From Streptomyces sp. KMM 9044 (lineage in GTDB: Bacteria; Actinomycetota; Actinomycetes; Streptomycetales; Streptomycetaceae): a stretch of 64,000 nucleotides of DNA. The stretch is from the NCBI RefSeq assembly GCF_024701375.2, contig NZ_CP113910.1, forward strand, positions 3,720,001-3,784,000, written 5' to 3'. Shown here piece by piece: positions 1 through 64,000 of the stretch (its first letter is position 1; each line of letters begins with the position of its first letter). Made by a program: the position numbers and the translations under genes. The notes under the pieces were generated by a model, which searched no databases, was not told the DNA's origin, and worked only from the letters and a program-made list of their open reading frames with translations.

Positions 1-13
1 TACGCCTTGCCCA

Positions 14-1608
14 AGCTTGTTCTTTATCTACCAAGATCTTCCGGGCTTGCCGATGGCCTTGAGGGTCTCGGGGCGTTTGACGGTTTTGCCGACGTCGTAG
101 CGGGGTGCCTGGTGTCTGTTCTTGGCGCCGGAGGGTCGTCCGGGGCCGGCGCCGCGGGGTTTGGGAACGCGGGCCGGGCAGGCGAGGTGAGCGCGGATGT
201 TCCTGAACCCCCGGCGGACCCGGGCCGGGCTGAGCCGGTCCGAGGCGGTGGGTCTCTCCCAGGGCCGGCGGAGGTCTTCGGCGAGAGGGCGGGCGAGCCG
301 GAGCTGGGTGTGAGCGACGATCAGGATCCAGGTCCAGTGGTCCGCCGCCTCGGGAGTACGGAGTTTCGGGGTGGTCCAGCCGAGGGTCTGCTTCGCGAAG
401 CGGAAGGTGTGCTCCAGATCGAAGCGACGGAGAAATGCCTGCCAGAAACGGTCCACATCGTCCGGGGTGGCGCCGGTCTTCGAGGACCATAACCACACCG
501 GCGGAGCGTCTCGTTCCTTTGACAGGTGCTCGACCTTCAGCCGGACCAACGTGCCCTCAACCAGGGGTAGTTCACCGTCGTGGTCGAGCCAGGACGAGCG
601 GTGGGTGAGCCTTGGGTGGACTCGGTCCCATGCCTGTGTTTCGGCCTTGCCGTAGTTGGTGGTGTCGGTGACGGTGGTGATCGCGGGCTCGGGCCAGGTC
701 TCCGGCTTGGTGAAGCGGAACTCCGGTCCGTGCTTGGGCGGCCTGCCGTTCGTCCCCGGCCGGCGGGGCGGCTTCGGCAGCCGCATGACGCGGTCGGAGC
801 GGACCCGGCCGACCAGCTCGACCGGCAGATCGCGCAGGACCCACGCCAGGCGGGTGACGTCATAGCCGACGTCGCTGACGATCACGATATGCGGGTCCCC
901 GTTCTGCCACTGGCCCGCGGTGATGAGCCGCTCGACGACTCCTCGCAGCTGGGCGGCGGTGACCGCGGTCGCGTCGTCCACCGGTCCGAGCCGGACCGCG
1001 TCCAGGATCGCGGTCCAGGACGTGGCGCCCGGCTCCAGCACGGCGACGAAGGAGTAGGGCCAGCCCGGAATGAACTGCGACGCCGTCTTCGCACGGCCGT
1101 AGACGTGGCAGAACAGCCGTTCCGCCGAGCACGGCGCGTCCGAGCGAAGCCACGATGACACGTCGACCGCCAGCACCAGGCGCCCGCCGTCGAAACGCGG
1201 CAGCGACAGCCCGGCCAGCACCGTCCGCAGCCGATCGGTGTCGATGCGGCCGTGGTTCAGGCCGCCGTACATCGCTCCGTGTCCACGACGATGTTCGGGC
1301 AACAGTGTCAGGTCCACCGGGGACTTCACCGCACCGTCGGCACACAGCACCGCGTCCGCCAGCTCGAACAACTCATCCCGCCGGGCGGTCAGACACTCGT
1401 AGAACTCTCCCCAGAAGCGTGACGCTTCCGCGAACGCTTCCCTCCGTACGGCATCAGGCAGCAGACTCACCCTCACGGCCTTCGTCTTGGTCAGTGCACC
1501 TTGGTCGGAGCACATAATCAGACGAAGGCCGCCCCCGCGTCCGGCGAATCCCTAGGTGAGCGACTCAGTTCGAGACACCGTTCGAGGCCGGAAGAAAAAG
1601 AACAAGCT
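14..1608 (-). mobile_element. Insertion sequence, IS701/IS4-superfamily-like, probably complete
   Basis: A single transposase gene is bracketed by an imperfect terminal inverted repeat: AGCTTGTTCTTT at 14-25 is matched by its exact reverse complement at 1597-1608, and the next two inner bases match at one of two positions. Both ends are flanked by a CA dinucleotide (12-13 and 1609-1610), which could be a very short target duplication or chance. The boundaries are inferred from this repeat alone. The element lies at the outer edge of an IS pile next to the ISAs1-type element. Confidence 0.6.
28..1515 (-). CDS. DDE transposase (IS701/IS4-like)
   Basis: 495-residue transposase filling the insertion sequence. 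A DDE catalytic triad can be read: the first Asp in VLAVDVSSW (about residue 118), the second in VIVSDVGYD (about 215) and the Glu in DLEHTFRFAKQTLGW (about 376), which resembles the YREK-type region of IS4/IS701 enzymes. The C-terminus is Arg/Lys-rich with a GPGRPSGAKNRH stretch, as in many actinomycete transposases of this type. The ATG start is preceded by no strong Shine-Dalgarno. The reading frame is uninterrupted, so it may still be active. Family placement rests on motif pattern only; a different IS4-clan family is possible. Confidence 0.8.
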   Translation of the reverse strand: MCSDQGALTKTKAVRVSLLPDAVRREAFAEASRFWGEFYECLTARRDELFELADAVLCADGAVKSPVDLTLLPEHRRGHGAMYGGLNHGRIDTDRLRTVLAGLSLPRFDGGRLVLAVDVSSWLRSDAPCSAERLFCHVYGRAKTASQFIPGWPYSFVAVLEPGATSWTAILDAVRLGPVDDATAVTAAQLRGVVERLITAGQWQNGDPHIVIVSDVGYDVTRLAWVLRDLPVELVGRVRSDRVMRLPKPPRRPGTNGRPPKHGPEFRFTKPETWPEPAITTVTDTTNYGKAETQAWDRVHPRLTHRSSWLDHDGELPLVEGTLVRLKVEHLSKERDAPPVWLWSSKTGATPDDVDRFWQAFLRRFDLEHTFRFAKQTLGWTTPKLRTPEAADHWTWILIVAHTQLRLARPLAEDLRRPWERPTASDRLSPARVRRGFRNIRAHLACPARVPKPRGAGPGRPSGAKNRHQAPRYDVGKTVKRPETLKAIGKPGRSW

Positions 1609-1651
1609 CAGTCACCGAAAGCGAAACGGTCCACCGACTCCGTCGGCAGAC

Positions 1652-3126
1652 CCACGGCCCCGGCGTAGTTGTGTGATGTCCGGTCCCGTGGTGGTTGGTC
1701 AGATGCCGTAGACGGCGAAGGCGTCTTCGTGGCGGAGGAGGTCGCGGCGGGCGTGGGCGATGTTGGCGCGTCCGGCGAGGCGGATGGTGCTGATCGCCAG
1801 GTTGCGGAAGCCGGCCAGGGCTCGGGGTGCTGTACCGGTCCTGAGCTGGGAGTTGTCTTCTCGGAAGGTGACGTCCCGCACCCAGTGGATCTTGTTTTCC
1901 ACAGTCCAGTGGGTTCTCTCGTAGTGGTTGAGGTGAGCGGGGCCGGCGAGGTCGGGCGGCAGGCTGGTGACGCCGAAGACGATCTCCTTGCTGGTCCATT
2001 CGTCGTCGAGGTTGCCGGTGTCGCGGCGGAGGCGGAAGACCTGGGATGCGCCGGGGAACAGGGTGTCGTCGGCGGGTGCGGTGCGCAGGGTGCGGCGTTC
2101 GGTGCGGCCGTGGCCGCGGTCGTCGTCGATCGCGGTGGTCTCGGTGAAGTCGGCGTCCGCGCCGGTCAGCAGCGCCTGGGCGGCGGCGTGGGCGAGGGGC
2201 TGGTTGCCCTTGAGGATCAGGACGTAGTGGCTGTGGAGAGGGCCTGTGATCAGGCGGGCGGTCTTCTTCGTGGTGTGCAGCGCGTCCAGGGTGAACACCC
2301 TTCCGGGCAGGTCGAGTCGGGTGAGCAGGGCCCGTGCGGCCTCGCCCTCGCCGCGCTTGTCGGGGACCTGCCTCTGGCCCAGGACCGCGCCGCTGGTGTG
2401 GTCGATCGCGCCGACCAGGAAGACCCGTCCGCTCTCGGTGCGGGCGCCGGCCAGGGCCTTGCCGTCCAGGGCGGCGGTCGGCAGCAGCCCGTCCGGCACC
2501 GGGTGCTCGGCTGAGCGTTGAGCGGCGCGGCGCTGTTCGCGTTCCACCGGTCCCGGGGTGGCGGGGATCTCGGGCGCGGGGACGGTGCCGCGCGCGAGGT
2601 CTGTGGTGTATTCGCAGGTCACGGCGTCCAGGGCGTCGGCGTCCAGATGGGCGAGCACTCGCCGGAAGGTGCGCTCGCTCGGCACGAGGTAGCGGCCGGC
2701 CAGCGGGTCGTACCGGGCACCGATGCGGGCCAGTTTCGCTTGCGGGGCACGGGTCGCCCACTGCCAGATCGCGGCGATCGAGTCGCCGCCGATCACCAGC
2801 GTCGCGCACGCGGTCAGTGTCAGGATCACCGCGAGGGCGTGGCGTCGGCCACGCTTCGCGCGCAGGTCCGGGACCTGCCGCAACCTGCTGACCAGCTTGG
2901 ACTCCACTGCCGCAGGGCCGGTGGCGAGCTCGGCCTCCCACAGGGCGAGGTCGGCGAGTTGGCCAACGGCAGGGGGGATCGGCGAAGATACGGGCACGAG
3001 CGCGACTCCTGTGACGATCTTTTGGCGTAGAGACCTGAAAGATCATCAGAAGTCGCGCTCGTCCTGCAACCAGCCACATCAAACCGGGGCAGAACAACTC
3101 AAGGGAGAACTACGCCGGGGCCGTGG
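1652..3126 (-). mobile_element. ISAs1-family insertion sequence
   Basis: A 19-bp perfect inverted repeat, CCACGGCCCCGGCGTAGTT at 1652-1670 with its reverse complement at 3108-3126, brackets an intact ISAs1-type transposase. I take this repeat as the IS termini. No target-site duplication is visible, and the right end sits inside the OrfB reading frame of a degraded IS3 element whose continuation is not found on the left side. This suggests a deletion accompanied or followed the insertion. Exact termini are inferred, because ISAs1 ends are not well conserved. Confidence 0.6.
1699..2997 (-). CDS. ISAs1-family transposase
   Basis: 432-residue transposase, full length for the ISAs1 family. The N-terminal third matches the DDE_Tnp_1-associated region (VPDLRAKRGRRHALAVILTL, then SERTFRRVLAHLD). 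The catalytic domain shows AALDGKALAGA (first Asp), FTLDALHTTKKTA (second Asp), YVLILKGNQ, and the Glu-bearing ERTHWTVENKIHWVRDV followed by REDNSQLRTG and RNLAIS, all family hallmarks. The frame is open throughout, so the enzyme may be functional. The alternative longer frame on the same strand is Arg/Pro-rich and a shadow of this gene. Confidence 0.93.
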   Translation of the reverse strand: MPVSSPIPPAVGQLADLALWEAELATGPAAVESKLVSRLRQVPDLRAKRGRRHALAVILTLTACATLVIGGDSIAAIWQWATRAPQAKLARIGARYDPLAGRYLVPSERTFRRVLAHLDADALDAVTCEYTTDLARGTVPAPEIPATPGPVEREQRRAAQRSAEHPVPDGLLPTAALDGKALAGARTESGRVFLVGAIDHTSGAVLGQRQVPDKRGEGEAARALLTRLDLPGRVFTLDALHTTKKTARLITGPLHSHYVLILKGNQPLAHAAAQALLTGADADFTETTAIDDDRGHGRTERRTLRTAPADDTLFPGASQVFRLRRDTGNLDDEWTSKEIVFGVTSLPPDLAGPAHLNHYERTHWTVENKIHWVRDVTFREDNSQLRTGTAPRALAGFRNLAISTIRLAGRANIAHARRDLLRHEDAFAVYGI

Positions 3127-3265
3127 TAATAGCCAGACTTGGACACGCCGAGCCGTTCACACATGAACTCGACGGAATACGCGCACTCCGCTGTGCCGAG
3201 CCGCATCGTTTCGATGAACTCGTACTTGCTCGCTACCGGGGATCCTTCGCGAAGTACGCTGCGGC
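3099..3265 (-). pseudogene. IS3-family transposase OrfB, N-terminal fragment
   Basis: In the -1 frame relative to OrfA, the sequence reads SKYEFIETMRLG..YSVEFMCERLGVSKSGYYHG, the conserved start of IS3 OrfB (HTH_21 region). It then runs into the ISAs1 inverted repeat and terminates at a TGA (3099-3101). The whole rve integrase domain is missing, so no transposase is made. The first residues would come only from ribosomal frameshifting. Confidence 0.75.
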
Positions 3266-3592
3266 TTTTTTCAAGAAGGAGACTTCCGCCTCCAGTTCAC
3301 GGATGCGCCGGTCCTGTTCCTTCAAGCGCGCCCGCTCATCGAGCGTCAACGGTGCACCGGCAGCTGGCTCGTTCCGTTTCTGGTGTTTCTTCACCCAGCC
3401 CCGGAGTGTCTCCGAGTTCAATTCGAGCTCGCGGGCCGTCTCCGAGATGGTCTTGCTGGACCGGAGTGCCATCTGGACGGCTTCCTCACGAAACTCCGGG
3501 GTGTACTTGCTGGGTGGCGCCACTTCGAACTTCCTCATTTCCTTGACAGAACAACCCTTTGGGTCCCTGTCCGGAAACTCCGGGGCACCTCA
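3127..3592 (-). mobile_element. IS3-family insertion sequence, truncated remnant
   Basis: Intact OrfA plus the first part of OrfB of an IS3-family element. Reading the minus strand, the terminus at 3592 begins TGAGGTGCCCCGGAGTTTCC, close to the TGA..GCCCCGG..TTTCC ends of IS51/IS911-group elements. The opposite end is missing: OrfB breaks off at about 3126, where the ISAs1 terminus begins. The element is therefore dead and predates the ISAs1 insertion. Confidence 0.75.
3233..3538 (-). CDS. IS3-family transposase OrfA (HTH protein)
   Basis: 101-residue OrfA. Residues of about 10-50 (YTPEFREEAVQMALRS, then SETARELELNSETLRGWVKKH) form the HTH of the HTH_Tnp_1/InsE family, and the C-terminal half is a leucine-zipper-like coiled coil (ARLKEQDRRIRELEAEVSFLKKAA). 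An A6 run on the coding strand (3266-3271) near the 3' end is where IS3 elements usually shift -1 into OrfB, and OrfB sequence does follow in the -1 frame. With OrfB truncated, OrfA alone could at most act as a repressor of related elements. Confidence 0.85.
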   Translation of the reverse strand: MRKFEVAPPSKYTPEFREEAVQMALRSSKTISETARELELNSETLRGWVKKHQKRNEPAAGAPLTLDERARLKEQDRRIRELEAEVSFLKKAAAYFAKDPR

Positions 3593-3685
3593 GTCGCCGC
3601 GCGTTGTGGAGGTGCTGGGAAGGCTGAGTGCGGTGTCGAGGACGGAGCAGGCCTGGCCGACGGTGCGGGTGCGGGAGACCAGGTT
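3593..3685 (-). other. Orphan 93-bp gene fragment between IS3 remnant and MITE
   Basis: On the minus strand this reads as an open fragment (PNLVSRTRTVGQACSVLDTA, continuing SLPSTSTTRGD) that ends at a TGA formed by the first bases of the IS3 terminus. It matches nothing I recognise. It is the left flank of MITE copy 1, and since that copy has no target duplication this flank probably came from a different locus than the tniB flank on the other side. Confidence 0.4.
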
Positions 3686-3921
3686 GGGTGTGGCTCCTTT
3701 GGAGGGACGGCCCTAGCTGCGTGAACTGCGGCTTGAGGCACGCCCGAGTGATCGACTCGACCACGACAGCGGGTCACGCGGTGACCGGCACCCTCCGCGC
3801 TGTCGATCTTGATGCGACGCGCGGGCGTGACCTGCTGGTTCCGAAAGGATCTCCACGACCGGCAGTCGAGCCCAACCGGCAAATGCCCAGCTCAGCCTGT
3901 CCCTCCAAAGGAGCCACACCC
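3686..3921. mobile_element. MITE-like element, copy 1 (236 bp)
   Basis: 236-bp element with a perfect 23-bp terminal inverted repeat (3686-3708 against 3899-3921), outer bases GGGTGTGGCTCC. I see no difference from the copy at 6889-7124. There is no transposase gene inside. Flanks are GACCAGGTT on the left and GATCGGCAT on the right, so there is no 9-bp duplication, unlike copy 2. It interrupts tniB at the right flank. The missing duplication suggests this copy is the product of recombination between two elements with loss of the DNA between them. Confidence 0.85.
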
Positions 3922-4362
3922 GATCGGCATCCGGTCCCAGCCTTCTTCGGTGAAAGCGCCTTCCTCGGAGATCCGCTGGCGGTGGAACTTCTTGGCGAAC
4001 GACAGCACGGCGGTGGTCTTGCCCAGGCCTGGGAAGGCGTCAAGGGCGATGGCTCCCTTGACCTTGTCGCCGTCCTGGTCGTTGCTGTTGACGATGTCCC
4101 ACAGGTCCTCGTGGAGTGCGGCCATCTGCGGGGTCTGGAGCGGGCCGAGGTTCGCGTGCCACTTGCGGCGGAGACGGTCGTACTCGATCCGGGCCGCGTC
4201 GCTCAACGCCTTCAGCTGCCGGCGGGTCAGTAGCTCGGGCCGGGGCCTCGGTAGCGCCTCGGCCATGCGCTTGAACCCTTCCTGACGCGAGAGCGTGAGA
4301 CGGTCCAGCCGCGTCCTCAGCTCATCGGCGGCCTCGGGCGTGCGGCGGTTACTCATCGGCAT
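3922..4362 (-). pseudogene. tniB: TniB/TnsC-like AAA ATPase, 3'-truncated
   Basis: N-terminal part of a TniB/TnsC-type transposition ATPase: a helical N-terminus, then VKGAIALDAFPGLGKTTAVL, a Walker A (GxxxxGKT) with the TniB-like DAFPGxGKTT context. After residue of about 147 (DRMPI) the frame enters the MITE, so Walker B, sensor motifs and everything downstream, including any tniQ/tnsD target-selector gene, are lost. The start overlaps the tnsB stop (ATGCCGATGAG over GAGTAA). Two ATGs six bases apart could serve. In Tn7-like systems this ATPase couples target choice to the transposase; here it cannot. Confidence 0.85.
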
Positions 4363-6481
4363 CCTTCAGCGCGGTCGCGTAGAACTCGTCGTCGTCCGCC
4401 AGGTCCTCGAAGTCGGTGGGGTCGTCGTCTCCGCCCTCCGCTTCGTCGGCCTCTTCCGGCCCGGCCTGCGGCGCGTCACCTTCCTCGCCCAGCGCACGGC
4501 GTACCGAGGGAAGGGTCACGGCTGTCTGGCTTCCGACGTCCGGCAGCTCGATGGCCTGCTCGCGAGAGAGCCGAAGCGCCATGCGTCGCTCGGCCGGCGT
4601 GCTGCCCAGCCCCGCGTTCCAGCGCTCCAGCAAGTCGGCAACCGCGAGACGGTCGTCGGGGTAGGCGTACTTCCTCACCGCGAGCTTCCTGGCGAAGGCC
4701 AAGGCCTCCTCGCTCAGCGGCATTCCCGCCGTCGGCGCGTGTTCCCACTCCAGGGCGTGCCAGACCCTCTCCAAGTCCCGGAAGTAGATCTTCGTGATGT
4801 CATCGGGGTTGACCTGGAACGGCCAGTGCTCGTGCTTGCCCCGCCAGGTGTAGGGGCTCTTCGAACCAGGCGGCGGCAGACCCGGGCCGCGGTAGCGACG
4901 GCCGTCGATCTCGACGCCGTAGTGCTGGATCGTGCGCCACTTCGTGGGCAGGAACTCGAAGGCGAGATCCCGGTCGCGGGGCACCTCGACGTAGCCGGCC
5001 CTCGCCATGCCGTGTTCGAACATCTGCGCTGGCGACATCCGTAGCCCCGGCAACCCCGGGTCAACGAGACCAGAGTGCGGTCGACAGTGAAATGTCGTCG
5101 CGGTCCACTCTCGGATGATTTCTTCCAGCTCATCCAAGAAGAAGAACGCGTCTGCCTCCGGATCCTCGCCGCGGGAGTGGATGTCCGGGCCCTTGTAGCC
5201 GGGCAGAGCTTGCAGCAGATCCTCACGCAGGGTGCGGAAAAACCGCTCCACCGGCCCCTTGTCCCGTCCTGTGCGCAGCCGGGCCGGCTGGATGGAGATG
5301 CCCATCCGGCGGCAGACGCTGCTGAGATGGTCCGAGACGTAGACCTTGCCGTGGTCGACCACCAGCGTCTCCGGGACGGTCGGTGGCGAGGCAAGGCCAA
5401 TCCCCTCGACGGCGACGTCGACCAGCGCGGTGCGCGGGATGCCGTGCTCAGGCCAGACCGCCCCGCGCGGCCAGTCCTTCCCGAACGGCCGGGGGCGGAA
5501 GGACTGGAAGAGCACCGCTGCCACGTCCACGGCCTTCGTCGAGACCGGCGTCACCCTGATCCCGGTGATACAGCGGGTGTACCAATCCATCCCCACCGAG
5601 AGCTCGGCCTGCACCCACCGCAGCGTGAGCGGATCGAACGCGAACACATCAAGCCGCGTGGAGTCCATCAGCAGGTACTCACCCGGCCTGGTCGGCCGCA
5701 ACTTCCCGTAAGGTCCCTCCGGCCGGTCAGCGATGTCCCGGTTCCGCTTCGTACTCAGCCGGAACAGCGGATGCCGACGCTCCAGCTCTGCCAGCACCCG
5801 GTAGGCGACCGCTCGGCTCGGCAGTCTCACCACCTCGGGTCCATAGCGGGCAATGACGCGGGCCCTGGTGCGGTCGATCACCATCTTGCGCGACGGCTTC
5901 GAGGCATCGGTGTGCTCGACCATCACCTCCAGCGCGGTCTCGACCCACCGCTCGTCGACCCGGTCAGCAGCAGACTTCCCCGGCCGTGTCCGCGGCGCCA
6001 GCCTTGCCTCGCCGCCACGCTGGTATGCCGCCGCCCACCGTCGCACCGTGCGGTCCGCGACGCCGAGTTCGACCGCCTTGGCGGCATATCGGGCGTCCAG
6101 GGGAAGGTCCGGTGCGAACTGCGGGCGCGGCTCCCCGTCGCGGGGCAGTTCACGACTCCCGGAGCGGAAGCCTGTCAGCACCTCCCGGACGTGCTCTGCC
6201 TGCTCGATCACCTGCTGTCGTTGCGCCTCCGACAGCTGCCCCAGCACGACCCCTGCGAGTTCCTCCTCGTCGGTGGCCCTGGGGCCGTCCTGAGCAGGAA
6301 TGATTGCTGCCCGGTCGGAGAAGAGCAGTTCCTTCAGGCTGATCCGCAGCAGTCCTCCGCGAGCGTTCTTGAGGACCACCTCGTTGCCCGCTGCGGTCGC
6401 GGCCGTCTCCACCACCTCGACAGTCTCGCCGTCGTAACGGAAGTGGCTGCCGATGCCCACCCGGGTGCCGGCCCCACTCAC
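4349..6481 (-). CDS. tnsB: Tn7-like transposase, TnsB/TniA type (DDE, Mu-transposase C-terminal)
   Basis: About 710 residues. An N-terminal HTH (GVADRTVRRWAAAYQRGGEA) is followed by an rve/DDE domain with Asp in LLMDSTRLDVF (about 271), Asp in TLVVDHGKVY (about 374) and Glu in DKGPVERFFRTLRE (about 410). The last two are exactly 35 residues apart (DD35E). A Mu-transposase C-terminal beta-barrel region and an acidic tail follow. I choose the GTG at 6481 because it overlaps the tnsA stop (GTGA), the usual tnsA-tnsB coupling; an ATG 69 bp upstream lies inside tnsA. The frame is intact, so this is the one complete protein left of the transposon. In Tn7 TnsB cuts and joins the 3' ends. Confidence 0.92.
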   Translation of the reverse strand: MSGAGTRVGIGSHFRYDGETVEVVETAATAAGNEVVLKNARGGLLRISLKELLFSDRAAIIPAQDGPRATDEEELAGVVLGQLSEAQRQQVIEQAEHVREVLTGFRSGSRELPRDGEPRPQFAPDLPLDARYAAKAVELGVADRTVRRWAAAYQRGGEARLAPRTRPGKSAADRVDERWVETALEVMVEHTDASKPSRKMVIDRTRARVIARYGPEVVRLPSRAVAYRVLAELERRHPLFRLSTKRNRDIADRPEGPYGKLRPTRPGEYLLMDSTRLDVFAFDPLTLRWVQAELSVGMDWYTRCITGIRVTPVSTKAVDVAAVLFQSFRPRPFGKDWPRGAVWPEHGIPRTALVDVAVEGIGLASPPTVPETLVVDHGKVYVSDHLSSVCRRMGISIQPARLRTGRDKGPVERFFRTLREDLLQALPGYKGPDIHSRGEDPEADAFFFLDELEEIIREWTATTFHCRPHSGLVDPGLPGLRMSPAQMFEHGMARAGYVEVPRDRDLAFEFLPTKWRTIQHYGVEIDGRRYRGPGLPPPGSKSPYTWRGKHEHWPFQVNPDDITKIYFRDLERVWHALEWEHAPTAGMPLSEEALAFARKLAVRKYAYPDDRLAVADLLERWNAGLGSTPAERRMALRLSREQAIELPDVGSQTAVTLPSVRRALGEEGDAPQAGPEEADEAEGGDDDPTDFEDLADDDEFYATALKDADE

Positions 6482-7451
6482 GCCGGCCTCCACAGCACAT
6501 GTGCAGGAGCCAACGGTTGCCGAAGGTCCGTCGTGAACCGTCCTGACCACAGCAGGTGGAAGACCCCGGCTCGAACGAGCTCCGGGGCAAACCCGCCCAC
6601 AGCGCCGATAGCCTCCCCAAGGGCCATCCCGTCCACGATGGCCCCATCGGCCGCTTCCAGCAGGTCAGCGGGGAAAAGCCAGTCACGGCGGTATCCGGCG
6701 AGGAATCGCACGTTCTCCAGCAACGCCGGTTCCGGTTCGCTCAGCACCTGATACCCCCACCCGCGGTCCTGCACGACCTGGCGTGTCCAGGCGAAGGTGA
6801 AGGCCACCTCCGGGTTCTCCAGTCGGCGACTCGGCTTCACATCGACGACCAGTGGCCCCGCCCGCGTCAGCAGCAGGTAGTCGGGGATGGGTGTGGCTCC
6901 TTTGGAGGGACGGCCCTAGCTGCGTGAACTGCGGCTTGAGGCACGCCCGAGTGATCGACTCGACCACGACAGCGGGTCACGCGGTGACCGGCACCCTCCG
7001 CGCTGTCGATCTTGATGCGACGCGCGGGCGTGACCTGCTGGTTCCGAAAGGATCTCCACGACCGGCAGTCGAGCCCAACCGGCAAATGCCCAGCTCAGCC
7101 TGTCCCTCCAAAGGAGCCACACCCGTCGGGGATGTGCTTACGGACTTTGCCTTGCACCCGTGCCTTCAGCAGGAAGGGCTGGGCCACGATGTGCCGTACT
7201 GACGGGTCGAAGTCGGCGAACAGTAGCCGTGCAAGCTCCAGTCTCGACTCATAGATCACGTGGTCGCGTACCGTCGCCGACCAGTACGTACCCGAGTAGT
7301 GCCGCTGCCCGCTGTACCAGCGGAACGTACGCCACGGCGATGCCTGCGACAGCCGGGAGATATCCACACCCTCCCAGGGGCGGTCCTCCTCAACACCCCC
7401 ATCGGCACGACGGCGGCTCACTGTCACACCCTCAGCCGGTCCGGTCTCCAC
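6478..7451 (-). pseudogene. tnsA: TnsA-like transposon endonuclease, split by a MITE
   Basis: Two halves of one TnsA-type PD-(D/E)xK nuclease flank the MITE. Removing the 236-bp element and one copy of its 9-bp duplication leaves 729 bases, i.e. 243 codons, in one frame (242 aa plus stop). The restored protein has Glu68 (YESRLELARL), Asp109 (KHIPD) and Lys124 (VVDVK), matching Tn7 TnsA E63/D114/K132. The MITE sits immediately after Asp109, so the active site is destroyed. TnsA makes the 5' cuts that give cut-and-paste transposition. The start is uncertain: GTG at 7451, or GTG at 7421 behind GAGGG. Confidence 0.9.
6889..7124. mobile_element. MITE-like element, copy 2 (236 bp), with 9-bp target duplication
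   Basis: Identical in length and, as far as I can read, in sequence to copy 1, with the same 23-bp perfect terminal inverted repeats. It is flanked by a perfect 9-bp direct repeat, GTCGGGGAT, at 6880-6888 and 7125-7133, so this is an unrearranged insertion into tnsA. A non-coding interior and 9-bp duplication fit a miniature element mobilised in trans by a DDE transposase. No parent element is present in the window. Confidence 0.92.
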
Positions 7452-7518
7452 GTTCCACCCCCTGTCGGCCGCTCAGCGCGACACGAGGAGAGTGGCATCA
7501 AGCACGTACCGCAAGGAG

Positions 7519-7566
7519 GCACAGTTCAGGGGCGTCACCTGATCGGGTGACGCCCCTGAACTGTGC
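7519..7566. terminator. 21-bp perfect hairpin downstream of dnaB
   Basis: The arms 7519-7539 and 7546-7566 are exact reverse complements around the loop TGATCG. It lies 87 bp past the dnaB stop and 68 bp before the tnsA start on the same strand. It most simply works as a transcription terminator, lacking a U-tract as is common in Streptomyces. It could instead be a structured part of the transposon end. Confidence 0.65.
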
Positions 7567-7652
7567 TTCTCCAGCGGGTGTCAGAAGTGCCATCGTCATG
7601 ACACGACGACGGAGAAAATGACGCGGAAACCGAGAACCCACAAGGGAGCCGG
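7567..7652. other. Candidate right end of the Tn7-like element next to the dnaB stop
   Basis: Read on the minus strand from the dnaB stop, about 30 bp of spacer leads to CGTCATTTTCTCCGTCGTCG and then repeated TGTCA/TGACA words (GTGTCATGACGATGG..CTTCTGACAC, 7578-7605). Tn402/Tn5053-type ends begin TGTCATTTTC, so this differs at the first base only. The geometry, gene 3' end then transposon end then tnsA, copies Tn7 at glmS. The other end is lost, so the terminus and target duplication cannot be verified. Confidence 0.35.
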
Positions 7653-9131
7653 TCAGGTCTGCGCCATGTCCACGAAGCGGGAGTAGTGGCCCTGGAAGGC
7701 GACCGTGATGGTCGCCGTCGGGCCGTTTCGGTGCTTGGCCACGATCAGGTCGGCCTCGCCCGCGCGCGGGGACTCCTTCTCGTACGCGTCCTCGCGGTGC
7801 AACAGGATGACCATGTCTGCGTCCTGCTCGATGGAACCCGACTCACGCAGGTCGGAGACCATCGGCTTCTTGTCGGTTCGCTGCTCGGGGCCACGGTTGA
7901 GCTGGGAGAGCGCGATGACCGGGAGTTCCAGTTCCTTGGCGAGCAGCTTGAGGTTACGGGACATGTCCGAGACCTCCTGCTGACGGCTCTCCGCCCGCTT
8001 GGAACCGCCGGACTGCATCAGCTGGAGGTAGTCGATGACGACCAGCCTCAGGTCGTTACGCTGCTTCAGCCGACGGCACTTGGCGCGGATCTCCATCATC
8101 GACAGGTTCGGGGAGTCGTCGATGTAGAGCGGCGCCGCCGAAACGTCCGGCATCCGGCGTGCGAGGCGGGTCCAGTCCTCGTCGGTCATCGTGCCGGACC
8201 GCATGTGGTGCAGAGCGACCCTGGCCTCGGCGGACAGCAGGCGCATCGCGATCTCGTTGCGCCCCATCTCGAGTGAGAAGACCACACTCGGCAGGTTGTG
8301 CTTGATGGACGCGGCACGGGCGAAGTCCAGCGCGAGCGTCGACTTGCCCATCGCGGGGCGCGCGGCAATGACGATCATCTGCCCTGGATGCAGCCCATTG
8401 GTGAGCGAGTCGAAGTCCGTGAACCCCGTGGGCACACCGGTCATCTCACCGCTGCGCGAACCGATCGCCTCGATCTCGTCGAGCGCGCCCTCCATGATGT
8501 CGCCGAGCGGGAGGTAGTCCTCACTGGTGCGCTGTTCGGTGACGGCGTAGATTTCGGCCTGCGCACGATTGACGATCTCGTCGACGTCGTCGTCGGCCGC
8601 ATACCCCATCTGGGTGATGCGCGTACCGGCTTCGACCAGGCGGCGCAGCACGGCGCGCTCGTGCACGATCTCCGCGTAGTACGCCGCGTTGGCCGCCGTG
8701 GGCACCGTCTGGACGAGGGTGTGCAGATACGAGGCCCCGCCCACCTTGTTGATCTCACCGCGTTTGGTCAGCTCCGCGGCGATCGTGATGGGGTCGGCCG
8801 GCTCGCCCTTCGCATAGACGTCGAGGATGGCCGTGTAGACGGTTTCGTGAGCCGGTTTGTAGAAGTCGTGGCCCTTGAGGATCTCGACGACATCGGCGAT
8901 GGCGTCCTTGGACAGCAGCATGCCGCCCAGAACGGACTGCTCGGCCTCGAGGTCCTGCGGGGGCACCCGCTCGAAGGCGGAGCCCGTGCCCTCCCATCCG
9001 CCGGAGTCACGGCCGCGGTCGTGTTGCTCGTCGCGGCCCCGTCCCCCGTCCTCACGGCGCCGGGAGGCGGGCAGCCGATCACTGGGTCCACTGTCGGCCC
9101 ACGGGTCGTCCAAGGGCTCGGAAATGCTCAC
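7653..9131 (-). CDS. dnaB: Replicative DNA helicase DnaB
   Basis: 492 residues. The N-terminal helical domain starts FERVPPQDLEAEQSVLGGML, after an Arg/Asp-rich disordered leader of about 60 residues. The RecA-like C-terminal domain has Walker A ARPAMGKST (about 255-263), FSLEMGRNEIAMRLL, Walker B LRLVVIDYLQLM (about 364), and the DnaB motifs LNRGPEQRTDKKP and SDLRESGSIEQDADM. No intein is present. I choose the GTG at 9131 because GGAGGTGG lies six bases upstream; an in-frame ATG at 9170 would add 13 residues. DnaB unwinds DNA at the fork; its loader candidate is the DciA-like gene at 50927. The gene reads away from oriC toward the degraded transposon that abuts its 3' end. Confidence 0.97.
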   Translation of the reverse strand: MSISEPLDDPWADSGPSDRLPASRRREDGGRGRDEQHDRGRDSGGWEGTGSAFERVPPQDLEAEQSVLGGMLLSKDAIADVVEILKGHDFYKPAHETVYTAILDVYAKGEPADPITIAAELTKRGEINKVGGASYLHTLVQTVPTAANAAYYAEIVHERAVLRRLVEAGTRITQMGYAADDDVDEIVNRAQAEIYAVTEQRTSEDYLPLGDIMEGALDEIEAIGSRSGEMTGVPTGFTDFDSLTNGLHPGQMIVIAARPAMGKSTLALDFARAASIKHNLPSVVFSLEMGRNEIAMRLLSAEARVALHHMRSGTMTDEDWTRLARRMPDVSAAPLYIDDSPNLSMMEIRAKCRRLKQRNDLRLVVIDYLQLMQSGGSKRAESRQQEVSDMSRNLKLLAKELELPVIALSQLNRGPEQRTDKKPMVSDLRESGSIEQDADMVILLHREDAYEKESPRAGEADLIVAKHRNGPTATITVAFQGHYSRFVDMAQT

Positions 9132-9314
9132 CGAGCCACCTCCTCCCGTCCGCCGAGCGGACCTCGCCATGCCCCTCTTTTTCTACGGCACGGCACTGAC
9201 AAATAGGACGCCCGACTCCGGTTGCCACGCGCCGGTTTTGCGACCTTTTGGAAACCGGCGGACGGAGCATGTGCCGGACCACCGTAGGCCCCTCCGCACC
9301 GTCAGCCAATCTGG

Positions 9315-9577
9315 TTATCCACAGGCCATGTGGACGACCGGCCCAATGCTGTGGAGAAGTCCACCAAACCTGTGCACGACCCGGTGGACAGCCCTGTGAA
9401 CAAGACCCACATCGATCCGCGACAAGGGACCTGACCTGGCATTTCATCGTCCACCGCCTGTGCAGAACAAAAACTTTCCCTATCGGCCCAAGTTCTCTTC
9501 AGGTGCCGTATGCAAGCACACACCCTGCGCCATCACGTAAGGGTCTATAGAGCATTGCATCTCTTACCTGTGGACGA
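9315..9577. promoter_or_regulatory. DnaA-box cluster in the dnaB / MATE intergenic region
   Basis: The 460-bp gap between dnaB and the MATE gene holds a perfect TTATCCACA at 9315-9323 and near matches on the other strand to TGTGGACAA: TGTGGACGA at 9329-9337 and again at 9569-9577, TGTGGAGAA at 9350-9358 and TGTGAACAA at 9395-9403 (each one mismatch), plus TGTGCACGA at 9371-9379 (two). The promoters of both divergent genes must also lie here. Known: S. coelicolor has DnaA-box clusters outside oriC that titrate DnaA; whether this corresponds to one of them cannot be told from sequence. Confidence 0.6.
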
Positions 9578-9591
9578 TTAGATTGGTGCAC

Positions 9592-10929
9592 ATGACACAG
9601 GCCCCCGCGCGCCCTCGAGCCGTCCGACGGCAGCACGACCGCGAGATCGTCATGCTGGCCGTACCGGCCTTCGGCGCCCTCGTCGCCGAACCCCTCTTCG
9701 TCATGGCAGACAGCGCCATCGTCGGCCGTCTCGGCACAGCGCAGCTCGCCGGACTCGGCGTCGCCTCGGCCCTCCTGATGACCGCCGTCAGTGTCTTTGT
9801 CTTCCTCGCCTACGCCACCACGGCCGCCGTCGCCCGTCGAGTAGGTGCCGGCGACCTCCCCTCAGCCGTCCGTCAGGGCATACACGGAATCTGGCTTGCC
9901 CTCTTCCTCGGTGCCGGTGTCGTCGCCGTGGTCCTGCCCACGGCGCCCGCCCTTGTGGATCTGTTCGGCGCCTCGGACACCGCGACCCCCTATGCGATCA
10001 CTTACCTGCGTATTTCCTCCCTCGGCATACCAGCCATGCTGATTGTGCTCGCCTCGACCGGTGTTCTCCGCGGACTGCAGGACACCAGGACCCCCCTCTA
10101 CGTCGCCGTCGGCGGTTTCGCCGCCAACGGCGTTCTCAATGTCGCGCTCGTCTACGGCGCCGGTTTCGGTATCGCGGGCTCCGCCTGGGGCACGTTCATC
10201 GCCCAGTGGGGCATGGCCGCTGTCTATCTGATCGTGGTGCTGAGGGGCGCGCGCAAGCACGGCGCCTCGCTACGCCCGGACCTCACGGGGATCAGATCCT
10301 CTGCCCAGGCCGGCGCACCCTTGCTGGTACGGACCCTCTCACTCAGGGCCATCCTGATGATCGCCACCGCCGTCGCCGCCCGAATGGGGGATTCCGACAT
10401 CGCGGCTCACCAGATCGTCCTCTCCCTGTGGAGCCTGCTCGCCTTCGCGCTGGACGCCATAGCGATCGCCGGGCAGGCCATCATCGGCCGCTACCTGGGA
10501 GCTGGGGATGCCCAGAGCGCCCGCCAGGTGTGCCGTCGCATGGTGGAGTGGGGCTTCGCGGTCGGGGCCGTCCTCGGAGTACTCGTGGTGCTCACCCGGC
10601 CAGTCTTCCTGCCTCTGTTCACCAGCGATTCCACGGTCATGGACACGGCGCTGCCGACTCTGGTGATCGTCGCGTTGTCCCAGCCGATCTCCGGCATCGT
10701 CTTCGTTCTGGACGGGGTGCTGATGGGTGCGGGCGACGGGCCGTATCTGGCATGGGCGATGCTGATCACCCTGGCGGTCTTCACTCCGTTCGCTCTACTG
10801 GTCCCGGTGTTCGGAGGTGGGCTCACCGCGCTGTGGGGCACGATGGCGCTCATGATGAGCGTTCGGCTGCTGTCCCTGTGGTTCCGGACCCGCTCGGGCC
10901 GCTGGGTCGTCACCGGCGCCACACGCTGA
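9592..10929 (+). CDS. MATE family efflux transporter (DinF/NorM-like)
   Basis: About 445 residues with roughly twelve hydrophobic segments and two MatE repeats. The first opens REIVMLAVPAFGALVAEPLFVMADSAIVGRLG, whose VP-AFG-L--P-F...D signature is typical of the DinF branch; the second opens at about residue 240 (AGAPLLVRTLSLRAILM). It would export cationic compounds or metabolites using an ion gradient in the cytoplasmic membrane; the substrate cannot be predicted. TTG (9583), GTG (9586) and ATG (9592) are all in frame and no Shine-Dalgarno is visible, so the message may be leaderless. It is divergent from dnaB and convergent with rplI. Confidence 0.88.
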   Translation: MTQAPARPRAVRRQHDREIVMLAVPAFGALVAEPLFVMADSAIVGRLGTAQLAGLGVASALLMTAVSVFVFLAYATTAAVARRVGAGDLPSAVRQGIHGIWLALFLGAGVVAVVLPTAPALVDLFGASDTATPYAITYLRISSLGIPAMLIVLASTGVLRGLQDTRTPLYVAVGGFAANGVLNVALVYGAGFGIAGSAWGTFIAQWGMAAVYLIVVLRGARKHGASLRPDLTGIRSSAQAGAPLLVRTLSLRAILMIATAVAARMGDSDIAAHQIVLSLWSLLAFALDAIAIAGQAIIGRYLGAGDAQSARQVCRRMVEWGFAVGAVLGVLVVLTRPVFLPLFTSDSTVMDTALPTLVIVALSQPISGIVFVLDGVLMGAGDGPYLAWAMLITLAVFTPFALLVPVFGGGLTALWGTMALMMSVRLLSLWFRTRSGRWVVTGATR

Positions 10930-10931
10930 CT

Positions 10932-10945
10932 GTTTCACGTGGAAC
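10932..10945. promoter_or_regulatory. parS-like site with one mismatch
   Basis: GTTTCACGTGGAAC differs from the parS consensus GTTTCACGTGAAAC at one position. It starts three bases after the MATE stop codon and lies six bases from a perfect parS, so the two form a tandem ParB target in a convergent-gene junction. Confidence 0.6.
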
Positions 10946-10950
10946 CCCGC

Positions 10951-10964
10951 GTTTCACGTGAAAC
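10951..10964. promoter_or_regulatory. parS centromere site (perfect)
   Basis: Exact 14-bp palindrome GTTTCACGTGAAAC, the binding and CTP-loading site of ParB. It is intergenic, between the convergent MATE and rplI genes, directly before their shared terminator hairpin. Confidence 0.92.
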
Positions 10965-10967
10965 GGC

Positions 10968-11001
10968 GATGGGGCCGCCCCCTGAAAGGCGCGACCCCAT
11001 C
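10968..11001. terminator. Bidirectional terminator between MATE gene and rplI
   Basis: GATGGGG at 10968-10974 pairs with CCCCATC at 10995-11001, extended inward by further G-C pairs around a CTGAAAGG loop. It lies between two convergent genes and can serve both. Confidence 0.6.
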
Positions 11002-11022
11002 CCACTGCTACAACGAACAGAC

Positions 11023-11469
11023 TTACTCCGGGACAACCTCGAGGTCGACCTTGGCGGCGACCTCGGGGTGCAGACGCACGAACGTCTCGTGGGCGCCGAG
11101 GGTCTTGATCGGCGCACCGAGCTCGATGCGACGCTTGTCGACCTGGGGACCGCCAGCGGCCTTGATCGCGGAAGCGATGTCGGCCGGCGTGACGGAACCG
11201 AAGAGACGACCGGCGTTGCCAGAGCGGACCGCGAGGCGAACCTTGACGCCCTCGAGCTGAGCCTTCACCTGGTTGGCCTGCTCGATGGTCTGGATCTCGT
11301 GGATCTTGCGAGCGCGACGGATCTGCTCGACGTCCTTCTCGCCACCCTTGGTCCAGCGGATCGCGAGCTTCCGCGGAACCAGGTAGTTGCGAGCGTAACC
11401 GTCCTTGACGTCGACGACGTCACCCGCGGCACCGAGGCCGGAGACCTCGTGGGTGAGGATGATCTTCAT
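11023..11469 (-). CDS. rplI: 50S ribosomal protein L9
   Basis: 148 residues, the normal length. The N-terminal domain [33 protein letters not shown] is the L9 signature, followed by the long connecting helix ([21 protein letters not shown]) and the C-terminal RNA-binding domain ([13 protein letters not shown]). It is the last gene of the rpsF-ssb-rpsR-rplI operon, 18 bp after rpsR, and binds 23S rRNA near the L1 stalk. Confidence 0.98.
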
Positions 11470-11487
11470 GAGTCGGTCACCCTTCCC

Positions 11488-11724
11488 TTATCGCGCGGTG
11501 GAGGTGTAGGGCAGCAGCGCCATCTCACGGCTGTTCTTGACGGCCGTGGCGACGTCACGCTGGTGCTGGGTGCAGTTGCCGGTCACACGACGGGCACGGA
11601 TCTTGCCGCGGTCGGAAATGAACTTCCGCAGCATGTTCGTGTCCTTGTAGTCCACGTACGTGACCTTGTCCTTGCAGAATGCGCAGACCTTCTTCTTCGG
11701 CTTGCGCACAGGCGGCTTCGCCAT
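11488..11724 (-). CDS. rpsR: 30S ribosomal protein S18
   Basis: 78 residues, full length, with a basic N-terminus ([12 protein letters not shown]), the CAFCKD motif and [27 protein letters not shown]. The CxxC plus a later Cys marks a metal-binding-type paralogue rather than the Cys-free, zinc-independent form many Streptomyces also carry elsewhere. It pairs with S6 (rpsF, same operon) on the platform of the 30S subunit. Confidence 0.98.
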
Positions 11725-11766
11725 GATGTATCTCCTGTGTGATCAAGAAGTGTGGTGCGGCCCCAC

Positions 11767-12366
11767 CTAGAAGGGGGGCTCGTCCGAGTAGCCGCCACCA
11801 CTGCCGCTGCCGCTGCCGCTGGAGCCTCCGCCCCAGCCGCCGCCACCCTGGCCGCCGCCCTGCTGGCCACCGGCAGGAGCGCCGGATGCCCAGGGGTCGT
11901 CGGCCGGAGTGCCGCCGCCCTGCTGGCCACCACCGGGGCTTCCGCCCCAGCCGCCGCCACCCTGGCCGCCGCCACCGCCGTAACCACCCTGGCCACCGCG
12001 GCCGGTGGTCTTGGTGACCTTGGCCGTGGCGTTGCGCAGGCTGGCGCCGACTTCCTCGACGTCCAGTTCGTAGACCGTACGCTTGACGCCCTCCCGGTCC
12101 TCGTAGGACCGCTGCTTCAGCCGGCCCTGCACGACGACGCGCATGCCTCGCTGGAGCGACTCGGCGACGTTCTCCGCCGCCTGACGCCAGACCGAGCAGG
12201 TCAGGAACAGGCTTTCGCCGTCCTTCCACTCGTTCGTCTGGCGGTCGAAGGTGCGGGGAGTCGATGCGACACGGAACTTCGCGACGGCCGCACCGGACGG
12301 GGTGAAGCGCAGCTCGGGGTCATCGACAAGGTTGCCGACGACCGTGATGACGGTCTCGCCTGCCAT
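11767..12366 (-). CDS. ssb: Single-stranded DNA-binding protein
   Basis: 199 residues. The OB fold occupies about residues 1-120 ([25 protein letters not shown].. [30 protein letters not shown]). A glycine-rich linker of repeated QGGGGWGG units follows, and an acidic tip DEPPF ends the protein, the docking peptide for RecO, helicases and other partners. It lies between rpsF and rpsR, the standard S6-SSB-S18 arrangement, and protects single-stranded DNA at forks. The long Gly-rich, low-complexity linker is normal for actinomycete SsbA. Confidence 0.98.
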
Positions 12367-12443
12367 GGGGGAACCTCTCGGCGGGTTTGCTGCTGGCTGC
12401 TTGTACTGCTACTCGGATCCCGAGACCAGCTGAGCGAAAAGGC

Positions 12444-12734
12444 TCAGTGGTTCTCGGGGCGGAGGACCTTGGTCCGGAGGACCGACTCGTTCAGGTTCAT
12501 CTGGCGGTCGAGCTCCTTGACGACCGCAGGCTCGGCCTGGAGGTCGATGACCGAGTAGATGCCCTCGGGCTTCTTCTTGATCTCGTACGAGAGACGACGA
12601 CGGCCCCAGGTGTCGACCTTCTCGACCTTTCCGCCGCCGTCACGGACGACAGAGAGGAAGTTCTCGATCAGCGGGGAGACAGCACGCTCCTCGAGATCGG
12701 GGTCGAGGATGACCATCACCTCGTAGTGACGCAT
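12444..12734 (-). CDS. rpsF: 30S ribosomal protein S6
   Basis: 96 residues: [21 protein letters not shown], then [23 protein letters not shown] and [19 protein letters not shown], the full S6 fold. The start at 12734 is fixed by AAAGGAGGTG seven bases upstream; in-frame codons further up have no such signal. First gene of the S6-SSB-S18-L9 operon, whose promoter lies in the 319-bp gap shared with the divergent gene at 13054. Confidence 0.98.
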
Positions 12735-13053
12735 GTGGAACCCACCTCCTTTGGACTCAGCGGCCACGGTCGTTCCGTGGCAGGAGGGTCGTGATGCGTT
12801 GCGCAACGATGCCTGTCAGTAGAACAGCCGCCACTGACAATCGAGGTCGAGCGGCGGTTTCTCCAGGTCGGCCGGGGCGGGCCTGTGACCCTGTCCTGAA
12901 CGTAACTGGATCTGCCCGAACAGACACCGGTGCAGACGGTACAGAGTACCCGCACAGCGGCTTCCGGTTGAAATCCGTCCCGCAAGCCCGTCAGTCTGTA
13001 CACATCGGGGGTGTATGGCGCTACGATGCGCCGTCTTTCGCAGGAGGTGCCCC
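12735..13053. other. Divergent intergenic region, rpsF operon / membrane gene
   Basis: 319 bp without a credible gene. It must hold the promoters for the rpsF operon and the 13054 gene. The only distinct element is a 12-bp palindrome CGTTGCGCAACG at 12797-12808, about 63 bp upstream of rpsF, of unknown meaning. Confidence 0.4.
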
Positions 13054-13368
13054 ATGGCACAGGCATTGCGACCCAACACCGCCGGAGGCCTTTTCGCCAC
13101 GGACGGCAAACCCCACCCTGTCCAGGACACCCTGCTCGCGGTGACCCTGGTGCTGGGGGTCACGTCTCTCGTCACCGCGATGTTCCACCACCTGCACCTG
13201 CTCAGCTCCTGGACCGGCCTGGTGGGCATCCTCACCGGCGCGTACGGCCAGTGGATCTCGGAGACGACGCGGGAGCGCTTCGGCCTGATCCTGGGACTGG
13301 GCGCCGCAGCGATCGGTTTCTTCCTCGGCATGTCGCACGGCGGCCTGTTCGGCGGGGTCGTCGACTAG
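13054..13368 (+). CDS. Conserved small membrane protein
   Basis: 104 residues with three hydrophobic segments (DTLLAVTLVLGVTSLVTAMF, LSSWTGLVGILTGAYG, GLILGLGAAAIGFFLGMSHG). The start is supported by CAGGAGGTG nine bases upstream. It is conserved at this position in Streptomyces, between rpsF and femX, but its function is unknown. The hydrophilic loop WISETTRERFG would face one side between the second and third segments. No enzyme motif is visible. Confidence 0.8.
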   Translation: MAQALRPNTAGGLFATDGKPHPVQDTLLAVTLVLGVTSLVTAMFHHLHLLSSWTGLVGILTGAYGQWISETTRERFGLILGLGAAAIGFFLGMSHGGLFGGVVD

Positions 13369-13552
13369 GGCCTGTCCGGCGGACCATTCCGTCGGGCGTC
13401 TCCTCCCGCATACCGTGGAGCGCCCCGGCCGTGACGGGCCGGGGCGCAGGTCCCGTGTGCCCAACCGGGGCGCCCCCACGGCGCAGTAGGCTTCGCGCGA
13501 GAGCCGGAGCCCCTGAACCCATGGGGACACACCAGCCCGAGGAGCGCCCCGA

Positions 13553-14674
13553 ATGAGCCTGACCCTGAGGACCATCAGCCGAGAGCAGCATCTGGCCTAC
13601 ATCCAGAGCCTGCCGTCGGCGAGCCACATGCAGGTCCCTGCCTGGTCGGACGTCAAGGCTGAGTGGCGCGCGGAGAACCTCGGCTGGTTCGACGACCGGA
13701 CCGGTGAGATCGTCGGCGCAGGCCTCGTCCTCTACCGGCAACTCCCCAAGATCAAGCGCTACCTGGCCTATCTTCCCGAAGGCCCGGTCATCAACTGGTT
13801 CGCGCCAAATCTTCAGGAGTGGATCGAGCCGATGCTCGCGCATCTGAAGCAGCAGGGCGCGTTCTCGGTGAAGATGGGCCCGCCGGTGATCATCCGGCGC
13901 TGGGAGGCGACGACCATCAAGAAGGGGATCCAGGATCCGGACGTGAAGCGTCTGCGCGATCTGGAGGCCGACTTCATCGAGTCCCGTGCCTTCGAGGTCT
14001 CCGACAAGCTGCGCCGTATGGGATGGCAGCAGGGCGAGGACGGCGGGGCCGGCTTCGGCGACGTACAGCCCCGCTACGTCTACCAGGTGCCGCTGGCGAA
14101 CCGCTCCCTGGAAGAGGTCCACAAGAACTTCAACCAGCTGTGGCGCCGTAACATCAAGAAGGCCGAGAAGGCCGGTGTCGAGGTCGTCCAGGGCGGTTAC
14201 GACGACCTGGACGAGTGGCAGCGACTGTACGAGATCACCGCCGTGCGCGACCATTTCCGGCCACGTCCGCTGTCGTACTTCCAGCGCATGTGGACCGCCC
14301 TCAACACCGAGGACCCCAACCGCATGCGGCTGTATTTCGCCCGGCACAACGGCGTCAACCTGTCGGCGGCGACGATGCTGATCGTCGGAGGTCACGTCTG
14401 GTACTCCTACGGCGCCTCCGACAACATCGGCCGTGAGGTCCGTCCCTCGAACGCGATGCAGTGGCGGATGCTGCGCGACGCCTACGCGCTCGGCGCCACC
14501 GTCTACGACCTGCGTGGCATCTCCGACTCGCTGGACGAGACCGACCACCTCTTCGGCCTGATCCAGTTCAAGGTCGGCACGGGCGGCCAGGCCGCCGAAT
14601 ACCTCGGTGAGTGGGACTTCCCGCTGAACAAGCTGCTCCACAAGGCGCTCGACATCTACATGTCGCGCCGCTGA
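13553..14674 (+). CDS. femX: FemX-like peptidoglycan bridge aminoacyltransferase
   Basis: 373 residues of the FemABX (GNAT-fold) family. Visible: SASHMQVPAWSDVKAEW near the start, PEGPVINW (about 75-82), FNQLWRRNIKKAEKAGVEV (about 195-213), and ILDP-type C-terminal YDLRGISDSLDETDHLFGLIQFKVGTGGQAAEYLGEWDFPLN, the last being highly diagnostic. FemX adds the first glycine from Gly-tRNA to lipid II in Streptomyces-type LL-Dap walls. It is followed 52 bp later by an alanine-racemase-like gene on the same strand, so the two may be cotranscribed and act on the stem peptide. Confidence 0.9.
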   Translation: MSLTLRTISREQHLAYIQSLPSASHMQVPAWSDVKAEWRAENLGWFDDRTGEIVGAGLVLYRQLPKIKRYLAYLPEGPVINWFAPNLQEWIEPMLAHLKQQGAFSVKMGPPVIIRRWEATTIKKGIQDPDVKRLRDLEADFIESRAFEVSDKLRRMGWQQGEDGGAGFGDVQPRYVYQVPLANRSLEEVHKNFNQLWRRNIKKAEKAGVEVVQGGYDDLDEWQRLYEITAVRDHFRPRPLSYFQRMWTALNTEDPNRMRLYFARHNGVNLSAATMLIVGGHVWYSYGASDNIGREVRPSNAMQWRMLRDAYALGATVYDLRGISDSLDETDHLFGLIQFKVGTGGQAAEYLGEWDFPLNKLLHKALDIYMSRR

Positions 14675-14726
14675 TCCCGGCTCCCTCCGACACACCACAG
14701 CCACGAGAAAGGTTCCAGGTCCGGCC

Positions 14727-15758
14727 ATGGCGCTCACGCTCTACGTCGACACCGCGCGCTGGCGGGCGCATCACAAGCACATGCAGCAGCAGTTCCCGGG
14801 GCTCGTCCCAGTCTGCAAGGGCAACGGCTACGGCTTCGGGCACGAGCGGCTGGCCGAGGAGGCCACCCGGCTGGGCTCGGACGTCCTCGCTGTCGGCACG
14901 ACGTACGAGGCCGCGCGGATCAAGGACTGGTTCGGCGGCGATCTGCTCGTGCTGACGCCGTACCGGCGCGGCGAGGAGCCCGTCCCCCTCCCCGACCGGG
15001 TCGTCCGCTCGGTTTCGTCGATCGACGGTGTGTACGGCCTGGTCGGCGCCCGGGTGGTCATCGAGGTGATGTCCTCGATGAAGCGGCACGGCGTCAGCGA
15101 GCAGGATCTGCCCCAGTTGCACTCCGCCATAGAGAACGTCCGGCTCGAGGGTTTCGCGATCCACCTGCCCCTGGACCGCACCGACGGCTCGGACGCCGTC
15201 GAGGAGGTCATCGGCTGGATGGACCGGCTGCGGGCAGCCCGTCTTCCGCTGCACACCATGTTCGTCAGCCACCTCAAGGCCGAGGAACTCGCCCGGCTGC
15301 AGCAGCAGTTCCCTCAGACGCGGTTCCGCGCCCGGATCGGTACGCGGCTGTGGCTGGGGGACCACGAGGCCACCGAGTACCGCGGTGCCGTCCTGGATGT
15401 CACGCGCATAGCCAAGGGCGAGAGGTTCGGATACCGGCAGCAGAAGGCCGCCTCCGACGGCTTCCTGGTGGTCGTGGCGGGCGGTACGTCGCACGGGGTG
15501 GGTCTGGAGGCCCCCAAGGCTCTGCACGGCGTCATGCCGCGTGCCAAGGGCGTTGCCCGTGCCGGACTGGCCACGGTGAACAGGAACCTCTCCCCCTTCG
15601 TCTGGGCCGGGAAGCAGCGCTGGTTCGCCGAACCGCCGCACATGCAGGTGTCGATTCTGTTCGTGCCCGTGGAGGCACCGGAACCGCAGGTCGGTGAGGA
15701 GTTGGTGGCCCACCTGCGGCACACCACCACGCAGTTCGACCGGGCCCTGGACCGCTGA
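14727..15758 (+). CDS. Alanine racemase family PLP protein
   Basis: 343 residues with an alanine-racemase N-terminal TIM barrel: LYVDTARWRAHHKHM, then VCKGNGYGFGHERLA, where Lys31 occupies the PLP-Schiff-base position of VVKANAYGHG in Alr. The barrel strands continue to RARIGTRLWLGD, and a shortened C-terminal beta domain follows. The second catalytic Tyr region of Alr is not clear, so racemase activity is uncertain. The start has AGAAAGG upstream. Its position behind femX suggests an amino-acid or peptidoglycan-precursor role. Other fold-III enzymes are possible. Confidence 0.78.
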   Translation: MALTLYVDTARWRAHHKHMQQQFPGLVPVCKGNGYGFGHERLAEEATRLGSDVLAVGTTYEAARIKDWFGGDLLVLTPYRRGEEPVPLPDRVVRSVSSIDGVYGLVGARVVIEVMSSMKRHGVSEQDLPQLHSAIENVRLEGFAIHLPLDRTDGSDAVEEVIGWMDRLRAARLPLHTMFVSHLKAEELARLQQQFPQTRFRARIGTRLWLGDHEATEYRGAVLDVTRIAKGERFGYRQQKAASDGFLVVVAGGTSHGVGLEAPKALHGVMPRAKGVARAGLATVNRNLSPFVWAGKQRWFAEPPHMQVSILFVPVEAPEPQVGEELVAHLRHTTTQFDRALDR

Positions 15759-15836
15759 ACGGTACGCGGCACGGCGAAGACGGAGCGGGCGGGGACGACA
15801 ACAGAGGCGGCGCCTGAGCAGGGGTCGGCACAACGA

Positions 15837-15873
15837 GAAGGGCCGTGCACGGTGCTCCCGTGCACGGCCCTTC
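15837..15873. terminator. Bidirectional terminator, 16-bp stem
   Basis: Perfect arms 15837-15852 and 15858-15873 around the loop TGCTC. It lies between the convergent alanine-racemase-like and GT87 genes. Confidence 0.85.
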
Positions 15874-15956
15874 CCCTGCTTCTCACCAGCATCCGGGGTG
15901 ATCTGCCACCGAACCGGTCGCCTTTCCGGCTGCCCGCCCGTCCGCTGGCCGTTCGC

Positions 15957-17456
15957 TCAGAGTGAACCACCTGTGGCGCCGGCCTTGCCCCACTCGGCCC
16001 GCGGACCGTCGGAGTGCGCGGTGTCCCGAGCGGGCCGAGCAGCGGGGCCGAGCACGAAGGCGTCCTCCGCTCCGTCCAGCACCCCGCCCGAGGGGTCGTC
16101 GTCACCGGACTGCCGCACCGGGTCCCGCTCCGGCATCAGGATGTCGCGCACGATCATGACGCACAGATAGAGCGTCCCGAGCAGATGCAGGACGATGGTC
16201 CAGTGGTAGCCGTCGGCGGGCAGTCCCTTGTGTGCGTCTCCACTGGTCGTGTAGGCGAGGTACATCCAGATGCCGAGGAAGTAGGCCACCTCGCAGGCCT
16301 GCCAGATCAGGAAGTCCCGCCACTTCGGCCGGGCCAGGGCGGCCAGGGGCACCAGCCACAGGACGTACTGGGGCGAGTAGACCTTGTTGGTGAGGATGAA
16401 CGCCGCGACGATCAGGAAGGCGAGCTGCGCGAAGCGCGGTCGGCGGGGGCCCGCGAGAGCCAGCGCCGCGACACCCACACAGCACAGCAGCATCAGCAGT
16501 GTGGCAAGGGTGTTGACGGTCTCGGTGCTGAGCGGGTCGGACGAGTTCTGGGCGATGATCAGCCAGAAGGACCCGAAGTCGACGCCCCGCTCCTGGCTGA
16601 AGATGTAGAACTTCGACCAGCCGTCAAAGGCGAAGAACATCACCGGCCCGTTCACCACGGCCCAGGCGACGACGGCACCGCCCAGGGCCTTCCCGAACTC
16701 CCGCCAGCGTCCCGCACGCCAGCACAGGACCAGCAGCGGCCCCAGGAGGAGCATGGGGTAGAGCTTGGCGGCCGTGGCCAGGCCCAGGAGGACTCCGAAG
16801 GCGAGAGACCGGCTACGCGACCACATGAGCATCGCGGCGGCCGTCAGTGCGACCGCCAGCAGGTCCCAGTTGATCGTCGCGGTCAGGACGAAGGCAGGCG
16901 CCAGGGCGACCAGCAGACCGTCCCAGGGTCGCCGGGCGTGTGTGCGGGTCACACAGACGGCGATGATCGCCGCGCACACCATGAGCATCCCTGCGTTGAC
17001 CATCCAGTACCACTGCTCCTGGTCCTGGATGCTCCCGCTGCCGGGTGTGAGCCAGGACGCGACCTCCATGAACACACCGGTCAGCACCGGGTATTCGAGG
17101 TACTGCATGTCGCCGGGAAGCTGATCGAAGTACGGGACGAGGCCGTCGGCGAAGCCCCGCCCCTGGTAGAGGTGCGGGATGTCCGAGTAGCACGCGTGGG
17201 TGTACTGGGAGCCGGCGCCGAAGAACCACGCGCCGTTGTAGCAGGGCGCTTTCTGGACCAGGCCGAGGGTGAACATACCGATCGCCACAAGCGCGATCAC
17301 CCGGACCGGGGTCCACCAGGACGCCCCCAGCAGGGCACGCCTCCCGAGCGGACCGCCGATCAGCTCACTGCCGGCCTTGGCGACCTTGTCCTCCCGGGTC
17401 GGTTCCACCAGTTCCGGCTCGTGGGCGCTCGCTTGCATCGATTCTCCACTGGGCAT
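15957..17456 (-). CDS. GT87-type (DUF2029) membrane mannosyltransferase
   Basis: About 499 residues with some eleven transmembrane segments. It starts with a short charged cytoplasmic tail (EPTREDKVAKAGSELIGG) and has the DUF2029/GT87 features: an extracytoplasmic loop with the DLPHLYQGRGFADGLVPYFDQ region after the first TM helix, EYPVLTGVFMEV, then the helical core with KLYPMLLLGPLLVLCWRAGRW and NKVYSPQYVLWLVP. Such enzymes use polyprenyl-phosphate-mannose outside the membrane. The start is uncertain: ATG at 17465, 17456 or 17438, the last with GGAG upstream. The C-terminal tail is hydrophilic. Confidence 0.85.
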   Translation of the reverse strand: MPSGESMQASAHEPELVEPTREDKVAKAGSELIGGPLGRRALLGASWWTPVRVIALVAIGMFTLGLVQKAPCYNGAWFFGAGSQYTHACYSDIPHLYQGRGFADGLVPYFDQLPGDMQYLEYPVLTGVFMEVASWLTPGSGSIQDQEQWYWMVNAGMLMVCAAIIAVCVTRTHARRPWDGLLVALAPAFVLTATINWDLLAVALTAAAMLMWSRSRSLAFGVLLGLATAAKLYPMLLLGPLLVLCWRAGRWREFGKALGGAVVAWAVVNGPVMFFAFDGWSKFYIFSQERGVDFGSFWLIIAQNSSDPLSTETVNTLATLLMLLCCVGVAALALAGPRRPRFAQLAFLIVAAFILTNKVYSPQYVLWLVPLAALARPKWRDFLIWQACEVAYFLGIWMYLAYTTSGDAHKGLPADGYHWTIVLHLLGTLYLCVMIVRDILMPERDPVRQSGDDDPSGGVLDGAEDAFVLGPAARPARDTAHSDGPRAEWGKAGATGGSL

Positions 17457-17527
17457 ACCGCACATCCTGCCGTACGTGCCGGGGCCAATGCCGAGGGCCG
17501 CCGTACCCGAGAGGTACGGCGGCCCGC

Positions 17528-17541
17528 GTTTCACGTGAAAC
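17528..17541. promoter_or_regulatory. parS centromere site (perfect)
   Basis: Exact GTTTCACGTGAAAC upstream of the GT87 gene and 24 bp past the end of the penicillin-binding-protein gene, in a tandem minus-strand junction. Confidence 0.92.
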
Positions 17542-17564
17542 ACCTAATTCGGTTGAAAAGACGC

Positions 17565-20240
17565 CTAACCGGCCGGTCCTCCGAGAAGGCTGCCGTTACC
17601 GTTGCCGTTGCCTCGGCTGTCGTCTTCCTCCTCCGATTCCGAAGCCGTCGGTGAGCTGGTTGCCCCACCGTCCGTCCCGCCGGCGTCCGCGCCACCCGAC
17701 CCGGTACCACCTGTGTCTTCTCCCTCCTCCTCGCAGTTGAAGTCGAAGGGGCGACAGGTATCGGTCTCGGTCGGAGTGGGGTCGCTGGGCTCAGGCTCCG
17801 ACTCCGAGGTGGTAGGAGACGCCGACGGAGTCTCCTCCTCGGTCTCGGTGGGCGAGGGAGTGGCGGTCGGCGACGGAGTGTCGTTGACGATCTCGCCGAT
17901 GGGTTCCGGCGTCGGGAAGGGCTCCGGCTTCTGGCCCTTCAGCGCGTCCTCCATGTAGTCCGCCCAGATCTCGGACGGGAACGAGGCACCATGGATACTT
18001 TCCTGGTCACCTGTTCCGTACATCTCCAGGAACTGGCGGTTCTTGATGGTCTCGTCATCGGGGTACCGGAACATGCTGATCGCGGTGGACAGCTGCGGGG
18101 TGTAGCCGACGAACCAGGCAGACTTGTTGCCGTCCGTGGTACCTGTCTTTCCGGCCACCTCGCGCCCTTCCAACTGGGCGTTGGTGCCGGTTCCCTCCTC
18201 GACGACGGTCTTCAGAACGTCCGTGACGTTGTCGGCGACCAGGGCGGTGAACGCCTGCTCGGTCTGGGTCTTGTGCGTGTAGACCGTGCCGTCCTTGCTC
18301 GTCACCTTCTTGACGGAGAACGGATCGCGCTGCTCGCCACTGGCCGCGAAGGTGGCGTACGAACCCGCCATGCGGATCGCACTGGGGTTTGAGGTGCCGA
18401 GGGAGAAGGACGGGTAGTTCGTCCCGGCGAGGCTGCTCTCCAGAAGTCCGGAGTCCACCGCGGAGGCCTTCACCTTGTCGAGGCCGACATCCACGCCGAG
18501 CTGGACGAAGGAGGAGTTCACCGACTCCCTCATCGCCTCACGAAGATCGATCTTGTAGTCGGGAGCGGTGCCGTAGGTCTCGTCGCCGTCGTTGACCTGC
18601 TCCCACTGCTCGCCCTTCTCGTTCTGCCAGACCGAACCGTCGTATTCCTTGATCTTGAGCTTGTTCTTACCGCTGTACAGGCTCTTCTCGGAAACCTGCG
18701 TACGCTCGTCCTGGGCCTGTACCGGGTCTCCGTCGGGGTCCCGGACGCCCCACTTCATGGCAGCCGCCAGCACGTACGGCTTGAACGTCGAGCCCACCTG
18801 GGCACCGGTCGAGTCGGCGTTGTTGGTGAAGTGCTTGGTCGCGTCGGTACCGCCGTAGATGGCCTCGATCGCACCGGTCGCCGGGTTCACCGAAGCCCCG
18901 CCGAACTGGACGTGGGTGTCCTCCGGGCGTTCCTCGGGCTTGATGTTCTCCTTGTAGACCTTCTGGACCGCCTTCTCGAGCTCCTCGACCTTCTTCCTGT
19001 CGAAGGTCGTGTGGATCGAGTAGCCGCCCTGTTCCAGCTGGTTGGCGGTGATCCCGGTTTCCTCGCTGTTGTTGACGATGTACGCCTTGGCGAGGTCCAC
19101 GAGGTAACCGATCTGCCCGCTCAGCGCGGTGTTCGACCGGGGGTTCTGCACCTTGGGCAGCTTGGTGTGCTTGGCCCTGGTCGTGGGATCCAGATGCCCG
19201 TACTCGACCATCTTGTCCAGCGTGTCCTGCATCTGGGTCAGGGCACGCTTCTTGTTGGCCTCGGGGGTGGCGCCGACCGGGTCGATGGAGGTCGAGCCAG
19301 CCGGATCGTAGTAGGTGGCGCCCTTGAGGACCGACGACAGGAAGGCGCACTCGCCCTCGTTGAGCTCGAGTGCGTCCTTGTCGAAGTACGCGCGGGCGGC
19401 GGCCTGGATCCCGTAGGCGCCACGGCCGTAGTACGCCGAGTTCAGGTAACCCTCGAGGATGTCGTCCTTGTCCTCGGTGGCACCCACCTTGACCGAGACG
19501 AAGATCTCTTTGAACTTGCGGGTGAACGTCTGCGACTGGTCGTCCAGCATGGCGTTCTTCACGTACTGCTGGGTGATCGTGGATCCACCCTGCGTGTCGC
19601 CGCCCCTGGCCATGTTGAACACGGCGCGGGCGATACCCCGGGGATCGATGCCGCTGTCGTCGTAGAAGGTCTTGTTCTCCTGAGAGATGACCGCGTACTG
19701 CATCGCCTTGGGGATCTGCTCGAGATTGACGATCTGGCGGTTGCGCTCACCACCCGTGGCGACCATCTGCTTGCCGTCGGACCAGTAGTAGACGTTGTTC
19801 TGCGCCGTGGCGGTCTCGGCGACGACGGGCACGCTCACCAGCGCGTACCCGATCCCCGCGGCGGCCACCGTGCTGCCGAAGAACGCGATGCACAGCCCGG
19901 CGACGAACTTCCAGGACGGCATCCAGCGACGCCAGCCGTACTTGTCGTGGCGCGGATAATCGATGATCCGCTTCTTGCCGGTAGGCGCAGCACGGACCCG
20001 GCCAGGGCCGGTGGAGCCTGCCCGGCGGCCCCCGCCTCTCTGTGCCGCGCGTCGTGCTTCGGCGCGGCTTCCATAGGTGTGGCCCTCACCACCCGAGTCC
20101 GACCCATAGGAATCGGACGGAGACCCGGTGGCGCCTCGCGGTGCCGCGCGGCGGCCGGAGGACGAGCCGGACTGGCCGCGTCGGGCCGCGGCACGTCCGC
20201 CTCCCTGCGGCTGCGGCGGTTTGCGACGGTGCTCGCTCAT
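17565..20240 (-). CDS. Bifunctional class A penicillin-binding protein
   Basis: 891 residues. A Ser/Arg/Gly-rich cytoplasmic leader of about 95 residues precedes one TM helix (FVAGLCIAFFGSTVAAAGIGYAL). The GT51 glycosyltransferase shows AVISQENKTFYDDSGID and GGSTITQQYVKN, with LEGYLNSAYYGRGAYGIQAA. The transpeptidase has STFKPY (SxxK, about 480), SVN in ESVNSSF and KTGTT. The C-terminal 140 residues are a Pro/Thr/Ser/Glu repeat tail ending in glycine-rich sequence. It polymerises and crosslinks peptidoglycan outside the membrane. ATG at 20240 chosen for GAGGAG nine bases upstream. Confidence 0.95.
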   Translation of the reverse strand: MSEHRRKPPQPQGGGRAAARRGQSGSSSGRRAAPRGATGSPSDSYGSDSGGEGHTYGSRAEARRAAQRGGGRRAGSTGPGRVRAAPTGKKRIIDYPRHDKYGWRRWMPSWKFVAGLCIAFFGSTVAAAGIGYALVSVPVVAETATAQNNVYYWSDGKQMVATGGERNRQIVNLEQIPKAMQYAVISQENKTFYDDSGIDPRGIARAVFNMARGGDTQGGSTITQQYVKNAMLDDQSQTFTRKFKEIFVSVKVGATEDKDDILEGYLNSAYYGRGAYGIQAAARAYFDKDALELNEGECAFLSSVLKGATYYDPAGSTSIDPVGATPEANKKRALTQMQDTLDKMVEYGHLDPTTRAKHTKLPKVQNPRSNTALSGQIGYLVDLAKAYIVNNSEETGITANQLEQGGYSIHTTFDRKKVEELEKAVQKVYKENIKPEERPEDTHVQFGGASVNPATGAIEAIYGGTDATKHFTNNADSTGAQVGSTFKPYVLAAAMKWGVRDPDGDPVQAQDERTQVSEKSLYSGKNKLKIKEYDGSVWQNEKGEQWEQVNDGDETYGTAPDYKIDLREAMRESVNSSFVQLGVDVGLDKVKASAVDSGLLESSLAGTNYPSFSLGTSNPSAIRMAGSYATFAASGEQRDPFSVKKVTSKDGTVYTHKTQTEQAFTALVADNVTDVLKTVVEEGTGTNAQLEGREVAGKTGTTDGNKSAWFVGYTPQLSTAISMFRYPDDETIKNRQFLEMYGTGDQESIHGASFPSEIWADYMEDALKGQKPEPFPTPEPIGEIVNDTPSPTATPSPTETEEETPSASPTTSESEPEPSDPTPTETDTCRPFDFNCEEEGEDTGGTGSGGADAGGTDGGATSSPTASESEEEDDSRGNGNGNGSLLGGPAG

Positions 20241-20541
20241 CGAACGACTACTCCTCGGGCAGGCGCATCTCGCGCGCCTGGAAACGGCAGCTGGTTTCCG
20301 GTCCCCCCGAAGTACGGATGCGGTGGGTTCCGCATTCATCCCGTACTGCACCAGGGACGGGGACGCCCCCGGGCGTCACTTGGTTCCCGGTGTTGCGCAT
20401 GGCGCACAGACTACGCACCGCCAAAACCCGCCGAGCACAGAAGTTCATCTCAAATCAGGCAACTTGCTCGCATTGAATCGATGATGTGATCCCGTTCACC
20501 ACACCCCCTCTTGTCCCAGCCGAAACGCCGTTCTATCGTCA

Positions 20542-20564
20542 TGATGTATCGAGTCGATACATCA
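20542..20564. promoter_or_regulatory. PadR-type operator palindrome
   Basis: Perfect 23-bp palindrome with 11-bp arms around a central G; the core is ATGTATCGA-G-TCGATACAT. PadR regulators bind ATGT-N8-10-ACAT palindromes, and this one lies 71 bp upstream of a PadR-like gene, so autoregulation is the natural reading. The rest of the 394-bp gap back to the penicillin-binding-protein gene shows no other gene. Confidence 0.75.
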
Positions 20565-20634
20565 GCTCGGCATAAGGGTGGCGATGAGCCACACAAGGCC
20601 GTCACCGCACGACCGCGGCAGAGAGGAGGCGACG

Positions 20635-21318
20635 ATGGGCCGGCGTTCCGGGATCCTCGAGTTCGCCGTACTCGGCCTGCTCCGCGAGTCTCCGATGCAC
20701 GGCTACGAGCTGCGCAAACGACTCAACACATCACTGGGTGTGTTCCGTGCCTTCAGCTACGGGACGCTCTACCCCTGCCTCAAGACGCTGGTCACCAACG
20801 GCTGGTTGATCGAGGAGCCGGGGAACACTACCGAGGACGCCCTCGCCGCTCCTCTCACGGGCCGCCGCGCCAAGATCGTCTACAGGTTGACGGCCGACGG
20901 CAAGGAGCATTTCGAACAGCTGCTCTCCCAGACGGGCCCCGACGCGTACGAGGACGAGACCTTCGCCGCGCGGTTCGCCTTCTTCGGACAGACTTCACGC
21001 GACGTGCGCATGCGTGTACTGGAAGGCCGCCGCAGCCGGCTGGAGGAGCGCCTGGAGAAAATGCGTGCCTCACTGGCGCGCACCCGGGAGCGTCTGGACG
21101 ACTACACGCTTGAGCTCCAGCGCCACGGAATGGAGTCCGTGGAGCGGGAAGTGCGCTGGCTGAACGAGCTCATCGAGAGCGAGCGGGCCGGGCGGGACCT
21201 GAAGGGCCCTGCCTCAGGGGCGCCCCCTCGACAGGACACCACATCTGGAGCGTCGGGCGACCTGCCCCGGTCCGGGGACACACCCCGGACCGGTTCGCCC
21301 GACGACACCGCCACGTGA
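20635..21318 (+). CDS. PadR family transcriptional regulator
   Basis: 227 residues. The winged helix occupies residues of about 5-95 (ILEFAVLGLLRESPMHGYELRKRLNTS, FSYGTLYPCLKTLVTNGWL, RAKIVYRLTADGKEHF), the PadR signature. A long C-terminal dimerisation helix follows (RRSRLEERLEKMRASLARTRERLDDYTLELQRHGMESVEREVRWL), then a disordered tail. The start has GAGGAGG upstream. The inositol-phosphate synthase gene follows 43 bp later on the same strand, so this repressor may control ino1 and itself through the upstream palindrome. Confidence 0.93.
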   Translation: MGRRSGILEFAVLGLLRESPMHGYELRKRLNTSLGVFRAFSYGTLYPCLKTLVTNGWLIEEPGNTTEDALAAPLTGRRAKIVYRLTADGKEHFEQLLSQTGPDAYEDETFAARFAFFGQTSRDVRMRVLEGRRSRLEERLEKMRASLARTRERLDDYTLELQRHGMESVEREVRWLNELIESERAGRDLKGPASGAPPRQDTTSGASGDLPRSGDTPRTGSPDDTAT

Positions 21319-21361
21319 GTCCCATTCAGGGCCTCACTCGTACACATAGGGAGCAACCGGA

Positions 21362-22444
21362 ATGGGTTCGGTTCGCGTAGCCGTCGTCGGCGTGGGCAAC
21401 TGCGCCGCGTCACTGGTACAGGGCGTCGAGTACTACAAGGATGCCGACGAGGCGTCCAAGGTGCCGGGCCTGATGCACGTCCGGTTCGGCGACTACCACG
21501 TCAGCGACGTCGAGTTCGTCGCCGCTTTCGACGTGGACGCCAAGAAGGTCGGTCTCGACCTCGCTGACGCCATCGGCGCCTCCGAGAACAACACCATCAA
21601 GATCTGCGACGTCCCCAGCACCGGTGTGACGGTCCAGCGCGGCCACACCCTCGACGGCCTCGGAAAGTACTACCAGGCCACCATCGAGGAGTCGGCCGAG
21701 GAGCCGGTCGACGTCGTCCAGGTCCTCAAGGACAAGCAGGTCGACGTCCTGGTCTGCTATCTGCCCGTCGGTTCCGAGGACGCGGCGAAGTTCTACGCCC
21801 AGTGCGCCATCGACGCCAAGGTCGCCTTCGTCAACGCCCTCCCGGTGTTCATCGCCGGCACCAAGGAGTGGGCGGACAAGTTCGCCGAGGCCGGTGTGCC
21901 GATCGTCGGTGACGACATCAAGTCCCAGGTCGGTGCCACCATCACGCACCGTGTCATGGCGAAGCTTTTCGAGGACCGCGGTGTCGTCCTGGACCGCACG
22001 ATGCAGCTGAACGTCGGCGGCAACATGGACTTCAAGAACATGCTCGAGCGGGAGCGTCTGGAGTCCAAGAAGATCTCCAAGACGCAGGCCGTCACCTCCC
22101 AGATCCCCGACCGGGACCTCGGCGAGAGGAACGTCCACATCGGCCCGTCCGACTACGTTCCGTGGCTGGACGACCGCAAGTGGGCCTACGTGCGCCTCGA
22201 GGGCCGCGCGTTCGGTGACGTTCCGCTGAGCCTGGAGTACAAGCTCGAGGTCTGGGACTCCCCGAACTCCGCCGGCGTCATCATCGACGCCCTGCGTGCC
22301 GCGAAGATCGCCAAGGACCGCGGCATCGGCGGCCCCATCCTGTCGGCCTCCTCGTACTTCATGAAGTCCCCTCCGGTGCAGTACTTCGACGACGAGGCTC
22401 GTCTGAACGTCGAGAAGTTCATCCAGGGCGAGGTCGAACGCTAG
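21362..22444 (+). CDS. ino1: Inositol-3-phosphate synthase
   Basis: 360 residues, full length for the bacterial enzyme. The NAD-binding N-terminus is [22 protein letters not shown], and conserved active-site stretches include [59 protein letters not shown] and [23 protein letters not shown]. It converts glucose-6-phosphate to inositol-1-phosphate (the D-1/L-3 isomer), the first step to phosphatidylinositol, PI-mannosides and mycothiol in actinomycetes. It lies directly behind the PadR gene, likely in one transcript, and ends before a strong hairpin. Confidence 0.97.
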
Positions 22445-22490
22445 GACCCCGCTCCTTCGGGTGAGGACCTTGCCTCCCCTGCGGGTGATC

Positions 22491-22523
22491 GAGGGTCCCC
22501 GGACGCATGTCCCGGGGACCCTC
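22491..22523. terminator. Terminator after ino1
   Basis: Twelve-base perfect stem, GAGGGTCCCCGG at 22491-22502 with its complement at 22512-22523. It lies just before the start of the next gene. Confidence 0.8.
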
Positions 22524-22545
22524 TCCGTATGTGAGGCTGTGCCCC

Positions 22546-23808
22546 ATGGCCGTCGTCCGTGACCTGCGCGTCCTGCTGCGTTTCCAGGGCTTCAGGCGCC
22601 TGCTCGCCGTCCGACTGCTCTCCCAGGGCGCCGACGGCGTCTTTCAGGTCGCACTCGCCTCCTACGTGGTCTTCTCACCGGAGAAGCAGACGTCGGCCGC
22701 GGCGATCGCCTCCGCGATGGCGGTCCTGCTGCTTCCCTACTCCCTGGTCGGCCCTTTCGCCGGGGCACTGCTCGACCTCTGGCGCCGCCGCCAGGTCTTC
22801 CTGTACGGCAACCTGCTGCGCGCACTGATGGCCTCGGTGACCGCTGTCCTGATTCTCGGCCAGGTCCCGGACCGGCTGCTCTTCGCCTCCGCCCTGTGCG
22901 TAACAGCTGTCAACCGCTTCGTCCTCGCCGGCCTCTCCGCCGCGCTGCCGCGCGTGGTGGACTCCGAGCGGCTGGTCATCGCCAATTCCCTCTCCCCGAC
23001 CGCCGGAACGCTCGCCGCGACCGCGGGCGGCGGACTCGCCTTCCTCGTACGCCTGGCCGTCTCCGAATCGGACGCGGCCGTGGTACTCGTGGGCTCGGCG
23101 CTGTACCTGTGTGCGGCTCTGGCATCGCTGCGCATGGGAAAGGAACTGTTGGGCCCCGAACGGGCGCTGGTGCAGACGCGGCTGACCGCGGCGCTCACCG
23201 GCACCGCTCGCGATCTGCTGGCAGGTCTGCGCCATCTGGCGGCGCCCTCGCGCAGGGAGGCCGCCTGGGCGCTTACCGCGATGTCTCTGATGAGGTTCTG
23301 CTACGGCGCCATGCTCGTCATGCTGCTGATGCTGTGCCGGCACGCCCTGACCGACACGACGGAGGGGGGACTCGCCTTGCTGGGCCTGGCATTGGGCGTG
23401 TCCGGCGCCGGTTTCTTCGTCGCGGCCGTCGTGACCCCCTGGGCCGCGGGACGGTTCGGGCCGGGCCGCTGGATCATGCTGTGTTCGGCGGCTGCCGCAG
23501 TCCTGGAACCCGCGCTCGGTCTGCCCTTCGCCAGTGGCCCCCTGCTGCTCGGGGCATTCGTTCTTGGCCTGACCACCCAGGGCGCGAAGATCGCCACGGA
23601 CACCATCGTTCAGTCCTCCGTCGACGACGCCTTCCGTGGCCGGATCTTCTCTCTCTACGACGTCCTGTTCAACGTGGCCTTCGTCGGTGCCGCCGCCGTG
23701 GCCGCCCTGATGCTGCCACCGGACGGTCGATCGGTCCCCCTGGTGGTGACAATCGCCGTTATCTACGGGGCAGTAGCTATGACTATCGGCCGTTTTGAGC
23801 GTCAGTAA
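22546..23808 (+). CDS. Major facilitator superfamily transporter
   Basis: About 420 residues with twelve predicted membrane helices. The start reads LRVLLRFQGFRRLLAVRLLSQGADGVFQVALASYVVF, and loop 2-3 has the MFS-type GPFAGALLDLWRRRQVFLYGNLLRA. A second signature, IVQSSVDDAFRGRIFSLYDVLFN, resembles MFS_3/Enterobactin-exporter-like members. The substrate is unknown. The ATG at 22546 has GAGG nine bases upstream; an ATG at 22507 would fall inside the ino1 terminator. Confidence 0.85.
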   Translation: MAVVRDLRVLLRFQGFRRLLAVRLLSQGADGVFQVALASYVVFSPEKQTSAAAIASAMAVLLLPYSLVGPFAGALLDLWRRRQVFLYGNLLRALMASVTAVLILGQVPDRLLFASALCVTAVNRFVLAGLSAALPRVVDSERLVIANSLSPTAGTLAATAGGGLAFLVRLAVSESDAAVVLVGSALYLCAALASLRMGKELLGPERALVQTRLTAALTGTARDLLAGLRHLAAPSRREAAWALTAMSLMRFCYGAMLVMLLMLCRHALTDTTEGGLALLGLALGVSGAGFFVAAVVTPWAAGRFGPGRWIMLCSAAAAVLEPALGLPFASGPLLLGAFVLGLTTQGAKIATDTIVQSSVDDAFRGRIFSLYDVLFNVAFVGAAAVAALMLPPDGRSVPLVVTIAVIYGAVAMTIGRFERQ

Positions 23809-23935
23809 GTGTCACATCAATGCCACAGAGTCCTCTGATCGTGTGGCGCTGTCAGTGGTGCCCGGTAACTTACATACGTCTTATCAGCGAGCCATTCACG
23901 CCACACGATCGCGTTCCAGGGGGACCTCCAAGTAG

Positions 23936-24394
23936 CCGCCCCGCCACCTCGGGGCAACCCGTTCACCCAGGGTCAGCCGGGCTTTCCCCAGCAGGCCGGT
24001 CAGCCTGGTTTCCCCCGCAGGGCGCCCCGTACCGCCGGAGCAGCCACGCCGCAAGATCGGCTTCAAGACGATCAAGAACATCGTCATCGTCGCGGTGGTC
24101 GCCGCTGTGGCCATCGGCGGTTTCCTCGCCAGCCGGGACGACGCCCACACCGCGGCAGTCGGCGACTGCATGCACCGCGACAGCACCAGTGACGACAATC
24201 CCGACCTCGAGGTCGTCGACTGCAGTTCCTCGGACGCCCAGTACGAGGTGCTGGCCAAGATCGACGGCTCATTCCTCTCCGGCACTCCGGCATCCAGCAA
24301 GTGCGAGGCCGAGGCCAAGAACTTCCAGTACATGTACACCCAGAGCGATGACGGCACTGACTTCCTGCTCTGTCTGAAGGACCACAAGAAGTAA
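23936..24394 (+). pseudogene. LppU-like membrane protein gene with apparent frameshifts
   Basis: The conserved C-terminal part reads cleanly from 24062 to 24394: a basic anchor (RRKIGFKTIKN), a TM helix (IVIVAVVAAVAIGGFLASRDD), then a small domain with two Cys pairs (VGDCMHRDS, EVVDCSSS, SKCEAEA, LLCLKDHKK), like the LppU/SCO3897-type proteins of Streptomyces. The expected proline/glutamine-rich N-terminus is also present (PPPRGNPFTQGQPGFPQQ) but in a different frame, and the short PPQGAPY that should join them is in the third frame. No start codon exists upstream in the C-terminal frame except a GTG inside the TM helix. Two missing bases in C-runs (about 24011-24016 and 24031-24033) would repair it. 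Real decay or sequence error. Confidence 0.7.
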
Positions 24395-24404
24395 GGCGAC
24401 ACAC

Positions 24405-24436
24405 GGGGGCGGTGTTTCACGCGAAACACCGCCCCC
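24405..24436. terminator. Terminator hairpin containing a parS-like site
   Basis: Perfect 14-bp stem 24405-24418 / 24423-24436 around ACGC. Its centre, GTTTCACGCGAAAC at 24414-24427, is parS with one mismatch. It lies 10 bp after the LppU-like stop and before the convergent cca gene. Confidence 0.7.
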
Positions 24437-24448
24437 CCATACATCCCG

Positions 24449-24484
24449 AACGGGGTCATGTTTCACGTGAAACATGACCCCGTT
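24449..24484. promoter_or_regulatory. Perfect parS inside a 36-bp perfect palindrome
   Basis: GTTTCACGTGAAAC at 24460-24473 is the core of an uninterrupted 36-bp palindrome (24449-24484) that ends nine bases from the cca stop codon. It can act as ParB site and, once transcribed, as a hairpin terminator for cca. Only 12 bp separate it from the neighbouring parS-like hairpin. Confidence 0.85.
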
Positions 24485-24492
24485 TCGCGTTC

Positions 24493-25962
24493 TCAGCCTT
24501 GCTGCTGCCCAGCCCACCACTCCTTGAGGGCCGCCACGGCTGCGTCGCACTCCATCGGCCCGTTCTCCAGTCGCAGTTCCAGCAGGTGCTTGTACGCCTG
24601 ACCGACAGCCGGCCCAGGACCGACTCCGAGGACCTTCATGATCTGGTTCCCGTCGAGGTCCGGACGGATGGCGTCGAGCTCCTCCTGTTCCTGAAGCCTG
24701 GCGATCCGCTCCTCCAGACCGTCGTACGCGCGCGAGAGGGCTGCTGCCCTGCGACGGTTGCGCGTCGTGCAGTCCGAGCGGGTCAGCTTGTGGAGCCGAC
24801 TCAGGAGCGGCCCCGCGTCGCGGACATAGCGACGGACAGCGGAGTCCGTCCACTCTCCCATGCCGTAACCATGGAACCGCAGGTGGAGTTCCACCAGGCG
24901 CGAGATGTCCCTGACCAGTTCGTTGGAGTACTTGAGGGTTGTCAGACGCTTCTTCGTCATCTTCGCCCCCACCACCTCGTGGTGGTGGAACGAGACCCGG
25001 CCGTCGTTCTCGAAACGGCGCGTGCGCGGCTTCCCGATGTCGTGCAGCAGTGCCGCCAGGCGGAGGGTCAGGTCGGGGCCTTCCTCCTCCAGGGCCATCG
25101 CCTGTTCCAGAACGATCAGTGTGTGCTCGTAGACGTCCTTGTGCCGGTGGTGCTCATCGCTCTCCAGACGCAGGGCCGGCAACTCGGGCAGCACATGGTC
25201 GGCGAGCCCGGTGTCGACGAGCAAGGTCAGTCCCTTGCGGGGATGAGCGGACAGAACCAGCTTGTTCAGCTCGTCCCGTACCCTCTCGGCGGAGACGATC
25301 TCGATACGTCCGGCCATCTCCTGCACAGCCGCGACCACCTCGGGAGCCACCTCGAAATCGAGCTGAGCGGCAAAACGCGCGGCCCGCATCATCCGCAGCG
25401 GATCGTCCGAGAAGGACGCCTCGGGGGTGCCCGGCGTACGCAGCACGCCTGTCGCGAGATCGTCCAGACCGCCGTACGGATCGATGAACTCCTTCTCAGG
25501 CAGTCCGACGGCCATCGCGTTCACGGTGAAGTCACGGCGGACGAGGTCCTCCTCGATGGAGTCGCCGTACGCCACCTCGGGCTTGCGTGACATGCGGTCG
25601 TACGCCTCCGAGCGGTAGGTCGTCACCTCGATCTGAAAGCTTCGATCAGCGTCTCCGACACGGGCCTCCTTCTGGGCTCCGACAGTGCCGAAGGCGATGC
25701 CTACCTCCCAGACCGCGTCCGCCCATGGACGGATGATCTTCAGAACGTCCTGCGGGCGGGCGTCGGTGGTGAAGTCCAGGTCGTTCCCGAGCCGACCGAG
25801 CAGCGCATCCCGGACCGAGCCTCCAACCAGAGCAAGTGAGAACCCGGCCTCCTGGAAGCGGCGGGCGAGGTCGTCGGCGACCGGGGCGACTCGCAGCAGT
25901 TCGTTCACCGCTCGGTCCTGCACCTGGCTCAGGGCACTGGTTTGTTCGTTGGCATTCGGCAC
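24493..25962 (-). CDS. cca: CCA tRNA nucleotidyltransferase
   Basis: 489 residues. The nucleotidyltransferase head has FSLALVGGSVRDALLGRLGNDLDFTTD (GGxVRD and DxD metal motifs), then RRDFTVNAMAV, EASFSDDPLRMMRAARFAAQLDFEV (class II signature). An HD domain follows (LRLAALLHDIGKPRTRR, FHHHEVVGA), found in many bacterial enzymes. The GTG at 25962 reads VPNANEQTSAL; no Shine-Dalgarno is visible, so the transcript may be leaderless. It adds or repairs the CCA end of tRNAs; the tRNA-Ile here lacks an encoded CCA and would need it. Confidence 0.95.
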   Translation of the reverse strand: MPNANEQTSALSQVQDRAVNELLRVAPVADDLARRFQEAGFSLALVGGSVRDALLGRLGNDLDFTTDARPQDVLKIIRPWADAVWEVGIAFGTVGAQKEARVGDADRSFQIEVTTYRSEAYDRMSRKPEVAYGDSIEEDLVRRDFTVNAMAVGLPEKEFIDPYGGLDDLATGVLRTPGTPEASFSDDPLRMMRAARFAAQLDFEVAPEVVAAVQEMAGRIEIVSAERVRDELNKLVLSAHPRKGLTLLVDTGLADHVLPELPALRLESDEHHRHKDVYEHTLIVLEQAMALEEEGPDLTLRLAALLHDIGKPRTRRFENDGRVSFHHHEVVGAKMTKKRLTTLKYSNELVRDISRLVELHLRFHGYGMGEWTDSAVRRYVRDAGPLLSRLHKLTRSDCTTRNRRRAAALSRAYDGLEERIARLQEQEELDAIRPDLDGNQIMKVLGVGPGPAVGQAYKHLLELRLENGPMECDAAVAALKEWWAGQQQG

Positions 25963-26213
25963 AACAGAAAAGGGTACGTGGCCCGGGCGACCAAAGCCTC
26001 CCCCATTGATCTGCCGCGCAGGCTCCCACAGTCCCCGCACAGGACCTGCGTCCACTCTCGGCAAGCGCTCCGCCGATACGGCCACATACAGGACAGCGCG
26101 ATGGCCGACCCGATCTTGCAGACCGGTCCGCGGCACTCAGCCTCACGGGGCATCGTTACCATGCGTGGACGCACATCCGACGACCACTGACGACGATAGG
26201 GACGGGCGAGCGC

Positions 26214-28637
26214 GTGGCCGAGGCGGCAGACTTCCAGGGGATGAGTCCCTCACCTGCCCGCCGCTGGCTGCGGCGCACCGGCACCCTGTTCGCCGGAGTC
26301 CCCCTGCTGGCGGGTCTGCTTCAGATTCCCGCCATGGCGCCTGCGACCGCCGCCGCGGGGAGCACCGCACGGTCTGCCACCGACGTGGGCTCGGTCTCCG
26401 TCTCCGTGAACGCGCTCACGCCCAGCGTCCCCGGTGAGGACGACACCGTCACGGTGTCCGGCACGGTGACCAACAAGGGCAAGCAAGCGGTCACCGACGC
26501 CCACGTCGGTCTGCGGGTGGGCCCTCTACTGAACACGCGTTCCGGGATCGACAGCGTCGCCCGGAACAGCGACGACGTCCAGGGCGCCATCGGCCCGGAG
26601 AGCGACGACAAGTACGCCCAGAGGTACGCCGAGCTCACGCCCGGCGTCTCGCAACGCTTCAGCCTCTCCGTCCCGGTCGACGAGCTGGACCTCGGGGAGG
26701 ACGGCGTCTACCAGGTGGCCGTGGTCCTCTCCGGACAGACCGCCGCGCGGCCCTGGGAACAGACCCTCGGTGTCCGGCGGACGCTCCTGCCATGGCAGCC
26801 CGACGAAGACGACACGAGGATGAGCACGACGTTTCTGTGGCCGCTGATCTCCACGGTCCACACGATGGCGGAGACAGGTTCCAACGAGCAGCAGACCCCG
26901 GTCCTCCGTGACGACGTCCTGGCCAAGGAGATCTCCCCGGGCGGCCGTCTGGACCGGATGGTGGCGCTGGGCAAGAACCTCGACGTCACCTGGGTGATCG
27001 ATCCGGATCTGCTGGCATCCGTCGACGCCATGACCGAGAGCTACGAGGTCCAGGGCGAGGATGACACCACCACGCCCGGCGGCCATCAGGACACCGCCAA
27101 GCGGTGGCTCGCCGACGTACAGAGCGCGGTGAAGGGCAGAGAGGTCGTCGCGCTGCCCTTCGGCGACCCGGATCTGGCCTCCCTCGCCCACAACGGCACC
27201 TCGGTCACCGGCTCCCTGAGTCATCTCAAGGAGGCCACGGACGTCGTCGTCAACACGGTGGAGCCGATCCTCCACGTGAAACCGACCACGGACTTCGCCT
27301 GGCCCGTCAACGGCGCGGTGGACCCCCCCATCGTCAAGGTCGCCACCTCCGCCGGCGCCGACAAGGTGATCGCCCGCAGCGACAGCTTCCGGGAGACCGG
27401 GGACCTGTCGTACACGCCCTCGGCCGCCCGTCCCATCGGCGGCGGCACCACGGCGGTCGTAGCGGACTCCCGGCTGTCCACCGTGTTCCAGGGCGACATG
27501 ACCGAGGCCTCCACGGCCACGCTCGCCGTCCAGCGGTTCCTGGCCCAGAGCCTGACGCTGGGCCTCCAGACCAGCCGTCAGCGCAACGTCGTCGTCGCTC
27601 CCCAGCGCACCCCCACGGCCAGCCAGGCCCAGACGATGGCCGAGGCCCTGAAGGCCGTCCAGGACGGGAACTGGTCCGAGCCCGAGGATCTCACCGCTGC
27701 GGCGAAGGCCGAGCCGGACCCTGCCGCCACCACCGAGGTGCCCGCGGCCTCCTCTTACCCCTCCTCGCTGCGCAAGCAGGAGCTGCCACGGTCCGCGTTC
27801 GAGCAGATCGCGAGGACGCAGGACAAGCTCGACAAGTTCAAGGTGATCCTCTCGGACCCGTCCCGGGTCGTGACCCCGTTCGGCCGGGCCCTGAACCGCG
27901 GGATGTCCGTCTCCTGGCGTGGCCGGATCGCCGAGGCGGCCACCTACCGCAGCGGCGTCGAGGTGTACCTCGACGGGCTCCTCGACCAGGTGAAGCTGAT
28001 CGAAAAATCGGAGACGAAGCTCTCCGGCCGCAGCGCCACGATCCCCGTAACCGTCCAGAACAACCTGGTGCAGGGGGTAGAGAACCTGACGCTGCGGCTC
28101 ACCTCGACCAACCCCACCCGCCTCGAGATCGGCGGGGACGCCTACGAGGAACAGCCGGTCGCCGTCTCCGGCGGGCACAGCCAGTCAGTGAAATTCACCA
28201 CGTCCGCCAACGCCAACGGCCGCGCGACGGTGATCGCCCAGCTGTACACGCAGGACGGCGAGAAGTACGGCGAGCCGGTCACGTTCGACGTCAAGGTCAC
28301 CGAGATCACCGCCACGGTGATGCTGGTCATCGGCGGCGGTGTGCTGCTGCTCGTCCTCGCCGGTTTCCGGATGTACACGCAGCGCAAGCGTGCCGCGGCC
28401 CGAGAGGCCCAGGAGATCCGGGAACAGAACCACGCCGAGGACGAGGGCGGCGACGACCCGCAAATCCCGGACACCACCGCGGAAGGTCCTGCCAAGAAGC
28501 CGGAGAACGGCCCGGAGACGAAGAAGCCGGAAGCCGGCTCCGGGACGGACGACCCAGAGCAGCCGAGTGACCCGGTACCGGACACCGAACCGGAAAACGC
28601 AGGCCCGTCCGGCACGGGTGAGAGAGTGGACCGTTGA
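26214..28637 (+). CDS. DUF6049 family secreted, membrane-anchored protein
   Basis: 807 residues. An N-terminal signal sequence (RRTGTLFAGVPLLAGLLQIPAMAPATAAA) leads to a large extracytoplasmic part with a beta-rich opening (VSVNALTPSVPGEDDTVTVSGTVTNKG), a central region with TWVIDPDLLASVD and FAWPVNGAVDP, and a C-terminal NEW/CARDB-like beta domain. One TM helix near residue 710 (VMLVIGGGVLLLVLAGFRMY) and an acidic cytoplasmic tail rich in Pro/Glu follow. Function unknown. Upstream of murJ by 44 bp in the same direction; it is conserved beside murJ in actinomycetes, so a cell-wall role is likely. GTG start. Confidence 0.85.
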   Translation: MAEAADFQGMSPSPARRWLRRTGTLFAGVPLLAGLLQIPAMAPATAAAGSTARSATDVGSVSVSVNALTPSVPGEDDTVTVSGTVTNKGKQAVTDAHVGLRVGPLLNTRSGIDSVARNSDDVQGAIGPESDDKYAQRYAELTPGVSQRFSLSVPVDELDLGEDGVYQVAVVLSGQTAARPWEQTLGVRRTLLPWQPDEDDTRMSTTFLWPLISTVHTMAETGSNEQQTPVLRDDVLAKEISPGGRLDRMVALGKNLDVTWVIDPDLLASVDAMTESYEVQGEDDTTTPGGHQDTAKRWLADVQSAVKGREVVALPFGDPDLASLAHNGTSVTGSLSHLKEATDVVVNTVEPILHVKPTTDFAWPVNGAVDPPIVKVATSAGADKVIARSDSFRETGDLSYTPSAARPIGGGTTAVVADSRLSTVFQGDMTEASTATLAVQRFLAQSLTLGLQTSRQRNVVVAPQRTPTASQAQTMAEALKAVQDGNWSEPEDLTAAAKAEPDPAATTEVPAASSYPSSLRKQELPRSAFEQIARTQDKLDKFKVILSDPSRVVTPFGRALNRGMSVSWRGRIAEAATYRSGVEVYLDGLLDQVKLIEKSETKLSGRSATIPVTVQNNLVQGVENLTLRLTSTNPTRLEIGGDAYEEQPVAVSGGHSQSVKFTTSANANGRATVIAQLYTQDGEKYGEPVTFDVKVTEITATVMLVIGGGVLLLVLAGFRMYTQRKRAAAREAQEIREQNHAEDEGGDDPQIPDTTAEGPAKKPENGPETKKPEAGSGTDDPEQPSDPVPDTEPENAGPSGTGERVDR

Positions 28638-28681
28638 GGATGTCGTGGCCGGTGGGCCCGGGACGATGAGGTGGGATAACC

Positions 28682-31003
28682 ATGAACGCGCCGTACGACG
28701 GTGACCGCGGCCATGCCGCGGGCAACTCGGGCCGTCCCGAGTCGGGCCCCCAGGGGGGTCCGCCACCCGGTCACGACCAGGCGCCGCAGCCGCCCGCCGA
28801 CATGTACCTCCGGGACGCCTACGACCAGGACCCCTACCGGGCACAGGACATCGCCGCCCAGGACCCGGTCTCCGAGGCCCTGTACGACCGCGCGGCACAC
28901 CCCCCGCCCCCGACGGGCACATACCCCCCTCAGCAGCCGTTGTACGGGCAGCCGCCCCGGTCGCCGTACGCGCCCGACCCAAGGATCTGGGCACAGACCC
29001 CCGCTCCGGAGCCGGACGGTCCGACACAGCACCTCCCGTACGGGGACGACCCGCGCACGACGCAGTTCGTCGGCGTGGACGACCTGGTCGGTCAAGCCGG
29101 GGACCAGCGTCACGAGCCGGACGCCTTCGCCCATCTCTTCCGGGACCAGCAGCAGGGCAGCGGGCATGCCGGACCGTACGACGGGGGGCATCCCGAGCAA
29201 CAGGACAGCGGGCACCCCGGCCACCAGCCGGTGGCCGACAGGCAGCCATACGAGTCCGCTTCCGTGCCCGGCCCGGCCTCTGCGGCCCCCGGTCACTACG
29301 CGGGCGCCACGCCCCCCTCGGTCGCCGAGGCTCCCGTGCCGGAACCGGCTCCCGCGGCCCCCTCGAAGAAGGGCGGCCGGGCCGGAGGGCTGCTGAAGTC
29401 CAGCGCCGTGATGGCGGCGGGCACGATGGTGTCCCGCCTCACAGGCTTCATCCGGTCCGCACTGATCGTCTCGGCTCTCGGTCTGGGCCTTCTCGGCGAC
29501 TCGTTCCAGGTCGCGTACCAGTTGCCGACCATGATCTACATCCTCACCGTCGGCGGTGGCCTCAACTCCGTCTTCGTGCCGCAGCTCGTCCGTTCCATGA
29601 AGGACGACGCCGACGGTGGCGTCGCGTACGCCAACCGGTTGCTCACCCTCGTGATGGCGGCCCTGGCCGCACTGACCGCCGTCGCGTGGCTCGCCGCACC
29701 GCTTCTCGTAAGGGCGCTGTCGAACCCGGTCGCCTCCGACCCTTCGGCCAACGAGGTCGCCGTCACCTTCACCCGCTACTTCCTGCCCTCGATCTTCTTC
29801 ATGGGCGTGCACGTGGTGATGGGGCAGATCCTGAACGCGCGCGGCCGGTTCGGCGCGATGATGTGGACCCCGGTCCTCAACAACATCGTCATCATCGTGA
29901 CCCTCGGTACGTTCATCTACGTCTACGGCACCGCAGCCGACTCACGGATGTCCGTCACGAGCATCCCGCCGGAGGGCCAGCGTCTCCTCGGCATCGGTGT
30001 CCTGCTCGGCCTCGTCGTCCAGGCTCTGGCCATGATCCCGTACCTGCGCGAGACGGGATTCAGCATCCGTCTGCGCTTCGACTGGAAGGGCCACGGGCTT
30101 GGCAAGGCGGCGATGCTCGCCAAGTGGACCATCCTGTTCGTGCTCGCCAACCAGGCGGGCGCGCTGGTCGTGACCCAGCTGTCCACCGCTGCAGGTCTGG
30201 ACTCCGACGTCCAAGGCACCGGTTTCGCCGCCTATGCCAACGCCCAGCTGATCTGGGGCCTGCCGCAGGCCATCATCACCGTCTCCCTGATGGCCGCCCT
30301 GCTGCCCCGTATCTCCCGCTCGGCGGCAGAGGACGACGGCGGCGCCGTCCGGGACGACATCTCCCAGGGCCTGCGCACCACGGCCGTCGCGATCGTGCCG
30401 ATCGCCTTCGGCTTCATCGCGCTCGGCATCCCGATGTGCACCCTGATCTTCGGCTCCTCGGGCATCAGTGAAGCGACCAACATGGGATACATGCTGATGG
30501 CCTTCGGCCTCGGCCTGATTCCCTACTCCGTGCAGTACGTCGTCCTGCGTGCCTTCTACGCCTACGAGGACACCCGAACTCCCTTCTACAACACGGTCAT
30601 CGTTGCCGCGGTCAACGCGGTCGCCTCGGCGGTCTGCTTCTTCGTTCTCCCGGCCCGTTGGGCGGTGGTCGGCATGGCCGCCTCGTACGGCGTGGCCTAC
30701 GCGACCGGCGTCGGTATCGCCTGGCGGCGGCTGCGCACGAAGCTGGGCGGAGACCTGGACGGCGCTCGGGTCCTGCGGACGTACGCCCGGCTGTGCATCG
30801 CCTCGGTTCCGGCCGCGCTGCTCGCCGGCGCGATCTGCTACAGGATCGGACACACCCTCGGTCAGGGCGTCGTCGGTTCCTTCACCGCACTGGTGGCCGG
30901 TGGAGCCGTGCTGCTCGGTGTCTTCTTCGTCGCCGCGCGCCGGATGCGCATCGTGGAGGTCAACTCGCTGGTCGGTATGGTCCGCGGACGCCTGGGACGC
31001 TGA
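28682..31003 (+). CDS. murJ: Lipid II flippase MurJ
   Basis: 773 residues. A disordered Pro/Gln/Tyr-rich cytoplasmic leader of about 230 residues precedes a 14-helix MOP-superfamily core starting GLLKSSAVMAAGTMVSRLTGFIRSALIV. Typical elements follow: GLNSVFVPQLVRSMKDD, MWTPVLNNIVIIVTL, and LLPRISRSAAEDDGG. It moves lipid II to the outer face of the membrane for the penicillin-binding proteins. A pseudokinase gene follows 141 bp later; in mycobacteria the two are one fused polypeptide. Confidence 0.97.
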   Translation: MNAPYDGDRGHAAGNSGRPESGPQGGPPPGHDQAPQPPADMYLRDAYDQDPYRAQDIAAQDPVSEALYDRAAHPPPPTGTYPPQQPLYGQPPRSPYAPDPRIWAQTPAPEPDGPTQHLPYGDDPRTTQFVGVDDLVGQAGDQRHEPDAFAHLFRDQQQGSGHAGPYDGGHPEQQDSGHPGHQPVADRQPYESASVPGPASAAPGHYAGATPPSVAEAPVPEPAPAAPSKKGGRAGGLLKSSAVMAAGTMVSRLTGFIRSALIVSALGLGLLGDSFQVAYQLPTMIYILTVGGGLNSVFVPQLVRSMKDDADGGVAYANRLLTLVMAALAALTAVAWLAAPLLVRALSNPVASDPSANEVAVTFTRYFLPSIFFMGVHVVMGQILNARGRFGAMMWTPVLNNIVIIVTLGTFIYVYGTAADSRMSVTSIPPEGQRLLGIGVLLGLVVQALAMIPYLRETGFSIRLRFDWKGHGLGKAAMLAKWTILFVLANQAGALVVTQLSTAAGLDSDVQGTGFAAYANAQLIWGLPQAIITVSLMAALLPRISRSAAEDDGGAVRDDISQGLRTTAVAIVPIAFGFIALGIPMCTLIFGSSGISEATNMGYMLMAFGLGLIPYSVQYVVLRAFYAYEDTRTPFYNTVIVAAVNAVASAVCFFVLPARWAVVGMAASYGVAYATGVGIAWRRLRTKLGGDLDGARVLRTYARLCIASVPAALLAGAICYRIGHTLGQGVVGSFTALVAGGAVLLGVFFVAARRMRIVEVNSLVGMVRGRLGR

Positions 31004-31144
31004 GGCCCGGGTAGGCGCACAACCATCGTCGGCCCTTGTGTGTCGTGCATACCGGCGGACTGTGGGCACAATTGGTTTCGGCGTCGGACGGCACGCACGG
31101 GCCGTCGCCCGACGCGTACATGGATGGGGAGGCAGGGAACGACG

Positions 31145-32842
31145 GTGGCGGAACGGAGCACAGCTGCCGTCGACGTGGCAGACAACAGCGACGACCAGTC
31201 GCTGACCGCGCAGGCGGACCAGTCCACGGCCGACGGGGTGGCCAAGAACCGGGAGCAGGACACGGACAGCGACGCGGCACAGGAGAACGCCGGGACCGAC
31301 GGTCCCGGGAAGACACCGCCGCTCGAACTGCACAGCGGTCACAAGCTCGCCAGACGCTACCGCCTCGAAGAGTGCGTCACCCGTCTGGACGGGTTCAGCA
31401 GTTGGCGTGCCGTGGACGAGAAACTCCGCCGCGCCGTCGGCGTGCACATCCTGCCCGCGGATCACTCGCGCGCCCGCTCCGTCCTGGCCGCGGCCCGTTC
31501 CTCCGCCCTGCTGGGCGACCCGCGCTTCGTCCAGGTCCTGGACGCCGTGGAGGAGGACGACGTCGTCTACGTCGTCCACGAGTGGCTTCCCGACGCCACC
31601 GAGTTGACCGCCCTCCTGGCGGCCGGACCGCTGGAGGCCTACGACGCCTACCAGATGGTCAGTCAGATCTCCTCCGCCATGGCCGCGGCGCACCGTGAGG
31701 GGCTCGCCCATCTGCGTCTGAACCCCAACGCCGTACTGCGCACTTCGACCGGTCAGTGGCGCATCCGCGGCCTCACCGTGAACGCGGCGCTGCGCGGTGT
31801 CAGCTCCGACGCCCCGCAGCGCACCGACACCGAGTCCATCGGTGCCCTCCTCTACGCCGCTCTCACCCAACGCTGGCCGTACGAGAGCGACGCCTACGGC
31901 ATGTCCGGTCTGCCGAAGGACATCGGTCTGATCCCACCGGACCAGGTGCGGGCCGGCGTCCACCGCGGCCTGTCCGAGCTTGCGATGCGGGCGCTCGTCA
32001 ACGACGGGGCCACCGCCTCGCGTCACGAGTCGCCGTGCACCACCCCGGAGGAACTGGTGAAGGCGATCGGCGAGATGCCCCGCATCCGCCCGCCGGAGCC
32101 CGCGTTCACCACTCCGCCCGAGTACCAGCGCACGACCTACCAGCAGGGCACGTACGGCCGCCCCGCGCCGCATCCCGGCGCCACCCAGCCTGTGCAGGCT
32201 CCGCCTCCCCCACTGCAGAGCCGCACGGGCAAGGCACTGAAGTGGGCCGTCTCGGCCCTGCTGATCGCCGCGCTCGGCCTGGGCAGCTGGCAGCTGGCGG
32301 ACGCCCTCATGGAACAGGGCGGCAAGGCGGACGACACGAACAAGACCCACACGACGGACGAGGACGACAAGAGCAGCAGCACACCCGAGCCGGCTCGACC
32401 CATAACCATCACGAGTGCTGACGACTTCGACCCCATGGGTGACGGTTCCGAGAAGCCGGCCGATGTGGCGAAGGTCTATGACGACGCTCCCGGTACGTAC
32501 TGGCAGACCGACTTCTACCTGAGTTCGGACTTCGGCCGCCTCAAGCCCGGGGTTGGTGTCGTCCTGGACCTCGGCAAGGTCCAGGAAGTCGGCGAAGTCA
32601 CCGTTTCCTTCGTAGGGGACACCTCGGTCGAGCTGCGTGCGGCTTCCAGCAACGCAGGAGGGCAACCGGCGTCCTTGGACGGATTTGCCAAGGTCGCCCA
32701 AGGGTCTGGCAACAGTGTCGCCCTCAAGCCCGAAGAAGCACTCAAGTCCCGGTACTTGCTGGTCTGGCTGACTGAGCTGCCGGTACAGGCGGACGACGGG
32801 AAATGGCGCGGCAGGGTCGTGGACGTCAAGGTGAGCAGCTGA
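31145..32842 (+). CDS. Membrane pseudokinase, MurJ partner-like
   Basis: 565 residues. The kinase-like domain (about residues 65-340) opens ARRYRLEECVTRLDGFSSWRA, but the catalytic loop is HLRLNPNAVL instead of HRDLKPxN and DFG is absent, so it is a pseudokinase. A TM helix (WAVSALLIAALGLGSWQLADAL) and an extracytoplasmic discoidin-like domain (TYWQTDFYLSSDFGRLKPGVGVVLDLGKVQEVG) follow. This order equals the C-terminal half of mycobacterial MviN (Rv3910), where the pseudokinase binds FhaA. GTG at 31145 chosen for AGGGA six bases upstream. Confidence 0.88.
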   Translation: MAERSTAAVDVADNSDDQSLTAQADQSTADGVAKNREQDTDSDAAQENAGTDGPGKTPPLELHSGHKLARRYRLEECVTRLDGFSSWRAVDEKLRRAVGVHILPADHSRARSVLAAARSSALLGDPRFVQVLDAVEEDDVVYVVHEWLPDATELTALLAAGPLEAYDAYQMVSQISSAMAAAHREGLAHLRLNPNAVLRTSTGQWRIRGLTVNAALRGVSSDAPQRTDTESIGALLYAALTQRWPYESDAYGMSGLPKDIGLIPPDQVRAGVHRGLSELAMRALVNDGATASRHESPCTTPEELVKAIGEMPRIRPPEPAFTTPPEYQRTTYQQGTYGRPAPHPGATQPVQAPPPPLQSRTGKALKWAVSALLIAALGLGSWQLADALMEQGGKADDTNKTHTTDEDDKSSSTPEPARPITITSADDFDPMGDGSEKPADVAKVYDDAPGTYWQTDFYLSSDFGRLKPGVGVVLDLGKVQEVGEVTVSFVGDTSVELRAASSNAGGQPASLDGFAKVAQGSGNSVALKPEEALKSRYLLVWLTELPVQADDGKWRGRVVDVKVSS

Positions 32843-32951
32843 ACTCGGTGGACCGCGCGGTCTGCGGTTACTGGGACCTGCGGACCGCCATTATTCGAAT
32901 TCCTTCGGCGAGCAGCTTTCGAGTCGCCATCGGCTTCGGTCCGGTCGTCGT

Positions 32952-33355
32952 TTAACTGACACATCTCCCACTTCTCACACACAAACGACCGACGGGCGAG
33001 AAACCGCCGCCCGCCGCAGATATCGCCAACTCGGCGCCAAGCCCCACAGTTGCGATCGATCCGCCACCAGTGAAGCAGAAGGAAGCGCCGTTGTAGGCGG
33101 ATTCCAGTTGCTTCACGTCATTGAACGTCCCGGCGCCACACCAGCGAAGGAAGCCACAGGCGCCACTTTGATCACTACTGAAGAAAACCGCAGCATTGAC
33201 GTCGCCTGCCGGGCAAGCGAGAAGCGAGGCGGAGACTGCAATAAAGCACCAGGAAGCGACCGTCACTCGGGCAGTTGCGGTACGCGGTTGCCGAATCAGC
33301 AGACGGCAACGGAAAACACTGCGGAGACGGTCACGACCGCAGCGATGACACGGCG
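32952..33355 (-). pseudogene. Decayed small secreted-protein gene
   Basis: In the 826-bp gap before sigM. On the minus strand, GAGGGGGA precedes an ATG at about 33355 that opens a signal-peptide-like MERRVIAAVVTVSAVFSVAVC and then stops. Another frame continues ADSATAYRNCPSDGRFLVLYC, and a third gives AAVFFSSDQSGACGFLRWCGAGTF and FCFTGGG. This looks like one Cys-containing exported protein broken by frameshifts. Base composition is lower in GC than neighbouring genes, especially at 33380-33480. I recognise no family. The rest of the gap shows nothing. Confidence 0.35.
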
Positions 33356-33669
33356 TTCCATTCCCCCTCATCACGATAAGATCCGCACACGCAAAAAGTC
33401 GGAGATTGCAAAAGAATCGACCAGCGGAATATGAATATCCGCATTCGATCTTGATTTGCAAGAAATGCAAGAGTTCTCGCTCACCGGCCACGGCGTGCCT
33501 TTGTCGGCACTTTTAGGTGGATCTGCTCTCCATGCGTAATTGGTGCAGTGTGGGGTGAATCCCTCCCCGCCCCGTTACATCCCGACCCACTGTGTGCCAT
33601 TCTGTCGGTCAGGATTACGAGTTGGGCAGCAGCGCCATGGCTGCCTCCCCAAGGACGCGGGGAATCTGT

Positions 33670-34395
33670 GTGGACAATGAGTCGCGCCGAGCTGATCGCT
33701 CAGACGCCGAACTCCTGGCATCCCATATCTCGGGGGACAAGGACGCCTTCGGTGAGCTCGTCCGTCGTCACCGTGACCGCCTGTGGGCGGTAGCCCTGCG
33801 GACACTGGGGGACCGTGAGGAAGCCGCTGATGCGGTTCAGGACGCCCTTGTCTCCGCCTACCGGGCCGCCCACACCTTCCGGGGCCAGTCGGCCGTCACG
33901 ACGTGGCTGCACCGAATCACGGTGAACGCCTGCCTGGATCGTGCGCGCAAGGCTGCGTCCCGGAAGACCTCCCCCGTCGACGATACCGAGCGCCTGGAGC
34001 AGCTGCTGGAGCCACACGAGTCCGCTTCGGCTCCCGCGGAACGGAACGATCTGCACCGCCAGCTCATCGAAGCGATGGGAACACTCCCGCCCGATCAGCG
34101 GGCGGCACTCGTCCTTGTGGACATGCAGGGATACCCGGTGGCCGAGGCCGCCCGCATCCTTGACGTACCCGCCGGGACGGTGAAGAGCCGCTGCGCCCGG
34201 GGCAGAGCCAGACTCCTGCCACTTCTGCATCATCTACGACCGGACGGCAGCGGTGACGGCGGGAAGCGTGGCAAGGAGCGGAACCGGACGCGGGGAGCAT
34301 CCGTCCCACCCGCAGCGGAACCGCGTCGAGCGGATCCGCCGGATACAGGACCGAGTGACTCAGCGGCAGTGAAGGGCGGAGGTGGGCGAGCGTGA
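33670..34395 (+). CDS. sigM: ECF-family sigma factor (SigM-like)
   Basis: About 241 residues. Sigma region 2 reads ASHISGDKDAFGELVRRHRDRLWAVALRTLGDREEAADAVQDALVSAYRAAHTFRGQSAVTTWLHRITVNACLDRAR, and region 4 GTLPPDQRAALVLVDMQGYPVAEAARILDVPAGTVKSRCARGRARLLPLL. The C-terminal tail is Arg/Pro-rich. The GTG at 33670 has GGGGA upstream; earlier ATGs have none. It overlaps the anti-sigma gene by four bases (GTGA), so the pair is translationally coupled. Position next to trxBA and sequence match the SigM of Streptomyces. Confidence 0.92.
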   Translation: MDNESRRADRSDAELLASHISGDKDAFGELVRRHRDRLWAVALRTLGDREEAADAVQDALVSAYRAAHTFRGQSAVTTWLHRITVNACLDRARKAASRKTSPVDDTERLEQLLEPHESASAPAERNDLHRQLIEAMGTLPPDQRAALVLVDMQGYPVAEAARILDVPAGTVKSRCARGRARLLPLLHHLRPDGSGDGGKRGKERNRTRGASVPPAAEPRRADPPDTGPSDSAAVKGGGGRA

Positions 34396-35336
34396 CCTCG
34401 ACGACAGACATGACGGAGCACCCAGGCGTCGAGGAGATCTCCGACCTCGCCGAGGGACTTCTGTCACCCGCACGGGACACCGCTGTGCGCCGGCACCTGG
34501 ACGAGTGCGAGATCTGCGCGGACGTCCGCGCCTCACTGGCGGAGATCCGGGGGCTGCTCGGCACAATGCCGAGTCCACCCCGTATGCCGGCCGAGACGGC
34601 GAGTCGTATCGATGCCGCGCTCGCCGCAGAGGCACGGCTCCACGCCACAGTGACGGAGCCCCAGATCATCACCGAACCGGTCGGCGCAGAACCGGTCGAC
34701 ACTTCTCCTGCCCTTTCCGACGAAGACCGTGCACATGTTTCACGTGAAACATCGGTACCGCGTGAAACAGCGGCGGCGGCGGACCGCCCCACTGGGCACC
34801 CTCGGCCCTCCAGTACCGGCCCGGGCCGTAAGGGCCGCATGCACCGTGGACGCCGTCGGGCCGCTGTGCTGGGAACGGTGTTCACCGTTGCGGCTCTGGG
34901 ACTCGGCACGGTATTCCTGTCGTCCGAGAACGAGGACTCGGGAGACAGTCGACAGACAGCCGCCGCAGACACCTTCTCCGAGGGAAAGCTGGAGGAGCGG
35001 GTCTCCGCTCTCCTCGCACAGGGCCAGATGCAGACCGCCCCCTCCAACAGCCTGCAGACCTTCGGCCTCGAGTCGGCGCCCGGTTCGGCCACCAGCCCCA
35101 GGGTGCTCAGGTCCGTGGTTCCGGAATGCATTCGCAAGGGGATCGGCCACGATGACGCCGCCCTCGCCACGGAGGAAGGCACCTACAAGGGGCGGGAGGC
35201 CCTGCTGGTGGTGCTTGCCGATCCCTCCGACGACACCCGGGTGACCGCCTACATCGTCGATACCGCCTGTGTCTCCCGTCCCGCCTCCGCCTCCGCGGCG
35301 AGGATTCTGCTGAAGCACTCCTATACACGCGCTTGA
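34392..35336 (+). CDS. Zinc-finger anti-sigma factor, membrane bound
   Basis: 314 residues. The N-terminal anti-sigma domain has the HxxxCxxC motif of the ZAS family (RHLDECEICADV, about residues 34-45). Then comes a disordered linker that carries VSRETSVPRETAAA, encoded by a parS site, a single TM helix (AAVLGTVFTVAALGLGTVFLSS), and an extracytoplasmic domain of about 140 residues. It presumably holds SigM at the membrane and releases it on an envelope or redox signal. The GTG start overlaps the sigM stop. Same direction as trxB-trxA but separated by 192 bp. Confidence 0.9.
   Translation: MTSTTDMTEHPGVEEISDLAEGLLSPARDTAVRRHLDECEICADVRASLAEIRGLLGTMPSPPRMPAETASRIDAALAAEARLHATVTEPQIITEPVGAEPVDTSPALSDEDRAHVSRETSVPRETAAAADRPTGHPRPSSTGPGRKGRMHRGRRRAAVLGTVFTVAALGLGTVFLSSENEDSGDSRQTAAADTFSEGKLEERVSALLAQGQMQTAPSNSLQTFGLESAPGSATSPRVLRSVVPECIRKGIGHDDAALATEEGTYKGREALLVVLADPSDDTRVTAYIVDTACVSRPASASAARILLKHSYTRA
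34737..34750. promoter_or_regulatory. parS centromere site (perfect), inside the anti-sigma gene
   Basis: Exact GTTTCACGTGAAAC within codons for V-S-R-E-T. A degenerate second copy, GTACCGCGTGAAAC at 34755-34768 (three mismatches, codes VPRET), follows in the same reading frame. Confidence 0.92.
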
Positions 35337-35528
35337 CGGCCGACACTTCACCCGCACCCTGTGTGGTGTCCCCTGCCCTGTGCGCCTCCCGTGCCTGCCC
35401 GCGGACCCCGTCCGTGTACTCGGGCACAGCGGGAATGCGCGCCCCGTAGGATCCGTTGAGTGAGGTGAGAGTTCAGACAGAAACTCCCACCGGTCGGATG
35501 ACACAGACCAGAGACGAGGAACCAAGCC

Positions 35529-36497
35529 GTGAGCGACGTCCGTAACGTGATCATCATCGGTTCGGGGCCGGCCGGATATACCGCGGCGCTCTACACCGCC
35601 CGTGCGTCGCTGAAGCCTCTGGTGTTCGAGGGCGCCGTCACCGCCGGTGGCGCGCTGATGAACACGACCGATGTCGAAAACTTCCCAGGTTTCCAGGACG
35701 GCATCATGGGCCCCGAGCTCATGGACAACATGCGCGCCCAGGCAGAACGCTTTGGTGCCGAGCTCATTCCGGACGATGTGGTCTCCGTCGACCTGACCGG
35801 CGAGATCAAGACCGTCACGGACACCGCAGGCACGGTCCACAAGGCGAAGGCCGTCATCGTCACCACTGGCTCGCAGCACCGCAAGCTCGGTCTGCCGAAC
35901 GAGGATGCCCTCTCCGGCCGCGGCGTCTCCTGGTGTGCTACGTGTGACGGCTTCTTCTTCAAGGACCAGGACATCGCCGTCATCGGCGGCGGCGACACCG
36001 CGATGGAGGAGGCCACCTTCCTCTCCCGGTTCGCCAAATCCGTCACGATCGTCCACCGCCGCGACACCCTGCGGGCCTCGAAGGCGATGCAGGAGCGCGC
36101 CATCGCCGACCCGAAGATCTCGTTCGTCTGGGACAGCGAGGTCGCTGAGGTCCAGGGTGACCAGAAACTCTCGGGTCTGAAGCTGCGGAACGTCAAGACC
36201 GGTGAACTTTCGGATCTGGCGGTGACCGGTCTGTTCATCGCTATCGGGCACGACCCTCGCACGGAGCTCTTCAAGAGCCAGCTGGAGCTGGACGCCGAGG
36301 GCTACCTGAAGGTCGAAGCGCCGTCGACACGTACGAACCTCACCGGCGTGTTCGGCGCCGGTGACGTGGTCGACCACACATACCGCCAGGCGATCACCGC
36401 GGCCGGTACGGGCTGTGCCGCCGCGCTCGACGCCGAGAGGTTCCTAGCCGCTCTCTCCGACGAGAAGCAGGCCGAGCCCGAGAAGACCACTGTCTGA
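35529..36497 (+). CDS. trxB: Thioredoxin reductase
   Basis: 322 residues, full length. FAD-binding [20 protein letters not shown] at the start, NADPH-binding [19 protein letters not shown] with HRRD, the redox pair in [11 protein letters not shown], and the C-terminal FAD motif [23 protein letters not shown]. It reduces thioredoxin with NADPH. The thioredoxin gene follows 42 bp later in the same direction. The GTG start lies behind GAGGAACCA. The neighbouring sigM pair suggests disulfide-stress control, but no promoter motif could be confirmed. Confidence 0.97.
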
Positions 36498-36539
36498 CCC
36501 CCCACCCGCCCCACGCATCAACCAGTTAAGGAGCCCGCC

Positions 36540-36872
36540 GTGGCCGGCACCCTGAAGAACGTGACGGACGATTCCTTCGACGAGGACGTCCTCAAGAACG
36601 ACAAGCCTGTCCTGGTGGACTTCTGGGCCGCCTGGTGCGGTCCGTGCCGCCAGATCGCTCCTTCCCTCGAGGCAATTGCCTCGGAGTACGGGGACAAGAT
36701 CGAGGTCGTCAAGCTGAACATCGACGAGAACCCGGGTACGGCCGCCAAGTACGGCGTCATGTCCATCCCGACCCTGAACGTCTACCAGGGGGGCGAGGTC
36801 GCCAAGACCATCGTCGGCGCCAAGCCGAAGAACGCGATCGTCCGCGACCTCGAGGACTTCATCGCTGAATGA
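36540..36872 (+). CDS. trxA: Thioredoxin
   Basis: 110 residues with the active site VDFWAAWCGPCRQIAPSLE (WCGPC), cis-Pro in VMSIPTLNVYQGG, and the usual length. GTG start 36540 behind AAGGAG. It passes electrons from TrxB to ribonucleotide reductase and other disulfide proteins. A parS site and a strong terminator lie just past the stop. Confidence 0.97.
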   Translation: MAGTLKNVTDDSFDEDVLKNDKPVLVDFWAAWCGPCRQIAPSLEAIASEYGDKIEVVKLNIDENPGTAAKYGVMSIPTLNVYQGGEVAKTIVGAKPKNAIVRDLEDFIAE

Positions 36873-36899
36873 TCACCGGCCGCCTGACCGGTGGCGCAT

Positions 36900-36913
36900 G
36901 TTTCACGTGAAAC
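36900..36913. promoter_or_regulatory. parS centromere site (perfect)
   Basis: Exact GTTTCACGTGAAAC, intergenic between the convergent trxA and GNAT genes, two bases from the shared terminator. Confidence 0.92.
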
Positions 36914-36914
36914 G

Positions 36915-36947
36915 CGAAGGGCCGCCCCACAGTGGGGCGGCCCTTCG
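36915..36947. terminator. Bidirectional terminator after trxA
   Basis: Perfect 16-base arms (36915-36930 / 36932-36947) around a single A; the real loop will use the innermost pairs. It serves trxA and the convergent acetyltransferase. Confidence 0.88.
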
Positions 36948-36961
36948 TATGACCAGCCCCG

Positions 36962-37579
36962 TCAGAGAGGGCGCAACGCTGGTTCTTTCTGGACAGCTCC
37001 AAGCAGGCGATCCAACGCCATCTCGACATCGTCCTTCCATGAGAGCGTCGTCCGCAGTTCCAGCCTGAGCCGGGGATACGTGGGGTGCTGACGGACCGTC
37101 TTGAATCCCACTGCCAGGAGATGGTCAGCGGGCAGCACGCAGGCCGGCGCCTTCCAGCGCGCGTCACCGAAGGCTTCGATCGCTTTGAACCCACGCCGCA
37201 ACAAGTCCTTCGCCATCGTCTGCACCATCACCCGCCCCAGCCCTTGCCCCTGATAGCCCGGCGCGATGAACGCGGTCATCAACTGCACCGCATCGGGCGA
37301 CACGGGGCTCGTGGGAAAGGCCGTGGCACGCGGTACATAGGCGGGCGGGGCGTAGAGAACGAAACCCACAGGGGTGTCATCCACATAGACGACTCTTCCA
37401 CACGATCCCCAGTCCAGTAGGACAGCAGAGATCCACGACTCCTTCTCGGCCACCGACGTGCCCGCCTTTACCGCTGCCTCACCGCTGACGGGGTTGAGCT
37501 CCCAGAAGACACATGAGCGACAGGCCTGGGGAAGGTCCTGAAGGTTGTCCAGCGTGAGCGGTACGAGCCGACGCCCCAT
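36962..37579 (-). CDS. GNAT family N-acetyltransferase
   Basis: 205 residues. The GNAT core is visible: VVYVDDTPVGFVLYAPP (beta 2-4), LMTAFIAPGYQGQGLGRVMVQTMAKDLLRRG with the Q-x-x-G-x-G/A acetyl-CoA loop, and AIEAFGD. An N-terminal LPQACRSCVFWELNP with two Cys is unusual for the family but conserved in the Streptomyces gene at this site. The substrate is unknown. ATG at 37579; an upstream in-frame ATG would add 20 Arg-rich residues. Nothing else is evident in the 335-bp gap to parB apart from hairpins near its end. Confidence 0.85.
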   Translation of the reverse strand: MGRRLVPLTLDNLQDLPQACRSCVFWELNPVSGEAAVKAGTSVAEKESWISAVLLDWGSCGRVVYVDDTPVGFVLYAPPAYVPRATAFPTSPVSPDAVQLMTAFIAPGYQGQGLGRVMVQTMAKDLLRRGFKAIEAFGDARWKAPACVLPADHLLAVGFKTVRQHPTYPRLRLELRTTLSWKDDVEMALDRLLGAVQKEPALRPL

Positions 37580-37874
37580 GAAGCCTGTGCCCCGCTTCCT
37601 TCGCCTGCTGCGTCGCGGACGGTCCTCAGAGCGTGCCACTCTTTGAGCAGACTGCCGATGAACCCACCGAAGACAGCAACCACCAGCCCTGTTCTCACCA
37701 GTCCAGTGCGGCTCATCATTCTCATGGCCCCTGCCTTGCGCTCAGAGATTCAGAGGTACGGCCGGTGAATCGCTCCGTATATGAATGCATCGTATCCACG
37801 AAGCGATTCCATCGATACCGGCAAAAAGCAAAAGGCGGACCATTATCCGTCACATACCAGACATGATCCGCCTC

Positions 37875-37896
37875 CGGTCAGCTGTTCGGCTGACCG
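37875..37896 (-). terminator. Terminator downstream of parB
   Basis: CGGTCAGC pairs with GCTGACCG around TGTTCG, 18 bases past the parB stop. A second, longer-range repeat (AGGCGGA 37833-37839 / TCCGCCT 37867-37873) follows. Confidence 0.6.
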
Positions 37897-37914
37897 AGCC
37901 GATGCGCCGATGCC

Positions 37915-39018
37915 TCAGGAACCGCTCTCTGCGACGTCGTCGTCCACGAGACTCTTCTGCAGAACCGGCCCCTCATCGGGAGCAAGCGTGCCGAGGATGC
38001 GCTCGAGATCCTCCATGGAGGCGAACTCTACGGTGATCTTTCCCTTCTTCTGCCCCAGGTCGACCTTCACCCGCGTCTCGAAGCGATCCGAGAGACGCGT
38101 AGCCAGATCTGACAGCGCCGGTGACACCAGAGCGCCCGCCCTCGGCCCCTTGGAGCGCGGTGCCCTCTGCGGGCCTGCCCCCATCAGGGTGACGATCTCC
38201 TCGACAGCCCGCACCGAGAGCCCTTCGGCCACGATCCGATGGGCCAGCCTGTCCTGCTCCTCGGAATCCTCGACGGAGAGCAGGGCCCGCGCATGCCCGG
38301 CGGAGAGCACTCCGGCAGCCACCCGGCTCTGGACCCTTGGCGGGAGCTTCAGCAAACGCAGAGTGTTGGACACCTGCGGGCGGGAGCGGCCGATGCGGTC
38401 CGCCAGCTGATCGTGGGTGCAGCTGAAGTCCTTGAGCAACTGGTCGTAAGCAGCTGCCTCTTCCAGCGGGTTCAACTGGGCCCGGTGCAGGTTCTCCAGA
38501 AGGGCGTCCAGAAGGAGCTTCTCGTCCTCCGTGGCCCGCACGATCGCCGGGATGGCTTCGAGCCCCGCCAGGCGGCAGGCTCGCCAGCGACGCTCACCCA
38601 TGATGAGCTCGTAGTGCGCCGGCCCGACCTGCCGTACGACAACGGGCTGGAGGAGGCCGACCTCCTTGATGGACGTGACAAGCTCGGCCAGCGCGTCCTC
38701 GTCGAAGACCGCTCGGGGTTGACGCGGGTTCGGTTTGATGGACTCGAGGGGGATCTCAGCGAAGTGTGCCCCCGGGGGAGGAGACATGAGCGTCTCCGCT
38801 GCGCCCTGGGTCGAGGACTCCTCTGTTTCACGTGAAACAGGAGACAGCCCTGCCAGCTTCGCAGCGGCCACCCCGCGCTCATTCGAGACCACCGGCGAGC
38901 CGGCGGGAGACGCGGGCCCGGCGCCTCCCGTCACGGTCGGGGCGACCATCTTCTCTGTCGGGGCAGCAGGGATCAGTGCACCAAGACCACGACCCAACCC
39001 TCTCCGTCGCTCACTCAC
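37915..39018 (-). CDS. parB: Chromosome partitioning protein ParB (CTP-dependent clamp)
   Basis: 367 residues. The start [16 protein letters not shown] is the ParA-activating tail. A disordered linker follows, including VSRET encoded by a parS. The N-engagement domain has [36 protein letters not shown] and the CTP motif [13 protein letters not shown]; the HTH is [25 protein letters not shown]; the C-terminal dimerisation helix region is [25 protein letters not shown]. It loads at parS sites and spreads around the origin. Its start overlaps the parA stop by four bases. Confidence 0.98.
38825..38838. promoter_or_regulatory. parS centromere site (perfect), inside parB
   Basis: Exact GTTTCACGTGAAAC in the linker-coding part of parB, translated as V-S-R-E-T. 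Confidence 0.92.
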
Positions 39019-40091
39019 TGGACGCCCTCCACCGTGCTCGGATCATTCTGCTGCGCGTCGATGTGCGCGTTCGATGCGTCATAACTGACACCTACGCCCC
39101 TCAACGCAATCTCTCGTGCCGCCTCAAGATAGGAGAGGGCGCCGCTCGATCCAGGATCGTAGGTCAGTACCGTCTGCCCATAGCTCGGTGCCTCCGAGAT
39201 GCGTACGGAGCGGGGAATACTCGTCCGCAGCACCTCTTCACCGAAGTGGCTGCGCACCTCGTCCGCGACCTGGGACGCGAGCCGCGTCCGACCGTCGTAC
39301 ATGGTGAGCAGGATCGTCGATACATGCAGGGAGGGGTTGAGATGCCCCCGCACCAGATCGACATTGCGGAGCAGTTGCCCCAGTCCTTCCAGCGCGTAGT
39401 ACTCGCACTGAATCGGGATCAGAACCTCCTGACCTGCCACCAGCGCATTGACCGTCAGCAGGCCGAGCGACGGAGGGCAGTCGATGAGGACATAGTCCAG
39501 AGGCTGCTCGTAGGCCTGGATCGCACGCTGCAGCCGACTCTCACGTGCCACCAGGGACACCAGCTCGATCTCCGCACCGGCAAGATCGATCGTGGCGGGT
39601 GCGCAGAAAAGACCCTCCACGTCAGGGACCGGCTGGACCACTTCCGCCAGCGGCCTACTCTCGACCAACACGTCGTAGATGGAGGGAACCTCGGCGTGGT
39701 GGTCGATCCCCAGGGCGGTGGATGCGTTGCCCTGAGGGTCGAGGTCGATTACCAGGACCCGAGCGCCGTGGAGTGCGAGCGACGCGGCAAGGTTGACGGT
39801 CGTCGTCGTCTTGCCGACACCACCCTTCTGGTTGGCGACCACCATGAGGCGTGTCTGTTCGGGTCGCGGCAGTCCCTCGCCCGCGCGGCCCAGCGCGTCC
39901 ACCGCCAGCTGGGCAGCACGACCGATGGGAGTGTCGTCCATCGGAGGCGGTGTTTCACGTGAAACATCCGCCCCCATCGATTCGGTACGGGGGCCGGGGA
40001 CCGGGTCGGTCATCGGTCCCGCGATGTTGGCGTCGGACCGCAACGATTCACTCTCCTCGACTTCAGGCTCGCAATGAACAGAGCCTCCCAT
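39015..40091 (-). CDS. parA: Chromosome partitioning ATPase ParA
   Basis: About 358 residues from the ATG at 40091. The deviant Walker A is [23 protein letters not shown], with [18 protein letters not shown] (switch I/Walker A') and [19 protein letters not shown] (Walker B). The N-terminal 85 residues are disordered and contain a parS-encoded VSRET. It binds DNA non-specifically and positions origins through ParB. The start is uncertain: the frame is open up to 40346, and ATGs at 40016 or 39977 are alternatives; none has a strong Shine-Dalgarno. Confidence 0.95.
39952..39965. promoter_or_regulatory. parS centromere site (perfect), inside parA
   Basis: Exact GTTTCACGTGAAAC in the disordered N-terminal coding region of parA, translated as V-S-R-E-T. 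Confidence 0.92.
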
Positions 40092-40285
40092 GTCTTCGGG
40101 GTCGTGAACCAGTGAGGCCTTACGTTCTGTGGAGAAATCCCCCTCTGTGGACAACTCCGTACCCCCCGAGGGGGATGAACTCTCGTCGGGAACAGGACCC
40201 TCTCCGAGTGAACCGAGAGGCTTACGGTCGCGGGGTTCGGCCGCGGCGCGACCGCGACTGATGATGCCATGCAGCAGGGAGCGAC

Positions 40286-40299
40286 GTTTCACGTGAAAC
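40286..40299. promoter_or_regulatory. parS centromere site (perfect), upstream of parA
   Basis: Exact GTTTCACGTGAAAC in the 344-bp gap between rsmG and parA, where the parAB promoters should lie. ParB bound here could affect parAB transcription; that is inference. No other clear element in this gap. Confidence 0.92.
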
Positions 40300-40435
40300 A
40301 CGATGCACAGCAGCCGGGGCTGCACTGCCGCGACACTCCGGCACACGGAGGTTCGGCAGCTTGTGTGGAGTACGTCTGCCCCCTCAGAGCGTATGCCTGG
40401 CAGTCAGCCGTCCCGCCACAAGACGCGCGTACCCA

Positions 40436-41155
40436 TTATCCGCGCCGGCGCCGTACACGCCCCGTGCGGGCGGCCTTAGCACGCTTCGCCGCGAAGCGCA
40501 CACCTCCGGGGCTTTCCCCGACCTCGACCCGCACTACCGTGGACATCGGAGCCACCACGCCCTCACCCACATGCACGACCGATGTCGCCACCGCGCCGAG
40601 CTTGTTCAGAGCAACGGTCGCGCTTTTCAGCTCCTCCTCGGCAGCATCACCCTTGAGTGCGAGCATCTCTCCGTAGGGCCGCAACAAAGGGATGCCCCAC
40701 GTGGCAAGACGGTCAAGCGGTGCCACAGCCCGTGCGGTCACCACATGCACCGGAGGCAACGTTCCCATGACCTCCTCCGCCCGCCCACGGACGACCGTCA
40801 CGTGATCCAGCCCCAGCAGCTCCACGACTTCGGTCAGGAAGGTGGTACGCCTCAGCAGCGGTTCCAATAGCGTGATCTTGAGGTCCTCCCGGACCAGAGC
40901 CAAAGGAATGCCGGGCAGGCCGGCGCCTGAACCGACATCGCACACCGTCACGCCCTCGGGAACGGCCTCCGAGAGTACCGCGCAGTTCAGCAGATGCCGC
41001 TCCCACAGCCGAGGCACCTCCCGAGGACCGATCAGACCACGCTGCACGCCTGCCTCAGCAAGCAGCTCCGCGTAACGCACCGCGTCCGCAAAGCGATCAC
41101 CGAACACTTCACGAGCCTGCTCGGGCGCGGGGGGAAGCTCTGCTGCCTCCGTCAC
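40436..41155 (-). CDS. rsmG: 16S rRNA (guanine-N7) methyltransferase RsmG (GidB)
   Basis: 239 residues. The SAM-binding Rossmann fold is HLLNCAVLSEAVPEGVTVCDVGSGAGLPGIPLALVRED, with ITLLEPLLRRTTFLTEVVELLGL and VVRGRAEE; the C-terminus is Arg/Lys-rich. It methylates G527 (E. coli numbering) in 16S rRNA; loss gives low-level streptomycin resistance and, in Streptomyces, antibiotic overproduction. GTG start 41155 with GGAAGGACGG upstream. Confidence 0.97.
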   Translation of the reverse strand: MTEAAELPPAPEQAREVFGDRFADAVRYAELLAEAGVQRGLIGPREVPRLWERHLLNCAVLSEAVPEGVTVCDVGSGAGLPGIPLALVREDLKITLLEPLLRRTTFLTEVVELLGLDHVTVVRGRAEEVMGTLPPVHVVTARAVAPLDRLATWGIPLLRPYGEMLALKGDAAEEELKSATVALNKLGAVATSVVHVGEGVVAPMSTVVRVEVGESPGGVRFAAKRAKAARTGRVRRRRG

Positions 41156-41224
41156 AGTGGACCGTCCTTCCGTATGGTGCCGACGCACGGGCCGACACCA
41201 CAGAACTATCAGGCTGACAAAATT

Positions 41225-41253
41225 CGGCCCCGTCTGCGCAACAGACGGGGCCG
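41225..41253 (-). terminator. Terminator between jag and rsmG
   Basis: Twelve-base perfect stem (41225-41236 / 41242-41253) with a five-base loop; on the minus strand it is followed by AATTTTG, a short U-tract. It should end the rpmH-to-jag transcript. Confidence 0.85.
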
Positions 41254-41270
41254 GTGGAACGTGGAACCGC

Positions 41271-41783
41271 TCAGGCGGGAAGCACGACAACGAAGCGCTG
41301 CGGCTCCTCGCCCTCGGACTCACTGCTCAGGCCGGCGGCCTTGACCGCGTCATGCACGACCTTGCGCTCGAACGGCGTCATCGGGTCGAGCTTCACGGGC
41401 TCACCGCTGCTCCTGGCCTCGGCGGACGCCTTCGCGCCGAGCTCGGACAGCTCGGTCCGCTTCTTGGCACGGTATTCCGCGATGTCGAGCATCAGCCGAC
41501 TGCGGTCACCAGTCTCACGGTGCACGGCCAGGCGTGTGAGCTCCTGGAGTGCTTCGAGTACCTCACCGTCACGACCGACCAGCTTCTGCAGGTCACGGCC
41601 GGATGAGTCGCTGATGATCGAGACAGAGGCACGATCGGCCTCGACGTCCATGTCGATGTCACCGTCGAGGTCGGCGATGTCGAGCAGACCCTCCAGATAG
41701 TCCGCTGCGATCTCGCCCTCCTGCTCCAAGCGGGTCAGGGTGTCTGCGCCCTCGGCAGCGGCGGAGGTGGTGCCTTCCGTCAC
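41271..41783 (-). CDS. jag: Jag/KhpB-like KH-R3H RNA-binding protein
   Basis: 170 residues. The KH part has SVSIISDSSGRDLQKLVGRDGEVLEALQELTRLAVHR (GxxG-like GRDG), the R3H part LMLDIAEYRAKKRTELSELGAKASAEA and DPMTPFERKVVHDAVK. The N-terminal Jag domain is absent, as in other actinomycete copies. It lies directly behind yidC, its normal partner, 15 bp apart. GTG start. RNA targets are unknown. Confidence 0.93.
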   Translation of the reverse strand: MTEGTTSAAAEGADTLTRLEQEGEIAADYLEGLLDIADLDGDIDMDVEADRASVSIISDSSGRDLQKLVGRDGEVLEALQELTRLAVHRETGDRSRLMLDIAEYRAKKRTELSELGAKASAEARSSGEPVKLDPMTPFERKVVHDAVKAAGLSSESEGEEPQRFVVVLPA

Positions 41784-41798
41784 GGGATGGACTCCTTC

Positions 41799-43070
41799 TT
41801 ACTTCTTGGACGGGGACTTGGGCCGCTGCGGGCCCTTGCGCTGTCCGGACTGGGCCTTGCTGCGGGTGCTTCCGCCGGGCTTCGCATTGCCCTTCTTGGC
41901 AGCGGCGGGCTTGACGTCGTCGTCCTTGGGTTCCTCGGCCTTGGTCAGCGAGGGGGACTCACCGGCTGCCTTCGCCGCACCCCCCTGGCGCTGGGACTTG
42001 CTCTGCCGCCTGGGCTGCTGCCGCTTGGCAGCCTGGGCCGTGGTCGGGGCACCGTCCTCCGCCTGGGCGACGGCCGTGGCGTCGCTCTTGCCCACCGCGC
42101 CGTCGGTCTGGGCCGCGAGCCCCGCCTTGTTCAGCCCGTTGATGAACTTGCGCTCGTACTCGTTACGGTCCCGGCCCTTGGCGACGATGGCCTTGACGAT
42201 GGCCCGCTCACGGCGGTTACGAGTCTTGCCGTGCCGGGTGAGGGTCTTGGAGAAGCGCTCCAGGTACGCGGCCTGTGCCTTGGAACCCGGCGTCGGGTTG
42301 TTGTGGATGACGTACATCTGCTGGCCCATGGTCCACACGTTGGTGGTCAGCCAGTAGACGAGGACACCGACGGGGAAGTTGATACCGAAGACGGCGAAGA
42401 TGACGGGGAAGACGTACATCAGCATCTTCTGCTGCTGCATGAACGGCGTCTTCACCGTGGTGTCGACGTTCTTCGTCATCAGCTGACGCTGCGTGTAGAA
42501 CTGCGACAGGGACATCAACACGATCATGAGCGCCGTGACGATGCGCACATCGGTCAGGGAGGCGTTGAGGGCCTCGACCTTGTCCGCGTTGTCCGTGAAC
42601 TTCGCCGCGAGCGGGGCGCCGAAAATGTGCGCCTTCTGCGCGCTTTCCAGCAGACGCTCGTTGATCACGCCGACGGTGTCGTTGGACGCGATGCTGTTGA
42701 GCACGTGGTACAGGGCGAAGAAGAACGGTGACTGCGCCAGGATGGGAAGGCACGAGGAGAGCGGGTTGGTGCCCGCATCCTTGTACAGCTTCATCATCTC
42801 TTCGGACTGGCGCTGCTTGTCGTTCTTGTAACGCTCCTGGATCTTCTTCATCTCCGGCTGGAGCGTCTGCATCGCGCGCGTCGCCTTGATCTGCTTCACG
42901 AAGAGCGGGATCAGGCAGATACGGATCAGAATCACCAGGGACACGATGGACAGGCCCCAGGCCCATCCGGTGTCCGGGCCGAAGATGGCCCCGTACACGC
43001 TGTGGAACTGGACGATGACCCAGGAGACAGGTGTCGTGATGAAGCTGAAGAGGCTGGCAATCGTGTCCAC
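41799..43070 (-). CDS. yidC: Membrane protein insertase YidC
   Basis: 423 residues. Helices as in YidC/Oxa1: [45 protein letters not shown] with the hydrophilic-groove Arg, then a cytoplasmic coiled-coil hairpin ([30 protein letters not shown]), and later helices ending [19 protein letters not shown]. The C-terminal 160 residues are Lys/Ala/Gln-rich and cytoplasmic, probably ribosome-contacting. It inserts membrane proteins with or without SecYEG. GTG start 43070, three bases after the yidD stop. Confidence 0.97.
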
Positions 43071-43073
43071 TAA

Positions 43074-43445
43074 TCATGCTCCTTGGGCATGGGGCGAGGT
43101 CTCTGCGGCCGGACTCGAAGAGCCCGGACTCACAGGAGAGATCCGTCCTTCGGTGGCCGGTTCGGCGGAGGCGGGCCCGCCCTTGCGTGCACGCCAGGCG
43201 TTACGCAGCATTTCGTGCCACCTCGGGCGCTTGCGCGGCGGGACATGGTCCACGCCGCCCAGCGACCACGGATTGCACCGCAGGATGCGCCAGGCCGTGA
43301 GTGCTGCGCCCTTGATGGCACCGTGCCGGTCGATGGCCGTGTAGCCGTAGTGGGAACACGACGGGTAGTACTTGCATACAGGCCCGAGCAGAGGACTGAT
43401 CGTCCACTGATAGAGCTTGATCAGAACCAGCAGCGGGTACTTCAT
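43074..43445 (-). CDS. yidD: Membrane protein insertion efficiency factor YidD
   Basis: 123 residues. The conserved core is [65 protein letters not shown], including all family Cys. A longer, disordered C-terminus follows. It overlaps rnpA by four bases, the standard rpmH-rnpA-yidD-yidC order. Confidence 0.96.
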
Positions 43446-43813
43446 CGCGCGCCCCCTCCCAGCAACCGCTGAAGAGCGGCATCCAGGTCTTGGGCCAGTT
43501 GTGCATGGTCGGCGTCACCCGCTCCGGGCAGCGCTCGTACGACTACCAGGCTACCGGGGGGCAGCAGGGCGACTCGATCGCGCATCAGGTGGCGAAGCCT
43601 GCGCTTCACCTTGTTCCGCATGACCGCGCCGCCCACCGCCTTGCTTACGACGAAACCCGCACGCGTCGGGGCATCGTTCTCCCCAGGCGCATGCGGGTCC
43701 GTGACACCGCTGCGTAGGTGCACGACGAGGTACCGGCGTCCGGCCCGGCGCCCCCGTCGTACCGCGGTCGCGAAGTCCTCGCGCCGCCTCAGCCGGTTCT
43801 CGGTGGGCAGCAC
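43442..43813 (-). CDS. rnpA: Ribonuclease P protein component
   Basis: 123 residues with [24 protein letters not shown] and the RNR motif region [20 protein letters not shown]. It assists the catalytic RNA in maturing tRNA 5' ends. GTG start; the stop overlaps yidD. Confidence 0.97.
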
Positions 43814-43834
43814 GACGTCATGACCTGATCAGGA

Positions 43835-43972
43835 TCAGGCGGACAGACGGGTGCGACCCTTGCCACGGCGGGACGCGAGGATCGCGCGGCCGGCACGGGT
43901 GCGCATACGCAGCCGGAAGCCGTGGGTCTTGGCGCGACGACGGTTGTTCGGCTGGAAGGTGCGCTTGCTCAC
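43835..43972 (-). CDS. rpmH: 50S ribosomal protein L34
   Basis: 45 residues, [41 protein letters not shown], the complete L34. GTG start (43970-43972) with GGAG upstream. First gene of the minus-strand train that runs to jag, divergent from dnaA. Confidence 0.98.
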
Positions 43973-44191
43973 TCGGGGGCTCCAGAAAGAGTTCGTAGAT
44001 TGCGGGGTGCCGTCCTGGCTGTCACCGTGCGCCCACGAGTAGCTCGCGTTACGCCCGAGTGCACCGCTGACCGATCATCTTGCGCGATCTGTGCCCATCG
44101 GAGGCAGGCGGCAGCAGCCATCGACAACTCGACCTCGTCACGGTACGCGCGGCTGCGCCGTCCGGTCAAACCAGCCGTTGCCGGGAGACAC

Positions 44192-44246
44192 TTGTCCACA
44201 GGCTGGGGACAACAACTTGAACCGTACCGGCCGCCCTGACTACCGT
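44192..44246 (+). promoter_or_regulatory. DnaA box and candidate dnaA promoter
   Basis: A perfect TTGTCCACA at 44192-44200 is followed by TTGAAC (44217-44222), an 18-base spacer and TACCGT (44241-44246), a plausible sigma-HrdB-type promoter about 100 bp upstream of dnaA. DnaA bound to the box could repress its own gene, as known in Streptomyces. The rest of the 375-bp gap to rpmH shows no gene. Confidence 0.5.
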
Positions 44247-44347
44247 GGCTGAACTCCGCTTCGTTCCTTTGTCCCTCCAGCACCCCCCTTAGAACCCACC
44301 CCGTCCCTGAACCACACGTTCGAGGGACCTGCGAGAGAGCGTGCCCT

Positions 44348-46282
44348 GTGGCTGACGTACCTGCCGATCTTGCCGCAGTGTGGCCACGCGTACTGGAGCA
44401 GCTCCTGGGAGAGGGCCGGGGCCAGGGAGTGGAGGGGAAGGACGAACACTGGATCCGGCGCTGCCAGCCGCTGGCGCTGGTCGCCGACACCGCCCTGCTC
44501 GCCGTGCCGAACGAGTTCGCCAAGGGCGTGCTCGAAGGCCGTCTGGCACCGGTCGTCAGCGAGAGCCTGAGCCGCGAGTGCGGGCGCCCCATCCGCATCG
44601 CCATCACCGTCGACGACTCCGCGGGAGAGCCTCCGACCCCGCTGGCCCCCCGCCCCCAGCAGCGCTACGAGGAACCCGAGCTCCGGCAGGACCGTCCGGA
44701 CAGACAGGAGCGCCAGGAACGTCAGGAGCGCGAACAGTACGACGATTACGACAGCTACGAGGGCTACGGCCGACGCCGCGCCGACCACCGTCCCGGGCCG
44801 CCGGGCAACCAGCTCCCCACCGCCCGTCCGGCCTACCCCTCGGAGTACCAACGCCCGGAACCCGGCTCCTGGCCCCGCCCAGCACAGGACGAATACAGCT
44901 GGCAGCAGCAGCGCCTCGGTTTCCCGGACGGGGATCCGTACGCCTCACCGTCCCAGGAGAGGTACGGCTCCCAGGACGGCTACGGTGGCGCGCCCCCACA
45001 GGACTACCGTCCGCAGCCGATGGAGCGCCCGTCCTACGACCAGCAGCGCTCCGACTACGAGACCTCACGCGCGGAGTACGACCGCAAGGACCACGACCAG
45101 CGCGACGCAGTCCGGCGCGAGCCGCCGAAGCCTCCCTCCGGCACGGGACACGTCCATCGCGGCGGCCCCGTCGGCCCGAACCTGCCCGCCAGTGGTGCAC
45201 CCGGCCCGTTGGCCGCGCAGCCCGCGCCGGCAACCGGTCCCGGTGAACCGACCGCCCGGCTGAACCCGAAGTACCTTTTCGACACGTTCGTCATCGGCGC
45301 CTCCAACCGCTTCGCGCACGCGGCGGCGGTGGCGGTGGCCGAAGCCCCCGCGAAGGCGTACAACCCTCTCTTCATCTACGGCGAGTCCGGACTCGGAAAA
45401 ACGCACCTGCTGCACGCGATCGGTCACTACGCGCGCAGTCTCTATCCCGGCACCCGGGTGCGATACGTGAGCTCGGAGGAGTTCACCAACGAGTTCATCA
45501 ACTCCATCCGCGACGGCAAGGGCGACAGCTTCCGCAAGCGGTACCGGGAGATGGACATCCTGCTGGTCGACGACATCCAGTTCCTCGCGGACAAGGAGTC
45601 GACACAGGAGGAGTTCTTCCACACCTTCAACACGCTGCACAACGCCAACAAGCAGATCGTGCTCTCCAGTGACCGGCCGCCCAAGCAGCTGGTGACGCTG
45701 GAGGACCGGCTGCGCAACCGTTTCGAATGGGGTCTGATCACCGACGTCCAGCCGCCGGAGCTGGAGACGCGGATCGCGATCCTGCGCAAGAAGGCGGTGC
45801 AGGAGCAGCTCAACGCCCCGCCGGAGGTACTGGAGTTCATCGCCTCCCGGATCTCGCGGAACATCCGTGAGCTGGAGGGCGCGCTGATCCGGGTGACGGC
45901 CTTCGCCTCGCTCAACCGGCAGCCGGTGGACCTCGGGCTGACCGAGATCGTTCTGAAGGACCTGATGCCCGGCGGGGACGACTCCGCGCCGGAGATCACC
46001 TCGACAGCCATCATGGGCGCGACCGCCGACTACTTCGGGCTCACGGTCGAGGACCTTTGTGGCACCTCGCGCGGGCGCGCACTGGTGACCGCACGGCAGA
46101 TCGCGATGTACCTGTGCCGTGAACTGACCGACCTGTCGCTGCCGAAGATCGGCGCATTGTTCGGCGGCCGTGACCATACGACGGTGATGCACGCGGACCG
46201 GAAGATCCGCAATCTGATGGCGGAGCGGCGCTCCATCTACAACCAGGTCACCGAACTCACCAACCGCATCAAGGCCGGCTAG
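44348..46282 (+). CDS. dnaA: Chromosomal replication initiator DnaA
   Basis: 644 residues. Domain I ([13 protein letters not shown].. [20 protein letters not shown]) is followed by a very long Pro/Gln/Arg/Tyr-rich domain II of about 220 residues, typical of Streptomyces. The AAA+ domain has [21 protein letters not shown] (Walker A), [24 protein letters not shown] (Walker B) and [13 protein letters not shown] (sensor/Arg finger region). Domain IV ends with [25 protein letters not shown], the DnaA-box-binding signature. GTG start 44348. It binds the boxes at 46.66-47.17 kb. Confidence 0.98.
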
Positions 46283-46346
46283 ACACTCACAGAGTGCCCG
46301 TCGCGGCACGAGGGAGTCCAGTGCCCGTTCATAGCGGCCGGCGACT

Positions 46347-46374
46347 CCCTCCCCCTCCCCCTCCCCCTCCCCCC
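46347..46374 (-). repeat. C-tract array, potential G-quadruplex on the minus strand
   Basis: Five consecutive C-runs of three to six bases separated by single T residues (a CCCCCT hexamer repeated). The minus strand has five G-tracts with one-base loops, a very favourable G-quadruplex pattern. It lies 65 bp past dnaA and before its hairpin. Confidence 0.75.
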
Positions 46375-46405
46375 GAGGCGGGCTTGGCCTCTTCAGAGGC
46401 ATTCA

Positions 46406-46462
46406 GGCGTACGAGGAAGGGCGTCCCCGGATGTGGTCCGGGGACGCCCTTCCTCGTACGCC
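46406..46462. terminator. 25-bp perfect hairpin after dnaA, left border of oriC
   Basis: The arms 46406-46430 and 46438-46462 are exact complements around ATGTGGT. Very stable; it would end dnaA transcription before it enters oriC. Confidence 0.85.
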
Positions 46463-46490
46463 CGCAGCCGAGCCCCTCCGCCATCCTCGC

Positions 46491-46546
46491 GCCGAGTCCC
46501 GGTCAGGCCGTCGGTCGCGCCGAGTCTCGGTCAGGCCGTCGGTCGC
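46491..46546. repeat. 28-bp tandem repeat at the left edge of oriC
   Basis: Two adjacent 28-bp units, 46491-46518 and 46519-46546, differ at one base (core GGTCAGGCCGTCGGTCGC). No DnaA box inside. Function unknown. Confidence 0.8.
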
Positions 46547-46599
46547 GCCGTCTTCGGGACCCCGTCCGCCGTTCGATTTCGGCGTCGGGTTACGGCCTT

Positions 46600-47172
46600 C
46601 CTCCACAGATTCGTCAAGTTTTTTCCCTCCACATCCTGGGGACCGCAAAGTTATCCCGATCCTGTCCACAGGGCTGCCAGACGGAGGACGATAGGACCAG
46701 GTCAACCGTCTGTGGATTTGTGGACAATCGATCCCCACAGGGTGTGGACAGAGTGATGATCCACAGCCTGTGCATAAAGTTTTCCACAGGCAATCCACAG
46801 GGTGAGCCCCCTCGTCCCCAGCGATCATGCGCTTCTCCACACGCCTGTCCACTGTTCGGCAACGCGACGCGGCCCCTCACCGGGTCGAGTGAAAGGCGTC
46901 ACACCAAGGTGCCGAGGGAGCCTGTGGGAAAGACCGGCAAACCTGGGGATGGAGCTGGGGACAACTCGGTCCGACCTGTGCACGGAGTGTGCAGAACTTT
47001 CTGTTCTCCACAGAAACCCCGAGTTGTCCACCGGCTCCGCCCACAGGGGCAGTGGACAAAATCTTGGCCCTGAGCTGGGAAAACGAGGTTATCCACGGTA
47101 TCCACAGGCCCTACTACTACTCCCAACTAGAGAGAGTGAGGAATCCGTTTCGAAGAGGGTCCTGTGCACAAC
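46600..47172. other. oriC: Chromosomal replication origin oriC (core DnaA-box array)
   Basis: Non-coding 1.07-kb dnaA-dnaN gap. Boxes and near-boxes seen: CTGTCCACA 46662, TGTGGATTT 46711, TGTGGACAA 46719 (perfect), TGTGGACAG 46744, TGATCCACA 46757, TGTGCATAA 46769, TTTTCCACA 46780, CAATCCACA 46791, TGGGGACAA 46956, TTCTCCACA 47004, TTGTCCACC 47023, AGTGGACAA 47051, TTATCCACG 47089, GTATCCACA 47098, TGTGCACAA 47164. They occur in both orientations in two groups, as in known Streptomyces origins. A short T-rich stretch (46615-46630) is the most AT-rich point. Borders are approximate. Confidence 0.95.
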
Positions 47173-47352
47173 TCGCCGCTTCGCCGCCGACTGCCCCTCG
47201 TCACGACTTGACCCCGAGGGGCATCTACTGTCAGTGCGGTGCGTCAGACTGTTCCCGGTGTCCTTCCCCTCCCAGAGGCCGACGACACCGAGTCAGATGA
47301 CGAAGGCGAAGCAGGGCGCGAGAACGCCGGCAACAGCAGGAGGCGGCTTACG

Positions 47353-48483
47353 GTGAAGATCCGGGTGGAACGCGACGTACTCGCGGAGGCAGTGGCCTGG
47401 GCGGCGCGCAGCCTCCCGGCCCGTCCGCCGGCGCCGGTCCTCGCAGGCCTGCTGCTGAAGGCCGAGGCGGGACGGCTGAGTCTGTCCAGCTTCGACTACG
47501 AGGTCTCCGCGCGGGTCTCGGTGGAGGCGGAGGTCGAGGAGGAGGGCACGGTCCTCGTCTCGGGCCGGCTGCTCGCCGACATCTCCCGAGCCCTCCCGAA
47601 CCGGCCGGTGGAGATTTCCACAGACGGTGTACGGGCGACGGTAATCTGCGGCTCCTCGCGGTTCACGCTCCACACGCTGCCGGTGGAGGAGTACCCGGCC
47701 CTGCCCCAGATGCCGAACGCGACGGGCACGGTCCCCGGCGAGGTCTTCGCGTCCGCCGTGCAGCAGGTCGCCATCGCGGCAGGCCGCGACGACACCCTGC
47801 CCGTCCTGACCGGTGTCCGCATCGAGATCGAGGGCGACACGGTGACGCTGGCCTCCACCGACCGCTACCGCTTCGCGGTCCGGGAGTTCCTGTGGAAGCC
47901 GGAGGACCCGGAGGCCTCGGCCGTCGCGCTGGTGCCCGCCAAGACGCTTCTGGACACCGCCAAGGCGCTGACCAGTGGCGACCAGGTGATCCTGGCGCTG
48001 TCCGGCTCGGGTGCGGGGGAGGGCCTGATCGGATTCGAAGGCGCAGGCCGACGCACGACCACGCGGCTGCTGGAGGGTGACCTCCCGAAGTACCGCACGC
48101 TGTTCCCGACCGAGTTCAACAGTGTCGCCGTCATCGAGACCGCCCCCTTCGTGGAGGCCGTCAAACGTGTGGCCCTGGTCGCCGAGCGCAACACCCCGGT
48201 GCGGCTGAGCTTCGAGCAGGGCGTGCTCATCCTGGAGGCCGGTTCCAGCGACGACGCACAGGCTGTGGAAAGGGTCGACGCCCAGCTGGAGGGCGACGAC
48301 ATCTCGATCGCCTTCAACCCCACGTTCCTGCTGGACGGCCTGAGCGCCATCGACTCCCCGGTGGCCCAGCTGTCGTTCACCACGTCCACCAAGCCCGCGC
48401 TGCTCAGCGGCAGGCCCGCGGTGGACGCGGAGGCGGACGACGCCTACAAGTACCTGATCATGCCGGTGCGGCTCAGCGGCTGA
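47353..48483 (+). CDS. dnaN: DNA polymerase III sliding clamp (beta)
   Basis: 376 residues, three clamp domains: VKIRVERDVLAEAVAWAARSLP at the start, TGVRIEIEGDTVTLASTDRYRFAVREF in the middle, and the C-terminal YKYLIMPVRLSG. GTG at 47353 is chosen for AGGAGGCGG upstream and for the normal family length; a longer in-frame extension to 47239 lies in oriC. It tethers polymerase to DNA. Confidence 0.98.
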   Translation: MKIRVERDVLAEAVAWAARSLPARPPAPVLAGLLLKAEAGRLSLSSFDYEVSARVSVEAEVEEEGTVLVSGRLLADISRALPNRPVEISTDGVRATVICGSSRFTLHTLPVEEYPALPQMPNATGTVPGEVFASAVQQVAIAAGRDDTLPVLTGVRIEIEGDTVTLASTDRYRFAVREFLWKPEDPEASAVALVPAKTLLDTAKALTSGDQVILALSGSGAGEGLIGFEGAGRRTTTRLLEGDLPKYRTLFPTEFNSVAVIETAPFVEAVKRVALVAERNTPVRLSFEQGVLILEAGSSDDAQAVERVDAQLEGDDISIAFNPTFLLDGLSAIDSPVAQLSFTTSTKPALLSGRPAVDAEADDAYKYLIMPVRLSG

Positions 48484-48492
48484 GCCGCACCG
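48464..48492 (+). terminator. Palindrome overlapping the dnaN stop codon
   Basis: Perfect 14-base arms (48464-48477 / 48479-48492) around one G. The dnaN TGA lies inside the right arm, so the hairpin includes the last codons. Confidence 0.65.
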
Positions 48493-48782
48493 CCTGCCCG
48501 AGGCCGCCCACATCGGTCCACAGGTGTGCACAGTCCTTGCGGGCCCGGTGAACACCGGACCGGGAGTGTGGATGACCGGATCGCACCGGGCCCGGAAGGG
48601 GCAGGAAACAGCAGGAAGACGGCCGGCCGGCCGGCGCAGGTGAAACCGCAGGTGAGGGCGTACGCCTGAGCGCGTATGCCCACAGATGTGCGTGAGCGCC
48701 CGGGTTTAGGGTCGGGGCGGTACGTAAGTGCCACGGCACGCTCGTGCCGCCACGCCACGTCGCAACCTAAGGAACACAACTG

Positions 48783-49658
48783 ATGGAGCTCGGTCTCGTC
48801 GGCCTCGGCAAGATGGGCGGCAACATGCGCGAGCGGATTCGCCGCGCGGGCCACACCGTCCTCGGATACGACCGCAACCCGGACCTCGCCGATGTCCACA
48901 GCCTGGAAGAGCTTGTGGGCAAGCTCGAGGGCCCGCGTGTGGTCTGGGTGATGGTCCCGGCAGGCGAGGCCACCCAGTCGATCGTCGACGAGCTCGCGGT
49001 GCTGCTGCAGCCCGGCGATGTCGTCGTGGACGGCGGCAACTCCCGCTGGACCGACGACGAGAAGCACGCCGGGGAGCTGGCGGCCAAGGGCATAGGCTTC
49101 GTCGACTGCGGTGTCTCCGGCGGCGTCTGGGGCCTGGAGAACGGCTATGCGCTGATGTACGGCGGTGACAAGGAGCACGTAGCCAAGGTGCAGCCGGTTT
49201 TCGACGCCCTGAAGCCCGAGGGCGACTTCGGCTCGGTGCACGCCGGCAAGGTCGGCGCCGGCCACTTCGCCAAGATGGTCCACAACGGCATCGAGTACGC
49301 GATGATGCAGGCTTACGCCGAGGGCTGGGAGCTGCTGGAGAAGGTCGACTCGGTGACCGATGTCCGGGAGGTCTTCCGCTCCTGGCAGGAGGGCACGGTC
49401 ATCCGCTCCTGGCTGCTCGACCTCGCGGTGAACGCGCTGCACGAGGACGAGCACCTGGAGAACCTCCGGGGATACGCGCAGGACTCCGGTGAGGGACGCT
49501 GGACCGTGGAGGCCGCGATCGACAACGCGGTCCCGCTGCCGGCGATCACCGCGTCGCTGTTCGCGCGGTTCTCCTCCCGCCAGGAGGACTCGCCGCAGAT
49601 GAAGATGATCGCGGCGCTGCGCAACCAGTTCGGCGGCCACGCGGTCGAGAAGAAGTAA
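48783..49658 (+). CDS. gnd: 6-phosphogluconate dehydrogenase, short (decarboxylating) type
   Basis: 291 residues, the short Gnd form. MELGLVGLGKMGGNMRERI is the NADP/NAD-binding start; VVVDGGNSRWTDD, GVSGGVWGLENGYALMYGG and GHFAKMVHNGIEYAMMQAYAEG carry the substrate and catalytic Lys/Asn residues. It yields ribulose-5-phosphate, CO2 and reduced cofactor. Its place between dnaN and recF is conserved in Streptomyces. Confidence 0.95.
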   Translation: MELGLVGLGKMGGNMRERIRRAGHTVLGYDRNPDLADVHSLEELVGKLEGPRVVWVMVPAGEATQSIVDELAVLLQPGDVVVDGGNSRWTDDEKHAGELAAKGIGFVDCGVSGGVWGLENGYALMYGGDKEHVAKVQPVFDALKPEGDFGSVHAGKVGAGHFAKMVHNGIEYAMMQAYAEGWELLEKVDSVTDVREVFRSWQEGTVIRSWLLDLAVNALHEDEHLENLRGYAQDSGEGRWTVEAAIDNAVPLPAITASLFARFSSRQEDSPQMKMIAALRNQFGGHAVEKK

Positions 49659-49808
49659 CCCGCAGAGGGGCAGCCCGTGGAGAAGTAGCCCACCGAGCAG
49701 TCGGAGCAGCCACGGGCCCGAACGGTCAGGGTCGTTCCGGGGCTGCCGTCCACAGGACCACAGGACCATACGACGGTTCATAACGCCGGAGGAGGTCGGC
49801 GAACGATC

Positions 49809-50930
49809 ATGCATGTCACGCATCTGTCGCTGGCCGATTTCCGGTCCTATCCCCGGGTCGAGGTCCCGCTCGACCCGGGGGTCACGGCCTTCGTCGGCCC
49901 CAACGGGCAGGGCAAGACGAACCTCGTCGAGGCGGTCGGCTATCTCGCCACCCTCGGCAGCCACCGTGTCGCCTCCGACACCCCGCTGGTCCGCATGGGT
50001 GCCGACCGTGCGATCATCCGGGCCCAGGTCCGGCAGGGCGAGCGGCAGCAGCTCGTCGAGCTGGAGCTGAACCCGGGCCGCGCCAACCGCGCCCGGATCA
50101 ACAGGTCCTCGCAGGTCAGGCCCCGGGACGTGCTGGGGATAGTCCGCACGGTCCTGTTCGCGCCCGAGGACCTTGCCCTGGTCAAGGGCGATCCCGGCGA
50201 GCGGCGTCGGTTCCTGGACGAGCTGATCACCGCCCGCTCCCCGCGCATGGCCGGAGTCCGCTCCGATTACGACCGTGTCCTCAAACAGCGCAACACGCTG
50301 CTGAAGTCGGCCGCGCTGGCCCGCCGCCACGGCGGGCGCACCACGGACCTGTCCACCCTCGACGTCTGGGACCAGCACCTCGCGCGTGTGGGTGCCGAAC
50401 TGCTGGCCCAGCGGCTGGATCTGATCGCCGCGATCCAGCCACTCGCCGACAAGGCGTACGAACAGCTCGCGCCGGGCGGTGGTCCCGTCGCGTTGGAGTA
50501 CAAGCCGTCGGCACCCGGTGAGGCGCACACGCGCGAGGGCCTGTTCGAGCAGATGTCGGCCGCGCTCGCCGAGGCGCGCAAGCAGGAGGTCGAGCGGGGC
50601 GTCACCCTGGTCGGTCCGCACCGCGACGATCTGCTGCTCAATCTGGGCCGGTTGCCGGCCAAGGGCTATGCCTCCCACGGCGAATCCTGGTCCTACGCGC
50701 TGGCCCTGCGCCTGGCCTCCTACGACCTGCTGCGTGCCGAGGGCAACGAGCCGGTGCTGGTCCTCGACGACGTCTTCGCCGAACTGGACACCCGCCGCCG
50801 TGAGCGCCTCGCCGAGCTGGTCGCGCCCGGCGAGCAGGTGCTGGTGACCGCGGCCGTCGACGACGACGTCCCCCGTGTGCTGTCGGGGACGCGGTTCGCT
50901 GTGGCCGAGGGAACGGTGGAACGGGTATGA
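49809..50930 (+). CDS. recF: DNA replication/repair protein RecF
   Basis: 373 residues. [21 protein letters not shown], Walker [21 protein letters not shown], RecF motif [37 protein letters not shown], signature [12 protein letters not shown] and Walker [24 protein letters not shown]. An SMC-like ATPase that helps RecOR load RecA at gaps. The stop overlaps the next start by four bases. Confidence 0.97.
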
Positions 50931-51472
50931 GCGGGCCCGAGGGCCTCCCCGCGGGAGCTCGGAAAGAGACCCCCGAGTCCTCGGGTGTCGACCTCGCGCG
51001 CGTGGCGCTGCGTGCGGCAAAGGAGGCGGCACGCGCGCGTGGGGACGTGGCGCAGCAGAAGAAGCAGGCACGGCACGGTGGTCTGCGCTCGGGCGCGCGC
51101 GGGGACCGGCGCGATCCCATGGCGCTCGGCGCGGCGATCAACCGGCTGCTCACCGAGCGCGGCTGGGAGGCGCCGGCCGCGGTGGGCGGTGTGATGGGGC
51201 GCTGGCCGGAGATCGTCGGTGAGGACGTGGCCAAGCACTGCGAGCCGGAGCGTTACGACGAGGACGAGCGGGTGCTGGTCGTGCGCTGCGACTCCACCGC
51301 GTGGGCGACGAATCTGAGGCTGCTCGCTCCGACCCTGGTCGCCCGGCTGAACGAGGATCTGGGGCACGGCACGGTGAGGCTGATCAAGGTCAACGGACCG
51401 GGCGGTCCGGCCCGCCGTTACGGCCCGTTGCGCGCCCCCGGGAGCACCGGCCCCGGCGACACGTACGGGTGA
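50927..51472 (+). CDS. dciA: DUF721/DciA-like helicase-loading protein
   Basis: 181 residues. A basic leader ([30 protein letters not shown]) precedes the KH-like DUF721 domain: [75 protein letters not shown]. DciA loads DnaB in bacteria without DnaC/DnaI; biochemical proof is from other phyla and mycobacteria, so the role here is by family. ATG overlaps the recF stop. Confidence 0.88.
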
Positions 51473-53977
<2,505 letters not shown>

Positions 53978-54019
53978 GTCGGTCTCAGCTGACCGCACCA
54001 GGAAGGATCTTCACCAGCA

Positions 54020-56611
<2,592 letters not shown>

Positions 56612-56629
56612 CACGAGGAGTGAGTCAGC

Positions 56630-57376
56630 GTGAGCGGAGCCACGGGCGCCGGACCGACCGGTACCAGTACGGGTGCGGACGGCGGTGGCCGTGGCTCTGC
56701 CGCGCGGGCTACGGATCCGCACACGACCAACCTGAAAGCGATCAAGTCGCCCGGCAAGGACTTGCCTTCGTCCGACAGACATGGATCCCAGGGGGGAACC
56801 GTGACGGACACCCGAGGCCAGCGGCAGAGCGCGCCCGGACAGGGCGCCGCTGCTCACGCGGCCTCACCGCTGCCGGGGGAACGGCAGCCGCAACAGCAGG
56901 CGGGGCCGTACCACCCGCCGCAGGCCTACCCGGCACAGGCGGGCACGGCAGAGGGCCAGACCGGCGCGGTACGCCGTCCGCGTACCGGGGCGCGCACCAC
57001 ACCGCGCGTACGCAAGGCACGCCTACGGGTGGCCAAGGCCGACCCCTGGTCGGTGATGAAGGTCAGCTTCCTGCTCTCCATCGCCCTGGGTATCTGCACG
57101 ATCGTCGCGTCCGCGGTGCTGTGGATGGTCATGGACGCGATGGGTGTCTTCTCCACCGTCGGTGGCACCATCTCCGAGGCGACCGGCTCCAACGAGTCGA
57201 ACGGCTTCGATCTCCAGTCGTTCCTGTCGCTGCCCAACGTGCTGCTGTTCACGACGGTCATCGCGGTCATCGACGTCGTCCTGGCGACGGCCCTGGCGAC
57301 TCTCGGCGCGTTCATCTACAACCTCTCCGCGGGTTTCGTGGGCGGTGTCGAGCTGACGCTGGCCGAGGACGAGTGA
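56630..57376 (+). CDS. DUF3566 membrane protein
   Basis: 248 residues. A disordered cytoplasmic leader of about 130 residues (Gly/Thr, then Gln/Pro/Ala-rich) precedes the DUF3566 domain: RKARLRVAKADPWSVMKVSFLLSIALGICTIVASAVLWMVMD, GFDLQSFLSLPNVLLFTTVIAVIDVVLATALATLGAFIYNLSAGFVGGVELTL, two TM helices with a conserved loop. It follows gyrA in most actinobacteria; the mycobacterial homologue (CwsA-region) is linked to growth at the pole, but function here is unproven. A GTG start 18 bp after gyrA. Confidence 0.88.
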   Translation: MSGATGAGPTGTSTGADGGGRGSAARATDPHTTNLKAIKSPGKDLPSSDRHGSQGGTVTDTRGQRQSAPGQGAAAHAASPLPGERQPQQQAGPYHPPQAYPAQAGTAEGQTGAVRRPRTGARTTPRVRKARLRVAKADPWSVMKVSFLLSIALGICTIVASAVLWMVMDAMGVFSTVGGTISEATGSNESNGFDLQSFLSLPNVLLFTTVIAVIDVVLATALATLGAFIYNLSAGFVGGVELTLAEDE

Positions 57377-57496
57377 GCGGCGCTCAGCGCCTTTCCGCCT
57401 GCTCCGACGGCCTTCCGGCAATCGATTTTGGGACTGCCCCGGTCGTGCGCTAATCTTCAGGAGTCAGCGCGCGGGATATACACCGCAGAGCGCGGC

Positions 57497-57570
57497 GGGG
57501 CTATAGCTCAGTTGGTTAGAGCGCATCCCTGATAAGGATGAGGCCACAGGTTCAAATCCTGTTAGCCCCA
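57497..57570 (+). tRNA. tRNA-Ile (GAT)
   Basis: 74-nt cloverleaf: acceptor GGGGCTA/TAGCCCC, D-arm GCTC..GAGC with AGTTGGTTA loop, anticodon arm CATCC-CTGATAA-GGATG giving anticodon GAT, T-arm with GGTTCAAATCC, discriminator A. CCA is not encoded (CAG follows). Confidence 0.97.
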
Positions 57571-57584
57571 CAGATCATCGCGAG

Positions 57585-57609
57585 ACCCCCGGTCGATACG
57601 GCCGGGGGT
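57585..57609 (+). terminator. Terminator after tRNA-Ile
   Basis: ACCCCCGG (57585-57592) pairs with CCGGGGGT (57602-57609), followed by TCT. It lies 14 bp past the tRNA. Confidence 0.75.
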
Positions 57610-57908
57610 TCTCCGCGTCTCCGGGGCTGTCGTGTCCGGGGCTTGCCGTCGCCCGTGCCGTGTGCGGTGTGGCTGGGGAGGCGTGTTCAGTAGTGGGTGG
57701 GGGCATGCGTGGTCGGCATCGGCCGGTGTGGCCGTGAGGGCGTTGTGGTGGTTCTGTTTCGCCTGGGTTCGTTTTCCCCGGCCCGTTCTGCCGTGGGACG
57801 TGGCTTGGACGCCTCGCTTCGTGCCCTTCGCTGTCTGCGGCTGGTGAGTGTGCTGGTGTCTTCGGCTCTGAGGCATCCGGTGGGTGTGAGCGTGGGGACA
57901 TGAGGAAG

Positions 57909-57938
57909 GCCCGGCTGCTCGGGTTCGAGCGGCCGGGC
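57909..57938 (-). terminator. Terminator downstream of the DUF6344 gene
   Basis: Stem GCCCGGC/GCCGGGC continued by GCTCG/CGAGC around GGTT, 93 bp past the minus-strand stop. The remaining 57610-58031 stretch has no supported gene. Confidence 0.65.
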
Positions 57939-58031
57939 TGTCCTCCGCGTGCCGTTGGGGCTGTACGCGAGTTCGCCGGTACTTCGGGGGAGCCGGAACG
58001 GCACGGGAGGGAGGGCTGTGGGCTCCGGGGC

Positions 58032-58409
58032 TCAGCGCTGGAGCGGGAGGTGGCCCCTGGGGGGTTCTGCGGGGGACGTGGTGCCGTCGTCGGAGCAGTT
58101 CGTGGAGGCGGCCGGGGCGGAGGCCGGGGCCGGGTTCGTGAGACGGCGGCTGCGGCAGCTGGGGGATGCGCCGTGGGCCTCCGCGCGGATGCGCTGTTTC
58201 ATCGTGGGAGGCAGGGCCGCCGCATGGGACCAGGGCCGGGTGGACGCCGCCGGCGCCGTCGTGTCCGGGGCGCTCTCGCTGTTGCGCGCCGTCTCGGGCC
58301 GGGGTACGGCGGCCGAGGCGGTCGTGGTGACGAGTCCGAGCGCCGTGCACAGCGCGAGGAAGGCGGTGACGAGGGCGGTCCACAGCTTCATGACCTTGTT
58401 CCGGGCCAT
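58032..58409 (-). CDS. DUF6344 family secreted protein
   Basis: 125 residues. A signal peptide, MARNKVMKLWTALVTAFLALCTALGLVTTTASAAVP, with an AxA-like cleavage site leads to a Pro/Ala-rich segment and the conserved PPTMKQRIRAEAHGASPSCRSRRL. It is found near gyrA/tRNA-Ile in Streptomyces; function unknown. ATG 58409 with GAGAGG upstream; longer frames lack a signal. The 338-bp gap to the next gene holds two divergent promoters that I could not place. Confidence 0.8.
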   Translation of the reverse strand: MARNKVMKLWTALVTAFLALCTALGLVTTTASAAVPRPETARNSESAPDTTAPAASTRPWSHAAALPPTMKQRIRAEAHGASPSCRSRRLTNPAPASAPAASTNCSDDGTTSPAEPPRGHLPLQR

Positions 58410-58747
58410 TGGCCTCTCACTTTCAGGTCGGGCGATTTGCGTACTTTCCTCATGATGTGTATGCGGGCTTCGAAGTGGTGGACCTGCGCCCGTGGCGCGT
58501 CGATGTTCAGATGAACACCACCCGGATGGGCGCAAGAGGGGTGAAAAGCGGAAGATCGCGGAGAGAGGTGGAGGAAATCGCCGACCGTGCAGAGGTGGTC
58601 ACCCTCCGGTCCGGTCGGGTTTCCCCGCTTCTACTGCGCAGCGCAGGAGGGGAGTTGGCGGGCCGACACAGGTCACCGATCGGTCTCGGCCGGTGTGTAT
58701 AGTCGGGCGCCAGAGGTCCCCTACGTCAAGAAAGACGAGGTAGCGCG

Positions 58748-58876
58748 GTGAAGAAGCTTCTCCTGGTCGCACTGGCCGCCATCGGCGGGCTCCTCGTGTA
58801 CCGCCAGATCCAGGCGGATCGCGCCGAGCAGGATCTGTGGACGGAGGCGACTGACTCCGTGCCCACGGGTTCGTGA
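58748..58876 (+). CDS. DLW-39 family small protein
   Basis: 42 residues: one hydrophobic helix (KKLLLVALAAIGGLLVYRQIQ) followed by ADRAEQDLWTEATDSV, with the DLW motif of the DLW-39 family of tiny actinobacterial membrane proteins. The GTG start at 58748 has GACGAGG upstream and a terminator follows the stop, so it is a self-contained gene. Function unknown. Confidence 0.85.
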   Translation: MKKLLLVALAAIGGLLVYRQIQADRAEQDLWTEATDSVPTGS

Positions 58877-58900
58877 GTACCGACATACGACGCTGAACAG

Positions 58901-58930
58901 ACCCCGGCCGCGCTCGCGGTCGGGGTTTTG
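58901..58930 (+). terminator. Terminator after the DLW-39 gene
   Basis: ACCCCGGCCGC pairs with GCGGTCGGGGT (one G-U), then TTTTG. Confidence 0.85.
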
Positions 58931-59014
58931 TGTGTCGTGGGGCCTTGCCGACGCCCCTTGTCCGCGGGGCAGGATGGTCACGGTGCGACATCCGGCGACG
59001 ACGAGGAGTGGCGT

Positions 59015-60382
59015 GTGAGGGCGCGGCGGTGTACTGCGTGGGGGCGGCGTGCACGGGCGGGGAGGAGCGGCCGGGCCTCCACCGCCGGACGCTCCGGAGC
59101 GGCGGCGCTCGCGGCAGTGCTGCTGACGGGGATGCCGGGCCTGCCCACGGGGCAGGAGGCGGTTGCCGCCGGGGCTCCTGGGATGTATGCCTTCGACGAG
59201 GGTGCGCCGCGGGCCGAAGGAGCTCTGAGCACCGCGGACGCCGTACAGCTGGAGGCCGGCCGCACCTACCGGAGCACCCTCCCGGCGGGTGGCCCGGTCC
59301 ACTACCGTCTGGAACTCGACGACACCTCGAACGTCTACGTCTCCGCCACCGCCGTCCCGCCGGAGGGCGGCACCGCCGCCGTCATCGACGGCGTCAAAGT
59401 GTCCGTACAGGACGGTGACGGCCGCTCCTGCGATGTGGACACGGCGACCTTCGGCGCCGCCGCCAGTCCACACCCGGTCGCCGCGTGGGCCGCGCGCGAG
59501 ATCTCCCCCAGGCGGTCCCTCTGCAAGGACGCCGGCACGTACTACGTGGCCGTCGAACGCGCGGATCCGGACGGGAAGGGTGCCTCTCCCGACACCTGGG
59601 AGCTGGAGCTCACCACCGTCTCGGAACCGCGGCCGGCGCAGGCCGGGGCGACGACCGCGCCGGACACGTGGAACTCCGCCTCGCCCGAGCCCGTCGCCGG
59701 AGAAGCCCGACGGCGCGCCGGCGGCGCCGGTTTCGCCGAAGCCACCCCACTCGGAGAGGGAGCCTGGCGGGACGACATCCGGCCTGGCCAAACGCTCTTC
59801 TACAAGGTTCCGGTCGGCTGGGGCCGGCAGTTCAACGCATCCGTCGAAATGGGCAGTTCGAGCTCGGACGGTACCGGATTCGTTCCCGCCGCCCTGGACC
59901 TGGACCTCTACAACCCCGTACGCGGGCATGTCGCGGATGTGGGTGTCGGATACGACGGCAGGCAGAAGTCGGACAGCCTCGCCCCGCTGCCCCCCGTTGC
60001 GTACGCCAATCGCCACGCCCCCAACAGCCAGGTCGCGGCGATGCGCTTCGCCGGCTCGTACTACCTCGTCGCGCACCTCGCGGAGAAGGTCGCGGACGAC
60101 TTCGGTGACGGGCCCGTCCCGCTGACGCTGCGGGTACGCGTGAGCGGGACGGCACAGGGCGGGCCCGGGTACGCGGGGGAGTCCGTACCGTCGGACGTCT
60201 TCGCGGTGGGCGAGGAGGACCGCGAGGCAGCGGCGGGCGGGCAGGCGGCGGGTCCGGGACAGGGGGACGACACCGCGATGACGGCGCTCGCGGTGGGCGG
60301 TATCGGCACCGGCAGCGCACTACTGGTGGGCCTCGGCGTGTGGACGGTGGTGGCTCGAAGGAGGACGGTCTCCCCGCATTAG
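59015..60382 (+). CDS. Secreted, membrane-anchored surface protein (hypothetical)
   Basis: 455 residues. An Arg-rich start and a hydrophobic export segment (SGAAALAAVLLTGMPGLPTGQEAVAA) precede two beta-rich repeats with pre-peptidase-C-like features: VQLEAGRTYRSTLPAGGPVHYRLELDDTSNVYVSATAVPP and then LGEGAWRDDIRPGQTLFYKVPVGWGRQFNASVEM. A C-terminal TM helix (TALAVGGIGTGSALLVGLGVWTVVA) and RRR stop anchor follow. It resembles the non-catalytic part of Streptomyces VWA-type surface proteins but has no VWA domain. GTG at 59015 behind GAGGAG. Function unknown. Confidence 0.75.
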   Translation: MRARRCTAWGRRARAGRSGRASTAGRSGAAALAAVLLTGMPGLPTGQEAVAAGAPGMYAFDEGAPRAEGALSTADAVQLEAGRTYRSTLPAGGPVHYRLELDDTSNVYVSATAVPPEGGTAAVIDGVKVSVQDGDGRSCDVDTATFGAAASPHPVAAWAAREISPRRSLCKDAGTYYVAVERADPDGKGASPDTWELELTTVSEPRPAQAGATTAPDTWNSASPEPVAGEARRRAGGAGFAEATPLGEGAWRDDIRPGQTLFYKVPVGWGRQFNASVEMGSSSSDGTGFVPAALDLDLYNPVRGHVADVGVGYDGRQKSDSLAPLPPVAYANRHAPNSQVAAMRFAGSYYLVAHLAEKVADDFGDGPVPLTLRVRVSGTAQGGPGYAGESVPSDVFAVGEEDREAAAGGQAAGPGQGDDTAMTALAVGGIGTGSALLVGLGVWTVVARRRTVSPH

Positions 60383-60543
60383 GTCCTGTCATCACATTCC
60401 CGTCGTCCGCCCGCAGGGCGGGCCTCGTGGCGTCATGGGGGGTCCTCCTGCCCGACCGAAGCCGAGGACGTGGGGGAGTGTCCATGGCGCCGGGAGGCAC
60501 AGTCCATGGGCAGGGCTGTCCCCGGGGCGGCTGTGAGGGATGA

Positions 60544-62283
60544 TCAGATCCTGGTGAGCGCCCAGAACCCCACGGCGTAGCAGGCCAGGGCCAGGAACAG
60601 GAGAGCGACGGCTACCTGCGCGGGCGGGCCGGGGCGGCGCCGGCGTCGGCTGCTCGCTCCGTGCCGTGGTCCTGCCCTGCCCGGAGACGGAGCCTCGGTG
60701 ACTCCGGTGGTGTATTCGGCCGTGGAGGGGTCGTCCCGGTGCGACGCGGGGCGGTGGCGCGCCGACGGCTGGGGATGGGGGGAAAGCAGCGGGCGAGTGG
60801 GGTCGTGAGGGGATGCGCGGGACATGCGGCCGAGCTGGCCGGCGCGGGCGACCTGGGGCTGCGCGTGGTACGGCGACTGGTGCTGCCCGGGTGCCCGAGA
60901 CCGCGCCGGTAACGGTGCCTGCACCGGTGGTGGCGGTGGTGTGTGCGCGTGGTGCGGCGGAGCGGGTGCGGGGGACGGTGTGACCGTGGCCTGCGGAGGG
61001 GGGAGAGGGAAACTGCCGGTGTCCGACATGGAGGGTGGCTGCGGTGGGACGGACGGTGCAGGAGGGGGGACGGCGCTGGAGTCGGAGGCGGGTGTCCGGG
61101 GGGCGCGGGGGACGGAACGTGGTTCCGGAGAGATGCTCTGGCGCGGGTCGGTGGGGGCGGTGCCGCCGTCCATGGAGGACGAATCCGGTGACGCCGGGGT
61201 GCTGTCGCCTCCGCCGAAGGGCCGGAGCACCGGGCCTGCCGGCCCGGCGTCCGCCGACCTGAGGTCTGCCGGTCCGGGCCCGACTGGTCCGTGCCCGACT
61301 GGTCCGGCGTCCCCCCGGAGGCCCGTCTCCTCGTCCTGCGGACGGAGCCCTTCCGCTCCGGGACGGCCCCTGCCCCCGCCCGAGCGCACACCCGCCGCCG
61401 CCTTCAGGGGGCCGTCGGGGCCGAAACCAGCCGGGAGAGGGCCGAGTTGGTCGAAGACCTCGATCATCTCGTCGTCGGGACCGGGCTTCGTGAGCAGCTC
61501 CCTGGCCGCCGCCAGGGCCTTGCGCGCCCCCGTGGCCGTACGGAACCGCGCCTGCGGGTCCGGCTGCAGCAGTGTGGCCACGACCTGCCACAGCGGCTCG
61601 GGGATGCCCTGGGGCGCCCCGGGCGTCCCGTGTTCGGCGAAATACTGGATGAGGGCCTTGGCGTCCGGTTTGACGCCCTCCAGCAGGTACAGTGCGACCA
61701 GACCCACGGCGAACAGGTCCGCAGGAAAGTCCGGTTCGGAGCCCATGATCTGCTCCGGCGCGAGATAGCCGGGCGTGCCCACCACCAGGTCGGTCTCGGT
61801 CAGGCGGGGCTCTCCGAGCCGCATGGCGATGCCGAAGTCGGACAGCCGCAGCCGTGGCGTGCCCGTACCGGTGGCCTCCAGGAGGATGTTGGCGGGCTTG
61901 ATGTCGCGATGCACGACGCCCTCCGTGTGTACCGCGGCGAGTCCCGCCAGGAGCTGGTCGAGCAGAGTGCTGACGAACACCGGCGGCAGGGGACCGTAGT
62001 CGCCAACGAGGTGGACCAGTGAACCGCCGGTGACCAGGTCCATGGTGAACAGGACCTTGTCGTCGTCGGCGGCCCAGCTGGTCGGGGCGAGCACATGGGG
62101 GTGGTCGATCCGCAGAGCCTGCTCGCGCACGAAGCGGAGCAGGGAGTGGGCATCGCTCTGCAGCAGGACCTTGGCGGCCGCGTAGCGACGACGACGGTGG
62201 TCCCAAGCACGCCAGACGGCACCGACACCTCCGCGCCCGATCGGGTCGACCAGTTCGTACCGGCCGGCAAAGACCTCACCCAT
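60544..62283 (-). CDS. Serine/threonine protein kinase, membrane anchored
   Basis: 579 residues. Complete Hanks kinase: YELVDPIGRGGVGAVWRAWD (Gly loop), AAKVLL (Lys), VVHRDIKPANILLE, LSDFGIAMRL and VGTPGYLAPEQ. After about residue 270 comes a 280-residue Pro/Ser/Ala-rich linker, then one TM helix at the very C-terminus (VAVALLFLALACYAVGFWALT) with no extracellular domain, an unusual topology among PASTA or sensor kinases. All catalytic residues are present. Targets unknown. It lies 167 bp downstream of the HTH gene on the same strand. Confidence 0.93.
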   Translation of the reverse strand: MGEVFAGRYELVDPIGRGGVGAVWRAWDHRRRRYAAAKVLLQSDAHSLLRFVREQALRIDHPHVLAPTSWAADDDKVLFTMDLVTGGSLVHLVGDYGPLPPVFVSTLLDQLLAGLAAVHTEGVVHRDIKPANILLEATGTGTPRLRLSDFGIAMRLGEPRLTETDLVVGTPGYLAPEQIMGSEPDFPADLFAVGLVALYLLEGVKPDAKALIQYFAEHGTPGAPQGIPEPLWQVVATLLQPDPQARFRTATGARKALAAARELLTKPGPDDEMIEVFDQLGPLPAGFGPDGPLKAAAGVRSGGGRGRPGAEGLRPQDEETGLRGDAGPVGHGPVGPGPADLRSADAGPAGPVLRPFGGGDSTPASPDSSSMDGGTAPTDPRQSISPEPRSVPRAPRTPASDSSAVPPPAPSVPPQPPSMSDTGSFPLPPPQATVTPSPAPAPPHHAHTPPPPPVQAPLPARSRAPGQHQSPYHAQPQVARAGQLGRMSRASPHDPTRPLLSPHPQPSARHRPASHRDDPSTAEYTTGVTEAPSPGRAGPRHGASSRRRRRPGPPAQVAVALLFLALACYAVGFWALTRI

Positions 62284-62450
62284 GGCTGTGCGTCGCTCCT
62301 CCCCCGGCGGTGCCGTGCCTGGCCCTGCCCTACCCCTTCTGCCTCACACCGATCTCTCCCCCTCGGCTGCCTCCCCCATGACAAGCGGTTCGACTCCTCC
62401 CCGGCGCCCTCCGTGTCCTCGGCCGCCGGCCCTCCCCGGCGGCCGGGCCG

Positions 62451-62999
62451 TCAGCTCTGGTGGGACTGGTAGTGCGTGACCGCGTCGGAAGTCCGGCCGG
62501 CGCCGTAGACCCGGAGGAACTCTGCCAGCTCGGGGTGGGTCGGGGCGAGGGTGTCGGCGGCATCGATGATGTCACCGGCGGCCGCCACCGAGCGCAGCAG
62601 CGACTGGATCTCGCGTACCACCCGTCTGACCGTGGGCGCCCCCGAACCGCTCGTCGTCTGTGTGGTGTTGCTGAGTACCGAGCCGCCCTGCGACTTCTTG
62701 ATCTCCTCCATGCGCTCGGCGGCCTCGGCCGCGCTGACGCTTCCGTCCGCGACCTGTCCCGCCAGGTCCTGCAGCAGCTGCACCCGCTGGACCACCGCGG
62801 GGTTGCCGATCTTCGCACGCTGACCGCTCATCAGCTGCGACAGCATCGGAGCGGACAGTCCCAGTACCCCCGCGAGACGAGCCTGGTTGAGGCCGAGATC
62901 GTCTATGAGCTTACGGAAGAGCGCCCCCAGTGGCTCCCCGTACCAGTTCCGCTGCAGTTCCCGCGCTCTTGCGGTGGCTTCCTGCTGTGCGGCGTCCAT
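62451..62999 (-). CDS. Helix-turn-helix DNA-binding protein
   Basis: 182 residues. The HTH is LGLNQARLAGVLGLSAPMLSQLMSGQRAKIGNPAVVQRVQLL (XRE-like), followed by a helical region (VSAAEAAERMEEIKKSQ) and a C-terminal segment VVREIQSLLRSVAAAGDIIDAADTLAPTHPELAEFLRVYGAGRT. Conserved in Streptomyces near the kinase gene; regulon unknown. ATG 62999 with GGGGAGAC upstream. Confidence 0.88.
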   Translation of the reverse strand: MDAAQQEATARARELQRNWYGEPLGALFRKLIDDLGLNQARLAGVLGLSAPMLSQLMSGQRAKIGNPAVVQRVQLLQDLAGQVADGSVSAAEAAERMEEIKKSQGGSVLSNTTQTTSGSGAPTVRRVVREIQSLLRSVAAAGDIIDAADTLAPTHPELAEFLRVYGAGRTSDAVTHYQSHQS

Positions 63000-63181
63000 T
63001 GCGTCTCCCCATCGCTTCCCCAAGAACCGTGGTTCGCTCCAGCGAACCACGTCGAGCATCTTACGGAGAGTGGTCGGTCACGGGGACCCCAATCCTTTTT
63101 GCGGAACCCCCCGGGTGACCCGGTACTCTGGTGTCCGGCGCCCGCCCGGATGTCCTTCTTCCTGGTGGACGCATTGTTCGC

Positions 63182-63254
63182 GGGGCCTTAGCTCAGTTGG
63201 TAGAGCGCTGTCTTTGCATGGCAGATGTCAGGGGTTCGACTCCCCTAGGCTCCA
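63182..63254 (+). tRNA. tRNA-Ala (TGC)
   Basis: 73-nt cloverleaf: acceptor GGGGCCT/AGGCTCC with the G3-U70 wobble that identifies alanine tRNAs, anticodon loop TTTGCAT giving TGC, T-loop GGTTCGACTCC, discriminator A. CCA is not encoded. Confidence 0.97.
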
Positions 63255-63260
63255 CAAGGA

Positions 63261-63300
63261 AACCCCTCCCACCTGCGGAAACGCAGAGGGAGGGGTTTTT
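63261..63300 (+). terminator. Terminator after tRNA-Ala
   Basis: AACCCCTCCC pairs with GGGAGGGGTT (63288-63297), followed by TTT. The loop contains a second small stem. Confidence 0.88.
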
Positions 63301-63373
63301 GCGTATCGGCACCCGTTGTCCGGCATCCGCCTTCCGGCGCTCGTGCCCGGCTCCCGTTCCCGGCCCGGGAGCT

Positions 63374-63387
63374 GTTTCACGTGAAAC
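63374..63387. promoter_or_regulatory. parS centromere site (perfect)
   Basis: Exact GTTTCACGTGAAAC overlapping by three bases the left arm of the adjoining terminator. Confidence 0.92.
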
Positions 63388-63436
63388 AGCCCGGTGGGTC
63401 AGAAGACGTTGAAGTCTTCTGACCCACCGGGCTGTT
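63385..63436 (-). terminator. 23-bp hairpin terminator of the DUF5324 gene
   Basis: Perfect arms 63385-63407 / 63414-63436 around GTTGAA, 37 bp past the minus-strand stop. Confidence 0.85.
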
Positions 63437-63473
63437 GACACCGCAGGCTGGCGGGGCCGCCGCGCGGACAGAC

Positions 63474-64000
63474 CTAGGGCTGCTCGTCGCGCTTGGTGGC
63501 CTCTTCCTCGTCCTCCTTCGCCCGGACCTCGAGGTCGAGCGTGGACCCGCGGCTGCCGTCCACCGACGCCAGCGTGCCGGACTCCTGGACATCGGTCGCG
63601 GGCGGCGGTTCCACCAGCCAGTCCGGGTTGGCCTGCTTGTCCCACCACTTCCAGGCGGCGAAGGCGCCACCTGCGACGGCACCCAGAACAAAGACCACCT
63701 TCGCGGCACGGCCGGCTTTCGCGCGCCGCCGCTGCTTGCGGACCAGCTTCTGGATCTGCTGGGCCGAGACCTGACCGCGCAGGGCAGCCAGCGCCGCCGC
63801 GCTGCGCGCCGCCGCCTGCTCCTTCGCCGGCCCGGCGGCGGCCCTGGCCTGCTCGAGCCTCGGCCGGGAGTATTCCGCCGCCTGCTGGGCGGCCTTACGG
63901 GTCCGGGCGGCGGCCTCATGAGCGGCCAGGTCGGCCTTCGGTGGCACATGGGTACGGGCCTGCTCCACGTACGGCTGGACATGGGCGCCGTACTGGACGA
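63474..64000 (-). CDS. DUF5324 family protein, 5' end outside the window
   Basis: C-terminal 175 or so residues; the frame stays open to the window edge (VQYGAHVQPYVEQARTHVPPK), so the start lies beyond 64000. Ala/Arg/Gln-rich amphipathic helices precede one TM helix (VVFVLGAVAGGAFAAWKWW) with the conserved DKQANPDWLVEPP, then an acidic tail. Streptomyces-specific, apolipoprotein-like family of unknown function; known homologues have an additional N-terminal helical part. Confidence 0.85.
   Translation of the reverse strand, partial: VQYGAHVQPYVEQARTHVPPKADLAAHEAAARTRKAAQQAAEYSRPRLEQARAAAGPAKEQAAARSAAALAALRGQVSAQQIQKLVRKQRRRAKAGRAAKVVFVLGAVAGGAFAAWKWWDKQANPDWLVEPPPATDVQESGTLASVDGSRGSTLDLEVRAKEDEEEATKRDEQP

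What the first reader, a model, noticed from the sequence alone, without database searches (positions are those of the whole stretch)
3922..7652. Tn7-like transposon remnant placed exactly like Tn7 at glmS, but at the 3' end of dnaB
Seen: dnaB stop, a gap of about 30 bp, a TniA-type end-like sequence, then tnsA-tnsB-tniB reading away from dnaB with overlapping starts and stops. Known: Tn7 inserts just past the glmS stop with its tnsA-proximal end nearest the gene, because TnsD reads the gene's 3' coding end. Inference: an actinomycete Tn7-like lineage may use the 3' end of the essential helicase gene dnaB as its attachment site. The target-selector gene (tniQ/tnsD) and cargo are gone here.
Basis: partly seen in the sequence, partly recalled or inferred. 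Interest (0 to 1): 0.75.

Follow-up and report, generated by a model that had tools for sequence, protein, structure and literature searches.

The report
Tn7-like transposons homing to dnaB
A widespread family of jumping genes in Streptomyces, mycobacteria and their relatives inserts itself just behind the end of dnaB, the gene for the enzyme that unwinds DNA for copying, much as the classic transposon Tn7 does behind a different gene.

Summary
The finding holds and relatives make it stronger. In the window a Tn7-like element begins 10 bp past the dnaB stop (terminal base 7642). The other end is at genome position 3705017, followed by the same 5-bp target duplication (TCCCT), so the element is 22,626 bp. 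A MITE splits tnsA, about 11.5 kb of insertions split tniB, and tniQ is cut short. An older element remnant lies behind it.

Of 78 named loci with related tnsB, 50 start behind dnaB, 18 lie elsewhere and 10 cannot be told. Those at dnaB span five actinomycete orders. Ten relatives plus the window's element have both ends and exact 5-bp duplications at dnaB; in five, joined flanks align across the joint to uninterrupted genomes. Over 55 junctions the distance is fixed to dnaB coding sequence, not to the stop codon. Intact elements carry a TnsD-sized TniQ. Some plasmid-type dnaB genes are used too.

Best reading: a Tn7-like lineage whose TniQ reads the dnaB 3' end. Position, ends and distance rule are shown; TniQ binding is inferred. 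Ten searches of an open-access library found no report of dnaB as a Tn7-type attachment site.

The parts
7653..9170 (-). dnaB, the gene whose 3' end serves as attachment site; intact
   Evidence: Pfam DnaB_C 360 bits; 505-aa open frame
7643..7647 (-). left copy of the 5-bp target duplication TCCCT; the right copy is at L035:5012-5016 (genome 3705012-3705016)
7567..7642 (-). transposon end next to dnaB: terminal TGTGGG, then repeats of the TnsB-site kind, three direct (one of them short) and one inverted, by eye
   Evidence: sequence; 60 related dnaB junctions. The other end is L035:5017 (genome 3705017), outside the window
7519..7566 (-). perfect inverted repeat (21-bp arms, 6-base loop) between the end and tnsA; use unknown, perhaps a terminator or regulator site
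   Evidence: similar in L037 and, shorter, L094 by eye
7125..7451 (-). tnsA, first part, broken by the MITE
   Evidence: 66-79% identity to tnsA of several relatives at dnaB, 89% to L037
6889..7124 (.). 236-bp MITE inside tnsA, 9-bp duplication GTCGGGGAT
6478..6888 (-). tnsA, second part
4349..6481 (-). tnsB transposase, open throughout (GTG start chosen by comparison with relatives)
   Evidence: 96% to a Streptomyces uncialis protein
3922..4362 (-). tniB/tnsC, first part; the second part is L035:11730-12437 (-), and tniQ is L035:10120-11733 (-), both outside the window
3686..3921 (.). second MITE copy, at the edge of about 11.5 kb of insertions in tniB; the 9-bp ATGCCGATC is found on both sides of the whole insert
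28..3538 (-). insertion-sequence transposase genes nested in the element (DDE_5 at 28-1515; DDE_Tnp_1 at 1699-2997; HTH_Tnp_1 at 3233-3538)

Best explanation
This is a broken copy of a Tn7-like transposon (tnsA-tnsB-tniB/tnsC-tniQ plus cargo, TGTAGG/CCTACA ends) from an actinomycete lineage that homes to the 3' end of dnaB. Most likely mechanism: the large TniQ (a TnsD-type protein of about 880 aa with C-terminal helix-turn-helix domains) binds the last conserved codons of dnaB, around RF(V/T)(D/N)MA, and recruits the TnsC ATPase. TnsA and TnsB then insert the element 31-36 nt downstream of the start of the Phe codon, past the stop codon, with the tnsA end facing dnaB, making a 5-bp duplication and leaving dnaB whole. 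Shown here: position, orientation, ends, duplications, distance rule, gene content, repeated insertion. Inferred: that TniQ is what reads dnaB and does so with its C-terminal domains; the cut-and-paste chemistry (known for Tn7).
For: 50 of 78 named loci begin behind dnaB. 11 elements at dnaB have both ends and exact 5-bp duplications; exchanged duplications gave 47 of 1634, about 1.2 expected in 41 loci where 10 were seen. Joined flanks align across the joint to uninterrupted genomes for L042, L046, L072, L183, L184. 51 of 55 junctions lie 31-36 nt from the Phe codon, and offset from the stop falls with tail length (slope -1.13, r -0.63, p 2.6e-7; slope -0.94 without outlier L113). Streptomyces with near-identical DnaB (99%, G130) carry a different element (TnsB 72%) at the same offset, so insertions recur. 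TniQ was found in 86 of 114 oriented loci; all 24 aligned have PF06527 and 20 a LysR-type HTH. dnaB-located TniQs differ most from the others in residues 671-800 (median identity 42.5% among themselves, 27.4% to others). Site label needs 10 changes on the TniQ tree, fewer than in any of 300 shuffles, and 12 on the TnsB tree.
Against: 18 of 78 named loci, and 7 of 19 genus loci at 57% TnsB identity or more, lie elsewhere. TniQ clade and site do not map one to one: L183 and L044 are at dnaB with TniQs of the clade that holds other-site elements L041 and L051, and L099 has a dnaB-like helix but sits elsewhere. With the finer labels the dnaB clustering on the TniQ tree is modest (18 changes, shuffled mean 22.8, as low in 14 of 500). 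No binding or transposition was tested. Five of 10 joined-flank tests gave no match to a true empty site.
Confidence: 0.88

Rival explanations
1. One ancient insertion beside dnaB, passed down by descent, rather than repeated homing.
For: The arrangement is found across several orders.
Against: Only 48 of 392 Streptomyces genomes carry the end. Offsets and duplications differ between loci. Close relatives carry different elements. Tandem elements show successive insertions, as in the window, L054, L083 and L105.
Confidence: 0.03
2. The site is chosen by something other than TniQ reading coding sequence: a DNA structure, a terminator, or replication or transcription at dnaB.
For: TniQ binding was not tested; a few dnaB-located elements have TniQs of another clade.
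Against: The distance is set from the coding motif, not the stop, and divergent dnaB copies in other surroundings (plasmids, and a 43%-identical paralogue in L028) are hit at a similar distance.
Confidence: 0.07
3. A domesticated tnsABC-tniQ module that works with DnaB as host function (TnsC is an AAA+ ATPase, as are helicase loaders), not a mobile element.
For: Constant neighbour on the same strand.
Against: Ends, target duplications, varied cargo, absence from most genomes and frequent decay: in 16 of 30 end-bearing loci read the end is there without tnsA in the about 1.5 kb held.
Confidence: 0.02

Closest known systems
Tn7 (TnsABC+D, attTn7 behind glmS)
   Same: Same gene set and order at the start of the operon, same orientation to the target gene, 5-bp duplication, insertion a fixed distance past a conserved gene end, selector protein with TniQ domain. 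TnsD covers the last 36 bp of glmS and insertion is about 20 bp past the stop (PMC2918618, passages)
   Different: Target gene dnaB, not glmS; insertion mostly 5-14 bp past the stop; TnsB only distantly alike (E 4e-7); selector of about 880 aa with no solved relative found by sequence
Second clade of Tn7-like transposons of Benler et al. 2021, dominated by Actinobacteria and described there as not experimentally characterised (PMC8649781, passages and one section)
   Same: Probably the home of these elements (inference; no tree with their set was made)
   Different: The word dnaB does not occur in that main text
Tn7706 of Rhodococcus erythropolis (PMC12915292, passages)
   Same: tnsA, tnsB, tniB, tniQ element of actinomycetes; a Rhodococcus plasmid element with 63.7% TnsB identity to the window's may be this or a relative
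   Different: Reported on plasmids and genomic islands; no dnaB site named in the text
Tn7-like elements with other TniQ/TnsD targets (tRNA genes, parE, comM) and CRISPR-associated transposons (PMC10293859, PMC11406308, passages)
   Same: One core machine with exchangeable selectors aimed at conserved genes
   Different: dnaB is not mentioned in either text

Membership tests
Tn7-like transposons | TnsA endonuclease beside TnsB transposase | tested here: met
   PF08722 in L042 and L072 TnsA, just under and just over the cut-off; TnsB related to Tn7 TnsB. In the window tnsA is broken and its pieces have no Pfam match
Tn7-like transposons | TnsC/TniB AAA+ ATPase | tested here: met
   PF05621 and AAA_22 in L104 and, weakly, in the window element's second tniB part; VchTnsC E 2.6e-10
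Tn7-like transposons | TniQ-domain target selector | tested here: met
   PF06527 in 24 of 24 aligned relatives and in the window element's broken tniQ
Tn7-like transposons | TGT...ACA ends with arrays of TnsB-type repeats | tested here: met
   binding itself not tested
Tn7-like transposons | 5-bp target duplication | tested here: met
   window element and 10 relatives at dnaB
Tn7-like transposons | Fixed-distance, oriented insertion past a conserved gene | tested here: met
   51 of 55 junctions 31-36 nt from the Phe codon
Tn7-like transposons | Cut-and-paste transposition with TnsA and TnsB | not testable with these tools
   needs an experiment
Tn7-like transposons | Target immunity | tested here: inconclusive
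   Tandem elements exist; the pairs with readable TnsB repeats are too few
Tn7 proper | glmS attachment site read by TnsD | tested here: not met
   site is dnaB
Tn5053/Tn402 family | No TnsA; targets resolution sites (recalled) | tested here: not met
   tnsA-like gene before tnsB in the window and in most loci with upstream DNA
CRISPR-associated transposons | Cas genes and CRISPR array in the element | not tested
   No Cas or array search was run; only some cargo ORFs were scanned

The most novel reading that the evidence does not exclude
dnaB homing lets one selector do the two jobs that Tn7 divides between TnsD (safe chromosomal site) and TnsE (plasmid vehicle). Actinomycete plasmids often carry their own dnaB, so the same TniQ that finds a harmless chromosomal site also finds a plasmid to travel on. 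The element sits behind plasmid dnaB in two Mycolicibacterium plasmids (L197, L203); an end sits behind a 70%-identical dnaB copy on a 128-kb Streptomyces contig (L204); and one element sits behind a 43%-identical dnaB paralogue (L028) while that genome's main dnaB is empty (L123). Distances from the Phe codon are 33, 31, 32 and 34 nt (the first three counted by hand).
Probability: 0.4. Interest if true: 0.8.

Novelty: new variant of a known kind. Interest (0 to 1): 0.68.

Why it matters
It names an attachment site, in an essential replication gene, for Tn7-like elements of actinobacteria, a group described in 2021 as experimentally uncharacterised (PMC8649781). It offers a defined landing place for site-specific insertion in Streptomyces and relatives. 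It gives a natural series of TniQ proteins with known targets (dnaB, and other recurring genes) from which the rules of TniQ-DNA recognition could be worked out. It explains a recurring island behind dnaB that carries varied cargo, in one case a Lamassu-type defence pair.

Tried and rejected
Considered and rejected: that tniQ and cargo are gone (found outside the window); a single inherited insertion; a domesticated helicase partner. Dropped before counting: 2 of the first 10 duplication matches (L069, L080) because their right ends do not look like ends (about 1.2 chance matches were expected). Three of 30 end-bearing loci (L147, L156, L172) look like chance (by eye). In one search, L117 was wrongly put among the empty sites: it carries an end itself, so the short L044-L117 alignment is not counted as an empty-site match. 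Rfam found nothing in 7 loci with other sites. The TnsB repeat words (25 words in 67 ends) were looked at as a possible immunity code; the tandem pairs are too few to say. One search stopped with an error after printing the rows used here. The printed list was cut; one search recomputed from the stored result. One search used offsets typed by hand and left out one row of offset 10 by mistake (n = 53, should be 54). TniQ rows under 600 aa were left out of the trees (68 of 86 used), and then rows of unknown site and rows with short TnsB (57 used). A TniQ structure prediction was asked for and had not finished; nothing rests on it.
Full report
What is in the window. dnaB (7653-9170, minus) is intact. 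Past its stop come 10 bases (CCGGCTCCCT) and then a transposon end, TGTGGGTTCTCGG.., with repeats of the TnsB-site kind (7642-7567) followed by a perfect inverted repeat (7519-7566). tnsA is split by a 236-bp MITE (6889-7124, 9-bp duplication). tnsB (6481-4349) is open throughout. tniB breaks off at 3922 in another MITE copy.

The rest of the element lies outside the window. In the 20 kb to the left (L035) come the second part of tniB and 537 aa of tniQ, followed by another transposase ORF. Then come ORFs that by eye resemble cargo of other elements (a 104-aa ORF as in L046 and L092, a 487-aa ORF as in L104). The right end GAGAACCTACA follows, directly followed by TCCCT, the five bases that precede the left end. 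The element runs from genome 3705017 to 3727642, 22,626 bp. Its tniB holds about 11.5 kb of inserted DNA, with the 9-bp ATGCCGATC on both sides. Overlapping the right duplication starts another left end (TGTGGGATCCCAGATCCC), and 1.6 kb further on there is a tniQ fragment 93% identical to residues 775-879 of L072 TniQ. This is an older element pushed away from dnaB by the newer one. Gene order shared with G027, a genome with no tnsB match, resumes about 2.1 kb past the right end.

Relatives. A scan of one genome for each of 84,980 species with the window's TnsB gave 78 loci (100 candidates, best 80 kept). By my labels, 42 have the end right behind dnaB and tnsA within about 450 bp; one of them, L062, was judged from only 39 bp upstream. 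Eight more have the end behind dnaB but tnsA 0.6-3.3 kb further on. Ten cannot be told (contig edges, near-duplicates or a preceding element). Eighteen lie elsewhere. Orders at dnaB (50 loci): Mycobacteriales 22, Kitasatosporales 20, Pseudonocardiales 3, Streptosporangiales 1, Micromonosporales 1, unassigned 3. In the unnamed genus sample, of 19 fetched loci with TnsB identity of 57% or more, 10 are behind a dnaB, 2 unknown and 7 elsewhere. None of the 12 fetched loci at 33-48% shows dnaB in the short upstream DNA held. dnaB homing thus looks like a habit of one TnsB clade, not of all actinomycete Tn7-like elements.

Ends, duplications, empty sites. Of 41 dnaB loci with enough DNA, 10 showed a right-end motif followed by the locus's own 5-bp sequence; exchanging the sequences among loci gave 47 of 1634, about 1.2 expected. 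Eight of the ten have convincing ends. Two more (L183, L184) came from longer stretches of unnamed chromosomes. With the window's element that makes 11 at dnaB. Joined flanks of the 10 relatives aligned across the joint to uninterrupted genomes for 5 (L042, L046, L072, L183, L184). L083, L105 and L044 run into what looks by eye like a second, older end; L092 and L104 gave no match. Among 12 further genomes with an end at dnaB but no full element, four stretches without transposition genes also have both ends and exact duplications (L179 615 bp, L182 3266 bp, L187 1894 bp, L189 997 bp). Four elements at other sites are bounded in the same way (L067, L068, L070, L073).

Frequency. The dnaB 3' signature was found in 295 of 392 Streptomyces genomes. 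TGTRGG 4-16 bp past the stop was found in 48 of 392 (49 sites), none for the reversed pattern, about 2 expected. Of 30 of these loci read, 11 have tnsA next, 16 have end-like DNA (by eye) without tnsA in the about 1.5 kb held, and 3 look like chance.

Distance rule. Over 55 distinct junctions the offset from the stop ranges from -5 to 18, but 51 of 55 lie 31-36 nt from the Phe codon of the conserved RF(V/T)(D/N)MA. Offset falls as the C-terminal tail gets longer: slope -1.13, r -0.63, p 2.6e-7; slope -0.94 without the outlier L113 (hand-typed). Related sequences are not independent, so the p value is a guide only. This is what a protein reading coding sequence would give, and it resembles Tn7, where TnsD covers the last 36 bp of glmS (PMC2918618, passages seen).

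The selector. TniQ was found in 86 of 114 oriented loci; the other 28 are mostly short loci that end before it. Of 68 rows of 600 aa or more, 49 are 760-920 aa as called. All 24 aligned have PF06527 and 20 have a LysR-type HTH near the end. In 58 rows, the gap between dnaB-dnaB and dnaB-other identity is largest in residues 671-800 (42.5% against 27.4%; N-terminus 45% against 40%), where many dnaB TniQs from Streptomyces to Mycobacterium share a stretch like LPDLAREAGMSTANMARWA. Against a simple rule: L183 and L044 sit at dnaB with TniQs of another clade, L061 and L083 are intermediate, and L099 has a similar helix elsewhere. With seven labels the dnaB group needs 18 changes on the TniQ tree (shuffled mean 22.8, as low in 14 of 500). 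With two labels and unknowns left out it needs 10 (shuffled mean 15.5, as low in 0 of 300), and 12 on the TnsB tree (as low in 3 of 300).

Second dnaB genes. Of 55 plasmid records with a strong TnsB relative, three have dnaB just upstream, judged against the 60 dnaB records listed of 1054. Two are plasmids (Mycolicibacterium aubagnense, L197; M. alvei pJCM12272, L203). The third (Tsukamurella, L199) carries ssb and rpsR close to dnaB and is probably chromosomal, and its offset (14) is outside the rule. A 128-kb Streptomyces contig (L204) has an end behind a dnaB copy about 70% identical to the window's. L028 sits behind a 43%-identical dnaB paralogue while that genome's main dnaB (L123) is empty. 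Four other plasmid dnaB genes read (L198, L200, L201, L202) are empty. Other plasmid copies are not at dnaB: L194 and L195, both with exact duplications, and L196.

Literature. Ten searches of the held open-access library showed no paper that names dnaB as a site of a Tn7-like element. Tn7-like with dnaB and attachment site gave none; Tn7-like with Streptomyces and dnaB gave none. Find-in-text shows no dnaB in PMC10293859, PMC8649781, PMC11406308, PMC12915292, PMC12765450 and PMC12231136 (passages only, plus one section of PMC8649781). Four papers holding dnaB with Tn7 and tnsB were listed. In two of them dnaB is mentioned for other reasons (PMC10991518, PMC11208146, passages); the other two (PMC3332091, PMC6464166) were seen only in the listing. 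Subscription papers, preprints and supplements were not searched, so a prior report cannot be excluded.

Noticed in passing
window 6889-7124 and 3686-3921: A 236-bp MITE (ends GGGTGTGGCTCC.., 9-bp duplication in tnsA) with 13 copies at 99% identity or more over at least 236 of 239 bases in this genome, one partial copy and one at 90%: a recent burst.
   Followed up: partly
transposon ends at 67 dnaB loci: The TnsB-type repeats carry a six-base word that differs between elements: 25 words in 67 ends (GTCGGA, GTCCTT, TTCATA, GTCATT, GGCACA ...). Two random distinct ends share it in about 6% of pairs. It may set which elements are immune to each other.
   Followed up: partly
window/L035 (right end 5017), L054, L083, L105: Tandem elements behind dnaB; in the window's genome the older one lies farther from dnaB and its first base is part of the newer one's duplication.
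   Followed up: partly
L014 and L070; L006 and L048; L009, L041 and L051: Recurring other sites of related elements: behind an ORF that looks like a GH15 glucanase (name recalled), behind an OmpA-like ORF (name recalled), and at an intergenic stretch with no Rfam match in L041 and L051.
   Followed up: partly
G000:C1:2773051-2775231 (L004, L193): The same genome holds a second related element (TnsB 59%) with its own tniQ, not at dnaB.
   Followed up: partly
L044:16389-19889: Cargo of one dnaB element is a LmuA/LmuB pair of the Lamassu defence system (E 1e-90 and 8e-144).
   Followed up: partly
L113 near 5797: The end sits inside the last codons of dnaB, and the TAG within TGTAGG serves as the stop codon.
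   Followed up: no
L197:8139-9263: The plasmid database labels this gene in the tnsC position as a bleomycin resistance gene (rgi prediction); its place in the operon suggests the label is wrong.
   Followed up: no
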